Source: Symbiodinium sp. CCMP2592
Taxonomy: Eukaryota > Sar > Dinophyceae > Suessiales > Symbiodiniaceae
Length of the DNA: 64,000 nucleotides
Assembly (NCBI GenBank): GCA_905221615.1
Contig: CAJNDT010004569.1
Coordinates: forward strand, 1-64,000
Direction of reading: 5' to 3'
Numbering within the stretch: position 1 is the stretch's first letter; each line of letters begins with the position of its first letter. The notes under the pieces were generated by a model. That model ran no database searches, had not been told where the DNA came from, and saw only the letters and a program-made list of their open reading frames with translations. Below are positions 1 through 64,000 of this stretch, one piece after another. The translations under genes and the position numbers were made by a program.

Positions 1-1041
1 CTTCCAGGCCGCCGCTGTCCCCGCCCCTTTTGCTGCTTTGAATGCTTGCTTGACTGCTGGTGGGTCCCGATATCCCCTACCGGGAGCCGGCTTAGTGTGG
101 TCTCTGGCAAGCTCCTCAACACGCTCCTGATTCAACACCCCGATTGCGGCAACCCCTCCTGTCCAAACCCTGGGTCTTGTGTCATGTCTCGGGAACTCTC
201 TCTTGCACTTGACTGCAAACACTGATTCACAAAGCTCATGATCCGTGCCAATGTACATGTGAGAATCCTCATGAATGCGCCATTCGCCAAACCGGAGATG
301 AGAGAAGGCCATGATGTCAATGCACTGCCCCTGCCTGCTGTGGTCCCTAGGCCTGCTGGTAGGAGTGGTGATCTGAGACTCGCTTGGAACCCCAATCTGT
401 AGCCCTCGTTCAACCAGGATCTTGTGGAGAATGCCCCCCTTACCTTCCTTTGGAACCGCGGTAACCCCTTCGTCGTCAGGCGACCAACTAAAGGGGGTGT
501 TGACATCACCGGCAAAGACGACTTTCATAGCTGTTCTCGGGAGCGCCTGGAAATGGTTGTGTACCTCATCTTCGAACTTGCTGACCGTCGACCCCGGTGT
601 GCAATGACAAGTGCCTAACCACAGCTCCAACTCGCCTTCGAGCATCCTGACTTTGAACCACGTACCCCTGTCTGTATGGACTTTGCGCAGAAGACACCAT
701 ACCCCTGCATCATACCATAGCCCGGTGCCTCGCCACTGGTCGGATGCCTGATGAGTGACTACCTTTCTGCCGGCCACCTCATGATAGCTCCACCCCGACT
801 TGCCACGCGGGACTTCCTGCAGCAGCACTAGTTCCGTCTTTTTGAACCCTCGCTGGAGCGCAGTCCGAATTGCCTTTGGCAGAGAGAAGAGGTCAGATCC
901 GCCGACATTCCAGCCCAACACCGAGAGATGACAACCTTGTAGAACATCTTCCCCCGGGGGTAGACCCTGTGAGCCCGAATCAGCGGGCCGCCCCTCATCG
1001 GCTTCCAGCGGTGGCGAGCCAGTGTCTGGCTCGGAAGAGGC
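1..1041 (-). pseudogene. LINE APE-type endonuclease domain, frameshifted
   Basis: Reading from 1041 downward in the ORF1 frame gives the order of an exonuclease-endonuclease-phosphatase fold: LGWNVGG (metal-site Asn), LVLLQEVP (metal-site Glu) and VVFAGDVNTP (GDxN motif). Near 492 one base is missing, CCCTTAG where CCC TTT AG would keep frame. The other frame then continues with QCIDIMAFS and IGTDHELC (the terminal DH motif) and stays open to base 1. All catalytic landmarks are present, so decay looks recent. The domain nicks target DNA in active LINEs. Confidence 0.7.
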
Positions 1042-2127
1042 TCAGTATTTGTGGTCCTGGAGATGCCCTTGAACAACTCCAAGGTCGGCTTCCACCCATC
1101 GAGCTAAGGTGCGCTCATCAATCCACGCGGCCCCCGCGCGAGTGGTGACCACCCGAGCGTCCCTAACATCTGGCGGCGCTTCACCCATGCCAGATAACTG
1201 GTCCTCGCGCAGCCAAGTGCGGCCTGTGGGGTACTCAACGTCCAAGTCCGGCATTCGGTTGACCGCACACCTCTGTACGACCTTCCTCACGGAGGAAGCC
1301 ACTGCCGCCCGACCCCTTTCCTGAGGGGACTTACTAAATGAAGTCCAGAGCGGCCGAACCGCCCCCTCGATGCTGACTTTGCTCTCGTTCACCGTCTGAA
1401 CCACCTCCATCATGCGGTCCCTGATCATTTCCTCGCTCTCCCCGGTGCGTAGTCGGAATTGGCATAGTGCAACTGATCGCCTCTGACCCGTACAGAAGGG
1501 CGCAGTGTCAAACCTCGAATCGAGCCCCAACGTGGTGAGCGCCTGCCCCAATTGATGTAGCAAAGTGGCTTTCCGCGTATTCTGTCCCCAGCCCCCAAAC
1601 ACCAGTGTGTGGCGTCTGTCCGGACCTGTAGAGGCAAACTCCGGAGGCTTTGACTCAACCCGAGCGACCCGGTCCGCGAGCTCCCGGAGCTGCCCTTGCA
1701 AGCCAGTGAAGTCCTCCCTCTGCGTTTGCACCGTGCTTTCCAAAGTCTGGAGTCGGATTGATTGCCTCTCCTCGAAAGCCTGAAGCGAGCTGTTGATCTG
1801 TGCCTGCTGGGCCTGCAACAGGGCAAAGCTTTGCTCTTGCAGGAGGGCTTTGATAGCATCCATGGTGACCCCGGCATCCGGTTGAACATTCTTGCTACGC
1901 TTGGAGGGACTGATGTTGTCCCCCTCACGGCCCATCTTGTTCTTGCCGCTCGCGACCTCATCCAAGTCCGCATCGGGCCCTTCCGGAACCCCGCCGGGAA
2001 GGGAGATGTGAATCCCTGCCCCCCCTGACATGTCAATGTCCCGAATCGACCCCGTCAGCAAGCTGGCGACCTTCCGGAGCACACCCCTGAAGCGGATGAT
2101 CGGGCACCGCGAGAACACGAGCCACAC
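1042..2127 (-). pseudogene. LINE ORF1-like segment with coiled coil
   Basis: A 361-codon stretch is open down to TGA at 1042. Residues about 90-165 are rich in Q, L and E, with heptad-like spacing, and look like a coiled coil. A Lys/Arg cluster (PSKRSK) precedes it. After the coiled coil comes a block starting RRHTLVFGGWG that resembles an RNA-binding fold segment in LINE first ORFs; that comparison is inference. The following endonuclease is in the same frame, so the TGA probably interrupts one longer protein. The true start is unknown. Confidence 0.6.
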
Positions 2128-2206
2128 CCAATGACCTTTTGGACCCTGGCAGCTACCTCACAGCGACCCCACGCACACGTTGAGCCTTGAGCCAGAGGGC
2201 TCGGCT

Positions 2207-2500
2207 CGGGATTAGGGTTTAGGGTTCTTGGGTTTCAGGGTTTAGGAGTTTAGGAGTTTAGGGTATCGGGATTAGGGTTTAGGGTTCTTGGGTTTCAGGG
2301 TTTAGGATTTAGGGTTTAGGGTATCGGGATTAGGGTTTAGGGTTCTTGGGTTTCAGGGTTTAGGAGTTTAGGAGTTTAGGGTATCGGGATTAGGGTTTAG
2401 GGTTCTTGGGTTTCAGGGTTTAGGATTTGGGGTTTAGGGTATCGGGATTAGGGTTTAGGGTTCTTGGGTTTCAGGGTTTAGGATTTTGAAGGGTTTAGGG
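2207..2500. repeat. Telomere-like minisatellite, about five units of 58-60 bp
   Basis: Units begin TCGGGATTAGGGTTTAGGG and contain GGTTCTTGGGTTTC. They start near 2207, 2267, 2325, 2385 and 2443. They differ by GGAGTTTAGG versus GGATTTAGGG segments, giving two length variants that alternate. The array is built from degenerate TTTAGGG words but is a higher-order repeat, not a telomere. Confidence 0.85.
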
Positions 2501-2722
2501 GTTAGGGCGTTTAGGAGCTTGAAGCCTTCAGGCCCTTTGAAGAGTCCTTGAAAGATATAGCTTCTTTCGGGCTTTCGGGATTGAGGACATGCGGCTCCAG
2601 GCGAAAACTTGAATCAACATGTTCATACTGTTGGAGCCTAGCGTCGGCGGTAACTTGTATAAGTCCTTCTTTATGTTGACAAACACCCTCAATGCAAGTA
2701 ACTCAAGTCAAGCAACACTTCA
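2501..2722. other. Short unique flank between minisatellite and retrotransposon
   Basis: About 220 bp of non-repetitive sequence. The minus strand is open for about 50 codons but shows no motif I recognise. The five bases next to the LTR (CTTCA, 2718-2722) do not match those on the far side of the element (AAAAA, 22567-22571). Confidence 0.4.
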
Positions 2723-3153
2723 TGCGTGGGGGATTGATCTCGACTAGGTTGCTGCTCTCCCCACCAGAGCTGTAATGAATGTAGGTGTGGCTGGCTTGCA
2801 CTCTCCTCAGACTGGACCCTGTCTCTCTTACACTTCCACGCGTGCAATCCTATGCAGGCAGAACCGGCGGCCGTTCCTTTTGCACTCACTGACGGCGGCG
2901 GTTCGTCTGTGCAACGGGATAGCTCTGATTGCTCAGGATAGAAGACACTTATAGCACTTAGCTATGGGCATTGACTTGAGCCAAACGTTGCGTGGGCGGT
3001 CACATAGAAAGGTAAAGATGAGGGACGCGTAGCGTGCCCCCTTAGAGTCGAGGGACGCGTAGCGTGCCCCCTTCGCTTGCACTTTACACGGTCTTGCTCA
3101 CAGCTCTTATAGTGACACCTTAGAACTTGACAAGGCATCGCAGTCCGTTCGCC
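2723..3153 (-). repeat. 3' LTR of the giant copia element
   Basis: Near-identical partner of 22136-22566. Differences read as T/A, G/A, A/C, G/T and C/T at single sites, plus the first base, which is G here and T in the other copy. It follows an unbroken run of eight G on the coding strand, as expected next to a polypurine tract. Confidence 0.93.
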
Positions 3154-3160
3154 CCCCCCA
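3152..3160 (-). promoter_or_regulatory. Polypurine tract next to the 3' LTR
   Basis: On the coding strand the sequence just upstream of the 3' LTR reads TGGGGGGGG. A purine run at this place primes plus-strand DNA synthesis in LTR retrotransposons. The run continues into the first LTR base, which may explain why the expected T is G in this copy. Confidence 0.6.
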
Positions 3161-3417
3161 TGAGTTGCGTCTCCGACGCTGCTCACCCGGAAGATGGCAC
3201 GATAGGACAACAGAAAATGTTCCGCCGCAACGTTGACATTGAAAATCAGAGCTTTGCATCCCAATTAGAAACGTTGTGACACTCATCTACGTCAGTAACG
3301 ATACCCTGAAATGGCAAACGAATCAGGCGTCACCGAAGAAAGAAGCATTCGCGATGGCATTCCATGGGCGAAGCTCAGAGGTCACGAACTGATAGGCGAG
3401 GAAGACCAAGCGTTGAT
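3154..3417 (-). other. 3' untranslated part of the retrotransposon
   Basis: Lies between the last accessory ORF and the polypurine tract. No coding signal or repeat is seen apart from the G run at its LTR end. Confidence 0.5.
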
Positions 3418-4656
3418 TCATCTCCATCTTCGCGTGGTCGCAGGATCGCGGTCCCAGGGCCGGAGGTTTTCCTCTGGATACTGTTTCCTTTGCTTTCCTT
3501 TGTCCTTGCCTTTGTTTCGGCCTTTGCCGGCGGTGTAGTCATAGTAGGTGTTGGCGTTCCAGCCTCCATGCTGTTCACCTCCGGTTCTCTCACGCCCTTT
3601 TGAAGGTCCCTTGGCCGAAGAAGCGCTTGCACGTTCCTCCGTAGTGACAGGCGTGTCCAGGATGGAAGTACCACCCGGAGGGAGATAGTCAGCGGCCGAA
3701 ATGTGGTGTAGGGCTTCAGTACGCTTGGTCGTCGGGTTTTGCTGTCTCTCAGCCTTGGATCTGTTCAATCTGTCCATGAAATGAGCAGGCATTTGCACAT
3801 TGTGGTCCACCAGCAATCCGATGGTCTGGACTGAATGATCGGAATGAGTCAGCAGGATACCGACGGGGTCGATGTACAAGAAGTCAACCGGTCCAGTTGG
3901 TGTTGGTCGTAGCACTGAGAATTGTTGGTGTCCCGTCACCATCGGAATCACCTCGCACAGGACGTTCAGGCAACAAAAGTGCATAGCCTTCACATCTTCA
4001 TCCCTGTTGCTTTTCAAGTACGTAGTAGGGTTGAAGTTGTCCCTGCCAATTCCCATCATGTTGGCTCCCCGTGTAATCAACGAAAGCATCTGATTCGTCC
4101 GGAAGCGCTTCAAAGTGTAAGTCCCGTTGGGATCATACTGCTTGAAGTTCTCAGGTTCCTTGGCAAAGCGAATGATTTCCTCATCAGTCACATCCCTGCT
4201 CACACCAGTCTCTCTGTCCACTACAGCCAATGATCCCCATTTTCCAAGCACATCATAACGTTGGCCAAGCGCGAAATTCTCCTTCATCTGAAACAACGGC
4301 ATAGTAGCCCACTTCGCGAAGCCTGACCAAGCCTTGTAGATGGTCCTGCATACCACGAAAGCCATATACGAAAGAGCGACCATGTTGGCGTCAATGCAAT
4401 GGGCATTTCGCTTCCCTGAGTAGTAGGATGGCTGCATGGCGGTACGTGCAAGTTGTAGCTCAGGATCGATGTTCAAAGACTGGCCGGTAATGAAGACGGG
4501 ACGACGTTCCTGTGCGATTGCTTCTGGAACTGCGTCATCAAAGTCCTCCCCAGGCTCGATGTCCATTTCTTCATCAGGTTCCTGTTCTGGATCGTCTTCC
4601 GCGATGACAGATGGTTCTGGGATTTCTTCAGGTTCCGCAACGGTCTCTACCTCCAT
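3418..4656 (-). CDS. 412-codon ORF, 3' continuation of the accessory protein
   Basis: In the same frame as the 2079-codon ORF and separated from it by TAG at 4669-4671 plus four codons. The Glu/Pro-rich composition runs straight through the stop (APE, stop, EQEAMEVE), so the TAG looks like a point mutation or a readthrough site in one protein of about 2500 residues. The middle part (CIDANMVALSYMAFVV onward) is folded-looking but unrecognised. The tail is Gly/Lys/Arg-rich (GKGRNKGKDKGKQRKQ) and could bind nucleic acid. It ends 265 bp before the 3' LTR. Confidence 0.6.
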   Translation of the reverse strand: MEVETVAEPEEIPEPSVIAEDDPEQEPDEEMDIEPGEDFDDAVPEAIAQERRPVFITGQSLNIDPELQLARTAMQPSYYSGKRNAHCIDANMVALSYMAFVVCRTIYKAWSGFAKWATMPLFQMKENFALGQRYDVLGKWGSLAVVDRETGVSRDVTDEEIIRFAKEPENFKQYDPNGTYTLKRFRTNQMLSLITRGANMMGIGRDNFNPTTYLKSNRDEDVKAMHFCCLNVLCEVIPMVTGHQQFSVLRPTPTGPVDFLYIDPVGILLTHSDHSVQTIGLLVDHNVQMPAHFMDRLNRSKAERQQNPTTKRTEALHHISAADYLPPGGTSILDTPVTTEERASASSAKGPSKGRERTGGEQHGGWNANTYYDYTAGKGRNKGKDKGKQRKQYPEENLRPWDRDPATTRRWR

Positions 4657-4668
4657 GGCTTCCTGCTC

Positions 4669-7600
4669 CTATTCGGGCGCCTCAGGCACTGCGGCTGCTG
4701 CGGCTTCCATTGTCTGAGCAATGAAGTCACTGGGGATCTCCGTAGGAGTCTCCCGTTGTGGAGAACCGTGGTAATATCCGCTAGAAACGAACTGTGACCA
4801 GCAAGACGTGCATCGGGAGAAGCATGCTGGAACGATGTTGTAGCATGCCGGGCACACCCTCATTCTCCTTCCATCCTCGTCTCTGCGTAGGTCTTCGGGT
4901 CGCCAATTCTTGATGACAAACTTGATCCCTTTGTCAATGTAGTGATGCCGAACCGTGTTCTCCCTGTGGGACTCCAGGACAGTCGTAAGGTCTCGAATGA
5001 TCTGCTCCTTGCTGGTGTCGTGGGGTCCAGGAGGCATCTCGCAGAGCAATTCCATGATCTTGCTCGGCGTTCGGTATCTCTCGAACTCAGGGAGCAATGG
5101 TGATGCATTGTAGTCCAACACCAGCTCTTTCTCCAACCGTTCATCGTAGATCTTTTCCACCAGAGCGAAAGAGTGTGTATCTTGAGGATCCGGGACGCAA
5201 AACCATACCTCCTTGACGAACTGGCACGGTATCGTTCGGCCAACGATCATGATGCCGCTGTCTGTGATACGTCCATCTTCTCGTGCAAGGTCCTGCGATG
5301 GGACATGGAGGACCGCCAGTGGCATGTGCTTGGCATCTCGTCCATGCACCAGCATCTTGGTCGTCGCGTTCCGGTGATCGAACGGTGCAAACACCCCCCA
5401 ATAGCTGTGGAGTCTGCCGCCTTGGTTGCCTCGAAATTGGCGCCTGTGGTCGAAGTCCCCGTCGGGGTCCTCCGAACCAGGCATGATGCCTTGCGTGACA
5501 ATGGAATCCAAGTTGCGACATGCTGTGGCGTGGAACGCTCCTCCGAGACGTTGCAAGAGGGTCATGGATGGAGATATTGCGAACCTGTTCTTGTCCAACT
5601 GAAGCAAATTGTTCTGGGGATCCGAGTGTGCAGAGTGCCCACTTGTAGCCCGAACTGCCCATGGCTTCACCCAGCCGTTGCAAACGTTCAGGTACCTCTG
5701 GCTGTGCCGGCAATGATCATTGTTCTGGATCTCCGTGATCTGGTCAGGAACCGATACCAACATGTTCGAACCTGCTGATCCAAGAGGTTCCGTGCCGGGG
5801 TCCTTCACTCTCACTCCCAGGAACTGCAACCGAATCTTGGCCTTATGGCGTTTCGTGGCTGCGAGCATGTTCCCTTGGAACAATAGCTGAAGTCTTTCAT
5901 TGTACACTCTCTTCCTCTGTTGCTCATCGGTCCTTGAGACCGCTTCGGTGATGCGTCTGCTGTCATGGGTCCGTAGTTGCTCATGCCTCACCAAGTCCTC
6001 GATCAGCACCCACCCTCCTTCATCACATCGAATGACGCTGCTGAATGCCACCTGGCACCTGTTGTCAAGCCATTCCGAGCCTGGGCGCCTGGCGATTCTG
6101 TGGCGCAAGTCAGATTGGATGCATGATAGCGCCCAATCCGCGTTCAGTCTGCGCTGACGGGTGATGTTGCGAAGGACCACTTCGTTCACGAGGTCCCACC
6201 GATTGTTGATGAAGCTTGCACCCTTGGTTGGGATCAGGTCGAGAATCCCGCACCGGATTGGCCTTCCGCCGCCGATGCATTCATAGCCTGCATTGGTGTA
6301 GCCCTGAGTGGTATCGTCAAAAGCAAAGCTAGGACGGTCTCCTCGTTGAGGTAGGCGTCGGTCGCGATGGTCCGAAAGCTGCTCAATGAGGTCCACCACC
6401 CGCTTGCTATTCTCTGGTCCTGATTCCTGCAGTGGTACGCCACAAGCATCATGTAGGCCCCGACGGTTTTCCACATCCGTGCAGAGATTGTGCTTGTTCT
6501 CATAACGGATCAAGACCACATCACCCCGTACGGCTTCGCCTCCGCGTCGCGGTCGGGCTTTGGCCTTGGGTCGTCGGTCCGAGGATGCAACACTCACATG
6601 GTATGTGGTGTCAACGTCCATTGGCTCAGCCTCTTGTGGAGGTACTCGACGAGGATATCGAAGAAGGCTTTCCTTGATGATCTGGATGCCTCGAAGTACC
6701 AGATCCCGGGTTGCAGAATTTTCCGTGCAATTGGACAGAGTGTGTAGATCACTGCCACAAGCGATACAGAACGTGAGGCGGTCATTTCCGACCGACATTT
6801 CGCCCTGAGCGAGCACTCCCACATAGTCCTGAAGCTGTGCGACAAATCCTTCACGAATCGCCTGCCTGGGATCAGGGCCTTCTGCACCTTGTTCTTCTTC
6901 GGGTTGCGCATCCACATCTACATCCTGTGCAGGTATTGGTGGAGCAACGGAGAACCCTGGATAGTCCGTGACGTTGTCAGCGGCCTGTGTCTCGTCGGTT
7001 CTCGCAATCTCTACGGGGTAGATATCACCATCGACGATCACTGTGAAATCAATCACGAGGTCAGCGGACATGTTGTTGACGATCTCAGCGACTGCTTCAT
7101 TCTTCTTGGGCGGTGTCCTTTTGCGCGGGGAGTCAACCGTCATCAGCTCGATAGCTTCGGCCGACGCGTAGCGGAAGAATGATCTTTCGATTCCCCTCGC
7201 GCACGCATTTGCTCCCTCAAGGCCACCCCAATTCGGAAAATGACTTGGGTGTCTCATTGCAATTGTAAGAAGCCCGAGCGCCAGCTCCACCGTGTCACCC
7301 AGGAGTTCCTCCTTGGGCAAGGCTGACCCTCTGTAGCATTCTTGGCGCTCTTCCGGAGTCAAAAGCATTCTCATGAAACCAGCGTAAGCGCAGTTCCCGG
7401 CATCGTAGTAGCAGATGTAGCATGTCTTGCCTTCGGAATCGTATCCTCTGTCCCATGCCAACTGTTTGGCCTTTCCCCATGCCGCGTACTCGATGGCCTG
7501 ACTGGCTGTGATTCGGAGACCACCGTAGTGAGAAACCGTCTTGCCAATTTCTTCGTAGACCACTTCCGCACAAGCTTTGAGGAACTCCTTGATGTCCATG

Positions 7601-10600
7601 CGAGGGTCCACAAATTGAAGCCTCAGGTCATAAAGGTGCTTTGCGCAAGCCAAGGTGTACTTCTGGGACGCGACCAAGTCATTGAAGGAGCCGATTTGAT
7701 GCTGCATCTTCAAGTCTGAAGTATGCGCGCACCCAATGCAGTGTCCAGGATACCCGTTTCCAGTCGGCTTGAAGAAGGCCTGTGCGTAGCACTCAGCCAA
7801 CTTCATCGCGTCACATCCAGGGCAATAGAACGTTCTCCCTTTGACATAACCGGTGTTCGGGGTCGCATAGGTGTCGATCCGGAACCAGTAGTGCCTGTTG
7901 TCGTAGTAGGCTTCGGGAACGGTCATGGCGATGTCAAAATCCTGCCAGGTGACTGTGGACGATTCAGCGACCGTGTCACCCTGGGCACCCGACCTGATCT
8001 GTTGCTGCTGTTCTCCCGTAAACCATGTCTGCGAAATCCTGGTGGACGTCTTGACTTCACTCTTGTCCTCACAAATCTCGACAAGCGACGGGTGAGCGAC
8101 TGAGTCGGCGCGGACAGTTTCGTCCCATGAGCGAACTTTCGATGCCTCAACAAAGCACGTGGATACCATCTTCTCGCAGAACAGCTGCTTCTCGTAGATA
8201 GCGAAGACCAATTTGAACCTGACCCGATTGTCCGGTGCTGGCACCTTTTCGGCTGACAGTGTATGCACGCCTGACGACGCATGTTTCATCTGGCTGTACA
8301 TTCTTGACCAAAACGAAGATCCATGAATCACCACGCATGCTCGGGCCCGCAACTCCAGTTCAATGTACATTCCCAGCGCGTGGAAACCGTTGAACAGAGA
8401 AGCTTTGTGCTGAAGGTAATTGCTAGCTGCTCCAACCAACCGTAAGTCGTGATTGATGTTGACAATTGGAGGGCGCGTGGTACGCTTCCCTGCCGCAATG
8501 ATAGGGTCAACGTACGTGATCTTGAGCTGTCGCTGCAAGTCAGTGCGAATTGCTGCTCCGTCTCCAACCTCACTCATCGGAAAGGACATGTTCTCGATGA
8601 GGATCGCTTGGAGAGACAGATGGTAATGCAATGTGACGGTTGCAAGCTGCTCTTCAGTCACGCCATCCAATGTCGCATTCACAGATTCCAACGATCCTTT
8701 TGTGACTTGGAAGTTGTAGTTGGCACCTGCGGTGATCGACGGGCTCACAATGTAGACCTCGCTCCATCCATGCATGCCGAGGTTCTCTCTCACCGTGTGC
8801 GTTGATCCCCTGGTCCTTGCAACCATGTCAAAGTCCTGGACGAGGATTGTGCACTGAGAGCGCATAGTCGCGGCATCCGGTTTGCCACCCATGCCCAAAC
8901 TATTGCGAAATCCATTCAGCGTGTTCATGGTGTTGATCCTTGCTTCTTCCGGAATTTCATCATTGTCGACAAGATCGCTGTCTGCCTCGATCATCACTGC
9001 CGAGGTAAGCATTGGAGGAGAAGGAAGATGCACGCATGATACCAATGCCAATGCATGGTACAGCCGTGAATACATTCGTAACCACACCTTTGTACTCAGC
9101 TTCACGTAGACCTTCAGGTTGAGACCCTTGTCATCATTTTGAGAGACGGAACGGATCCTTGCCAAATAGGTCACCAGTCTTCTGACGTAATGCTGAATCG
9201 GTGTGGTCCCCACGTCGTTGTTGGCCACAAACTTTGGCGTCTCATCAATGGTAGGTGGGTACTCGTCTTGATCACGGGTCGTCGTCAGCAAGATCGAGCG
9301 ACAGCCCTTCTCATCGATGTTGACATAATGGTACCAACTTTCCTGAGCGCCAGCGGGGATTGGAGCTTCCTCCCACGTCGGTTGCGATGGTTCCTCTTCC
9401 GGTTGCGAAGGCGATTGTTGTGGAGGAGGTGCCGCAGAAGATGACGACGCCGATGCCGTTGCCTCGTCCGTCCTTGCCCTCTTTGGTCCGTGGCTAGGGG
9501 TGGCTCGAGGTCCGGCAGCGGATCCTTGCGATTGTTCCGGCGTTCTTCCATGCTCAGGGTGCACGATTCCTTCAGGTTCGAGGTTGCTTGCCGTAGGCAT
9601 CGCAACTCTCCCCGTTGAGTATACCCAGCTAGGATGCCGTTGAAGGTTGGGCGGAAATAGGCCATCATCTTGCATAAGCGGATTTGGTGCCCTCATCTGT
9701 TGGAATTCCGCTTCCCATATGCCCAATGTGGCGCGTTTGGTAGAGCAGTCGACCACGTACCCAGATTCAACTTCGCATTGATTCCAGGTGTAGCCACGGA
9801 ACGCATCCGGCAATTGGAAACCGTTCTTGTCCTGAGCTGCACATACGGCATCCACATGGTACTTGAGGAAAGCATACGTGGTGTAGTCGGAATCAGGGAG
9901 CACGTCGTTAGACCATCTGTAATGCGGGAGTCCAGTTTGTGGATCGACCCATGATACGTAGGAATGAAGCACGTGGAGACAGACACTGAACGCCTGGAGT
10001 GAGTTCATCGCAAAGGCGAGCGGATGTACCATGCCTTGAGGCAATGTGCGCATCATCAAAGCCAGCTGGTGGACGTTGATTGGCGTAGCGCCATCGTTGC
10101 TCGCTGCGCATTCCTGGTTGTAGGTCCGAAGTCCATACCCAGTGTGCTTTGCGAACATGTACATCAGCTTGCACACCCTACATAACGTAGGATCTCCCAA
10201 CAAGTCGGATTGGTCAGGTGCTCTGCCTGACATGGGCAACTTGTGGTAGTAGTCCTGATTCACCGTATACCATTGTTGAATTCTCGTGTCTGTCACGGCC
10301 TGGTAGGGCGTCTCCACGGAGTTGATGAGAACGGCGAGATTGTAGTACACGTCCGCGCTGACGATGTTCCTGGTTGCAGTGTTCAAGTCGAACCGAACTT
10401 GTTTTCTTTCTTGTTCCAGTTCAACCACAGCCAACTTTGCATCATCGCGGATCACTTCCTCATCCACCATAAATATTGTGATGGCATGAAACTTCCCTCC
10501 GTAGTCAGCAACAATGTGTTTGAGACCTCCACCAAACTTGATGACCATGGCGAGTATCTCCCCATAGGGCTTGTCCATGTACTCCTCCGGGGCAGCAAAT

Positions 10601-10908
10601 ATGCAAGCCTTGAGGATTTCTCGGACTCGAATGGAAAGATCCCCTCCTGGCGACAGATTTGCACACGTGAACAGCAAGACCAACGGAGGTGCTTTGAAGG
10701 CTGCCCATGTGCGAATGAGATCATTGTCGACCACTTTGTCTTTCGTAATCTTTGGCGGGAGCGAAACGCTCTGCGACGAATCCCCAGAATACATCTCTAG
10801 GAACTTGTGGAACTTCAGAAACGTTCGCATCATCCCACCAGACGGGAAAACCTCTTCGTGGTCCACTCCTTCGAAGGCCAGCTCGTAGGCATTGTAGCTT
10901 TCAGCCAT
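4669..10908 (-). CDS. 2079-codon accessory ORF with a Tpt1/KptA-like RNA 2'-phosphotransferase domain
   Basis: Starts with ATG at 10908, 112 bp after the previous ORF and in another frame. Residues 1-450 and 530-1500 have no fold I recognise; they include a Pro/Ser/Glu-rich linker (about 450-540) and Cys clusters (FYCPGCDAM, CHCIGCAHTS-like, CIACGSDLHTLSNC). Residues about 1590-1900 carry the landmarks of Tpt1/KptA in order: a helix with DLRHRI (LRH), GGWVLIEDLV, ITEAVSRTDEQQRKRV, AVRATSGHSAHS (family: IRAxQGHS), then AFHATACRNLDSIVTQGI (family: HGT...sIl..GL) and SGIMIVGR. Tpt1 removes a splice-junction 2'-phosphate from tRNA using NAD. A CPAC...CTSC zinc ribbon ends the protein. I saw no such gene described for a copia element. 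Confidence 0.75.
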   Translation of the reverse strand: MAESYNAYELAFEGVDHEEVFPSGGMMRTFLKFHKFLEMYSGDSSQSVSLPPKITKDKVVDNDLIRTWAAFKAPPLVLLFTCANLSPGGDLSIRVREILKACIFAAPEEYMDKPYGEILAMVIKFGGGLKHIVADYGGKFHAITIFMVDEEVIRDDAKLAVVELEQERKQVRFDLNTATRNIVSADVYYNLAVLINSVETPYQAVTDTRIQQWYTVNQDYYHKLPMSGRAPDQSDLLGDPTLCRVCKLMYMFAKHTGYGLRTYNQECAASNDGATPINVHQLALMMRTLPQGMVHPLAFAMNSLQAFSVCLHVLHSYVSWVDPQTGLPHYRWSNDVLPDSDYTTYAFLKYHVDAVCAAQDKNGFQLPDAFRGYTWNQCEVESGYVVDCSTKRATLGIWEAEFQQMRAPNPLMQDDGLFPPNLQRHPSWVYSTGRVAMPTASNLEPEGIVHPEHGRTPEQSQGSAAGPRATPSHGPKRARTDEATASASSSSAAPPPQQSPSQPEEEPSQPTWEEAPIPAGAQESWYHYVNIDEKGCRSILLTTTRDQDEYPPTIDETPKFVANNDVGTTPIQHYVRRLVTYLARIRSVSQNDDKGLNLKVYVKLSTKVWLRMYSRLYHALALVSCVHLPSPPMLTSAVMIEADSDLVDNDEIPEEARINTMNTLNGFRNSLGMGGKPDAATMRSQCTILVQDFDMVARTRGSTHTVRENLGMHGWSEVYIVSPSITAGANYNFQVTKGSLESVNATLDGVTEEQLATVTLHYHLSLQAILIENMSFPMSEVGDGAAIRTDLQRQLKITYVDPIIAAGKRTTRPPIVNINHDLRLVGAASNYLQHKASLFNGFHALGMYIELELRARACVVIHGSSFWSRMYSQMKHASSGVHTLSAEKVPAPDNRVRFKLVFAIYEKQLFCEKMVSTCFVEASKVRSWDETVRADSVAHPSLVEICEDKSEVKTSTRISQTWFTGEQQQQIRSGAQGDTVAESSTVTWQDFDIAMTVPEAYYDNRHYWFRIDTYATPNTGYVKGRTFYCPGCDAMKLAECYAQAFFKPTGNGYPGHCIGCAHTSDLKMQHQIGSFNDLVASQKYTLACAKHLYDLRLQFVDPRMDIKEFLKACAEVVYEEIGKTVSHYGGLRITASQAIEYAAWGKAKQLAWDRGYDSEGKTCYICYYDAGNCAYAGFMRMLLTPEERQECYRGSALPKEELLGDTVELALGLLTIAMRHPSHFPNWGGLEGANACARGIERSFFRYASAEAIELMTVDSPRKRTPPKKNEAVAEIVNNMSADLVIDFTVIVDGDIYPVEIARTDETQAADNVTDYPGFSVAPPIPAQDVDVDAQPEEEQGAEGPDPRQAIREGFVAQLQDYVGVLAQGEMSVGNDRLTFCIACGSDLHTLSNCTENSATRDLVLRGIQIIKESLLRYPRRVPPQEAEPMDVDTTYHVSVASSDRRPKAKARPRRGGEAVRGDVVLIRYENKHNLCTDVENRRGLHDACGVPLQESGPENSKRVVDLIEQLSDHRDRRLPQRGDRPSFAFDDTTQGYTNAGYECIGGGRPIRCGILDLIPTKGASFINNRWDLVNEVVLRNITRQRRLNADWALSCIQSDLRHRIARRPGSEWLDNRCQVAFSSVIRCDEGGWVLIEDLVRHEQLRTHDSRRITEAVSRTDEQQRKRVYNERLQLLFQGNMLAATKRHKAKIRLQFLGVRVKDPGTEPLGSAGSNMLVSVPDQITEIQNNDHCRHSQRYLNVCNGWVKPWAVRATSGHSAHSDPQNNLLQLDKNRFAISPSMTLLQRLGGAFHATACRNLDSIVTQGIMPGSEDPDGDFDHRRQFRGNQGGRLHSYWGVFAPFDHRNATTKMLVHGRDAKHMPLAVLHVPSQDLAREDGRITDSGIMIVGRTIPCQFVKEVWFCVPDPQDTHSFALVEKIYDERLEKELVLDYNASPLLPEFERYRTPSKIMELLCEMPPGPHDTSKEQIIRDLTTVLESHRENTVRHHYIDKGIKFVIKNWRPEDLRRDEDGRRMRVCPACYNIVPACFSRCTSCWSQFVSSGYYHGSPQRETPTEIPSDFIAQTMEAAAAAVPEAPE

Positions 10909-11020
10909 GGCTCGGGGTTCGGTCCTTCCTCCGTAGGAGAGAAGTCCCTACACCCTACTCGACTTCACGGTTCCGGGTTCTCCGTAAGAGGCACCCTTCC
11001 CCGATCCGTCTGGTCAGACC

Positions 11021-12337
11021 TTAGTTGTTTCTTAGTTGGGGCTGTCTAATAGCCCCTTCATCAGCGTCTACACACTGATGTTGCTGCCATGCAATGTCCT
11101 CAGATTCATGTGCAACATGACTGACACTGACATGAGCTCGAACAAGGCTGCGAACATTCCCCGCAATTGACCGCCATGAGACATCAATGCGCTGCGACAA
11201 ACTGCTCTTCGAATCATGGTCCAAGCAATCATCCGGTCTCACCATCAAACGATCCGCTTCAGGCATGTTAGAGAACATGATCCTGCGTCCACCACCATCG
11301 CCACCAGCACCAACATGATCATCAACCTTAACCTTCGTCACCTTGCCACTTGAAACAAGAGCAGGCAACTCTGGCCAAGACCAACATGAACATGAAGAAG
11401 GCATGTCAAGCGAAAAATAGACGTCGGAAAATTCCGCACACTTCTTCAGCAGGCGTTTGAGAGATTTCAAGACACTTCTGAAAACCTTGTACTTCCCACC
11501 GGAACGTTTCTCACCCCCCACGCAAGCCCCTTCACTACTTCCAGGACCAGCACCTGACCGCAAAAGCGATGCCACGAATAGCACAGGTGTGCGCAGGTCA
11601 TTCCGGCACGCATCCTTCATCGCACCGATAAGGCTGTCCTCATCGGCCGTAGAGCCAATCAGCTCCTTGCAAGTTATGCGAGCGCATCCCTTAGTGGACT
11701 TAGGCACGGCGTAGCCATTGCCCAAGCCACATAGGTCAACGATCATGCGGTCAGGCTTTCGTCCACCAGCCTTCGACGGCATGGCTACCAATCTCCCATC
11801 GCCCGTTGCCTGAAATTTCAAGGCTTTAAGCAATCTCCTGGAGATTTGGCTAGTCAACTCGCATTTATCAGATCGATCCTTAGCGTCCGAATAGGTCATG
11901 TGCAAATGTTTGGACGAGCACACGTCAGACGACTTAGGATGCAACGCGACGTTTGCGGCAATGTACTCCCATTCATCCTTGCAGTAGCCGAGCTCGACGG
12001 CGGTTCCGGGAGATACAGGATCCCGAAAGGTATAACGTTGCCCGTGAGTGCATCCTTGGATCTTGATGCTCTTCCACATGGCATCTTCCTGAAGTCCATT
12101 GTACTGCTTGGTTTCCTGGACTGGTACTCGAGGAGGCACTTCGATGATGATTTGGAACCCCCATGATGCCGCTCTGCGCGCAATTCTTTGGACGACCTCC
12201 CCCCATGGGTAGTCTGTCCGCAATTTGGCCCTTTCAGGGTTGTCAGCGATTTTCCGACTCAGCCACGAATTCTTGCCTAACACCCCTGCACCAATGAAGA
12301 TCACGGAGTTAGGGTTGATTTTCCTTGCTTCCACCAC
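11021..12337 (-). CDS. Accessory ORF after RNase H, unknown function
   Basis: About 438 codons, in the same frame as the RNase H ORF and separated from it by one TAA and four codons (LFDV). The only nearby start is GTG. The two were most likely one protein of about 1090 residues. Visible landmarks: VIFIGAGVLG near the start; a Cys/His segment (GCTHGQRY, then a Cys, then KHLHMTY); a basic stretch; a Ser/Cys-rich part (SSCSCWSW). The Cys/His segment recalls a domain I associate with other dinoflagellate retroelement proteins, but I cannot name it. Codons look like the rest of the element. Confidence 0.6.
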   Translation of the reverse strand: MVEARKINPNSVIFIGAGVLGKNSWLSRKIADNPERAKLRTDYPWGEVVQRIARRAASWGFQIIIEVPPRVPVQETKQYNGLQEDAMWKSIKIQGCTHGQRYTFRDPVSPGTAVELGYCKDEWEYIAANVALHPKSSDVCSSKHLHMTYSDAKDRSDKCELTSQISRRLLKALKFQATGDGRLVAMPSKAGGRKPDRMIVDLCGLGNGYAVPKSTKGCARITCKELIGSTADEDSLIGAMKDACRNDLRTPVLFVASLLRSGAGPGSSEGACVGGEKRSGGKYKVFRSVLKSLKRLLKKCAEFSDVYFSLDMPSSCSCWSWPELPALVSSGKVTKVKVDDHVGAGGDGGGRRIMFSNMPEADRLMVRPDDCLDHDSKSSLSQRIDVSWRSIAGNVRSLVRAHVSVSHVAHESEDIAWQQHQCVDADEGAIRQPQLRNN

Positions 12338-12346
12338 ATCGAAGAG

Positions 12347-14303
12347 TTAGGCGCACATGGCGTCGTCAACTTCTCGCCCCATACTCAGAACATTTACTTG
12401 CAGCCCAGGGTCATAGTGAGAATCGGGAGCATGCTGTGCAATGCAATCCTTGCCTGGAGCATACTCATTACACCAGTTCTCCTCATCGACCCCTACCAAT
12501 GTCCACACCGTCACTGCTTTTGGAGCATCTTTGATAGTGATACGGTACTTCCACCGGCTGTAAGGATTCTTGTAGGTATGGACCAACCCTCCATCGTGGT
12601 CGAGGAATTGGATCACCAGGCCCTCCTTGGGTTTGTTTTCGGTGAAATTGACCACGTGAGGCACAATTGCTCCATTGTATCCTTGATATTCCCTTTTCTG
12701 TTCAGCCGCATCATGCCATACATCCTCGTACACTGACGACCAGTGGTCATAACCGAATTGAGAGGCTTGACTTTTGGACTGTCCGTTGAAACAAAGAGGC
12801 AATGTAAAGCCCTGGTACCCCCCATGGATGGCACGCGCCAGTGTGACAACCACCGCTCGCCATTTGGCGGGCAGGGCGCGCACATAAGACTGGCGCAAAG
12901 GCGGTTCAGGAGGAGGCAAAAACGGCGGCGCAAGGACGTCCGCAATAGCTGCGGGGCGCAAATGCCCCCGTACCGGATGGTACTGAAACACAGCACGCTC
13001 CACATAGCGGTCGAACTTGCCCGGTTGATCAAGGATAGCAGCACGGTCCTCCATCTGGTGCCACTGCCCTTCACGAAGAATCCCAGTCGACCGAAGGTAA
13101 CGACCAGGCGGCAACGCGGAAGGCGGCCCCCGCAACATGCGCGGGAACTTGACAACCAGGATGGGGTCCACACTGTCATGTTCTTGCAAGCCTTCCTTAC
13201 TCGACAATCCAGCGCGATACAACACCTGAGGGAGGATCGGCGTCTGCGTGTAAGGAAAACAAGGCACCTTGCTCTTGAACGAGTAATGCTGTTGCCCCTT
13301 CTCATCCGTACTTTGGGTATGAGTAGGGCGCATCAGATCCATAATCTCTTGGGAGCCAATGAGAGCCGGCGGAAAAATGTTGATGAGCTGACACGCATGT
13401 GTCCAGGACACAGAATCCTTGAAAGACTTGGTGTGGATGTCCGCGGACATCTTGGCAGTGACCTCATAGGCAAGAGAAACGTAACCTTCCTGAAAGATAG
13501 AATGCATCCAACCAATGCAGATGCCGTGGGTACGTTCCAAGTGACGCATAGTCGGATTCTTGCCCGTGCGAATCACCCCGATCATGGTCTGGTTGTCGTC
13601 GTAAAAGACGAAGTTGGGGTCTTGCCCCCCAAGCTGCTGCCACAACGTGATAGCAGGCAATCCAAGACGTGACATGGCAACGTCGGCCGCGACAATCTCG
13701 GCCTCAGGTGTGGAATGACTCAAGCACCCCTGCCTTTTGCTAAGTCCCGCCAAGGGAAATCTTGTGTGAGAACCTTGAATGTGCAAATGAGCACCGGAGG
13801 TCGATTTCAAACTTTCTCCACAACCTGCATAGTCCGCATCTGCAAACAGCCCGATGGACGAGTCCTCCAAGGAGTTCCCAACCCATCCAATCATCATGTG
13901 ATGTTTGGACTGGTGCACATAGGCCATGAGATGATGAAGAAGAGCATCCTCCTTCTTGGTCCATTTCGTGATCTTGCGTGCGAGATTGTTGATACTGCGC
14001 AGAAGATCGAAGCGGCAAATGCGCGCGGCATAAAGCAACTTCATGAGAATGCTTGCTGCCTGCGGAGCAAGTGCGCCGCGATTAGCCTCGTTGATCTCCT
14101 CTTCCTCTGGCGCCTTGGGAATAGGTGGAGGCGGAACAAGCCGACCGTCCTTATCAACAGGCATGGTGTGTCCACACCACGTGCATCGATGGCTTTTACC
14201 TGACTGTGCCGGAGCGCGAGCTGGGTGATTCTTAGTCTCCTCAGCCGGACTCGGCGATGGTACCGTCTTGAAGTTTGTCGGATCGAACCCAGTCACGTCG
14301 CCA
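12347..14303 (-). CDS. RNase H domain of the copia element with a long unknown C-terminal tail
   Basis: This frame opens just after the poly(A) tract, so it has no proper start of its own; it is the separated 3' end of Pol. After a Cys/His pair (CTWCGH) comes a copia RNase H: GLFADADYAGCGES, LSHSTPEAEIVAAD and FVFYDDNQTMIG supply the acidic residues, followed by the usual ADIHTKSF. About 330 further residues have no family I recognise. TAA at 12347-12349 ends it, but the next ORF continues in the same frame four codons later. Confidence 0.85.
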
Positions 14304-14322
14304 TTTTTGTTTTTTTTTTTTT

Positions 14323-14413
<91 letters not shown>

Positions 14414-14430
14414 TGTTTTTTTTTTTTTTT

Positions 14431-14461
<31 letters not shown>
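14304..14461 (-). repeat. 158-nt poly(A) tract (coding strand) inside Pol
   Basis: A near-pure T run on the plus strand, broken by only about five G or C bases. On the coding strand it is poly(A), starting within the TAA that ends the RT ORF. It separates the RT thumb (YLDMTVKK) from the segment DVTGFDPTNFK that would normally follow within about ten residues. The two sides are in different frames. It may be a homopolymer expansion, a minimal retroposed tail, or an assembly or sequencing artefact. Confidence 0.85.
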
Positions 14462-14465
<4 letters not shown>

Positions 14466-17400
14466 CTTGACTGTCATGTCCAGGTACGTCTCCATGTCGT
14501 AGGTAACGGTCTGCACCTTCGTTTTGTCATGCAAAGTTGCCTCGCCCTTGGAGATGCGACAACCCAGATACAAGCCCAGCGGCGTTTCTTCTTCCAATCG
14601 AAGTTCTTGGCGCAGCATGTCCCAACCCTTGGGTAGATTCTCTTTGGGTCCTGCCATCTTGAGATCATCCACGTAGATGACAAGTAAGAGCTTCATTTGC
14701 GGGTGGAAACACAATGAGGGCCATTCGTCGCCAATTGGCTTGAATCCTACTTTCTGTACCGCGGTGTGGCAATGTTGTTCCCACATGGTTCCTGCGTCAG
14801 GATGTCCGTACAGAGCTTTGATCAGGCGGCACACAGGTCTGCGGAATTTATGCCGTTTCGCAGATGGATGCCAGGCTTCATCAGGCAGTTCAACCCAACA
14901 TGGAGTGCCCGATAGTCTCGCCTCAATGTATGCTTGGATAGCATCCGCCATCTGGACATCGTTGCCAGGAAGGCATCCGTAATAATCTGCCCACCGTGAG
15001 GCGTCAAACGTAGCCGGGGAATTCCCCAAATCCTGAAACAATGCGGCTTCCATGTTCTGGTCTTTGACCTGATCACCGAGTAGTACACCCCGCCCTTTGA
15101 ACTTCCTGGCAGGATCGTCCTCTTTGAGCTGATAGTTCTTCTCGTATATCAGTCCATGTACTCGCGCCATATGTACTTTCTCACCTTTCTTCTTTGCCTC
15201 AGCGACGACGTCGTCATATTCACGCGTAGTTGAGAAATCAAACACCTCTTGGTCCCACAATCCCTTCCATTCTTTCATGAAAGCTTCCATGGCCTTGGGG
15301 TTGTTGACCATCTCCTTGCGTGTGACGGGTCGAGTGACCATGGCATTGAAGCATGATCCTCCTGCATGATTCTTTTCCCGATGTACGTTTCTGTGAGAAG
15401 TCGTACACGGCATAGACGGAATCCAGTTGTCATCCATGACCATGTGTGCCGGAACGGCCGGCACGACGTCCGCCAAGAATTGTTCTTGTGTGTATTGATC
15501 CACATAGGATTGTGCCCAGGACCATCCATCGTCGTCGTCAATGGACACGTTGAGTTGCAGATCAATTTCTTCACATGGAACAATCTTGGGAAAGATCATG
15601 TTGTCCAAAATCTTGGTGACTATCTTCTTCCCTATCACAGCCTTCTTCCGGTCTTTCTTGGCAACTCGAGCTTTGTCTCGCTTTTCTTTCTTGTACGCTG
15701 CCTTCTTCTCCGCTTCGCTCATTTTCTTCCATGCTTCCGGAGAATAGGAATGAATAGGTCGCCGTGTAGGAAGCGTTCGTCGACCATCACTTCGGATCTT
15801 GTACGGAACTCCCCTTTTGTCGATCTTGCAGGCTTCACCATCATCGGTGAGATATACAATGCCGTCCCCTTTCTTCCCCGTACTCCAATGTTCAATCTCC
15901 TCGGGAGCCAACTTCTTTTCTTTCAAGATCTTGATAATCTCTCCAGGTTCTTCGATGTCTCCTTCGGGGATGAGTCTACCGGTTGGACCGACTTCGCGGG
16001 GCGATCGTCGATCTTTTCCAGTGACCTTTGGTTCAGAAAGAGGCGGTGCTGCACGTAGACCTAGCTCTTCGTCTAGTTCTTCGAGTCTTTTGTCTCCTAT
16101 AGCATCAATAGCTTCATGTTCTGCTGACTTGAAGACTTCGCCAGACGGCTCCGTCTCTATGTCAGATGGATCTATGTCCTGTAAGTCGGGATCTTCTCCG
16201 GGATCCGGTGGAGGAAGAAGACCATCTTGATCATCATCATCCCCGTTGCCACCATTTCCTCCAGGCGGACCGTCATCCCCGTCATCGACGTCTTTTATCT
16301 CCTTGCCAGCAAGGTCGACGTTGTCCCTTAGTCCCTCAATTGTCGAGTTCATCCTCTCGTACTCGGCTTTCAGGGGAAACGTTATCTCCTCTGGGAAGTA
16401 GATAACTTCTGTCTCGTACGGCCTCATCAACTTCCTGGGAACAGATGCGTCCATTGACAAGTTCGCATTGGCAAATTCCTTCATGTCCCACACGCGATAC
16501 TTCTTGGACCATCCTTGACCAGCAGTGATGATGTATCCGGCGAAAATGCCTGGGATCCCCTTTGGATCGAACTTGTTGCCATATGTCTTCGGCCTTGTCT
16601 CCGTAGGCTTGAAGAAGACTTTGGCCCCAAAGGGTATGGCTTTTCCCTCGAAGTCCTTTCCAGTCATACGTTTCCATGCTGAATCACCATCGCCCTCCAC
16701 GTCTTCGATGTTGAGGTTCTGCATCACGCAATTCAGCGCAAAAGACCAGTATTGGGCGGGTAATCCGGCGTGTAGCATGGATGCTGCGACTGTGTTGATC
16801 ACTTCTTGATTTGACCGTTCAGCGAGTGAATTGTTACTGGGTTTCCCTGGAAGGGAATGATCTATCACGATCTTCAACTGCGCCATAGCTGAATCGAACT
16901 CTGGTGCTTCATCACTATACGCCATATGAATCTTGCGTCTTCCCATTAGGCGTCTGATGGCCATGACGACCTCGTCAGTGCTCCTTGAAGCCGTGGGTAT
17001 CGCTGCGATCATTTTGGTGGCGATGTCTCTGATGACTAGAACTTCACGTGCTCCATCATCGAGTCCGATACCTGCTTCGGCGGCCTTGCGCATATCGAGG
17101 AAGTCGAATGTCACAAGATCTCCCCAGTGTTTGATCACACGTTGAAACGCACCTCGTTGTGTCCGCAAGTGCTTCATCTTCGCGCGTATGCACGATTCGC
17201 AATATGGATTGCGGTAGCGATGAGTACACAGATGTGCCAACGTCTTGGCTTCGGCTTTCAGTGTTCCGACTCTGGCCTTGCGGCTCGGCGCACCGTCGCC
17301 TTCTACATCAATGATCACCTCATCGTCACCGTCCAATGGAATTTCACCCACTCCTTTTCCTTCGTCGTCGTCCGGAGGTCGTCCGGCCTCGGACTCTGGC

Positions 17401-18735
17401 ACTTCTTCTATAGGAGGTTCTTGGGGTTCAGGATCAGGAGGCCGTTCATGATCGTCACCTTCTTCTTCTGCTTCAACCTCGCTCGGTGCAGCTTCAGCGG
17501 CAGCTGCGACACTGACGTCAACGTCACCTGCGGTTAGCACACTCTTGAAGATTTCGGTGATCGCTTTGGCCTCCGGATCATCATGAACAAGTGACTTGGA
17601 ACTCCCGGCACGAATGTACGGGATGTCACCGTTCACGAACAGAGATATCCTCTTGCCCTGCGGGTTGATCATGAATGGTTCCCTTCCGGGTGGCCACACA
17701 AACCCGTAGTTGAAGTTCATACATCTCTTGCCTATGGAAAGCACCGATGGTGTGTCGTCCAACACGTAAGCGTTGATCGGTTCCTCGAACGACTCAGTCT
17801 GGAAATTCGACACGAGATCGGTATCGGTGATTCCATTTGCTGTCTGAAATGATATGGGCTCTGGAGTCACGAGTGTCTCAAGACTATGCTTCTCGATCTT
17901 CTTCTGAGATATGAGGTCATGGCCACACCCAGTGTCCATGAGAAACTTGATCTTCTTCTTGAGGATGACTGGTTGAACCATGCATTTGCATACACCTTGA
18001 TTGATGATCCGCTTGCTGTGCGCAGCATCGAGTTCACGCTCAACGATGGAATCCTCACCGTCGTAGAAGGAGACTTCCTCCACCCGAGACGTTCCTGGGA
18101 TTCGCACGAATGAAACTCGATCTCCACATTGATCATCATCGTCGTCAACCATGTCTCTCATAATCTGTGCCCTCAATCTCGCTTTGTGCTTGGCGAATTC
18201 CAAATTCACGGCGCGATCCTCATCGTTAACAAGCGCTTCCATGTCGACGTACTTCACCTTCCGCTCTTTGTCCTTCTTCGATCTTCTAGGACACGAAGAA
18301 ATGAACTTCACGTCATCGGCGAATGTCACATTACGCTTGATCTCTTTTCGGGTCGACGTAGTCGGTCCCGAGGATTCGTCGTCTGTTGAACAATCCGAAT
18401 CAGCGTCGCTGTCAACGGATGGACAATCTGACTCCTCCTCATCTTGTCTTGAAGATCGCTTCCATATCGCCGGAGCTGATGGATTCCACCTTCGGCACAA
18501 TCTGATGGCGGGTGCCGCAGGGAGCGCCTTGGCCTTGGCATTCGGCTTCGCTGGAGCTGCCTTCGCTTCGGATTTGGCTTTAGCCTTTGCCTTTGGTTCC
18601 GGAGCTGGGGTAGCTGCTGCCTCATGCTTGAAAGGACAATTCTCTCTTGAACACGAGCCTGTGTTCTTGAACGAGTAGCATATCCTGTTTCCTCCTCCTC
18701 CAGATGGACTTGGAGTTCTCGTCCTCGGCGTAAAA
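14460..18735 (-). CDS. Pol: aspartic protease, integrase and reverse transcriptase
   Basis: The open frame extends back to 19121, but sense sequence begins near 18735, where Gag leaves off. Order: a second CCCH finger (CYSFKNTGSC, 18621-18690); protease with FLMDTGCGHDL near 17935; integrase with an HHCC finger (HLCTHRYRNPYCESC, near 17200), then the DDE core TFDFLDM, YSDEAPEF and NSLAERSN; then RT with VCRLIKALYGHPDAG and the catalytic YVDD at 14664-14675. It makes and inserts element DNA. The frame stops with TAA exactly where the poly(A) tract begins, so RNase H is cut off. Confidence 0.9.
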
Positions 18736-21700
18736 GGGTCGCTCTGGAGTCTTCTTCGAGTGACTGAATGGGCACTTGTCACCATTTCGACACCCTGCAT
18801 CTGTGAAATGGAACTTGCAGCGGATTTGCTTCTTGCTCTTGTCACCTCTGTTGTCCGCTGACTCACTCCTCGTCTTCTTCTTGGGTTTTGGCTTGGTTTT
18901 CGCATGACTCTTCGCTTTGCTTTGAGGTAGTACAGGTGTTGCTTTATCCGGCTTGGTCGGCGAAGCCTTGACCTTTGCGGATGGAGCTGCGTTAGGCGTT
19001 GGTTTCTCAGGTACCTTGGCCGGTGCAGCAAGCAAATCCTTGCCCTCAAGCATCTGGCGCAAGCCAATTTGGGTCTGAGTGAGATTTGATTGTTCTCGTC
19101 TCCGCATGATGGTACGGTCAATGATCTTCATCAAATTGTCGTACGATCGGTCTTCATGATTGTAGGGCAAGTGTTCGTAGTGCATGCCCAACTCCATCTT
19201 CATTGCGGGCGAGTCCTTGATCTTGCTGTACAAGCAATCACGGAGAGCTGTTTTGGATGGTATGTCTTCTGGCCTCATCCGTCCCAGAACTTCCAACCAC
19301 GTCTGCTTGAACGTATGAAGCTTGTTGTCGCCTTGGTACTGGAGCTTCACCAGATACTCGAGAGTGATGATCATGTCGAGACGATCATGCGTTCGAAAGC
19401 TTTCATACATCATCGCAATGATTTGTCGTCCTTTGATGATCTTCCCTTCGGGCCTGCTGATGTAATCGTTGGCCTTCCGGTTCACCTCCAGGTACAGGTC
19501 AGCAGATTTGTCACCACCAGCACGTAGCATTGCGACCATTGCGATCCCCAATTTGACGTCTACGCTCTTAAACTTCTTGTGTCCTGAATCGTTCAGTGCT
19601 TCGACATCAGGGAATGGGTTGAATGCTGGTGCCAGCCATAACATCCAGTCCTCATGATTTGGATCGGCTGATGCTCCTAAGACATTCGCCGTGCATACGG
19701 ATCGCCAGTTGTTGAGGTGAGTGAGAGTAGGCCATGGAGGTACGGTCACTTTGTCGGCCTCCCTCCTGGAAATTCTCACTTCCGTGACTTCAGGATCTGC
19801 GTCTCCATCAGGATCACGCGCATGAGATCCAGGATCCGATTCAGGTTTGCCTCCACCGCTTTTCTTCTTATCATCATCATCATCAGGCGGGTCAGGAGGG
19901 TCATACCCCGTGCCGGTTCCTTCATCGTGCTCTCCATCTTCGTTCTCGTCGCCAGCCTCGTCACCGTCATCGTCTCCATTATCCTCCTGAATCGTTTCAG
20001 CGAATAATCTCCACTCATCACGATCAGCTCTGAGACGTTGTTCGGCTTTCTGGGCCTTGAGTACTTCGCTTCGCAGATCGGCAATCTTCTCCTCGTACCG
20101 TTCCGCGACCTCTTTCTCGATCTGACGTCTCCTTGCTTCATGAATGGAATCGTCATAGGCAATAGGGGGACCGATGAGGTCGTTGCCCTTCGTAGATGCG
20201 GTGATACCGTCGACACCAACAGGTCTTGAGGAGCTGGCAGATGCTGTGGACTTCGATCCCAACATCCCGCGATCCTCCAAGAGTTCGCGTAGCTGTCGAT
20301 CACGCACGGCTGCCGCATCACTTTTCCCATGAAATCCGCTTGGTATGCCGAACAAAGTGGCTGCACTAGGCGTGGAACGCGCAAGTGCTGGGCTGCTAAT
20401 ACCTGGCACGTAGTGCTCGGGCATTGCATCCGCCACGATTGGCATTGAATTGCGGCCAGTGAAGAAGTTTCCACCGGTGAATGGAATTCCATCCATCACA
20501 AGGTTCTTGTCCTTGTCCGATTCCGAGAATGCGAACTTCTCTTTGGCGACTGGACTAACTTGACTCGGGGACCGTATTTCAGGGGATCGTACCTCACCTC
20601 CTACGGAAAATGCAGGCACTACTTCCTTTCCTACGTGCTCCCAGCCAGACTCAGTAGTCCTCGAAGACATGGGCATGCTTGAAGGCCGTGTCGCTCCTCC
20701 ATAGTTGGAGTTCCGCGCTGCCTCCAATTCGCTGCGTGTCCTCGCTTGAAGATCTTCTTGTGCTTTGAGCGTTTTCCTGAGTTCACTCAGCTCGTCGTGC
20801 AAGGTAGGCAATGATCGCCTTGCATGATCTTCATTCTGATGAAGACGGTCCTCTGCATCTTGCATCCTCTTCACAGCCATTTTGCGGTACTCTTCTTCTT
20901 CGCCAAGACGTTCGCGAAGCCGAAATCGTTCTTGATCAATGGCTGCGCTGTTTCCAGCTAGCCCTTGGATCTCGTTCACGGCCCGCAACTCCTGGTTCTT
21001 GACCAAGTGGAATCGTTCCTGCATTGCTTGTAAGGCTTGTTCCGAACTTGCTGTGTTTGACCGGAGGACCAAGTTCTCTCTGGCATGTTCATGAAGTTCA
21101 TGAGTCAGACGCTCATACTCACGTGCCATAAGCTCACCATCGCCTTGCGCTCTTGCCTCCAACTGCACAAAGTTAGTGGCTGCCTCCGTGCGGAACACGT
21201 GTAGCTGTTGAGCTAACTCCTCGGCAACGGCATGTGCTTGACGTTGTTGAGCAGAGTTCTGTTCATCCATGCGAAACAAAGCTGTTTCATAGTCTCGCTT
21301 CATCTCCTGATTGACATTGTTGATGTGCCTCATGGCTAAGCATGCATGGTCACGTTGTCGTTCCAATTCTTCAATGCGAATTCCAGATCCTTCATCTTCT
21401 TGCTGCATCTCCTTGATCTTGTCCATCAGGGTCTGAACAACTCCTTCGTACTCTTGCATCTGACTGCGATAGTACATCTGCTGCGCAAGGTTAGATGCTT
21501 CGAGCTGTTGCGAGATCGTCAGTTCCTGATAGGCATTCGGACCATCGGCTATGGCTGGCGTGGTCACCGATGACGCATCACCACGTGCTGGGATAGTGTC
21601 CAGAGTCATATCCAGATCGTCAGCATCACGTGGTTGATTGGTAACCATCCGATTCCAAGTCATGGATTTGTCACGCCCACGAGTAGCCGAAGTCCTCGAT

Positions 21701-22071
21701 CGTGCCGAAGAGCTTCTCGAAGATGATGGTCTTGATTTCTTTTCCAAGGTCTTCACTCCTTTGTCCTTGGCCCTGGACGTAGTCCGAGGTGCCTGAAAAC
21801 CAGACGCTTCGGCTCGTCGTTCGGGAGCCTTGCCCGTCCTCGAACCTGTGGATGTCGGACGCGAAGGCGTAGATGCTCTTGGTAGACTCTTTGCTTTCAC
21901 CTTGGGAACTGCCTTTGCAATGGCAAGCGCAGAAGATTGACCTTTGTCATCTTCCGTGGAGCTATCAACGGATTGCACCACTGTGTCATCAGCTGTTGAC
22001 TCACCAACGGCTGGCGCTGCCACATCGGCACCGAAAGTCATTGTCGTATCTTGGCTTGATCCCGAGTTCAT
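18622..22071 (-). CDS. Gag-like protein with long coiled coil, copia Gag domain and CCCH finger
   Basis: 1149 codons from ATG at 22071, about 60 bp inside the 5' LTR. Residues 1-160 are Ser/Thr/Ala-rich. Residues about 170-460 are Q/E/L/R-rich and strongly coiled-coil. Residues about 770-1010 look like the Gag domain of copia elements, with the block WPTLTHLNNWRS followed by helical segments ending near MLEGKDLL. A basic stretch then leads to a CCCH zinc finger, C-x8-C-x5-C-x3-H (CKFHFTDAGC), near 18780-18830. Most copia Gags use a CCHC knuckle instead. The last 30 codons are probably out of frame: the sense reading moves to the next frame near 18735. Confidence 0.85.
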   Translation of the reverse strand: MNSGSSQDTTMTFGADVAAPAVGESTADDTVVQSVDSSTEDDKGQSSALAIAKAVPKVKAKSLPRASTPSRPTSTGSRTGKAPERRAEASGFQAPRTTSRAKDKGVKTLEKKSRPSSSRSSSARSRTSATRGRDKSMTWNRMVTNQPRDADDLDMTLDTIPARGDASSVTTPAIADGPNAYQELTISQQLEASNLAQQMYYRSQMQEYEGVVQTLMDKIKEMQQEDEGSGIRIEELERQRDHACLAMRHINNVNQEMKRDYETALFRMDEQNSAQQRQAHAVAEELAQQLHVFRTEAATNFVQLEARAQGDGELMAREYERLTHELHEHARENLVLRSNTASSEQALQAMQERFHLVKNQELRAVNEIQGLAGNSAAIDQERFRLRERLGEEEEYRKMAVKRMQDAEDRLHQNEDHARRSLPTLHDELSELRKTLKAQEDLQARTRSELEAARNSNYGGATRPSSMPMSSRTTESGWEHVGKEVVPAFSVGGEVRSPEIRSPSQVSPVAKEKFAFSESDKDKNLVMDGIPFTGGNFFTGRNSMPIVADAMPEHYVPGISSPALARSTPSAATLFGIPSGFHGKSDAAAVRDRQLRELLEDRGMLGSKSTASASSSRPVGVDGITASTKGNDLIGPPIAYDDSIHEARRRQIEKEVAERYEEKIADLRSEVLKAQKAEQRLRADRDEWRLFAETIQEDNGDDDGDEAGDENEDGEHDEGTGTGYDPPDPPDDDDDKKKSGGGKPESDPGSHARDPDGDADPEVTEVRISRREADKVTVPPWPTLTHLNNWRSVCTANVLGASADPNHEDWMLWLAPAFNPFPDVEALNDSGHKKFKSVDVKLGIAMVAMLRAGGDKSADLYLEVNRKANDYISRPEGKIIKGRQIIAMMYESFRTHDRLDMIITLEYLVKLQYQGDNKLHTFKQTWLEVLGRMRPEDIPSKTALRDCLYSKIKDSPAMKMELGMHYEHLPYNHEDRSYDNLMKIIDRTIMRRREQSNLTQTQIGLRQMLEGKDLLAAPAKVPEKPTPNAAPSAKVKASPTKPDKATPVLPQSKAKSHAKTKPKPKKKTRSESADNRGDKSKKQIRCKFHFTDAGCRNGDKCPFSHSKKTPERPFYAEDENSKSIWRRRKQDMLLVQEHRLVFKRELSFQA
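18685..18780 (-). other. Gag-Pol frame change between two CCCH fingers
   Basis: The first CCCH finger is in the Gag frame and the second, about 35 residues on, is in the frame one base later. The likely switch is at 18729-18738, where the coding strand reads CCCTTTTACG: the Gag frame gives RPFYAED and the Pol frame gives DPFTPRT, and the Pol frame then keeps a Ser/Pro/Gly linker. A plus-one shift would join them. It could be programmed frameshifting or a simple indel. Confidence 0.55.
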
Positions 22072-22109
22072 TGTGGTCGTAGTAGATCAAGTAGTCGTTG
22101 CTGTAGAAA

Positions 22110-22135
22110 GGCAGAGCCGCGTACGGCTGATAACC
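22110..22135 (-). promoter_or_regulatory. Presumed primer-binding region after the 5' LTR
   Basis: Directly after ...CGCA the coding strand reads GGTTATCAGCCGTACGCGG. GGTTATCAG is close to the TGGTATCAG found in many plant copia elements that use initiator Met tRNA, but it is not a clean match. A small hairpin (AGCCG-TACG-CGGCT) overlaps it. The tRNA is therefore undecided. Confidence 0.3.
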
Positions 22136-22566
22136 TGCGTGGGGGATTGATCTCGACTAGGTTGCTGCTCTCCCCACCAGAGCTGTAATGAATGTAGGTG
22201 TGGCTGGCTTGCACTCTCCACAGACTGGACCCTGTCTCTCTTACACTTCCACACGTGCAATCCTATGCAGGCAGAACCGGCGGCCGTTCCTTTTGCACTC
22301 ACTGCCGGCGGCGGTTCGTCTGTGCAACGGGATAGCTCTGATTGCTCAGGATAGAAGACACTTATAGCACTTAGCTATGGGCATTGACTTGAGCCAAACG
22401 TTGCGTGGGCGGTCACATAGAAAGGTAAAGATGAGGGACGCGTAGCGTGCCCCCTTAGAGTCGAGGGACGCGTAGCGTGCCCCCTTCTCTTGCACTTTAC
22501 ACGGTCTTGTTCACAGCTCTTATAGTGACACCTTAGAACTTGACAAGGCATCGCAGTCCGTTCGCA
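22136..22566 (-). repeat. 5' LTR of the giant copia element
   Basis: It matches 2723-3153 base for base except for five internal substitutions and the boundary base. On the coding strand it begins TGCGAACGGAC and ends CCACGCA, giving TG...CA termini. It holds a direct repeat of a 24-bp unit starting GAGGGACGCGTAGCG, copies six bases apart, each with a small hairpin ACGC-GTA-GCGT. It should contain the element promoter and RNA start. Confidence 0.93.
22388..22398 (-). promoter_or_regulatory. Spliced-leader-like 11-mer in the LTR
   Basis: On the coding strand the LTR contains TTTGGCTCAAG, identical to the last 11 bases of the dinoflagellate spliced leader. The other LTR has the same word at 2975-2985. 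Retroposed dinoflagellate sequences often keep leader remnants, so this could mark a past trans-spliced RNA 5' end. An 11-base match can occur by chance in 64 kb (a few percent). Confidence 0.35.
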
Positions 22567-22685
22567 AAAAATATGATGATATGCGCACAACCTAACGTAA
22601 CACTGAAAAGCGACTACCCAAACAGAAGAAAACCCAAACACACAGCCTAAACCGCGATGACGCCCCACTCTGTCCCCGTGTACCC

Positions 22686-25600
22686 TGTGATGCCAAGGTT
22701 CTTCGCCACCCCAGGCCACGACCTGGTCCCAGATGTGTTTTCTTTGAGGCCAAGCTCCATGCAATATAGGGGCTTTAAGAAATCGAATGGTTGTTTCCAC
22801 CGTATTTTTAGTCGGGAAACCTAGAGTTTCACAGTAGTAACTATTGAGGTCGCATATCTTGGAGGAGCGGTGAAACCAAAGTGCTAAACTCCGTAAGTCC
22901 AACGCCCCACATACTCTTAACGTTGGCCGTCGCGTTCGCAGGCCAAGTACAGGTTGAAGCTTGCAGCTCCCCGTACCTTCGCGGAAGAGCCAGCGCGGAC
23001 AAAAGCATAGCCATAGTTACTGTAGCAGTTCTATGCAGGTAATATAGCGGCGTGAATAGTTAGAATAGGGTTCTGGGGCCCATTGTACTATGATGATGCT
23101 AAGGAACCGCCACAATAGTATTAGCAGTTATTTCGGCCCCTTTGGCATTTTTCAATCTGGTCTAGTAATGTCTGCCCACGATTACCGTCAGTTTTACAAA
23201 GCCAGCAACTACGCCTAAGGGTCCATGTACTCATATAGTATATACATTGGCCTTAATGTATTGACTATATAAGGACTTTGGGCCCATGTATCTCTATATG
23301 GGCACATGGAATTTTAGGGTACTTCAATCAGTTGGATAAACCAGCCACCGAATATGGTAGTAACGAAAAAGCCCCTCCCCACCGCTTAAAAAACAAAAAC
23401 TAACCAGGACTCCTCAAATAACCAACATAAATGCGAGCAAGTGGCGGTTCCGTCCTCAAGGATTGCCGCAAAGGCTTCCTGAAATCGACTGTTTTGTTTT
23501 TAATCTAGGGGCCTTAATATATACATATATATATAGAATACTGTTTTGGGAGGGAGTAACTATACTTTTAAGAAGGAACCCCCCCCCAAAAAAAATAGTA
23601 TAGGTAATTACTAAGGCCCCGGCAGCAGTCTCGGGGATCCAGTCTTATGGTTCCACTTTTTCGGCTCAGGGCTCGAGTTTGAAGGTCTGAGGCTAGGTAC
23701 GGGCCCCATACAGTAAGAGTCTATTATAGGGCTACTATTAAGGTCCTACTATATCTATATTATGAATATTAGCCATTATTACTGAGTGGCGGCCGTACCC
23801 AAGTCTGAGGTTTCAGTTTAAGGATTCGGGTGTTAGCCTGCAAGGGTTCCTTTTAAGGCTCTACGATTTTAGGGTTGCGCTGCACCCCCCAACTTGAAAG
23901 ATTCGTTTTAGAGGTCGACAGGCTTCTCGAAGGTTTGGGGGTTTAGGGTTTAGAATGATAGAACTTTAGGGTTTAGCTTTCATGTTGAAGGAAGGTTCCT
24001 GTTTCAACAAAGTTTCAGGGTTCTCCAAACATGGAGGTCCATGGGCCACCAGCAGGGTGCGCCACCCTCGTGGTAAGAACCCCTTGTAATACCCTAAACC
24101 CTTTACCCCAAACCCTAAACCCTGAACCCTTAGGGTTTACCTATAGTCTCCATTGTAGTTCCCTTTTGGGGTTACCTTATAGGATCCTGATTATATATTT
24201 GGCTAAACCAAAAAAAGCAACTACGATGGAGACTATAGGTAGGGTTTAGGCATCATTTCTAGTATCACTTCAATTTTCGCCCGCTGAAAACACGCCAGGT
24301 GTCACTCGTCGACGAGATGCTTCGTACCTTTTGGAGCTGGTCCTGCAGGCCACCAGCTCCGAACAAAAACAAATATGTACTCATATATATATATATACAC
24401 AGTAGGTTCATATGAATTTATAGCATATTTCTATAGGTTTACAGGGTTTACGAAACTGATCTATAGCTTATTTACAGACTTCTGGGGTTTAAGAAAGCAG
24501 ATAGCCTACAGATGTATAGGGGTTTGTAGATAGTCTACCAGGGTTTTCGATGGGTTAATGAAGATTTTACTGGATTGCTTGACGGTTTATCAAGTTTGCT
24601 TATGGGGGTCTTCCAAAGAGCATAGACAGTTTTTATGGACGATAAGCAAATATTATACCTAGTAATCCAGACATTGCCTTGGGAAGCACTTTTTGGTGAG
24701 AAAAAACCCGACAACTAAAATTCAACACACCTTACAAGTCCTCATAAACCTGTGAGCCCTTATCCTAGCATTGAAACGACACCAAGAACTAAAATCCAAC
24801 TTGCGGCGACAGTCCTTGACTGCACTGCTATCGCCACCGTAGTCGAAGTCTCCCCAAGTGACCACCTGCCGTCTTGAAAAAAGGTTTAGGGCTATGCTGT
24901 TGGAATTTTTAAGTTTGGCTAAGGCTTTGGATTTACAGCTGAGGGGCTCGGGTCCCAAACCCTGTATCCCAAAACCTTGCATAGACCCCAAAGCCCTAAC
25001 CCTGAAACCCTGTACCCTTCATCCGACCACCTGAACTGAACTACAAAAGCGTGGCGGGAGCACCGAGCCGTCTTTGCGTATTGCTGCAAAGGCGTAGTCG
25101 GTGGATGCAATCTGTACCACGTCAGTCCTCTGGGTGTAGGACGTATGGTTTTGGATTTAACGCCCTATGTGTATAGTTTACTGGATTCTGAAGGCTTTTT
25201 CGGGTGTAGCATAAAATTTTGAACATGTATATATATATATATATATATATGTATGGTTTCGGATTCAGGGTTTTTTGGTTGGGAGTTTTGCGGCTTCGGC
25301 CAGGTTTCGGGAATCTTCTCGAATTTGCGCGTCCAAATGTGAGCTTGCTGGGTGCTTGGATTGCGAAATACAAAATCTTTAAATCCATGGTTCCGAGCAA
25401 CATGTCAAAATACCGGAACAGAACCAACTATTGCAAAACACATTCTGTTTAACATCGACGGTTCTCGAAAATCCGACGGTTTCCAAAATGAGGCACCTGC
25501 CCAGCGTGATGATTTGCATCCCAAGCCAGACAGGAGCAAAACACAAGCGAAACAAAACACAAGCGAAACAAAAATCGATGCTACAGCTTGCAAAGATGAG

Positions 25601-26847
25601 CGCAGCTAAATGAAATGAGTGAAACAGAAAACTTCCCTCGTCTTCTTGTTTTTGTTGCAGTTTTGCGTGTCCAGTTCTGAACTCGCAACCAAACGCTCTA
25701 CATTCTGAACCTTTTAATTACGGCAACGACGCCTTCCAAATTTGGATCCACTACGCAGCTTGAGTTATTCATGATCGCCTAACTACTGGGTATTGTAGCT
25801 TGCTTGGCATCCTTTCGTTACTATTGCAACGAGCCTCATAGATAACGAATGTCATAGTCAAGAGAACGCATGTATGTACATGTGCATGTACGTACATAGG
25901 TAGTAGGTAAGTAGGTAGCTAGCTAGCGACCTAGAATTCCACGAGTGCTGCAGCTAGTAACGCCTAAATAAGTACCCCAAACTTGAACTGCCTAATACAG
26001 CCTAGAACCCTATTCTAACCCTAAACACTAACACTAAACACTAAAAAACTAAACCCTAAACCCAAAACCCAATTATTAGGGCTCCTACACTTCGCGCCCA
26101 ATCTGTTGCTAGAGGACCAGAAAAATCCGTAGGAATGCACTCCGCAGAGAAGCTGCACCATGGTCACAAGAGCCTGAAGTCTCTTGACGGCTTTGCAGCC
26201 AAACAAATATGGATGGATACATACGGATATGGATACGGATATGGAAAAGGATATGGATGTACAGGTGCCTGCATGCATGCATGCCTGCATGCATGCATGC
26301 ATGTGTATGTCGATGTGCTTATGTACATGCAAAGGTATGCAGATATTTATCTTTATCTAGGCCCTGGGAACTCAGTGCCGGCCGGAATCAGCTGGCTTCT
26401 GACATCCAAGTTGTCACTGCCGTACCTCCAAGTTCTGTGTTCAGGGTTCGGGAATCCCTGCAGGTATAGGGTTAGTAAGGCAAGGCAACCCCTCCTTCCA
26501 GGCTGTGGCCTGGTTACTAGTGTGCTCCTTGATCCTTATTTCACCCTACTGCAAGCTGAAAATTCATGAAACCGCAGGGCTCCGGGTAGCTTAACCCGAA
26601 CAATAACCAAATCTGGTAAATCCCGATAGTTTAGGGGGCATATTATAGCGACATGCAGGGTTTTGTCATCAGCAGTGTGTGCATTTAGCAAGTATATAAG
26701 GATCGCCTGTGCCTCGCAAGAGGATGGGCGAGTCTCGTAACTTTGGGAGTCTCGGGGAACGACAACATGTGGTTTGGGTTTCATAGTATGATATACTTGT
26801 GTGTATATATATATATATATATATATGTACATATTACATGCAATAAG

Positions 26848-26887
<40 letters not shown>

Positions 26888-28166
26888 TATATCTTCTGAT
26901 TCTGCTTATGGCCCCCACAGTAGGGGAAGAGGAATTATGGAATGGTAAGGTTGAGGGTTAGGGCTTGTTCTTTTAACTCTGTTGCAATGTCTTGAGATGT
27001 CTTGAGCATAGAAACGCAAGGCTGAACAGCAGGCACTAACTCAAAGGAACTACAAGCATGGCTTACTCAGGCAGGTCGTAGACCCGCGAAGGTTCAAAAG
27101 CTACACACATCCTCCTAAACCCTAAACCCTCTCCGAGACCTACGGTCCTGAATCCTAAAACCCTAAACATCATTCCCATGCACGCAAAAGCGCAACCTAC
27201 ACAAAATAGTAGACTACGCCCCAGAACGGTTCTAACCTCCTAAAATAGTCGGGAACCCTATAGATCCCCTTAGCGGAGCCCTTAAGGGAAACCTTGTAGA
27301 TCCCTTCAAAGGAGCCCTTAAAATATCCCACAATGGCGAGCCACTCGGGATCGCCCCAAGAGAGCACCTAGGAGCAGTTTCGGGGTTTAAAATCATTGGG
27401 AGTTTCCGAAAATTAGGGGTTTCGGAGTTTCCGAAAATTAGGGGTACCATATTTGGGGGTCCTTATAATAAGGATCCTACTATTTAAATTACTGTAGTAA
27501 GGTCCCCTATTTTCGGAAACCCCCCATTTGGGTTGGGCTTAGGGCTTATGACTTGTTGGTGTAGAAACTTAAAGCTGCCATTATAGTAAACCTTGCAGGA
27601 CCCTTTAAACAAATCTTTACAGGAACCCTTCAGAGACCCCGTATACAATGCTTAGGGTTTAGGGCTGACATCAATGCCGCCGCCGGAAGTCATAGGGTTT
27701 AGGGAAGCTCGACCTTGACGGTGGGATTCAGAATAAGAGCTTGTAAGTGCTTACCCCAATGGCAGTCCGGGGCCTCTGTAGCCGCTATTAAGGTTCGGGG
27801 TAACCCCAGTCAGATAGTAAGCTGTGGAATGCCCGCACTATGTGAGGGTGGGTCATCCCGCGCACCTAACCTGACAGCCCTTCTGCCTAAAGGAACCCCT
27901 TATGCTATAGGGGCCTTCATAATTTGAACAGGGTTTGGGGGCTCATTATGCTATGAATAAAGAGACCCCCAAAATAGTAAGGCCCCTAGATTGCAAGGGT
28001 TCCTAATCAACAACGAAATGAAACTGTCTAACCATACATCCTAGCAATACTGCGAATTATCCTGCTGAAAGGCTCTCTAGACTCTAGACTTTGGAAAGAG
28101 AGACAGAGACAGAGAGAGAGAGAGAGACAGAGAGAGAGAGAGAGACAGAGAGACAGAGAGACAGAG

Positions 28167-28240
<74 letters not shown>

Positions 28241-29384
28241 CGACAAAGAGGAGCTGAGCTGAGCTGGGCTGCGCTGACCGGAGTCCTTTATCCCAGCCGG
28301 GCTTGAAGTTTCATTGCTTGCCAGGACATCAGCAATCGTTCCAGAGTACGTGCTTCTGTCGCCATGCTCCACAGAAGTGGCCAGTCCAGTTCGCAGGGAG
28401 GTTTCGCACCTTATGCGCATGCCTTCTGGATGGCCGTCACTGGAGGCTTGCAAATCTGAAATTTACAGCTTTCTCTTGTTGATGTGATGTAGAGCTGCTA
28501 AGCCAAGTCATGGCATCTCGCCCGTGCTCCGACCCCAACCCACCTGAAACCTCCTTTCATCCAAACTCATCACCTACCTGCACGATTAATAAAATGATGG
28601 GAATAGCTCATTCTAGAAGAACCATACTATTGTTGATTACTATATAGTCATGTTCGATCCCGTGCAAACAGCTTTGATTACTTTGGACCCTTTTGGTTCC
28701 AGACCCTACCAAAAAGGCACCATAAATAAAAGCGACGACAAGTGCTTTATACCAGAAGAAACACTCCTACTTTGAGGGAAAGGCAAACCGAAAACCCCAA
28801 ACCCAAACGCTAAACCCTAAACCCTAAATCGCAAACCCTAAACCCTAGACCCCAAACCCTAAACCCCAAACTCCAAACCCCAAGCCCCAAACCCTAAACC
28901 CCAAACCCTAAACCCCAAACCCTAGACCCCAAACCCTAACCCCCGAACCCTAAACCCTAGACTCCTAGACCCCAAAGCCCTAAAGCTAGAGGCTCGTGGG
29001 CTCATTGAGAATCCTAAGGGTCCATGTGCCCATACAGAGATACATGGGCCCCAACCTTAAGGGTCCATGTACCCATATAGAGATACATGGGCCCCAATGT
29101 ACCTATATAGGGACTACATTATACACTATGTGAGTACATGGGCCCTTAGGGCAAAGTACCTACATAGGGACTACATTAAGGCCAATGCATATTATACTAT
29201 ATGAGTACCTGGAGCCTTATACCCTAAACCCTCATCGAACCCTTATAGATCCCCTAAAGGATCCCTTATGGTACCCTTAAAGGATCCCTTAAGTATATGA
29301 GCACATGGACCCTTAGGGAAAGTGGAAGACCTGCCAAGTCGCAGTGCCGTCGCTCAGAAGCGCGGCGAAAGCTCCGTAGGAAGC
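22686..29384 (-). CDS. Split gene with tandem RCC1-like repeats (partial model)
   Basis: Small exons spell a repeat close to VVTWGD-YGGDSSAV-DQL-VRSI-AFAAI-DGS, an RCC1/HERC-like repeat I know as abundant in dinoflagellate proteins. Best exons: 29384-29331 (GAFAALLSDGTATW), 25111-25064 (DYAFAAIRKDGS), 24865-24815 (VVTWGDFDYGGDSSAV), 24342 to about 24307 (DQLQKVRSISST), 23478 to about 23436 (EAFAAILEDGTATC), 22722 to about 22686 (VVAWGGEEPW). The joins 25064/24865 and 24815/24342 keep frame, with GT and GA donors. Weaker pieces lie near 26435-26395 (TWRYGSDNLDVRSQL), 26170-26120, 25745-25715 and 25535-25500 (CLAWDANHHAGQ). Such repeats form beta-propellers. Start, end and full exon set are unknown. 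Confidence 0.65.
23216..23320. mobile_element. MITE, CCCTAAGGGTCCATGTAC family, decayed
   Basis: Same terminal and interior words (GTCCATGTACTCATATAG, TATACATTGGCCTTAATG) with mismatches. Another decayed copy lies at 48360-48463 and a compound one at 29010-29260. Confidence 0.7.
24139..24240. mobile_element. MITE-like inverted repeat, CCTATAGTCTCCATTGTAGT family
   Basis: 102 bp with near-perfect inverted ends. A relative lies at 53186-53285, and a shorter decayed one at 54645-54712. Confidence 0.75.
26217..26310. repeat. GGATAT and GCAT simple repeats
   Basis: A hexamer-like (GGATAT/GGATAC)n run followed by (GCAT)n. Confidence 0.85.
26803..26892. repeat. TA microsatellites
   Basis: Two (TA)n runs. 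Similar runs at 25229-25252, 32387-32416 and 54916-54940. Confidence 0.9.
27398..27526. mobile_element. MITE, GGGAGTTTCCGAAAAT family
   Basis: About 129 bp with inverted ends GGAGTTTCCGAAAAT. The left end is partly duplicated. Confidence 0.7.
28097..28250. repeat. GA-rich microsatellite
   Basis: About 150 bp of (GA)n with ACAG interruptions. It falls in the RCC1-like gene region. Long Ser-Leu or Arg-Glu readings across it are artefacts of the dinucleotide. Confidence 0.9.
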
Positions 29385-29420
29385 CTGCCGGGGCAAAGCC
29401 CAAAGACGCCGAGATATCGT

Positions 29421-29645
29421 AGTTTAGGGTTTAGGGTTTAGGGTTTAGGGTTTAGGGTTTAGGGTTTAGGTTTGAGAAAGACTAAGAGATCCTCATAGAA
29501 TATCCCCAAAAAAAGGATTTAGGGTTTAGGGTTTAGGGTTTAGGGTTTAGGGTTTAGGGTTTAGGGTTAAGGGTTTAGGGTTTAGGGTGAGAAAGACTAA
29601 GAGATCCTCATAGAATATCCCCAAAAAAGGATTTAGGGTTTAGGG
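29421..29645. repeat. TTTAGGG arrays with a duplicated 50-bp spacer
   Basis: Two blocks of perfect TTTAGGG units, each followed by the same spacer containing GAGAAAGACTAAGAGATCC. The unit was therefore duplicated as a whole, about 115 bp. Confidence 0.88.
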
Positions 29646-30034
29646 ATCTAGGGGTTTAGGGATTTAGGGGTTTGGGGGTTTGGGGGCTTGGGGGTTTGAG
29701 GGTCCGGGGTTTAGGGTTTGGTTTAGGGTTTAGGGGTTGAATATAGGGTTGTAGAATAACGTTTAAAGAACATGGAATGGAACGGTTCCGAAGTCGCCGA
29801 ACAACAACAGTAAACTGATGTACACTGTACGAACACGTTTGTGCTTGTTTGGGGTGCTATGTTCTTCTTTTTTCTTTGACGGTGTCAGCGTGCACAGGGT
29901 GTTACATATGCGTTCGCATACATACGGACGGAGTGAGGCAAATGCAGCTATGCCTGCATGCATACGCGTTTCTTTGCATGCTCTGTGGTCAATCTAAACG
30001 GCGAACTCTCGAAAAGGAAAAGGGCTGGCTTACG

Positions 30035-32844
30035 CTAGCCAGCTTCGGTGCGCCAGATCGGCAGGGGCCGCATTCGACGTGTCCGGGTCTTTGTCCCTTT
30101 GCTGCCTCTTTTCAATTCAGTGATGTCCTGTTGCATCAAGTATAGTAGTCCGTCTCTCGTATTCGGGTCCGCCTTTGTCATGTGGTCGTCGACTTTCTGT
30201 TTCATCTTTGCAGCTTCGGTTTCGCCGTATTTGGCGATGATTTCGATGCTCCTTTGGGGGGTTTAGGGTTTGGGCTTTAGGGATCTCGGGGGTTTAAGGG
30301 TTAGGGTTTGGGGTCTAGGGTTTGGGGTTTAGGGTTTAGGGGTTTAGAGGTTTAGGGTTTGGGGCTTAGGGTTTGGGGTTTCGGGGTTGAATGTAGGGTT
30401 GTAGAATAAGGTTCCTTTAAACGGTTATAGGGATGCTCCTTTGGGGGGTTTAGGGTTTAGGGTTTGGGGTTTACGGTTTGGGGGTTTAGGGGTTTGGGGG
30501 TCAGGGGTTTAGGGGTTTAGGGGTTTGGGGGTTAGGGGTTTAGGGGTTTAGGGGTGTAGGGGTTTAGGGGTTTGGGGTTTTGGGGTTTAGGGGTTTTGGG
30601 ATTTAGGGGTTTGGGGGTTGAGCGGTTTAGGGTTTAGGGGTTTTAGGGTTTAGGCGCTTAGGGTTTAGGGTTTAGGTCGCAAGAAAAGCCAAAGGACGTA
30701 GAGTCCAGATTCCGATCTGGGGCTTAGGGCCGTGAGGTTTGAAGGACTCTGAGTCTACATTGAGCTTTCGGGGCTTAGGATTTGACAAAGCATAGCAAAA
30801 TAGGGTTCGAGTTCCAGATCAGAAGTCAATCCCGAGGGGTCCATGTACCCAAATAGTATATACTTTGGCCCCAATGAACCTATATAGGGACTACTTTAAG
30901 GCCAATATGGAGCCTTAGGGAATCCAAATTGCCTCAAAGTCTGCGAAGTCTGTGCTGACATGTAAACCGGATTACAAATTCATTGGTACAACTTCGGGAC
31001 TCTGTGGAATGTTGTGTTACTGCCTTATGTAGCCCCAATAAAACCCAATAAGTACCCGCACGACGTTTCTGGATACTTAAATGGACCTTCTGGGGCGAAA
31101 TCTGACCCTAAACACTCCAAACTTCGCAATCGACGACCATACAAACCCTACAGCACCACATGGAGCCCTGGTCATGTAGGAACCTGATTAAGAAACCCTG
31201 GGTCTGCAACCCCCAAATACAAGGGTTCATATTTCAGGGACCCTAACAAAGGCCCGAGGTTTCTTAATTGGGTTCCTCCGCTTCCTACATTAGAAGGAGT
31301 CTTGAAAGCTCGGAGTACAACTTAATGTAGGAACCTGATTAAGAAGCCTTGGGCCTTTATTAGGGTGCCTTATATGAATCCTACTATTTTGGGGTTACAG
31401 GCCCAGAGTTTCTTAATCAGGTTCATACGTTACTTCGGCTGCCTTCACCTGCCGCACATCTTGCAGCATTTCCTGACCAGGCCAATGGAAGTTGGGGCCG
31501 AGTTAAACAGGGCCACAGATCTTGCGATGGCTAATGATTGGGGGGTTGGGAGCATAAGGCTTAAATTCGGGCTATAGGGTCCTAGGGGTATAGGGTTCTC
31601 GGGTTCCGAAACATGCGCCTTTTGTGTAAGCACAGACTTCCACAACGAACAAATGCACTGATTCTGCGTTTGCGGCAATTAAACTCTACGTCCTAAATCG
31701 TGATCACAATACGAGCGGTTCTAAACTCCAAACTCCAAATCCCGAGCCCTAAAACCCTAAACCCTAAACCCTGAACTCTATTCCCTAAGCCTAGAACCCC
31801 AAAATCCCCAAACTCAATCCCGCGAGCCCTAGGGGCCCGTAGTAATAGAATAGGGTGTTGGGGGTATATTATACTATACACGTAGAAGCCCTAATATATA
31901 CTTAAAGGATCATGGGACTTAGTATGTAAAGTTATTAAGCCTGAACCTTCAACCCTAACCCTGATGGTCTGAAGGCCCTACCTTTTTCAGGACTTATACT
32001 ACTATTTGCTTAAGAAACCACCAAAAACAAAAATAATAATCCCTATATTACATCCATAAGGATTTTTTTTATTTGTTGGGGGTTCTTAAGCAAATAGTAG
32101 TATATAAGATAATCATAAGAAGGAACCCTAAAAAGGTAGGTTCTTCAGGGTTAAGGTATGCCCTAAAATTTTATTACACCCCAATCCCAAATGAACCAAG
32201 AGTCTTTGCCTCTCCATGCACACCCTACCACAGGACTTTAGGGGTCCATTTAGGCATCAACGTCTATAAACAAGAACTACTTGGACCCTAGGGGTTTGCC
32301 GTCCCCACAGCCCTCTAAACCCTAAACCCTAAAATCTTTAACCCTAAACTGGGATGGCTTTTAGAGCCCGTTGGAAAATATTAGTGTAAATATATATATA
32401 TATATATATATATATAGAGGATCCTTATGAACCCTAAAAGGAAAATATCTAAATAACACAAAGGCCTACCCGGTCAACCATAAGAATCTCCGAGTCTTTG
32501 TCGTTTCCATGTACTCCTTCTTCCCGGACTTGGCCCTTACCCAGACCCCCCGGGAGGATCCTCTAATTTGGGGGCTTAGTAGGGTTCCTTAAAGGGCTCC
32601 TTTAATGAATCTTTTAGGGTTTAGGGTTGAGGGATCTATAAGGAAAGTAGATCCCCTAATTTGGGGCCCTATACTACTAAGGGTACTTTATAGGAAGCCC
32701 CATTGAGGGATCTACTTCTTGGATCCTCCCGTGGGTCTCGGTAGTCGCCTTAGTCTTCGCCTTCTCCATGAAGAAGGAACCGCCGTAGCCGTGATGGCCC
32801 CAGGACTCGACGGAGCCATCTCCTCGAACCGCCTCAGCAAGCTG
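30035..32844 (-). CDS. 3' end of an unidentified split gene, Lys/Glu-rich C-terminus
   Basis: Three exons join in frame: 32844-32726, 32535-32491, 30248-30035, ending TAG at 30037-30035. Lengths 119, 45 and 214 nt give phases 0/2, 2/2 and 2/stop. Both introns start with GA (GATCCA, GAGATT) and end AG. The first exon has AVRGDGSVESWGHHGYGG, which resembles the RCC1-like repeat of the neighbour, then MEKAKTK. The last exon begins SIEIIAKYGETEAAKMKQ and continues charged and helical to RTEAG. No domain is recognised for the tail. Upstream exons should lie between 32845 and 36209 but I could not place them securely. Confidence 0.5.
30256..30680. repeat. Degenerate TTTAGGGG-rich tract
   Basis: Long G-rich tract of TTTAGGG/TTTGGGG variants directly upstream (on the minus strand) of exon 30248-30035. 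It could form G-quadruplexes on the plus strand. Confidence 0.85.
31999..32100. mobile_element. MITE, CTACTATTTGCTTAAG family, copy 1
   Basis: About 102 bp with terminal inverted repeats CTACTATTTGCTTAAGAA. Flanked by a 4-bp duplication TATA (31995-31998 and 32101-32104). It sits inside another inverted-repeat element whose arms are near 31955-31998 and 32101-32155. Confidence 0.85.
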
Positions 32845-32869
32845 CTCTTAAAGGCGCCTGTAACGGAGC

Positions 32870-33045
32870 CTGTAGGGGCTCCTTTACGGAATCCTTGAAA
32901 GGCTCCTTTAAGGGATCCTTTACGGATTCATCTAAGGGGATCCTTTATAAGGGGTCCTTTCAGGGATCGATAAGGGTTCCTCTAAGGGATCCTTAGGGGT
33001 TCCTCCAATGGATCTTTAGGGTTCCTTTGCAGAGCCCCCCAAGTA
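32870..33045. repeat. Diverged GGATCCTTTA-rich short repeat
   Basis: Many copies of (A)AGGGATCCTTTA-like words, 15-20 bp apart, just upstream of exon 32844-32726. Confidence 0.65.
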
Positions 33046-33595
33046 TCCTTTAATAGAGGCCTTATGGTGCTTAATGCGGGGTCTAGGCTGCGTACCGTGT
33101 TTTATTGGTTTCTCTTTTCATAGGGTTTAAGGATTAGGGATTGAGGGGTTTAGGATTTAGTGTTTAGGGTTGAGGTTGTGAAACATACTTCTGGGGTTTA
33201 GGGATACGAGGTTTCGGGTGGAGAGGCTTTGGCTTCAGGGTTGCAGGGTTTGAGATGTAGAGCTTATAGGGTTTAGAGCTTAGAGCTGTGTCTTGTCCTA
33301 ACGGCCCAAGTTCCGGAACTAGCACGGGGGCAGGTCTCAACCAGGGCTCGCCTCAAACCTGAAACCCCCGGACCTTAATAATTCGAACATGGTCGTGGGG
33401 CAAACAATCGTATGATAATAATGAGGCACCCGAAAGAGGCATCTATATTCGAGGTCTCTTTATATTAATGGTACCATTTTTTGCATTATTCGGTTTTGAG
33501 CTGCAAAGTGAAACGGTGAAAATCAGAACCACGCGAAGAATAGCCTCAGTCCCGACCACTAGACACAGAGAGGAGCCCCGGAACCCCAAAGGGAT

Positions 33596-33750
33596 TAGGG
33601 CTTAGGGTTTAGGGTTTAAGGTTCAGGGTTTAAGGTTTAGGGTTTAAGGTTTGGGGTTTAAGGTGTAGGGTTTAAGGTTTAGGATTTAAGGTTTGGGTTT
33701 AAGGTTTAGGGTTCAAGGTTTGGGTTTAAGGTTTAGGGTTTAAGGTCTGC
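33596..33750. repeat. TTTAAGG/TTTAGGG alternating repeat
   Basis: GGGTTTAAGGTTTA-type units, about 14 bp period, roughly ten copies. Confidence 0.85.
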
Positions 33751-34547
33751 GCCGTCTTAATGCTTCAAAATCAACCGGGCTTGCTTTGCTACACTTCTCG
33801 ATTTGGGATGTTGATTTACGGGTTAGTGTTTACGGGTCAGGGACCGGAGGAAAGGAAAAAAGGAAATTGCACCTTTTCCTTCGCCCAAAGCACCAGAAAC
33901 AAATCAGAAAATACACCTTCCCGTGCACTGCGGAAATCCCAAGGCTCCTAGGGCTTATAGGGTTTAGGCTCCATGTCACCTCCAAAATGTAGGATTATAA
34001 ATCCTTAATCTGGGTTAGAATTATAGACAGATGTAGTTACCCTAACTACAACCCGACTTAAAAACACGCATGAACCTGCAAGTAGGGCCTCGCTATAGTC
34101 TCTATGTTTGGATCCTGTCCGGGATCTATACAGGCTTGTGGTGTAAGAAGTCTAGGGCATAAGTTTATTTCTGGTGAACCACTCTTCAGGGCCACCAAAC
34201 AAGGGACTACGAGGAGACGGGAGGCAAACGGAGGCAGCCCATAACGGTGGTACCTATTAGGGTTTAAGATGCAGGCCGTAGGTTGGTTTGGCATGAACTG
34301 CACATGCGACCCTGCAAATTTGGATCTCGTGTCTCGCAGGAAATAGATTCTATCCCAAAGCAGCATTAGAACGCCCACTTTTTCTCCACAATCGCCCTGT
34401 GGCGCAGTGGGCTAAGTCCCGTCGTCCGGCTTAGCCAGACAGACGTGAGTCACTGCAGTGCTGTAGCAATCGGTAGGATGCCGGCACTCACAAATCAGCA
34501 TCTATCAGCGGCTGGTGGGTTCTTATGTGTGATGATGTGCTGGATAT

Positions 34548-34637
34548 GGGAGTTTCCAAAAATCGGGGACCCTAATATGGCACCCTATTGAGTTATAAGG
34601 ACCCCAAAACAAGGTACCCCGATTTTCGGAAACTCCC
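34548..34637. mobile_element. MITE, GGGAGTTTCC family
   Basis: About 90 bp, ends GGGAGTTTCC and GGAAACTCCC, flanked by ATAT/ATAC. Confidence 0.75.
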
Positions 34638-35114
34638 ATACGGCTCTGTTCTAAAGCCCTTGCAACCTACAGGTTCACGGCTCTCGAACCACGTCCTGTC
34701 AACGAACCGCGGGAACCCGAGCACCGTCAGCCTAAACAAAGAGCCGAAGTACAACCATAAAACACAAAATCCTACCAGGACCCTCCTTGTGCCCTCAAAT
34801 AGGGGTATATGGCCCCAAATAATGGACATGGAGGGTCTAGGTATATGCCCAGATGTTCATTCCATAGACTCCAAGAACCCTGAAAACCATTGATAAATAC
34901 ATAGAACCTTACGCCCAACCGCACTTCTGAATCAGAGAACCTAAACCTCCAAAACCTGCGCTGCTGGACCCTACATAGACGCATACACCCGGAACCCCAA
35001 CCTGTTTCCGCAAACTCTACAAAAAGAATAGGTTTTGACCCCTTGATTAGAGGGTCTAAGGTCTAACCTCTAAAGCAGTAATTAGGTTTTTGTAGCCCCA
35101 GTATTTTCCCTAAA

Positions 35115-35240
35115 CCCTATAGAGCCCTTATCGGAGCCCTTAAAGGAAGCCTTCTAGATATAGACCCCTTATAGGAGCCCTTAAAGGAAACCTTATAGAT
35201 ATAGACCCCTTATAGGAGCCCTTAAAGGAAACCTTAAACC
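35115..35240. repeat. 51-bp tandem repeat
   Basis: GAGCCCTTAAAGGAAACCTT plus ATAGATATAGACCCCTTATAG, about two and a half copies. Confidence 0.8.
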
Positions 35241-35408
35241 CTAAACCCCTTATAAATCCCTTCAAAGGAACCCGAAAGACCCGAACCCCTCAGGCTGCCC
35301 TCAGGCGCCTCAGCTCTCTTTGCTCCTGTCTGAAGCCCTACTACAGCTACTATATATGGGCGCTTATAAACAGAATAGGGTTCCCTTTAAAGGGATCCCC
35401 AAAAAATA

Positions 35409-35515
35409 TTGTATAGGGGCCTTAATAATTAGAGTAGGGTTTTGGGGCATTTTATTCTATTAGTATAATAAGGAACCACCAAAATGGTATTGGTAATTAC
35501 TCAGGCGCCTGTATT
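35409..35515. mobile_element. MITE-like repeat, TAGGGGCCTTAATAATTAGA family
   Basis: About 105 bp beginning TATAGGGGCCTTAATAATTAGA and ending TTACT...GGCGCCTGTATTA. Similar copies, more or less decayed: 23037-23145, 27905-27990, 35780-35890, 35955-36040, 49635-49740, 53640-53739, 61430-61555 and 62275-62335. It is one of the most frequent repeats in the window. Confidence 0.7.
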
Positions 35516-36049
35516 ACCCTAAGTGTCCGAGTACCGAAGTATCATATACTCCAACAGATACACACTAATCGGTTACAAGAACCCAAGTACATGTTTTTGT
35601 TGATATCCTTTGGACCCGCCGGGTTATAAGGGCCTTGCAAACATAGAAAGACCAAAACTCAAGTGAACCCTAAACCGTACACCTTCTTTACCCTAGACAT
35701 GTACAGTAACCCTTATTGCACATCTTCAAAGGAACCCCTAACACATATGAAAATCCTTTCCTTAACTTGAAGTAACCCTTAAGGCAGCCTTAATAATTAG
35801 AACAAGGCGTTGGTGCCCATTACACTATATTTATAACAAGGAATGCCAAAATAGTACAGGTCATTACTAAGGGCCCCTACATTAGGCCACCTGTAACCAT
35901 GAACCCTAAACGGCCTAATTAGGGTTCCTTTAAAGGGGCCCTATAAGGGTACTACATAATACTATAGGGGCCTTCATAATTAGAATAAGGTTTTAGGGCT
36001 CATTATACTCTAGTCACTAGTCATAGTAAGGAGCCCCGGCCCTTAAGAC

Positions 36050-36196
36050 CCCCCTAAACCCTTAACCCTAAACCCTAAATCCTAAACCCTAAACCCTAAA
36101 TCCTAAATCCTAAACCCTAAACCCTAAACCCTAAGTCCTAAACCCTAAAAAACCCTAAATCCTAAACCCTAAACCCTAAACCCTAAACCCTAAACG
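36050..36196. repeat. CCCTAAA array just after the P450 stop codon
   Basis: About 145 bp of CCCTAAA with CCTAAAT variants, ending 14 bp past the TAG in the transcription direction. Confidence 0.9.
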
Positions 36197-36209
36197 GCGC
36201 TTAAGAACC

Positions 36210-39200
36210 CTAGGCCGCCTCGACCGAAAATTCAGGAAAAGGATGCGCCCTGGTCAGCAGAGGTTGCCTCGAACTTGTTTGCATTGAGAAGCTTCAAGTT
36301 CAGTTTAGGGTTCAGGGTTCAGGGTTTAGGGGTTTGGGGGTTGAGGGGCTCAGGGGCTTAGGGGTTTGGGGGGTTTGGGGAATTTAGGGTTCCGGAATCT
36401 CAGGGTTTCAGGGGTTTAGGGGTTTCACTAAACTACAAGAGCAAAAAAAAGCTTAAAGGTTGTGTATTGGGGATGTAAGAGCTTGAAGCTCAGTGTAGGG
36501 ACCCATTACGGGTTCCTTTAAGTGTTCCTCTAAGGTCTAGGGCTTTAGGGTTCAGGGGTTTAATGGGTTTGGGAAATTTTTTTGGGGGGGTTCGGGTTAG
36601 GGGTTTAAAAGTTTGGGGTTTGGGTGCAGAGGTGTTTGAGGCCACAGGGTTTCTTGGGTTTTGAAGCATGTTATGGGTGCTAGAGGGGGGGGCGACGGTA
36701 CATACGGTTTTTACAGGTCAGGGCTGTAGAAGGGGGTGTTAAGTTGTTGAAAAGGTGCAGGCTGTGACTTGAGGCAACAACGTGAAGGACGATATCTTCA
36801 TGCTGCAAAAAACGCTAGGCATAACCATGCTCATCATAATGCGCCACAACCTTCGTCCTAGACATTCATCCGTCTAGTTCTTCGTAGGGACTGGGGGAAT
36901 GGATTATGAAGACTATCAGTGGGGATTATATAGGGACTACTATAGGGATCCATTCCCCCCATTCCCTACTAAGCACCAGACAGACATTCGCAAACCCGAA
37001 AGCCATGGGCTTGTACTGTAGCGAACTCAGATAGTTTCCGAAAGCGTCCAGAGCTTTAAGAGCCGGAAACACGCTCTGCACTAACTCTAAATTCTGCGGA
37101 TGGGCAAAAGCCTGCAATAATTTGTGCACACTGAACGACAGAACATATGGGATGTGATGATTCAGGCCCCAGTATCACACTGCACAAGTCTCGAACATAT
37201 TCTGATAGAACCCTCAAAAACCTGTATAGCTCGCTACAGAATTCTAGAAAACCCCTCTAACTCCTTAACTCCCTGCAAAATCCTAGAAAACCATTGTAAG
37301 CCACCATGATGGAAACGGTGCAAAACCCTTGCCTGAAACACTAAACCCCAAACCCTACTTGGAGGCTCATGATTAATAATAAGTGGGGCTATAGGTAAGA
37401 TAACCATATTCATAACCCAAATTAGGGGACTTATAACCCTACTTGGAGGCTCATGGGTAGTTATAAGTGGGGTTCTATGTAGGATAAACTATATTTATAA
37501 CCCAGATTAGGGGACTTACAACCCTACTTATAACTACCCATGAACCTCCAAGTAAGGTGCTCCTTGTGATAACTATAGCATAATCGGCCCCGAAACCCCC
37601 TTCTGATTAGTAAGGCTCCAGTAGTATGGTGGTTGATGAAGAACACCCCACCTGGACCCCAAAGAACCTACCTTTTTGGGGCTCCTTTTTATGACTTCGT
37701 TTATGTAAGTCAGTACAACTGTAGGCTATCCGGGTTAAGGCAAAATTTCGTTATGGAAGTCATTAAAGAGGTAGGTTATTCGGGGTTAAGGCAAAATTTC
37801 GTTATGGAAGTCATTACAAAGGTAGGTTATTCGGGGTTAAGGCAAAGCCGAATGGAGCCATTATGATTTCGTTATGGAAGTCATTATAAAGGTAGGTTCT
37901 TCGGGGTTACGGCAAACCCCGAGGGAGCCAAGTAGCAAGTTCCTCCAGGAAGTTTGGTCTTCTTTCATGCTGATGCGCCAGTCCCGGACCAAGCCTTGCT
38001 CCGAAGGTAAGGTCACGGTTTAGGGTTTAGGGTTTAGGGGCTTAGGGTTTAGGGGGTTTGGGGGTTTGGGGTTTAGGGGATAGGGGTTTAGGGTTTACGG
38101 GTTCGGGGTTTAGGGTTTAGGGCCCCAAAAAAGCACATAAGCAAAACAAAGGGATAGGGATATCCCATATTATGGACCCCCTTATCATGAAGCCCAATAT
38201 GGTAGGGATATCCCTATAGAATGCTATGCTCATGTGCTTTTGGGGGTCCCTACGTTTAGAGTTGAGGGTTTAGAGTTTAAGGGGTAACCCTAGTACCCAA
38301 ACAGGGATCCCCGTAGGGTTCCTTTAAGGGTTCCTTTCAGGGTACGATCAGGGTTTTGGGGTTTGGGGCCCCTAGGAGCGGATACCACCTAAACCCTAGA
38401 ATTCTAGAACTCTTAGCGTCCATGTACCCAAATAGAATATACTTTGGCCTTAAAGCACTCCCTATATAGGTACATTGGGACCAAAGTGTCCACTATTTGG
38501 GCACATGGACGCTTGGGGGAATTCCTCTGCGGCGAGAGGCGGGCAATCGCCGCACTGAGCTCGAGGTCGGCGACGCGACCTCCCGGCGAAAACTGCGGGG
38601 TTAAAGGGCTTTAGGGGTTTTTGAAGGGTTTGTTTAAGGGTTACTTAGGGTTTAGGGGCATAGGGATGCTTAGGGTTTATAAGGTTAAGGTTTAGGGCCG
38701 GTTGGTGTGATGCGCTTGGGGTTGTTTGTGAAGGTAATTAGGGTCTGTGGCCTCAATGGTTTGAAAGACGTTCCCCCCCACCCCGAGCGTGGACTGCATG
38801 CGTGCACGCAAAAACAGAAGTGGGAAACAGGCCGGGGTGGGGGGGGGAGTGGGGGGGGGCCGGGGCGGGCGGCGTTAAGCTCATGTAAACCTGCACCACC
38901 AACCACAACGGCGTTAGGCTAGAATTCCAGTGCATACAGATTTGGATATAAATCGTGACAACATGATACATGCCAAAGCTGCGACAGTTCGTGCTGATCC
39001 CAACAACGCTTGAAGCCCACACAATGCACACTTTGTTCTTCGAGGGTCTTTCCTTGCTAACCCTACCTTAACCCCAAATAACCTACCTTTTGAAGGACTG
39101 ATATTGTATAAAGAAATCATGACAAGGAACTCTAGAAAGGGTAGGTTCTTTGGTCCAGGCCTTAACCCCGAATAACCTACCTATTGAAGGACTGATATTA

Positions 39201-42200
39201 TATAAAGAAATCATGACAAGGAACCCCAAAAATTGTTTGTTCTTTGGGGTCAAAGTAATCCCTAAGCTTCCACAAACGGGCCTCCCAGGCACATGCGGGC
39301 CCCAAAGGAGAAAGGTGTGGCTAGCAGCTTGTCATCGATCACCTGGGAGGCTCTACGACTCAACCTTGCTTCGAGGATCATGGGACTTAGTAATTAGGTT
39401 ATAACTGGGGTTATAAGTCCCCTAAGTGGGGTTATCATAATTATAACCTACTTATAACCTTACTTACTAAGTCCCATGAGCCTTCAAGTGGGTTCTTGTT
39501 AAGGAGTTGGACTTAAGCTAAGCTACCATAATTCAGGGCTCCTTTAGGGGATCTATAGGGGTTCAATACAGGATTTAGGGCATTTAGGGGTCAAGGGATT
39601 CAGTCTAAGTTGCTCCCAAATAAGGAAACCATATTATTTACTATAGATCCTTATTATGGTAACTTGGAGTAAACTCCTTAACAAGAACCCAAAATGTTGA
39701 GGGTGCGTCTAGGGTGTCGGCTTTGTATGATGTGTCCGTAACGGCTATGGCGGTTTGGTCTCAATACTTTCGTTCGCGGACTGTTGCAAGATGCCCATAG
39801 GCCCCAAAGTAGTTCCATTTGGGGATTACCTAACAGGATTCTATATATGAACCCCAAAAAGGAACGACTTTAGGGCCTTAGGATGCAGGGTCTGGGGACT
39901 TGGGTTCTGGGTCGGAGAAGACCTGACTGAGGCTTACTTGGGTTTAGGGTTTAGGGTTTAGGGTTGGGGGTTTGGTGTCCTGGGTTTTGGGTCGTGGGTT
40001 TAGGGGTTTAGGGTATAAGGCTCGAGGCTTCGGATAGTCCAGATCTCACTCTAGACACATATTCACCAACAAGGTATACGATGGTACACGGCTTGTTCAT
40101 GTCAAGGTAGGAACCCTCAGGCGTGCTGCAAACTTTGTGGAGAAAACCAACAACTGCAGATCGCAGAAAAGAGCCCCAAACCGTGGCAAAATGATGGTCT
40201 GGGAGATGGGACAAAGCCGTGCAGAATGAGCGAACAGTTCAGGGAGCACCTTGCATCCTAAACCCCCACCCACGGGAAACTATGCTATCCCGAAAGCCTT
40301 GTGACATCTTAAATCTTGGACTCCATCTGCGAGGGCGTTCAATCATCTAAGTCATAGCAACTCTAGTTGTTAAGGCCATGTTGTGACCATGCTGAATCTG
40401 CAGAAGCTGGCCAGAAGCGAAGGCTCGGATCCCGAATGGTCTCCCAGCCCTCCCGATCGTGATCCCTAGCCTAAACTCCATATGAGCCCCATAACCCATA
40501 GACTCATGAAAAAAGCCCTTAACCTGCAAATCCCTAAACCCTAAACTCCATACAGCCTAAACCCCATAAACCCCAGACCCCTATACCTGGAAAGCCTTAA
40601 ACCCTAATTATAGAAATCTTGTAGGAACCATGATAGGAACCCTGATAGTATCTTAATGTAGAAACCTGATAAAGAAACCCAGGGCCTATAAACACCAAAA
40701 TAGTAAGATTCATATAAAGAACCCTAATTTAGGCCCAAGGTTTCTGAATCAGGTTCCAACAACAAAAACTCTAAACTCCTAAACCCTACAATAAAGTACA
40801 TTACAATGACTCCCCAAACCTTATAGGAACCATGATAGGGACCCTTATAAAACCCTAAACAAGGCAAGCGATCGACCCCCTCCCCCCACCTCGGCTTCGG
40901 TTCCTTTGCGAGCCTCGACGGCATCTGGCAGCCATCGCTCCGGCTTGAACTGCGAAGGATCCTCCCCATGGACAAACAGGGCTCTAGCTTGGTCTGAATA
41001 CAGTAGAAGCCAGAAAGTTGGAATATCATTATCGTAACCCCTTTAAGGTAAATTATAGGGGATCCTACCATTAATCCATATTCCAACTTTCTGGAGTTCC
41101 CTTTATGTATATACCTGTATATAGATAAACACTTCGAAAGCTGTCTTATCTCCGTAGCTACTCCTTAGCTTTTGGGGGATGATAGTTTTAATGGTAGCTG
41201 GTAGTATGAAGCCCTCTATAGATTGAAGTAAACCCTGCTGCAGCCCAAACCCTAACCCTAATTGGAAATCCGCTGTACTGCTACAAGCATCACTACGCTC
41301 GTCTAGGTCTCGGTAACGTTCGAAGTACGTCAGTCGGGGTCATTACGCAGACGTAGTGTTTTGCGGCCCTACCAACTATTTCAGTGTCATGATCCTTGAG
41401 AAAATGCAAGTTCCAAGCATTAATCCCTGCCTCTGACACCCCCATCCTGCACCAGAGACATAACAGATGCGTAATACGTAGCGGAGAACCATACCAGGGC
41501 CCCACCCGGTACCCCTTAATAGAATCCTTGTGGTCCTGAATAGTGGGTATTTGGGGACTGGACGCGGGTAGCTGGGGGCTCTAGGTAAGCCCAAAAACCT
41601 GAACCACTACAATCCTGCCCTAAGAGTCTATGTGCCCCAAAAGTATATACATTGGCCTCAATGCAGTCCCTATGTTGGTACTTTGGCGCCAAAGTATATA
41701 CTATTTGGGTACATGGACCCTTCGGGCTGTAAAGGGGCAGCAAAGTGGGACAGCAAATAGGTCTCCTCGACGTACTTCGGATCGTTCTGCAAGGAGTAAA
41801 CGTTGAAGCCAACTTGGGTCCCTGTGGCGGCGGGACTTCGGTTGTTGCGCTCAGGGTCCAAAGGATCCAATGATAAGGAGGACTAAACGACGGGTTCTAT
41901 CAGGATGCTGTATTGCGATTTGAGAGAGGTGTGGTTAGCTAAGGCGTGAAGCGGCTCTGCTGTCCGCTTTCCCTGCTGGGGGACTGACACAGAAGAAGGG
42001 AAGTGAAAGCCGTGAGGAAGGGATGATGACGTTGTGTGTCTACTTCCGGGGTTGGTTGCGATAATGTTGCAGGTGACCTTGCGATTATGGTCATTCTCAT
42101 GACCCTGACTTCAACCGTGAGGGCAATGTTAATGAGCTTGCCAAACTACCTCCCCCACATATACCCGATTGTATCATTCAGTCAAAAGCGGAGGGCGCGG

Positions 42201-45200
42201 ATATCCTTCCCAATCGTTGAACCAGTTCGGATAATACACACAAGCTCCCCAACTTCTGCTAGTCCTTGTAAACAGATCACACCACCCAAATTCCTGTGTT
42301 GTCCTCGCGCGATCAAACTTTGTTGACTGTACGCAAGCTCACTAGCCTCCCGGATCCTGAATCCAAGTACGAATATAGTAGGTTCTTAGCATCTATTTGG
42401 GCCCCCACAGTATATACTGTACTGTCACTCGGACTAGTCGAATCCAGAGAGTTGGAACATCAATATCCTCATGCCGTGAAGGTATAAGGTATAGGGGATC
42501 CTAGCACCAATCCTCCTAAACCCATGTTTCAACTTTCTTGGGTTCGCTGTAGAAGCGTGCCAAACCCTAAAATCTGAAGATCCATGTAGATCCCTTACAG
42601 GAACCCTAAATATGCGTTGAAATGGATAATCCTACTTGTCGGGTATCACGGGGAACTAAAGCTTAACTGTTCTGGGTTATATAGGGATTATATAGGGACT
42701 TTACTACCCCAAAAAGGTTAAAGGTTACCTACTCTACTACTACCCTAAGGGTCCTGACAAATTGGGGAACAAATTGAGGGTTTCTGAGACACCAAAGAGA
42801 CCCAAGGACTTTCCCTAGGACATTCCAGACCCTCCTGAAGAGATACTTGTACCCTAGGGCAGGGCACGTTTTTCTAAACCCTAACCCCTAAACCCCTATA
42901 CCCTAAACCCTGGCCCTCAACCCCTAAACCCTAACCCGTAAACCCTAACCCATAACCCTAAACCCGAACCTTTGGCAGATAATGGAGATTCTCGGAGTCC
43001 CAGCAGGGGGGCCTTCCGGCACTTTGTAGCCATCCAGCTCCAAGTCACAAGGAGCCTGGGCGCCGGTCTTCAAGACCCTAAGAACAACAGTTTTTAGGGT
43101 TTAGGCTTTACATGGTTTAAAGGGCTCCTTTTGGGGTTTAGGGTTTAGGCGGAGTTTAGGCGTAAAGTTTTTTGTTTGTTTGTTTTTAAGGGCTCCTTTT
43201 GGGGTCCGCAGAACGAGTACCGAAAGCCTGTTCTAAAGATGTCAGAAGGCACTTTTCCTTTGACATCTGTAAGCGAATACAGGGTTTAGGGTTTTAGAGT
43301 TTAGGGTTTAGGATGTAGGGCTTCTACCGTTTAAGGTTTAGAGCTTTTAGATTCAGGTTTCTGTGTTTCGGACTGCTTCTGTACCGGCTCTTTATCTACC
43401 TCGGTCGCATCTAGCGTGGAACAATGGTTTCCTTGATTTCTAGGCTCTGCTTCAAGAAGCTACTGTGCTAAGCTGGACAAGTGAGGGGCAGTGTGCGGTT
43501 CCAACTTAATATGACTTCTTACAGCCAACAGCGTCACAGAATAAGTCTTGCGCTTTCAAGAACCTAAGCGGCATTGGTTCATGGTGCTCATCAAGGAATA
43601 CTGAACAAGCGTGAACAAACCATTGTCGCTCCTGCTTTCAAGAATATACCATACTAGCTTCAACCCTGAACCTGAAAGCGAACGGAAATGAAGAATGGAC
43701 CCAAAGAGCTAAAGCCAGAACCCCAAGCAAAAACACACGAAGAGAATGGCCGAGGGACTGCTCGTTGAGTCATAATCGAAGAGGGGGGAGCGACACGGTG
43801 CGTTTCCCGGATCACCGCCCTGGTGAATAGGAGGTTTAGGGTTTGGGTCTTGGGGTTTAGACTATGCAGAGTCAGGCTTGCAGGGACTAATTACTTAACA
43901 TACACTCCCTCCACATGCTAGAACTACCAAATAGGATTACCGCTTCTCTGGACCCTTTGGCCCTTAGGGCTAATTAATGAGCATCGTGCTCTTGGACCTT
44001 GCCTGCCTCCCTCGGACACTAAGGAACCCCAAACGTTCAAGCATAGAAGACCTTGCCTGCCTGAGATAGGGCAGCTTCGACTTCATGTTTGCTGCGATCT
44101 CGTCGGTGAGATCTCCCGAACCTGGGGTGGCAACTCGGTGCGTTAAATCATCTCACAACAAATCGGAAACCATAACACCAAGAAGGAACAACAAACAAAC
44201 AAGCAACAAGGAGGCGTATAGTAAGTCGGAGTTTACACTAAGGCAACCTGAACTAAACCCTAACTCCAAAGGCCTCCTGTGAACCCTGCGGCTGTACACT
44301 ACAAAAGCCTAGAACACGTTCTTGAGATCAAGGTTTTAGGGCTTCAGGACTTTGGGTTTGGGTTACATATAGGGCATTTACAGCTTCTTCAAAGAAGGCT
44401 TAAGGACTCCGGGAACTCCAACTAAGGCCATCACCGAGCACTTCGCGAAGCTCCTTCCTGAGGATCTCCTGCTTGTCCGGGTTCATGGCAAGGTACAGGA
44501 GATTCCAGTTGATTACCTCGAGAGGGTAGGGGTTTAGGGATGTAGGGCAGAAGGGGTTTAGGTAGAGGAGATTCCAGTTGATTACCTGGAGAGGGTAGGG
44601 GTTTAGGGATGTAGGGCAGAAGGGGTTTAGGTAGAGGAGATTCCAGTTGATTACCTGAAAAGGGGTAGGGGTTTATGGATTTAGGGCTTAAGGGGTTTAC
44701 GGGTTTAGGGGTTTATAAGGGTTTAGGTACAGGAGATTCCAGGTGATTACCTGAAGAGGGTTTAGAGCCAGGGCTTCGCGGATTAACAGTCTAGTAGGGT
44801 TTGGGGTATGGGTTTATCGTTAAGGGCTGATTACCTGTTTAGGGTGTCAGGATTTCAGAGTTTCGGTTTTGGCTTTCTAGGAATTAGGCAACGGTTTGGA
44901 GAATTACTTGAATTACCCGGAGAGCCCAATATTGAACTTACCTTGGTAACCTTGCGAAATATGAGTTCGAGCCGACCCTTAAGGACTGTATAGTAGCCAA
45001 AAAAACAAACAATTTTGCTTCCAACTTCCAAGAGCCACTAAGAGTACTCCTAAATGCAGGAATATTCACCAAACTGTCGAAAGCTGGCTACGGTTTTAGG
45101 AACTGACGATTGAGTTGACTGACTGAAGTTTAAGGTTTAGGGTTCAGGCTTTTAGGCGAAGTGGCATTTAATTTAATCTGAACTCAGAAATCGGTAACTT

Positions 45201-48200
45201 GCCTTATGACATTAATATGATTCCGCAACAAACCCACCTCAACCCTGAACCCCTCAACCCCACACCCTAAAGCCACAGCCTAAACCGTTCAGCCCACAGG
45301 TCTAACCCCCACAGCCGTAATCCCAAACATTGTGACTGGTACCTGAAACCCCAGGCTCATACATTTTGTCACGGTTTACGCCTTCAGGACTTTAAAAAAG
45401 TTGTAGGATTCAGGTCTTAATGATCCCTTCTAGCTCCATTTAAGCTACTATTTGCTTAAGAAACCCCCAAAAAATAAAAATAATAATCCCTATATTACCC
45501 CCCATAAGGAATATATTTTTTATTTTTTGGGGGTTCTTAAGCAAATAGTAGTAAGCGAACCTCAACCCTCCGTTTCACGACAGCCAGTTGCGGACGTCGT
45601 GGTGTCTATGCCGGCAAGCAGGACGCTCGCAGCCACCTTCATGAGTTTCAACATAAAGCCCCAAACCTTAAACGCCTGAAGCCCTGCTTCTGGTGCGGTT
45701 TGTTAGAGTTTACGGTTTGGAGTTAATTACGCCGTGAACGCACATGAACATATCAGGCAAAAGATCTGATAGTTTTTCTGGACACTGGAAAATACTCGGG
45801 TAGTTTGATTTAAGGTCCGGCAAGATCCCGCCTTACAGTTTGCAAGTAGATTGAACCTTGTTGAACGCCAGCCCCATGGAGGGTCTGACAGTTAGGTGTT
45901 AAGAGTTTGAGGCTTATACCCTAAAAACTTAAATCCCAGTGTCCTAGTTTATAAGGGACAAATGCTAGGCGTTTACCCTGAACCTTAAACCCGAAAACCC
46001 TAAACCATACTTAGTGCTGGCCTCAAGTTGTCGCATGCCGTCGAACGTCGCTTCACTACTCCGTAGAGTTGTCGTTTTCAGTCAAATGTTCCTGCTGGAT
46101 TCACCCTTTAGGGTTTTCGTCTTGGGTAACTTGTTCCTGCTGGGTTCAATCCTTGGGCTTTTCGTCTTCGGTCAAGTTTTCCTGCTGGATCCAGTCCTCA
46201 GGGTTTTGGTGCGTTCAAACAGTCTCCTTGGGTTTTCGTCTTCGGCTGTTCGCTCCTTAAGGTTTTCGTCTTGGGTAAAAAGTTCTCGCGGATGCACTCC
46301 TTAAGGATTTCGCGTTGGGTAACAGATTCTTGCTGGATTCACTTCTTGGGGTTTCTGCTGGATTCACTCGTCGGCGTTTGCGTCTTGTCCAGAGGTTGCT
46401 GCTGGATTCGCTCCTTAGGGTTTTCGTCTTCAGTAAAAGATTTCTGTTGGATTCACTCCTTAGGGTTCTCGTTTTGGGAAAAAGGTCTCGCTAAACTCTT
46501 TGGGGGTTTCGCCTTGTGAGTTGAGAGTAGTGGGGGTGGGCGGGTAGGGGGGGTAGGTGGGGTAGCGTCGGTAAGCGAGGCAGGTGGGGTAGGTGGGGCA
46601 ATCAGGTCGAGGAGGTAGGAACAACTTACGTTGAAGAGGCAAAATTACATCTAAGGGAAAAACGTTACCTCTCAGCCAGCTACCCGTCAGTGGCAGCACA
46701 TGGCGGTACATCCACGCTATATATTCCCGTACGTATACGCTCGATGTCACAAGCAAGCGCAAGAGACACTGTGGCATAGCAGTCATAACACGTCCAAGCC
46801 AGCGATTCCCCATGCAAATGTGTTTCTGTCTCTATGTGCGTGCGGGTACCCGACGCCAAACACCAAGAGTCATTTGGATGAGCTGGACATCTCCCTAAGG
46901 GTCCATGTACCCATATAGAGATACATCTGCCCCAAAGTACCCACATAGGGACTACATTAAGGCCAATGTATATACTATATGAGTACATGGACCCTTAGGG
47001 TCTAATCAACATGGCCACATGCTTGGCTCCGAAATGGACAGTCACCCGATAGAGTCGCCCATCCGTGCCATCACAACACATCCAAACCGGCGCCGTTCCC
47101 CATGAAGACGCTCGATTCCACAAGCAACTCTTCGAGACACAACCCTAAGGGTCCATGTACTCATATAGTATATACATTGGCCTTAATGTAGTCCCTATAT
47201 AGGTACATTGGGGCCCATGTATCTCTATATGGCTACATGGACCCTTAGGGCAAGTGGCATCACTGCACCGCAAAACCAGCAATCCCCCATGTAAACGCTG
47301 GACTTCGCAAGCACAAACTCGAAACACAAGTGGCATCACAGCATATCAACACCAGCCATTCCCCATGCAGATGCTCAATTCCACGAGCACCCGTTCGAGA
47401 CACACATCCGTGGCATCGCAACACATAAAAACCGGCCATTCTCCATGCATACGCCTAGTTCACGAAAGATGGTCATGCACAAACAAGCATGCAAGATGTA
47501 ATCACAATAGTGGAGTGTATGGCTTGACAATACGTTTCCGCAAAGTGACGCTGCACAAACAAGCATGCAAGGTGTTAGTACAGTAAATAATGGACTGCAT
47601 GGCTTCACAATACGGTTCAGCAAGCTGACGCTGCAAACACACAAGCATGCAAGCTGTTACTATATGGCTGAACCTTGCGTTTCAGCAAGGTGAGGCTGCA
47701 CACACGAGCATGCAAGGTGTTATCACAGCAGTATTGGACTATACGGCTGAACCATGCGTTTCCGCAAGGTGACGCGGGATTGATGCGACTTTCGGCGGTG
47801 CGTGGCGACTTGGGCCGGCCACCCAGTGGCACCCTAAACCATAAACTCCCAACTAGCACCCTAAACCATTACAAAAAAACACGTAGCACCGGAAACCATA
47901 AGATCGCAAGTAGCACCTGAGACCATCAAACCCTAAGGGCCCCCTAAACCCTAAACCCTAAAACCCTAAACCCTAAAACCTACTAAGGGCCTAACAAAGG
48001 GCCCCTAAGCCGGAGCTGTGCACCTCTTTGACCTCATCCAGCGGCATACTCTGGCGGTCAAGCACTCGTACAATGTATGGCTTCCTGTCCGCCGACATGT
48101 CCTGCTTTGAGGAGTCTCGCGTTCGGTTGAGAGTTTTATGGTTGTTAGGGAACCTTTAAAACCTAAACCCTGACGTCTCGGGGGCATGGGTCCTACAGCA

Positions 48201-51200
48201 AGAAAGCGAGGAACCCACAGGGTTCAAGTACCTCATACGTCGGCTAGGGTTTAGGGTTCAGGATAGGGCAAGAGCAAATTGATGTGAGCGTTTAGGACGG
48301 CCATCCCAGTGTTCAGAAAAGCCGACAATCACAAACCTAAAGCCCTAAGCCGTTCAAATCCCTAAGGGTCCATGTACTCATATAGTACATACATTGGCCT
48401 TAATGTAGTCCCTAAGTAGGTACTTTGGGGCCCATGTATCTTACGGGTACATGGACCCTCAGTGCAAACCCTAAACCGAGAAAATCCTCTGCCTCGATCG
48501 GTCCTGGGAATTCTCCAGCGCCTCTTCCAACAGCTGGCAGGAATAGTCGTAGCTCTTCTGCCATGATGTCTTGAACCTTACGGGCGGCGAGGGGGGGTTT
48601 TAGGGTTTAGAGTTTGAACCTGACCAGATTCGGCATAGGACTGTGGGTTTAGGGTGAGACTGCATGTAAGGTTTGAGGTTCCTGTGCCCAAACCCTAAAC
48701 CCAAGGTGTTCTACAAGGGATACGGGATTCTATGGAGCCGGAAAGACTTCAGCATCCCGTCATGAAAGACCATTCTTGGGCTATAGTAGGGATAACGTGT
48801 GGTGTGAGGCTCTAGACTGTTGCTGAGGCTTTCCTAAACCCTAAACTCCTAAACCCCTAGCACCCTAAACCCGTTTTTACAGGGGTCTTGGGGTCAAATT
48901 TTTTGGGCACCGATCGGACACGGCCTGTCTTGACGAAGGGCATTCGGGCTCTTGAGGGTTGCTCGAAAGTTCCTTTGAAGGCTCTGGGACTCTTATAAGG
49001 TTTCCGAAAATGACCCTGGTACAGTACCCTAGATAGGGTTCGTTATTTTGATTGCTCCAGGGATCAAATTTGGGGGTGTCAGTGTTGTCACACGTATCAA
49101 TACCATGTCGCTAATTAACATGATTCAAGGCAGACCGTCTAAGGGGTACTTGGCTCTGTAAGAATCCCAAACCTTGGCACCGAATGCCAGGTTGATACTG
49201 TTATACCCTAAACCCTATAGATCCCTTAAAGGAACCCTGAAGGATCCCTTAGTATAGGGGCCTTAAGGAACCCCAAAGTCGTACATTCCCAAACAGTCAA
49301 CGCTCTACACTCAGACGGCCCGAGCCCTGAAGCCTAAATCCTTCAACCGGTATACCTACCATAGGGGCCTTGATCATCATCATCATCATCACACCGCATT
49401 CGTGTTCATGTGAGACGAACACAACGTAGCACAGCACCACTTCTGGATACTGACAATAGGGTTCTCTTTTAAAGGGCTGCTTGAAAGGGATCTATAGTAG
49501 GGGTCTGAATACTAATGAGCTACTGATGCTTCGGTTGGTGAGATAAATCCTGCACTACCTGAAGGACCCTAACTATGGGAATTATGGTGTATCCCTTATT
49601 ATGGGTCATGCAGGATTTATATCATCAACAGTAGGAGCCTTCATAATTGGATTAAGGTTTGGGGGCCCATTATACTATAATTAAATTAAGCAACCACCAA
49701 CATAGCATAATTAGTGAGGCCCCTGTATTACACCAAAGCCCCCTGATCCAGAGCTGCGCATCGAGGAACGACCGGTTCACATGATGGTTCTTGAAGATTC
49801 CCATCTTCAGATGGCCGTTGAAGACTGACTTTCCCAGCAGATCTCGGCTTCTAGCATTTTGGGATCTACGGTCAAGGTTTAGGGTTTAGGGTTTAGGGTT
49901 CAGGGTGCTTGGAGGACTGAAGTTCTCAGGCTACTTACGGTTTGGGATCTGGGAGTTTCCGAAAATAGGGCACCCTCATAAATAGTGCCCTAAATAGTAG
50001 GATCCTTATTACGTACCAGGACCCCCAAAAAAGGTACCCCTCATTTTCGGAAACGCCCATCTCTGGCTTCGAGGTTTGTGCGGTGCAACACCTTTCGACC
50101 CCAAATTCGGTCTCAAAGGCCCAATCAGACCTGGAGAAGCGGAACCCACCCAGCTAATACAGGGTCTAGATAATTACCTAAACTAGTTTGGGAACTCGAT
50201 CCTTATTATAATTAGAATATAATACGCCGTACCCCAACACCCTACTCTAATTACTACTAATCTTTGGCCCCTATCTTATACGCTGAACCGCGAAGCTTGC
50301 CCTGGCTACTAGTGCCTACTTCGAACTTTCCCCACACACCCATACGAGAGCAAAAGCAACACAAGCTTCCGCACGCCCCTTGCAACGGTTGATGATATAG
50401 ATCCTGCATGACCCATGATACGGAATATACATAATTCCCATAGTTTAGGGCCCTTGAGGTAATGCAGGGTTTCTATCATCAACAGAAGCATTGGTTTCTG
50501 CCGCACTTGGTTGTTTTCAGCACTCTTCGGAGCTGTCTGTGTACGCCGCCACGAGTTTGGCTAGCTCTGGTCTCCAAAGAGTGGTGTCAGTGCGGTGTAC
50601 GGATTTTGTACGGTCTGTGAGGGGTCTATACCCCTAACGATACCCTTATAGTAGCACCTTTACAGATTCCTTAAAGGCACGATTAGGATATATGGACCCT
50701 TAGGGTAAGGGTTGCATATACGGACTCTCCTGACATCATGCAAGACCACCTTTCTGACTGTACCTGACCCTTGAAGGGGTTCCCATGGCCATGATTCGTT
50801 GCGCATATCTGTGTTGTGTGCACACTCTCTCATATATATACATGTCCATATGCAGATAGAAGTACAGATACATAGATATGACATATACATATGTATTGAT
50901 ATGCATTTGTATACACTGCATATGTATATATACTATATGGTTGGAATGAGCTCGGGGAAAAAACTTGGCCGCTGCAAAGAGGCACTCGCAAATTAGACTC
51001 GAGGACGTTTTAAAGGCTTGTCCTGTGGGTCCAAGTAGCTAACAATCATACACTCTGCCGGTCACCAAGCCACAAACTACTATAGTGCACTGGAGTACGG
51101 GGCGTGTATAGTCGTTTGGGCAACTCAAGTACCTCATTAGTATCGTCCCTTGGACCCTTAGGGTTAGGGTTTGGCTCTAGTGCAGTTTAGGTCTCATAGG

Positions 51201-54200
51201 AGCCGGGCTCAAGGTTTCAGGGTTTGATCCATGCCCATTCAGAGTACAAGGTGGGCGATCTAAATGCCATACCCTGCATTAGGATACCTAATTTTCTGGT
51301 TGGGGTCTGTTATATACAAAAGTAGGTACCCTAAAAAAGGGGTTGGGTATGAGCCTCCAGGTATTTGAACACAGTATTAGGACCGACCCCCCTGAGCAAG
51401 GAACTACCCTGCCCCTGATTCCATAGCCCACCTAGACCCCGCACCCCCCCCCCCCCCCGCCCCCACCCAACACACGGACCGCTACACCCTGAATACACCG
51501 CCGGCACATGCTATTCGTAGTCCCTAAACTCTCAACGCTGGCCCTAAACTCAAAACCCTAAACTCTCAACCCAAAGCTCTGAAACAAACCCTCATCCCCA
51601 AACTAACCCTAAACCCTAAACCCTAAACCCGAAACCCTAAACCCTAAACCCGAAACCCTAAACCCTAAACCCGAAACCCTAAACCCTAAACCCGAAACCC
51701 TAAACCCTAAACCCTCAACCCCAAACTCTGAAGCCTTACCTCTAAACCAAACCTGAGTCTTTCGGCAGGGCAGCTGAAGGTCTGAACGGTGTTCGCCACG
51801 AATTCGAGGTCTTCAGGCCTCTCGCTGTAGGGATTAGGAATTATTTGCCTAGTGGCTGAGTACCCTAGCCCAAGAAAGGATAACCTTCCGAATTATAGTC
51901 GGACTAAACAAACCCAAAAAGTTAAAGGTTACCTGCCCAGCCCCTAAGATTTGGGTGTTTAAGCATCCCACAAAGGTTAGGGGTCGTCTACCGTATATCT
52001 AGGGAATACTTGAAGGCCAAAGTATATACTCCGTCGGCACATGGACCCTTATTAGGGTATGGCTAGGATTTGGGGTCTCGGGTTCGAGGCTGACGGCATA
52101 TAGGGCTTACAGGGCTGCGGGTTTAACAGTTTAGTCTTCGGTTTGCTTGAACCCCAGCCCTGCAGCCTAACCCCAAACCCTAAACCCTGAACCCCAAACT
52201 CCTAAACCCTCAACCCTTCTTTGCGAACCTCGCAGATGGGGATGCCGTCTTCATCTGCTTCCCGTAGAAGAGTGCGCTGAACATGTCAAAGGCCAAGCGC
52301 CTTAGGATCTGCTGCAAAGCTTTGTGCTTGGAACCACTCACACAGTCTACCCCTAAGGCTCTTTCGACGTACCGGCCTTCCAGCCGAGCCTAAAACCCTA
52401 CATCCAGTCAGTTACCCTAAGGGTCCATGTACCCATATAGAGATACATGGCCCCCAAAGTACCTAGATAGGGACTACATTCAGGCCAATGTATATACTAT
52501 ATGTGTACATGGACGTTTAGGGTTAGCCAGCTCAGTGTGACTCAGACTGACTAGGACTGGGCAGCCAGCGGCCAGCTAACTCGGTGACCCTAGAACACGA
52601 GAACCATCAGGTGGCTAAGTCGAGCAACGAACAAGTAAGCGCACGATTAAGTAAGCCTCAATGTGGTAGCGATTCAATAAGTTCAACTTTACAACCATTC
52701 TGTAGAATTACCCTTAGTATCATTTGTTATCAATAACTCCCTGGATGAAAGTTCTATCGGAGATGATGAAAATAATACGTTGTTTTAGGTTGTTTTGGAC
52801 CATTATCAGATTTCTGAGGGTCCCTACGAGTTTGGCGACCTCCGGATGCAGTTCATAGTCAAGGCTTAACAATAACTGGATTGGAGAACTTCAGAACGTG
52901 TTCATCAAGAGGAAACCATCTTGAAGCAAACCCTGAACACAAACGAACCCCAAGCAGCCCTTTAAAAACCTTGACATTCGAAGAGCTCGAGATCCCAAGC
53001 AAAGCATCTGAGCCTGACCATCCACAAGAAGCCTCTGGGCTGTGACCCTAAGCCACCAGCTTTAGAGAGCCTGACCTTAAAATAAACCTATGCAAATAGA
53101 AAACCTACCCCCTAAGGGTCCACGTACTCCCTATTGTAGGAATTTGGGTTCTAACCATAAATAGACCCTTAGGGACGTATAACTACAGTCTCCATTGGGG
53201 TTCCTTTTTGCGGTTTTAAGCAACTGTATAATTAAGACCCTACACGGTAACCCCAAAAAGGAATTACAATGGAGACTACAGGTATTGTACTTTAGGACTT
53301 TCGGGTTAGGAGAAGCATCCGTTCAAAAATGGTAACGATGGTTTCAAACTCCAGAAGTCTAGAACTCTGCATCCGCCCTCAACCCTAAGCACTACATTTT
53401 GGGGTTTTTTCTGGGTTCAGGGGTAGGGGTTTAGGGGTTTAGGGTTTTCGGGTTTAGGGTCGCGTTCTGCGCTGGGCATCCTAAACCGAGGGACGTCACG
53501 AACTGATTCGGCTCTTTGGCGAAGGACGGCATGTGAGGCGAGGCAAGCCTCGTGGCCTTGTACTGTGTACTACAGCGGCCTTAATAGTTAATTAGAAGGG
53601 GGTTCCCTTTAAAGGGTTCCTGTAACGGGATCTATAATATAGGGGCCTGAATGATTAGAATAGGGTTTTGCGCCCATTATGCTGTAATTACAATGAGGAA
53701 ACCTCCAAAATAGTATTGGTGGTAATTAGTGATCTATTTGGGTGGTTGTCAAGATTATGGTCCCTTTTTGGGGAACCTTAAATATTAGGTGCCGTACTTT
53801 CTTATTAGGGACCCAAAAAGGGACCGTAATTTTGACAACCACCCGTTTAAGCCCCTATAGTAGGTGTCCAAGCCCCCCACCCTAAACCCTCAACCTCTCC
53901 ACTTCGGAGTTTTCCGCTGAAGATTGGAGCTGAGTTTGGGTTTAGGGTTTAGGGATTTGACTTCTATAAGCCATCCTGGCGGTACGGCTTGAATTTGCTT
54001 TGGGTAGCGTTTGACGTGTGTTGTGTTGTAGATGTTTGGGTATGGGTGTAGGGTTTTGCAGTGTAGACTGTCATGGATCGCCATTTTATACGGCATGCTG
54101 CGGACGGCCGCTTAACATTCCTGGCATGTAAGATGCATTGTCACTGTCGGTAGGGCCATGATGCCCAAAATACTGGTATTTACAGTATATACGACTCTTT

Positions 54201-57200
54201 GCAGTGCATTACATAGGGCACAAGGATGTGGAGATGGCGCAGAAGATGAAGGGCCCATACCATACCTGTCGGTGTCCTATATGGATAATCAGTTCAGCGT
54301 CTGCCAGATAAAACACACATGCAACAGCCAAAATGGCCAGGGAAAGAAAGGCGCGTTGACCATATAGAGAACCCTAGCCAACACATCAGAATTATTCTTT
54401 TCTTCACGGTCCTAGATTTCTGAGTTAGAGCATTCCTATAATTAGGGTGTACGTATAATTAGGGTGTAGTACGACTGATCTTCGTCAAAGTCTGAGAGAT
54501 CTCAGCCTAAGCGGCCTTCGACATTTCCAATTGAAACTCCTGGCGGTACCCATAGGCGGGTTCCTTTCAAGGGTTCCTTAAAGGGATCTATAGCAATTAG
54601 GGTTCTATAGTATAGGGGCCCTTAATAGTTAGAATAGGGTTTAAGGTTTATCCATAGGCCTCATAGTAGTTCTAAGTTAATCCCGAAAATGAACTACCAT
54701 GGAGTCGATGGGCAATAACTCCCCAATCACCCAAAAGTGGGCGAAACAACACAATAAATACAAGGCCCTTATTCCACATACTTTTGGGCCCGGTCCAGGT
54801 GGAAAGTTGTCCAGGGGAGTCTTAATTATGGTATCTCTGTGAAAGGCTCTATGACTGTTGAGCGGCAGGCAATCACGATGGTCTATTATGAAATAAAACC
54901 CTAAGTAACGTTTACCTATATATATATATATATATATATTAACCCTAAGGGTCCAAGTACTCCCTATTGTTGGATTTTAGGGCCTTTTAAGGTATCAAAA
55001 ACCATAAATAAGGACTACTTGGACCCTTAGGGTAAGTATTCCCCACCCCTATACACATTTTATTAACCCTTAACCCCCGAGCCTTGTAACTTCTAAAGCT
55101 CCTCAACCCTACCTGTTTAGCCCGATCGGCCCACATGCCCGCCATTCTCTGGGAAGAACACGATCTGGGTGAGGGTTTCGAGCTTCAGGGTGAAGGGCTT
55201 TAGGCTTACATATGTGTGTTAGGTTTCGGAGTTTGGAATGGTTTAGGGGTATATAGGTTGAGCCTATTGGGCTTAGCGGTTCGACAGAAAGCCCTAGACC
55301 AAGACCTAAACCCTAAACCCCTAAACCCTAAACACTAAAACCCTAAACCCTGGGCAGAAACCTCAAGACCTGGCCTCATTGATGTAGGGAAGGTAGGTGC
55401 GTGCCGTCTTCGGGCCGGTAATGTCCTCTTGCACCTCATCGCCAGCAAATTCTACAAGCAAGAGAAAACCAACAAGGACCTGTGTGCCCAAACTCACTTG
55501 AAGTACATCCTCTGAGGGTTTAAAGTTTAAAGTTTAGGTTTCAGGGCTGAAGGACTCTGAAAGGCATCGAGAGCCAAGCAGACTGTTAAACTCCAATTGT
55601 CCATCCGAACTTTTGTGCTTCTCAGTTCACAAGCTTCACACTTCCCAAAGGCCATGATCATGAGGTAGCTGGGGCTAGGGGTCTTTATGGTTATTGCCGG
55701 GTTCGGTTTTGTTGTACCTTTAGAGGGTTCTATACGAGACCCAGAATAGCGTTTCATGCACTGTTAAGGTTTTCAATCGGGTGTTGGGGTACAGTATAGG
55801 TATATTCTAAGAAGGACCCCAAGGGAACAACGGCAATTATTCAGGCCGCTAAATACAAAGACAAAACGACTAACAGTAAAGGGTTTGAGGTTTCGGAGAT
55901 ATGGGTGTATGCGGTGTCGCTGGGGACACCCCGCGACCTATTTTTAAACTGCCGCGATGTCTGGATCCTCCATTTCGGGTCTAACAAGACCAGCATCGTA
56001 TCTTCTATGGGCACTATGGCCTTTTGGGGGCACACACGCCTGACCGAAGAGTCCCTACAGCATCAATTAGACTTGATCAACCCCTGGCTTCGGGTTTAGG
56101 TCTGCGGGTTGAGGGTGTTGTGCTTGCGGGTTGCCTTTAGCCATAACTATCCTCCATGACGCCTACGGTAGCCGATTACCAAATTAAAGCCCCCACTCCG
56201 AGCTCAACGGAGGCACCACCATGCGGACTTTCCTCCAGGGTTCGCCCCGGCCCGAAAACCCGAGGTAGGTGTTCTTGTTCTGCTCCTCCTGTCTGTGCAC
56301 CGGAGTGGTTAAACTACACCGCATGATGCATGGGACTTTGGTGTAACGGTTTCGAGTAGTGCTTCTGTTTCCACAGTCTGGGGCCCGTTGAGAAAACAGA
56401 CATTCATGTGCGTTCTTTCGACTAACGCGAAAAAGGTGAACGTCTTCAACAGCAGCGCTTTGGGTTCAGACTTCTCGATGCGCTTCTTGGAGACCCAGGG
56501 TTGTAGGGACTTAATGGGGTGTACGGGTTTATAGGGACCTATACGCCATGGTCCCTAAACCCAAGCGCAATGTCGCTATCCCGGTGCTTCAAGTCTTGCA
56601 TTCCCTCCGTGCACCTTGCACCTATGAACCCTTCAACGCAGTCCCAAACCCTACGCCCTGGCACCCGGAGCCCCTCAACCCTATACTGCTTGTTGTGTTT
56701 TGTTTTTGGGTTTAGGGTCTATAGGGTAAAGGCTCTACGAACGACCACAAAAGCTTTCTGAGCATTGCAGCCAATGGTCGGCCCACCTTTTGATAATCCA
56801 GAGATTGTCGGCACCCCCTACCGGGTACGTCCCCTCATTTCCTCAGCTGCAGCTTCCAAGGAACTCCCAGCCATAGTCTATGAGTATGGCTAGTATATTG
56901 TTTCATAATGTTGTGAATACTGCTATGTGTTGTAAATTTAGTAAAAAAATCTGATATGCCGTTTAATGTGGTGACGCATTGTATCCGTATCGTATACCAT
57001 GTATAGCCCAATTTCTTAGTATATGAAAGGCAAATAACACATCATAGACCATTATGTTGTATTTCTTGGGTGGTCTGGAATGCTCTAACTATTATGGGTG
57101 CTGCACGGACCGTAGGGAGATATTGGACAGCATAAGAGTTTTCAAGCTCCATTCGGCTTCTTTGCAAGTGCATGGGATCGCGTGTTTCGCTCGGGGGATT

Positions 57201-60200
57201 TCCGGACAACAACACTGCGGCTATTAACCGCATGCCCTGCACAAACCCATCGGAAGCAAGGCTCAGTGTTTCTTGTTTAAGGCATATAATGAGCAAGCAG
57301 GCTATTCCACGCTGGAACCGAGACTCCAAATCACACCCCGAATGCCAGTAACCTTCCACTTCAATTCATTTCCATGGCTCCTTATAGACCTTCATTAAAC
57401 TGAAACTCTAAATCCTAAACCTTAAACCCTTAGTCCGAAATCTTAAACCGTAACCCTGAACCTCAAACCCCCATGCCATGCGTCGGTACATCTGCATGTA
57501 CCTCGGATGGGGGCGTCGGTGACGCAAGCGCGTGTTGGTTTCGGTGTCCAGGTGGCTGACCCTAAGGGTCCGAAGGACCCAATAATTAGGTACTTAGGCT
57601 TCGGATAGTAGTTACGTAGGTTACCATTTTGGAGAGTATATGATAATTAGGTACTTGGACCCTTAGGGTGAGGTCTAGCCCTAACGGTCCATGTACCCAA
57701 GTCAGGATCCGTTAAGGGTTCCTGTAAGGGTACCGCAAGGGTTTAGGGCTTTAGGGTTTAAGTTTAAGGGTCCATGTACCCAGATAGTATATACTTTGGC
57801 CTTCAAGTATATATGGTCCCTATCTAGGTACTTTGGGGCCAACGAATATACCTTTTTTGAGTACATGGAATCTCAGGGAAGATGTGGGGCACAGGTTGTG
57901 GCTCCCGGGCTTTGGGGTCGTTAATGCTGGGATTCACTTTAGTTTAGCCTAAGAGCACGTTGCAACTGTCTGGCCTTCTAGTTTGTATGTTTAGGATGTA
58001 TGGGGTTTTACAGTGTGGAGCTTAAGGCTTTGCGGTTGAAATATACTCTCCCAAAGGCTCCATGTACCTCTATGGTAGATACTTAAGCCTTAAAGGGGTC
58101 CCTACACAGGTACTTTAAGGCCTGAGTATATACTATGTCGGCACATGGGAGTTTCCGAAAATTGCGGTACCTTATTTGGGGGTCTTTTTCATATGCATAA
58201 GGATCTTACTATTTACGGTACTAGATTAGGGTCCCCCATTTTCGGAAACTCCCGCATGGAGCCTTAGCGTCTGAGGGGGGATGCGACTAAGAACAGGTCC
58301 TCCACTTACCCAGGCTCTGGGGTTTGGTGCACCCCCGCAACCCACCTTCCGTTGAAGGATGATTCATATACTTTAGAAAGGGCCCCCACCCTGTAATAGT
58401 GACTAAAAGGATTATATTGGGGCCCTATTATATTCCTATTATACCACTATTACCGGGTGGGGGCCCCTTCTAAAGTATACTGGAGGGGACTTAATAATTA
58501 GAAGAGGGTTCACCTGGACCCTAAAGAACCTTCCTTTTTAGGGTTCACTACTATGATTTCCGTATATACAACCTTAAAAAGGTAGGCTATTTGGTGTCAA
58601 GGTAGGGGTATACTATACTGTATTTACAATAAGGAATCTCCAAAACCCTATTCTAATTATTATTAATTTTTTCAGGCCCCTACGTTAAGGAAACCAAGTC
58701 TAACATATTCCAAAAAGCTGGGGCATTTGGGGTTCGGGCTTTTGGGTTTGGAGCACAAGGCTTGGGGCTTAACTAGGGATTGGGGCTCGGCGTCTGTGCA
58801 GGATTTCTGTTTGGGATCTGGGTGTGGGGTTTGGCCCTTGATTTGAGGGTTAGGGCGCAGGGATTAGATGTTGACTTTAAAACCGTTGAGAAGAGTTCAT
58901 GGTCTAGGAGTCTAGCATCCCGCCACAAATCCAACGACTTCACTGAAAAGTAGTAGACCACTGACATCATGAACCCGCAGCACGCATGCGCACAAAGAAT
59001 CAAATGCACAATCTGAGCGGTACAGACCCTAGGCCCCTCCCCACCCGACACACACACACACACACCCTAAACCCTAAACCCTAAACCCTAAACCCTAAAC
59101 CCTAAACCCTAAACCCTAAACCAACACCAACACACACACACACACACACACAAACACAAATTCGCGCCAAGTGTCAGATCAGGTCTGCACACCATCACCG
59201 AATTCTCGCCGACCAAGTTCAGCCTGTAGATCTCTCCAAACCTTTGGATGTCGAGTTCAGGCTTAAGGCCTCGTTGCGGCGCTGAGGGTTGTGACACTAT
59301 ACCCTAAGGCCCTAAAGTAGTTCCTTTTTGGGGGTTCATATATAAGAATCCTATTAGGTAATCCCCAAAAGGAACTACTTTGGGGCCTATGGGTAGAGGT
59401 TCTTCTTTATTCATGTCAGGGGTCCTTCCTTTGCGGACGCCAACGTTTCATGTCCTGAAAGGCCCAGGAAATGCCCTAGTCTGCTTGGTTTCTGGCTTCG
59501 GTATTGACGGATGCCTACCAGCCCACAAAACAACAGGCATCCCTTTTCTGAACCCCCAACGCTAACCCCAGAATATAAACCGCCAGCCCCAATTCAACAC
59601 TCAGCACGAAGCTCCAAGTTTCCAAAAAATAATGTAGGCACCTGATTAAGAAACCCTGGGCCTTTGACCCCCAAAATAGAGGATTCACACAAAGAAACCC
59701 AAATAATGGCCCAAGGTTTCTCGACCGGGATCCTATATTAGCTCGAAACCCCTGAAACCCTAGGGATCAAAATCGCCCAAAAGCCTCATGCAGCATGGTC
59801 TCTGGGCCCAAGGGCCTCCACCTATGAGTCCTTAGATCCCCGAAAGCCCGAGACCCCGGACACTTCCCTCAAAGCCACAAACCCTACATTCCAAACCCTA
59901 CTTGGAGGTCCATATAAGTCTAAGTAGGGTTATATGTCGTCGCCTAATACGGGTTATAACTATAGTTATCCTATATGCTTGTAACCCCACTTATAACCAT
60001 AAGTCGGGCTATACGTCGCGTCATAATATGGGTTAACACTATAGTTATCTTACTTATAGCCCCACTTTTACTACACCTGATCCTCCAAGGAGTGTCTTAA
60101 GGTTTCGGTGCTTAGGCTTAAGGGTCCGGAGGTTAAGTGATGAGGCGATGCCGACCATGTTGGGTTACCATGAACAGAACTCAACTTAACTCAACCACAT

Positions 60201-63200
60201 GGGTGGTTGTCAAAATTATGAACCCTTTTTGGGTACCCTGAATATCAGGTGCCGTAAACCCTAAACCCCTAAACCCCTAACCTCTAAACCCTAAACCCCA
60301 AACCCTAAATATCAGGTGCCGTACTATATTAGGGACAGAACGAGGGACCCTAATTTTGATAACCACCCACATGGGTTATCGCCTCATTAAACCCTGCAAC
60401 TTCTACAACAACACAAGCACTCACATACGTACTACTGTTGATGGGCCAAAATCCTGCATGACCCTAAGGACTCTAAACTATGGGAACTATGGCATATTCC
60501 TTATAATGGGTCATGCAGGATTTTGTCCATCAGCAGTAATTCAGAACTGAATCAGCGCACCCATGTACCCTAAACCCTGAACCCCTAGAGTCTAAGACCA
60601 TGAACTGCTGCAGTCTTAGACGAACCACCAGGACCGGGCTACTTAAAGGATCATGGGACTTCGTAACTGTTAAGGGTTCCTTAAAGAGCTCCTTAAAGGG
60701 ATCTATAATGGATCTATGGGGGTTTAGGGTTTAAAGGATCATGGGACTTAGTAACTAGGGTTATTCTTAGGGTAACTATACTTATAACCCCCATTAGGGT
60801 ACTCATATGATCCTCCAAGTATGCAAAGGCGAGAAGCTCCTTGTAGTACTCGTCGTGGGCCTTCTGCAACATCGGGCCTTCCAAAGAGAAGATTCCTTCA
60901 AAGGTCCTTTAAGGGCCTCCTTTGAGGCCTCTCTCAAGGGTGCTGCAAGAGCATAGTTTGGTGTGGGTTTCGGGTTTATGGTTTTAGGACAGTAAGTATG
61001 TTATGGTTGTACGGGCTCAAGTTTTCAGTGTATGTTGGGCTTCAGCGGGTTCGGGTTTCAGGGCAGAGGGCTTTAGGGCCTTTGATTTTGAGAACGGAAC
61101 TATTGAAGAAAAGCTACGTGATCTACTTACTTGCACAGGGCCGCCAGTGAAATGGGGCATATAGCATGGACTTTACCCTATCCTGCCAAGGACCTCATAG
61201 TTGGGGCCCTAGACCGCTTGTGGACCCAAAAATAAGGTCCCTGAAGGCATTGACTTTAAACCCTAAACCCTAAATTTAGCTTGGGATCAAGCTCAGGGAA
61301 ATAGACTTGAACATCCCTGACTGATAAAGCCTCTGACCGGGAACACCTTGCTATTTCAAGATGCTATCGGGGCCTTAACAATCTGACCAGGATTCCTTTT
61401 GAGGGGTCCTTTAAAGGGATCTATAGTAGAGTTATATAATGTAGGGGCCTTGATAACCAGAATAGGGCTGCAGGGCCCGGTATACCATAGATATACATAG
61501 GAAAACCTCAACAGAGTATCGGCAATTCCTAAGGCCCCTATATATTATGTGACCCCAGACTCTTCAATGAGAGGATGTTTTGAGCGGGGTTGTCACGCTG
61601 AGAAGCACTCTTGGAAAACAGCGGTTGCGAGGCGGTTCTGTGCTGCGTGCTGTTGATCACAACGCCGCAGATAGGTGCATGGACTGTACGCGCTTGAACC
61701 TGCTTTGCAAACATAGCATCAGACAACAGAGGAGGACGAGATGCGCGTGGTTGTCAAAATTACGGTCCCTTTGGGTACCCTACATATTAGGTGCCGTATT
61801 ATAAAAGGGACCCAAAAAGGGACCACAAGTTTGACAACCACCCACCCACAGGACGGGAGACCAGGGAATGGGCCAATGGAGGGAGTAGGACAATGAAACC
61901 TCTTAGTTCAATGGGTACCCAGAGCCTCCAAAACCCCTTAATTAAGGAATATACCTTAAATTTTCATAGGATATCCCTAATATGATGTTAAAGTATATTC
62001 CTTAATTAAGGGGTTCTTGAGGCTCTGGGTAGTTGAATCCACGATCGCCTGAATGAGGATCTAATACGTCGGGGGGGATATCCACAAGTCAGCTGTCTGC
62101 ACGCCTCCCCCCTAAACACATAAACCCAAACACACATAAGGGCCAAACCCTAAAACAAGTTAAAACCTCAACCTAAAAAGATCCCCTCAAACAACCCTCA
62201 ACCGCCACCCCCAAGGCCCAAACCCCACTCCAAGCTTGAAAACCACCAAACCCCAACCCTAAAACGAACATTAAAATTGGGGCCTCAATGATTAGAATAG
62301 GGTTCTGGGGTCCATTATACTCTAGTTAGAATACCCTAGACCCTAAACACCTAAACCCTAAACCCCTTAAGCCCCAAACCCCTAAACCCTGAAACAACCA
62401 AGCGCGAACAGGCCTCTGGGTGCGCTCATGCCGTCCACTCCTGACTTTTTGGTTTAGGGCTTGACCCCGGCCTTCCAATATCCCTCATTGAAAATTCAAC
62501 TAAGGAATATGACGCTTGAAGTTATAGTAGGATCCCAAATATACTAATATCGGTTTACCGTCGATTTCTGAAATGACGGATTTTTTGTCTTCGCCACTAG
62601 CCCCCCAAAATAGAGCCAAAGAGTACTACTACTCGGGAACCCAGAAGCCCTAAACCCTAAACCCTAAAAACCTCACTGGCCCAAAACCCAAGGGAATAAA
62701 AGTTGAAACTTTCAGAATCGACTAGCTTATAAGAACCCCAAAAGTTGAAAAGTTGAGTTTACAGCCAATAAGAAACTGAGCCCCAAACCCTAAACACCAA
62801 GCCTCTGAAACCCTAGAGGCCCCTAGGCCCTACACCTGCAAGCCCCAAGCCCTAAGCTGCGAACCTACTATTTGCTTAAGAACCCACAAAAAATAAAAAA
62901 ATATATTCCTTATGGGGGGTAATATAGGGATTATTATTTTTATTCTTTGGGGGCTTCTTAAGCAAATAGTAGGAACCTCTAAACCCTAAACCCCAAGCCC
63001 TAAACACCTAAACCCCAAACTACTACAACCCCCCCAAAACTGAGCCCTAAACCGCTAAACTCTATAAGCCCTAAACTGAGCCTGGACCCTGAAGAACCGT
63101 CCTTCTTAGGGTTCCCTAATATGATTTCCCTATAAATAAGTCCTCAAAAAGGTAGGTTCTTCAGGGTTCCGGAGCCCTAAGCATCTACATCCTAAACCCT

Positions 63201-63334
63201 AAACCCCTAAACCCTAAACGCCTAAACAGCTAAACCCGGAAACCCCTAAACCCCAAAGCCCTGAACCTCTGCATGTGCCGAGGCTCTCGATACGAAATCC
63301 GGCAGGGCCCCGACAATGGGCCAAGCTTTGGGTC
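36210..63334 (-). CDS. Cytochrome P450, 24 exons over 27 kb (first exon(s) missing)
   Basis: Exons (high to low): 63334-63267, 60863-60831, 59261-59168, 57220-57129, 56279-56220, 55434-55370, 55164-55113, 53562-53500, 52311-52246, 51820-51753, 49850-49806, 48576-48504, 48104-48024, 45636-45592, 44516-44435, 44121-44061, 43819-43763, 43077-43013, 41821-41766, 40961-40890, 39342-39282, 38579-38527, 37998-37943, 36291-36210. They sum to 1550 nt in one frame, about 515 residues, ending TAG at 36212-36210. Landmarks in order: PKAWPIVGALPDF (N-terminal Pro-rich hinge), GEPWRKVRM (C helix), LLAGIDTTTS (I helix), AVIRETHR (ExxR), FKPERW, PFSFGARMCLGG (heme Cys), LTRAHPFPEF (C-terminal end). A haem mono-oxygenase; the ELDGYKVPEG block suggests the mitochondrial/clan-type layout. 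Donors: 10 GT, 7 GC, 4 GA, 2 unclear; acceptors AG. The N-terminal exon is not found and may lie beyond the window. Confidence 0.92.
36213..36291 (-). CDS. P450 last coding exon
   Basis: Two bases carried from exon 23 plus C give Ser, then FSMQTSSRQ, LTRAHPFPEFSVEAA and stop. PFPxFxV near the C-terminus is typical of P450s. Another frame also gives a short open peptide, but only this frame fits the exon 23 join. Confidence 0.85.
37438..37557. mobile_element. MITE-like inverted repeat, ACTTGGAGGCTCATG family
   Basis: Ends CTACTTGGAGGCTCATGGGT and CCCATGAACCTCCAAGTAAG form a long stem; the interior has AGTTATAAGTGGGG inverted. Relatives: 39375-39487, 59896-60093, 60740-60820, with part copies near 31898 and 60643. 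Confidence 0.7.
37700..37915. repeat. Tandem repeat, about 55-bp unit
   Basis: TTCGTTATGGAAGTCATTA followed by AGGTAGGTTATTCGGGGTTA; three to four copies derived from a CCTACCTTTTT-type MITE. Confidence 0.8.
38416..38512. mobile_element. MITE, diverged GTCCATGTACCCAAATAG subfamily
   Basis: About 97 bp. The inverted ends GCGTCCATGTACCCAAATAG and its complement match with one difference. Related copies lie at about 41621-41725, 57771-57875 and 30837-30920. Confidence 0.8.
39282..39342 (-). CDS. P450 exon 21: heme-binding loop
   Basis: Codes for VIDDKLLATPFSFGARMCLG. FSFGARMCLG matches FxxGxRxCxG and supplies the heme thiolate Cys. The exon ends with one base of a Gly codon, completed by exon 22 (38579) to give CLGGRVADLELSAAIARL. 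Donor GC (GCCCGT). Confidence 0.95.
39490..39690. mobile_element. Inverted-repeat element, GGGTTCTTGTTAAGGAGTT ends
   Basis: 201 bp with 19-bp perfect inverted ends; the interior contains a second small palindrome around 39625-39665. Only one copy seen. Confidence 0.7.
40890..40961 (-). CDS. P450 exon 20: PERF-type segment
   Basis: 72 nt, 24 codons, reading DPSQFKPERWLPDAVEAR, the PxRW segment before the heme loop. Acceptor GGGGAG, donor GTGGGG. Confidence 0.92.
41011..41093. mobile_element. Inverted-repeat element, CCAGAAAGTTGGAATAT ends
   Basis: About 83 bp with arms CCAGAAAGTTGGAATAT and complement. A relative sits at 42442-42545 (CCAGAGAGTTGGAACATC). Confidence 0.7.
43763..43819 (-). 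CDS. P450 exon 17: K helix ExxR
   Basis: Codes for AVIRETHRVAPP, containing the invariant Glu and Arg of the K helix. Joined to exon 16 it reads LPYLRAVIRETHR, a textbook P450 segment. The donor side (CG, then AGCAGT) is not GT, GC or GA in the only frame-preserving placement. Confidence 0.9.
44497..44760. repeat. Tandem repeat built from a P450 splice acceptor and exon start
   Basis: Units start near 44497, 44566, 44635 and 44731, period 69 bp (then 96). Each carries the 3' splice site and first about 20 bases of P450 exon 15: GGTAATCAACTGGAATCTCC on the minus strand. The real exon is the lowest-coordinate unit; the other three lie in the upstream intron. The filler is TTTAGGG-like sequence. 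Confidence 0.8.
45445..45551. mobile_element. MITE, CTACTATTTGCTTAAG family, copy 2
   Basis: 107 bp, same terminal inverted repeats as 31999-32100. Flanked by TAAG at 45441-45444 and 45552-45555. Lies in the P450 intron after the I-helix exon. Confidence 0.88.
45592..45636 (-). CDS. P450 exon 14: I helix
   Basis: 45 nt coding for VAASVLLAGIDTTTS, the oxygen-activation helix motif (A/G)Gx(D/E)TT. Acceptor ATGAAG; donor GC (GCAACT). It joins in phase 0 to exon 15 (VINWNLLYLAMNPDKQ). Confidence 0.92.
46086..46500. repeat. 45-bp minisatellite, about nine diverged units
   Basis: Unit resembles TCCTGCTGGATTCA...TTAGGGTTTTCGTCTT. One plus frame reads as 15-residue repeats (CWIHSLGFSSSVK). It lies inside a P450 intron, with no start context or domain, so I treat it as non-coding. 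Confidence 0.8.
46893..47000. mobile_element. MITE, CCCTAAGGGTCCATGTAC family
   Basis: 108 bp, terminal inverted repeats CCCTAAGGGTCCATGTAC. Flanked by TCT on both sides. Inserted in a diverged satellite. Confidence 0.85.
47143..47250. mobile_element. MITE, CCCTAAGGGTCCATGTAC family, inverted partner
   Basis: 108 bp, interior in the opposite orientation to 46893-47000. Flanks are ACACAA and CAAGTGG. Neighbouring satellite units show the empty site ACACAAGTGGCATC, so CAA is the target duplication. Confidence 0.88.
47460..47785. repeat. Satellite, about 80-bp unit, four copies
   Basis: Each unit has CAAGCATGCAAGGTGTTA, a TATGGCTGAACCATGCG-like block, then TTTCCGCAAGGTGACG. Confidence 0.8.
49951..50058. 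mobile_element. MITE, GGGAGTTTCC family
   Basis: 108 bp, ends GGGAGTTTCCGAAAAT and its near complement. Flanked by ATCT at 49947-49950 and 50059-50062, a 4-bp target duplication. Confidence 0.82.
51600..51720. repeat. CCCTAAA array with 21-bp higher-order unit
   Basis: Unit AAACCCTAAACCCTAAACCCG repeated about four times. In the intron after P450 exon 10. Confidence 0.9.
52415..52522. mobile_element. MITE, CCCTAAGGGTCCATGTAC family
   Basis: 108 bp with the same ends as 46893-47000. Flanked by TTA on both sides. In the P450 intron before exon 9. Confidence 0.85.
53740..53844. mobile_element. MITE, GGGTGGTTGTCAAAATTA family
   Basis: 105 bp, ends GGGTGGTTGTCAAGATTA and its near complement. 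The centre reads ATATTAGGTGCCGTAC. It interrupts a TAGGGGCCT-family element. Confidence 0.82.
54943..55032. mobile_element. MITE, CCCTAAGGGTCCAAGTA family
   Basis: 90 bp, ends CCCTAAGGGTCCAAGTACTC and its near complement, flanked by TAA on both sides. Related elements: 53111-53175 and the interrupted copy at 63614-63722. Confidence 0.8.
57560..57669. mobile_element. MITE-like element with CCCTAAGGG ends
   Basis: 110 bp, CCCTAAGGGTCC ... GGACCCTTAGGG, interior AATAATTAGGTACTT repeated inverted. Flanked by TGA on both sides. Confidence 0.75.
58051..58266. mobile_element. Nested MITEs: a GGGAGTTTCC element inside a GTCCATGTAC element
   Basis: The outer arms are AAGGCTCCATGTACC (near 58053) and CATGGAGCCTTAG (58255-58267). 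Between them 58147-58253 is a complete GGGAGTTTCC element whose left and right flanks both contain CAT(G). The inner insertion is therefore younger. Confidence 0.8.
58360..58484. mobile_element. Inverted-repeat element, ATACTTTAGAAAGGGCCCCC ends
   Basis: About 120 bp with arms ATACTTTAGAAAGGGCCCCCACCC and complement; AT-rich centre. Confidence 0.65.
58511..58604. mobile_element. MITE, CCCTAAAGAACCTACCTTTTT family, nested
   Basis: Inverted arms AAGAACCTTCCTTTTTAGGG and AAAAAGGTAGGCTATTTGG. It lies between two halves of a TAATAATTAGAA...GGCCCCT element (58485-58510 and 58605-58690). Related copies: 63082-63170, 39060-39160 with a tandem partner to 39255, and 37655-37920 as an expanded array. 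Confidence 0.7.
59048..59158. repeat. CA microsatellites flanking a CCCTAAA array
   Basis: (CA)n, then eight to nine CCCTAAA units, then (CA)n again. It lies right after P450 exon 3. Confidence 0.9.
59632..59750. mobile_element. MITE-like inverted repeat, AATGTAGGAACCTGATTAAG family
   Basis: Ends TAATGTAGGCACCTGATTAAG and a diverged complement. Relatives: 31174-31290, 31322-31430, 40651-40766. Confidence 0.7.
60201..60368. mobile_element. MITE, GGGTGGTTGTCAAAATTA family, carrying a telomere-like insert
   Basis: Ends as in 53740-53844, flanked by ACAT (60197-60200 and 60369-60372). The centre is split by 51 bp of CCCTAAA-like repeats (60257-60307), with the 16-bp word AATATCAGGTGCCGTA repeated on both sides (60241-60256 and 60308-60323). 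Other copies have this word once. Confidence 0.88.
60433..60540. mobile_element. MITE-like inverted repeat, TACTGTTGATG...TCCTGCATGA family
   Basis: 108 bp with ends TACTGTTGATGGGCCAAAAT and its near complement and a central TCCTGCATGACCC inverted. Relatives: about 49528-49633 and 50389-50486. Confidence 0.72.
61747..61841. mobile_element. MITE, GGGTGGTTGTCAAAATTA family
   Basis: About 95 bp, same ends and uninterrupted centre (ATATTAGGTGCCGTAT). Confidence 0.8.
61916..62031. mobile_element. Inverted-repeat element with 35-bp arms
   Basis: Arms begin TACCCAGAGCCTC and continue AACCCCTTAATTAAGGAATA, near-perfect over about 35 bp. Only one copy seen. Confidence 0.75.
62875..62972. mobile_element. 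MITE, CTACTATTTGCTTAAG family, copy 3 (opposite orientation)
   Basis: 98 bp, same ends, interior reversed compared with 45445-45551. Flanked by GAAC at 62871-62874 and 62973-62976. Confidence 0.88.
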
Positions 63335-64000
63335 CTCGCAAGCTTGGGGAAGTTGAGGGTCTAGGGGCTTTGGGGTTTAGGGGTTTAGCGGCTTAGGGCT
63401 TAGGGTTTTTGGGTTTAGGGGTTTAAGGTTCAGGGTTAGGGGTTTAGGGCTCCTGCTTTTTCCTTTTTTGTGGTGCCTGTTCAGTGTCTGCCTTGGAAGT
63501 GGGTTCAAGATTTAATGCCTTGGGATTGGGATAACACTAGGGTTCCCAACGCTGGGGCCCTGAAAGAATGGAGTGGGTTGGTCTGAAATCTGAGGTTTAG
63601 GGCTCCTTTCCCTCTAAGGGTCCAAGGGTTTAGGGTTTAGGGTTTAGGGTTTAGGGTTTAGGGTTTTGGATACCTAAAAAGGCCTTAAAGTCCTATTATG
63701 AGGAGTACTTGGACCCTCTGGGTTTATGTTTACCTAACTGTTCCTTTAAGGCGTCCATGGCTTAGGAAAGCGTCTACATGTTGGGCCAGCTCCTATACGA
63801 GCAAATGTAGGAACATTCCTGTACGGGCTCGTTCAAGCGGTCCGCAGGAGCTTTCTGGCTTTAGAGTTCTGGTCTTCTTTGAGGCTAGTCTTAAAGGGCT
63901 TCTGGAAAAGATTGCTCGATGATTTGCCTAGGGACTTCTTCTGTTCCATGATCCTCGGAGAATGCAGAGACTCCAATACCTCTGAGTTGAGAAATATATA
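63335..64000. other. Right edge: upstream of the first placed P450 exon
   Basis: Expected to hold or precede the P450 N-terminal exon. A minus-strand open segment at about 63535-63465 (ALNLEPTSKADTEQAPQKRK) is exon-like but not diagnostic. The rest is TTTAGGG-rich and MITE sequence. Confidence 0.3.
63614..63722. mobile_element. CCCTAAGGGTCCAAG element interrupted by TTTAGGG repeats
   Basis: The right arm (GAGTACTTGGACCC) and the centre (GATACC...AAAGGCCTTAAAGTCC) match the 54943-55032 element in reverse. The left arm stops after CTAAGGGTCCAAG and is followed by about five perfect TTTAGGG units (63627-63665). Confidence 0.7.

What the first reader, a model, noticed from the sequence alone, without database searches (positions are those of the whole stretch)
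4669..10908. A copia retrotransposon that carries a Tpt1/KptA-like RNA 2'-phosphotransferase domain
Residues about 1590-1900 of the 2079-codon ORF show LRH, GGWVLIEDLV, AVRATSGHS and AFHATACRNLDSIVTQGI in the order and spacing of Tpt1/KptA, an NAD-using enzyme that removes the 2'-phosphate left by tRNA splicing. Seen: motifs and position inside LTR bounds. Known: the family and its reaction. Inferred: a role for the element, for example acting on a 2'-phosphorylated tRNA primer, on host RNA repair, or as an ADP-ribosyltransferase. I know of no described copia element with this cargo.
Basis: partly seen in the sequence, partly recalled or inferred. Interest (0 to 1): 0.88.

Follow-up and report, generated by a model that had tools for sequence, protein, structure and literature searches.

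The report
Retrotransposon carrying an RNA-repair enzyme domain
A large, apparently young jumping gene of a coral-symbiont alga carries its own version of an enzyme normally used to clean up spliced RNA, and two other, unrelated kinds of jumping genes in the same genome carry such an enzyme too, which suggests that these elements may need RNA repair to copy themselves.

Summary
The 2079-codon ORF (4669-10908, minus strand) lies inside a 19.8 kb copia-type element (LTRs 425/430 identical), after pol. Residues about 1586-1922 are a diverged Tpt1/KptA domain: Pfam PTS_2-RNA just over its cut-off, profile-profile probability 98%, and the 15 best structural matches are Tpt1/KptA over both lobes. 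It is not one accident: 81 of 81 scored places (window included; 1297 candidates) keep the region without a stop, LTR-anchored copies give pN/pS 0.31, and relatives at 25-75% identity exist, two beside copia RT or RNase H-like sequence. Beyond the finding: two kinds of non-LTR element in the same genome carry better-conserved KptA, one fused upstream of the endonuclease, one in an ORF after RT. KptA thus looks like a recurrent cargo of Symbiodinium retroelements. Most likely it removes RT-blocking 2'-phosphates from element RNA; activity is inferred. Three of four catalytic Tpt1 residues are invariant in 8 of 8 rows; the fourth is uncertain. The tRNA-primer idea is weakened. No listing in my paper searches shows this cargo.

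The parts
22136..22565 (-). 5' LTR (element lies on the minus strand); boundary may extend by 1 base to give TG...CA
   Evidence: 425/430 identical to 2723-3152; ends seen
22119..22135 (-). putative primer-binding site, directly after the 5' LTR; begins GGTTAT
   Evidence: same sequence in 3 of 3 copies read (window, L017, L016); tRNA not assigned
18622..22071 (-). gag-like ORF, 1149 aa, CCCH zinc finger (below cut-off) at the C-terminus
   Evidence: 99.8% identical over residues 1-1113 in copy L017
14460..19121 (-). pol ORF, 1553 aa: aspartic protease (weak), integrase (weak), SH3-like (weak), RVT_2 reverse transcriptase
   Evidence: RVT_2 E 4.5e-8, 33.4 bits over cut-off 31.6; the others below their cut-offs
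12347..14296 (-). ORF of 649 aa continuing pol: RNase H-like motifs (by eye; no credible Pfam match)
   Evidence: similar stretch follows RT in P0007 (by eye)
11021..12337 (-). ORF of 438 aa, no family match, between the RNase H-like part and the KptA ORF
   Evidence: 96% identical in copy L018
4669..10908 (-). accessory ORF, 2079 aa in this copy, holding the KptA domain
   Evidence: 98.0% identical over all 2079 residues, no stop, in copy L018
5143..6153 (-). Tpt1/KptA domain, residues about 1586-1922 (RNA lobe with a long insert, then NAD lobe)
3418..4656 (-). 412-aa remainder of the same accessory ORF, same frame, separated by a stop in this copy
   Evidence: 2509-codon open frames at 21 of 81 places; P0003
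3153..3162 (-). G-run before the 3' LTR, likely polypurine tract
   Evidence: G-run before the 3' LTR in 3 of 3 copies (window; L018 and L015)
2723..3152 (-). 3' LTR
   Evidence: 40 of 40 scored genomic matches at 99-100%, this LTR itself included; 1309 candidates

Best explanation
This is a giant Ty1/copia-type LTR retrotransposon of Symbiodinium whose accessory polyprotein, encoded after pol where some LTR elements have extra ORFs, contains a Tpt1/KptA-type NAD+-dependent RNA 2'-phosphotransferase. SHOWN here: the domain, its two-lobe fold (as a model), its place inside the LTRs, its retention in many copies and in relatives, and the separate presence of KptA in LINE-type elements of the same genome. 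INFERRED: the domain is catalytically active and works for the element's own replication. The likeliest step is this: element RNA that has been cut (host defence or stress endonucleases leave 2',3'-cyclic phosphates) and rejoined or healed carries 2'-phosphates; the element's KptA moves them to NAD+ (giving ADP-ribose cyclic phosphate), leaving an RNA that reverse transcriptase can copy. This one role would serve both LTR and LINE elements, whereas primer processing would serve only the former. Rough odds: Tpt1-fold domain integral to the element 0.97; enzymatically active on RNA phosphates 0.65; template or genomic-RNA repair as the main role 0.35.
For: Domain. Catalytic residues: the Arg-His pair (LRH), the VRA Arg and the His and Thr of the HAT motif are invariant in 8 of 8 rows of A1 (P0008 was left out of A1 as truncated), and the motif blocks are identical in 30 of 30 copies read, window included. 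The Arg-His-Arg-Arg tetrad as essential for Tpt1: passages of PMC6333775. Integral to the element: 81 of 81 scored places with no stop in the 530-codon region; of 8 sites picked by LTR, 7 hold at least part of the domain, 4 of them without a frame break or deletion. Constraint: pN/pS 0.31 pooled over 21 pairs of the window and six LTR-picked copies; 0.087 for 29 copies picked by protein score (biased low); 0.18 for residues 1586-1910 in the window/L018 pair. Relatives: 8 proteins; P0007 has RVT_2 in the same gene model and P0008 the RNase H-like part (by eye). Recurrence: LINE elements with KptA. Precedent for KptA inside RNA-virus polyproteins, with RNA repair proposed: passages of PMC9503650.
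Against: No enzymatic test. The fourth tetrad Arg (HGR in the window and in 30 of 30 copies read) is not conserved in relatives: R in P0005, P0006, P0010; P in P0003; missing in P0004; unclear in P0007; P0008 and P0009 end before it. No RNA ligase, 2H phosphodiesterase, kinase or macro domain was found beside it, so repair would rely on host enzymes; whether this host has a ligase that leaves 2'-phosphates is not known (uninformative, RtcB search did not complete). The model is of middling quality (pLDDT 61). In the pairs the RNase H-like part (0.12) and gag (0.025) are more constrained than the domain (0.18), pol less (0.36, aligned with gaps). The six LTR-picked copies were taken from sites not in the list, and one of them (L053) has no KptA at that place.
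Confidence: 0.6

Rival explanations
1. Primer maturation: reverse transcription starts from a tRNA half cut in the anticodon arm, as recalled for Drosophila copia; the cut leaves a 2'/3' phosphate and KptA frees the 3' end.
For: The putative PBS starts GGTTAT and 9 of 11 positions match an initiator-type tRNA of this genome in the recalled copia register; 22 of 100,000 letter shuffles do so in that register, 931 of 100,000 anywhere in the tRNA. [quoted passage not shown] not read).
Against: A PBS is recopied from its primer (general knowledge), so 2 of 11 mismatches argue against this tRNA. The answered search for the exact sequence in tRNA context gave 2 matches, neither tRNA-like by eye; variants with an intron, an initiator-type T loop or a 3'-end fit did not complete. 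LINE elements carry KptA without needing a tRNA primer.
Confidence: 0.12
2. Host conflict by ADP-ribosylation: the domain marks 5'-phosphates of RNA or DNA (or a host protein) with ADP-ribose, protecting element nucleic acid or blocking a host factor.
For: 5'-phosphate ADP-ribosylation by Tpt1 enzymes is described (passages of PMC9458441). In the LINE-A element read, KptA follows a weak PARP-like match (E 2.3e-4, below cut-off), and the element also encodes a UCH-type peptidase (E 5.2e-8).
Against: The RNA-lobe residues that hold the 2'-phosphate are conserved, which fits RNA 2'-phosphate chemistry best. No macro or Nudix partner was seen.
Confidence: 0.2
3. Structural use only: a KptA-fold RNA-binding module of the particle or RNP without catalysis.
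For: Diverged sequence, long insert, fourth Arg not conserved, GHS changed to GQS in P0006 and P0008.
Against: LRH, VRA and HAT invariant in 8 of 8 rows. The LINE KptA domains are closer to canonical enzymes (E 1.3e-39 and 2.2e-41).
Confidence: 0.15
4. Captured host gene, carried as a passenger without use to the element.
For: A separate KptA locus that looks like a host gene exon exists (L002/L020; by eye).
Against: Many copies with the same cargo, lowered pN/pS, relatives at 25-75% identity; copia KptA rows form one clade apart from LINE, fungal, mammalian and host-like rows on an unrooted tree with long branches (100/100).
Confidence: 0.03

Closest known systems
Tpt1/KptA RNA 2'-phosphotransferase (Pfam PF01885)
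   Same: Two-lobe fold; LRH, GGWV, VRAxSGHS and H(A/G)T motifs in order
   Different: Part of a retrotransposon polyprotein; long insert between the motifs of the RNA lobe; Lys before the VRA Arg replaced (alignment); fourth Arg not conserved; far below NCBIfam equivalog cut-offs
DNA-methyltransferase-bearing retrotransposons of Symbiodinium (de Mendoza 2018, PMC5890265; passages read)
   Same: Dinoflagellate retroelements with a captured enzyme under purifying selection
   Different: Other enzyme, in LINE and DIRS elements; the paper says that Copia lacks any DNMT domain; the word phosphotransferase does not occur in its main text
KptA domains in polyproteins of a picorna-like virus and a nidovirus (Iyer 2022, PMC9503650; passages read)
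   Same: KptA inside a polyprotein of an RNA-copying agent; RNA repair proposed
   Different: RNA viruses, not retroelements; words beginning retrotranspos, retroelement or dinoflagellate do not occur in that text
Additional ORFs of LTR retrotransposons, such as the env-like ORF of Sireviruses (recalled)
   Same: Extra coding sequence between pol and the 3' LTR of a copia element
   Different: About 9 kb long and with an identified enzyme domain
LINE elements A and B of the same genome (this work)
   Same: Retroelements with a KptA domain
   Different: Non-LTR elements; KptA much closer to canonical enzymes; in B fused upstream of the endonuclease, in A in an ORF after RT

Membership tests
Tpt1/KptA | Match to the PTS_2-RNA profile above its gathering score | tested here: met
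   28.3 bits against 26; 7 of 8 A1 segments match at E<=1; whole relatives mostly below threshold
Tpt1/KptA | Two-lobe fold: winged-helix RNA lobe plus ART NAD lobe | tested here: met
Tpt1/KptA | Arg-His of the first tetrad pair and Arg of the third position | tested here: met
   invariant in 8 of 8 rows; identical in 30 of 30 copies; roles from PMC6333775 passages
Tpt1/KptA | Fourth tetrad Arg (SGMR in canonical enzymes) | tested here: inconclusive
   HGR in the window; R in P0005, P0006, P0010; P in P0003; absent P0004; unclear P0007
Tpt1/KptA | NAD+-dependent removal of an RNA 2'-phosphate | not testable with these tools
   needs an enzyme assay
Ty1/copia LTR retrotransposon | LTRs with TG...CA ends and target-site duplication | tested here: met
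   LTRs 425/430; TG...CA ends in copies L016-L018 and the window's 5' LTR, first T replaced in the window's 3' LTR; 5-bp TTTTT duplication in the C1158 copy, none seen at the window copy
Ty1/copia LTR retrotransposon | RVT_2 reverse transcriptase, integrase before RT | tested here: met
   RVT_2 over cut-off at residues 1427-1525; integrase-type matches at 751-881 weak, below cut-off
copia half-tRNA priming (recalled) | PBS complementary to the anticodon arm of initiator tRNA | tested here: inconclusive
   9 of 11, two mismatches; exact sequence not found in tRNA context
DNMT-retrotransposons of dinoflagellates | Cytosine methyltransferase domain | tested here: not met
   no such Pfam match in the six element ORFs scanned

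The most novel reading that the evidence does not exclude
Retroelements of two unrelated classes in dinoflagellates have repeatedly captured RNA 2'-phosphotransferases (copia, LINE-A and LINE-B, at different positions in the element) because their hosts attack or religate element RNA in a way that leaves 2'-phosphates that block reverse transcription: an NAD+-dependent RNA-repair arms race fought by retrotransposons.
Probability: 0.3. Interest if true: 0.92.

Novelty: new variant of a known kind. Interest (0 to 1): 0.75.

Why it matters
[quoted passage not shown] Finding it as selected cargo of high-copy retroelements points to 2'-phosphates, or terminal RNA phosphates, as something that a retroelement must deal with, and makes that testable. 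It also suggests that some gene models named TRPT1/Trpt1 in Symbiodinium records are transposon proteins, which matters for studies of gene-family expansion.

Tried and rejected
Rejected: chance motif match; single-copy accident or assembly chimera; simple passenger. Weakened: tRNA-half primer. I expected an isoleucine-type or initiator tRNA to fit the PBS exactly; none of those found did. Led nowhere: PDB phmmer of the single sequence (0 at E<=1); whole-ORF profile against PDB (3 weak matches, all ZCCHC8, E 0.18-0.6); viral contigs (30 pattern matches, none a relative); Pfam over the 9 rows of A2 for partner enzymes (none credible beside KptA and RT; only 3 of 9 rows match KptA there at E<=0.5); T4-type RNA ligase family in the genome (0, but its controls rang nowhere, so uninformative). 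Papers: ten searches counted; seven bore on KptA or retroelements of dinoflagellates, and no title or abstract start listed shows KptA/Tpt1 in a retrotransposon; one search was too broad to be informative, and the papers that held all terms were not opened. Subscription papers are mostly not held.

Rows dropped: P0008 from A1 and from the tree (truncated in the NAD lobe). The tree used 17 of the 31 proteins P0011-P0041. L015 (deletion) and L053 (no KptA; perhaps beside a 5' LTR) are in the count of 8 LTR-picked sites but not in pN/pS; L052 and L054 entered pN/pS only with their in-frame parts (405 and 520 codons). Two of the 8 sites (C155, C1158) were picked as LTR pairs about 19 kb apart, the other six from LTR hits not in the list. 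The 29 copies were chosen by protein similarity, so that ratio is biased low. One search read 14 of 30 copies on the wrong strand and was discarded.
Full report
Observation. The ORF at 4669-10908 on the minus strand is 2079 codons long and lies within an element bounded by LTRs at 2723-3152 and 22136-22565, 425/430 identical, with TG...CA ends in two further copies read and in the window's 5' LTR; in the window's 3' LTR the first T is replaced. Reading along the minus strand the element holds a gag-like ORF with a weak CCCH finger, a pol ORF with a weak aspartic protease, weak integrase-type matches and an RVT_2 reverse transcriptase over its cut-off, an ORF with RNase H-like motifs (by eye, no credible Pfam match), a 438-aa ORF, the 2079-aa ORF and its 412-aa continuation in the same frame. 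The window copy is interrupted there by a stop; 21 of 81 places have open frames of 2509 codons, and relative P0003 is 2490 aa. The window copy shows no target-site duplication; the copy on contig C1158 has a 5-bp TTTTT duplication.

Active site. [quoted passage not shown] LRH and the VRA Arg, plus the His and Thr of the HAT motif, are invariant in 8 of 8 rows and unchanged in 30 of 30 copies read, window included. The fourth Arg is R in the window (HGR), P0005, P0006 and P0010, but P in P0003, absent in P0004 and unclear in P0007. The Lys that in canonical enzymes stands two residues before the Arg of VRA is replaced (the paper says that it is not essential in the Runella enzyme). So activity is likely, not shown.

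Is it part of the element? The same 530-residue region occurs at 81 of 81 scored places, the window's own included (1297 first-look candidates, so a lower bound), 97-98% identical outside the window, no stops inside. The LTR is found at 40 of 40 scored places, the window's 3' LTR included (1309 candidates). Of eight sites chosen by LTR and not by KptA, four hold the domain uninterrupted, two have a frame break, one a deletion and one lacks it. pN/pS is 0.31 pooled over 21 pairs of the window and six LTR-picked copies, 0.087 for 29 copies chosen by protein similarity (biased low) and 0.148 for the window against those 29. In single pairs the domain stands at 0.18, against the RNase H-like part 0.12, gag 0.025, pol 0.36 (aligned with gaps), ORF 11021-12337 0.67. 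Homologues at 25-75% identity over the domain occur in 8 proteins of the database. P0007 (Symbiodinium sp. KB8) has RVT_2 in the same gene model and P0008 (same strain) the RNase H-like part (by eye), so the copia association holds in another Symbiodinium strain.

Beyond the finding. PF01885 gives 152 matches in this genome (150 of 1550 candidates scored); all listed ones are over the cut-off and none of them is the window element, whose score is lower. Many listed rows lie in open frames of 663-667 codons, and 78 of the listed rows score 134.2-134.3 bits. Two such loci were read in context (L009/L010, L011/L012): the KptA ORF follows a non-LTR element with a weak endonuclease match, RVT_1 (E 4.1e-22), weak zinc-finger matches and a UCH-type peptidase, then a 299-aa ORF (family A). 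A second kind has KptA fused upstream of the endonuclease: shown by Pfam for L013, with like sequence in L004, L007 and L019 and, by eye, in L003, L005, L006 and L008; P0032 (2131 aa, Symbiodinium sp. CCMP2592) carries KptA, endonuclease and RT in one protein by its precomputed Pfam domains. P0035 and P0034 lie on contigs of 542874 and 233398 bases, the lengths of C4962 and C353 here, so G000 is most likely that strain's genome. Relatives of the family-A ORF occur in other Symbiodinium records, some under the name TRPT1. In an unrooted tree of 30 rows the copia KptA rows form one clade (100/100), family A another (98/95), family B a weaker one (78/99), apart from fungal, mammalian and host-like rows. 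Long branches meet, so the number of captures is not proven, but three different positions in elements of two classes make more than one capture likely.

Mechanism. A tRNA-primer role was the tempting idea, as the PBS begins GGTTAT as I recall for Drosophila copia, which primes from a half tRNA. The initiator-type tRNA found (L058) matches 9 of 11 in that register, which few shuffles reach (22 of 100,000); but a PBS should copy its primer exactly, and the exact sequence in tRNA context was not found (other variants unanswered). Since LINEs do not use tRNA primers (general knowledge), a role on the element RNA itself, or against a host response, explains more. I favour removal of 2'-phosphates from cut and religated or healed element RNA; a like role was proposed for RNA-virus KptA domains (PMC9503650 passages). 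ADP-ribosylation of 5'-phosphate ends (PMC9458441 passages) is the main rival. No repair partner was found in the element.

Novelty. Captured enzymes in dinoflagellate retroelements are known for DNMTs (PMC5890265, passages), which the paper says Copia lacks. KptA in retroelements was not in the listings. Word checks: phosphotransferase does not occur in PMC5890265; neither it nor KptA occurs in PMC8045281 or PMC11453091; retroelement words do not occur in PMC9503650. I rate it a new variant of a known kind.

Noticed in passing
L009:7702-9663 and L010:917-5504 (minus strands): LINE family A: RT ORF with weak zinc-finger matches and a UCH-type peptidase, then a 299-aa ORF, then a 653-aa ORF with a weak PARP-like match and a clear KptA domain; 78 listed genomic KptA rows have almost the same score.
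   Followed up: partly
L013:6260-9973 (minus); P0032: LINE family B: KptA fused upstream of the endonuclease, in P0032 also with RT in one 2131-aa protein.
   Followed up: partly
P0015, P0023, P0024, P0033: These KptA proteins are named TRPT1/Trpt1 or tRNA 2'-phosphotransferase 1 in public Symbiodinium records; if they are transposon proteins they could inflate counts of a host gene family.
   Followed up: no
window 11021-12337 (-): 438-aa ORF between the RNase H-like part and the KptA ORF; similar stretches in the same order in P0007 and P0008 (by eye); no family match; pN/pS 0.67 in one pair.
   Followed up: partly
window 2206-2499; 30256 and 38014: 118-bp tandem-type repeat next to the 3' LTR, with 67% alike copies elsewhere in the window.
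   Followed up: no
G000:C5051:1089490-1089600 (L057): tRNA-Met gene that looks bacterial or organellar rather than nuclear initiator type (by eye), on a 2.96 Mb contig; possible contaminant or transfer.
   Followed up: no
P0036-P0040: Monosporascus fungal proteins of 1442-1544 aa with a KptA domain, in P0036 near the C-terminus behind a long low-complexity region; not known whether gene-model fusions.
   Followed up: no
L014:2016-6155 (+): Another RT plus UCH-type peptidase protein (1379 aa) beside a family B copy, related to the family A RT at about 26% identity: a deubiquitinase-like domain also recurs in these LINEs.
   Followed up: no
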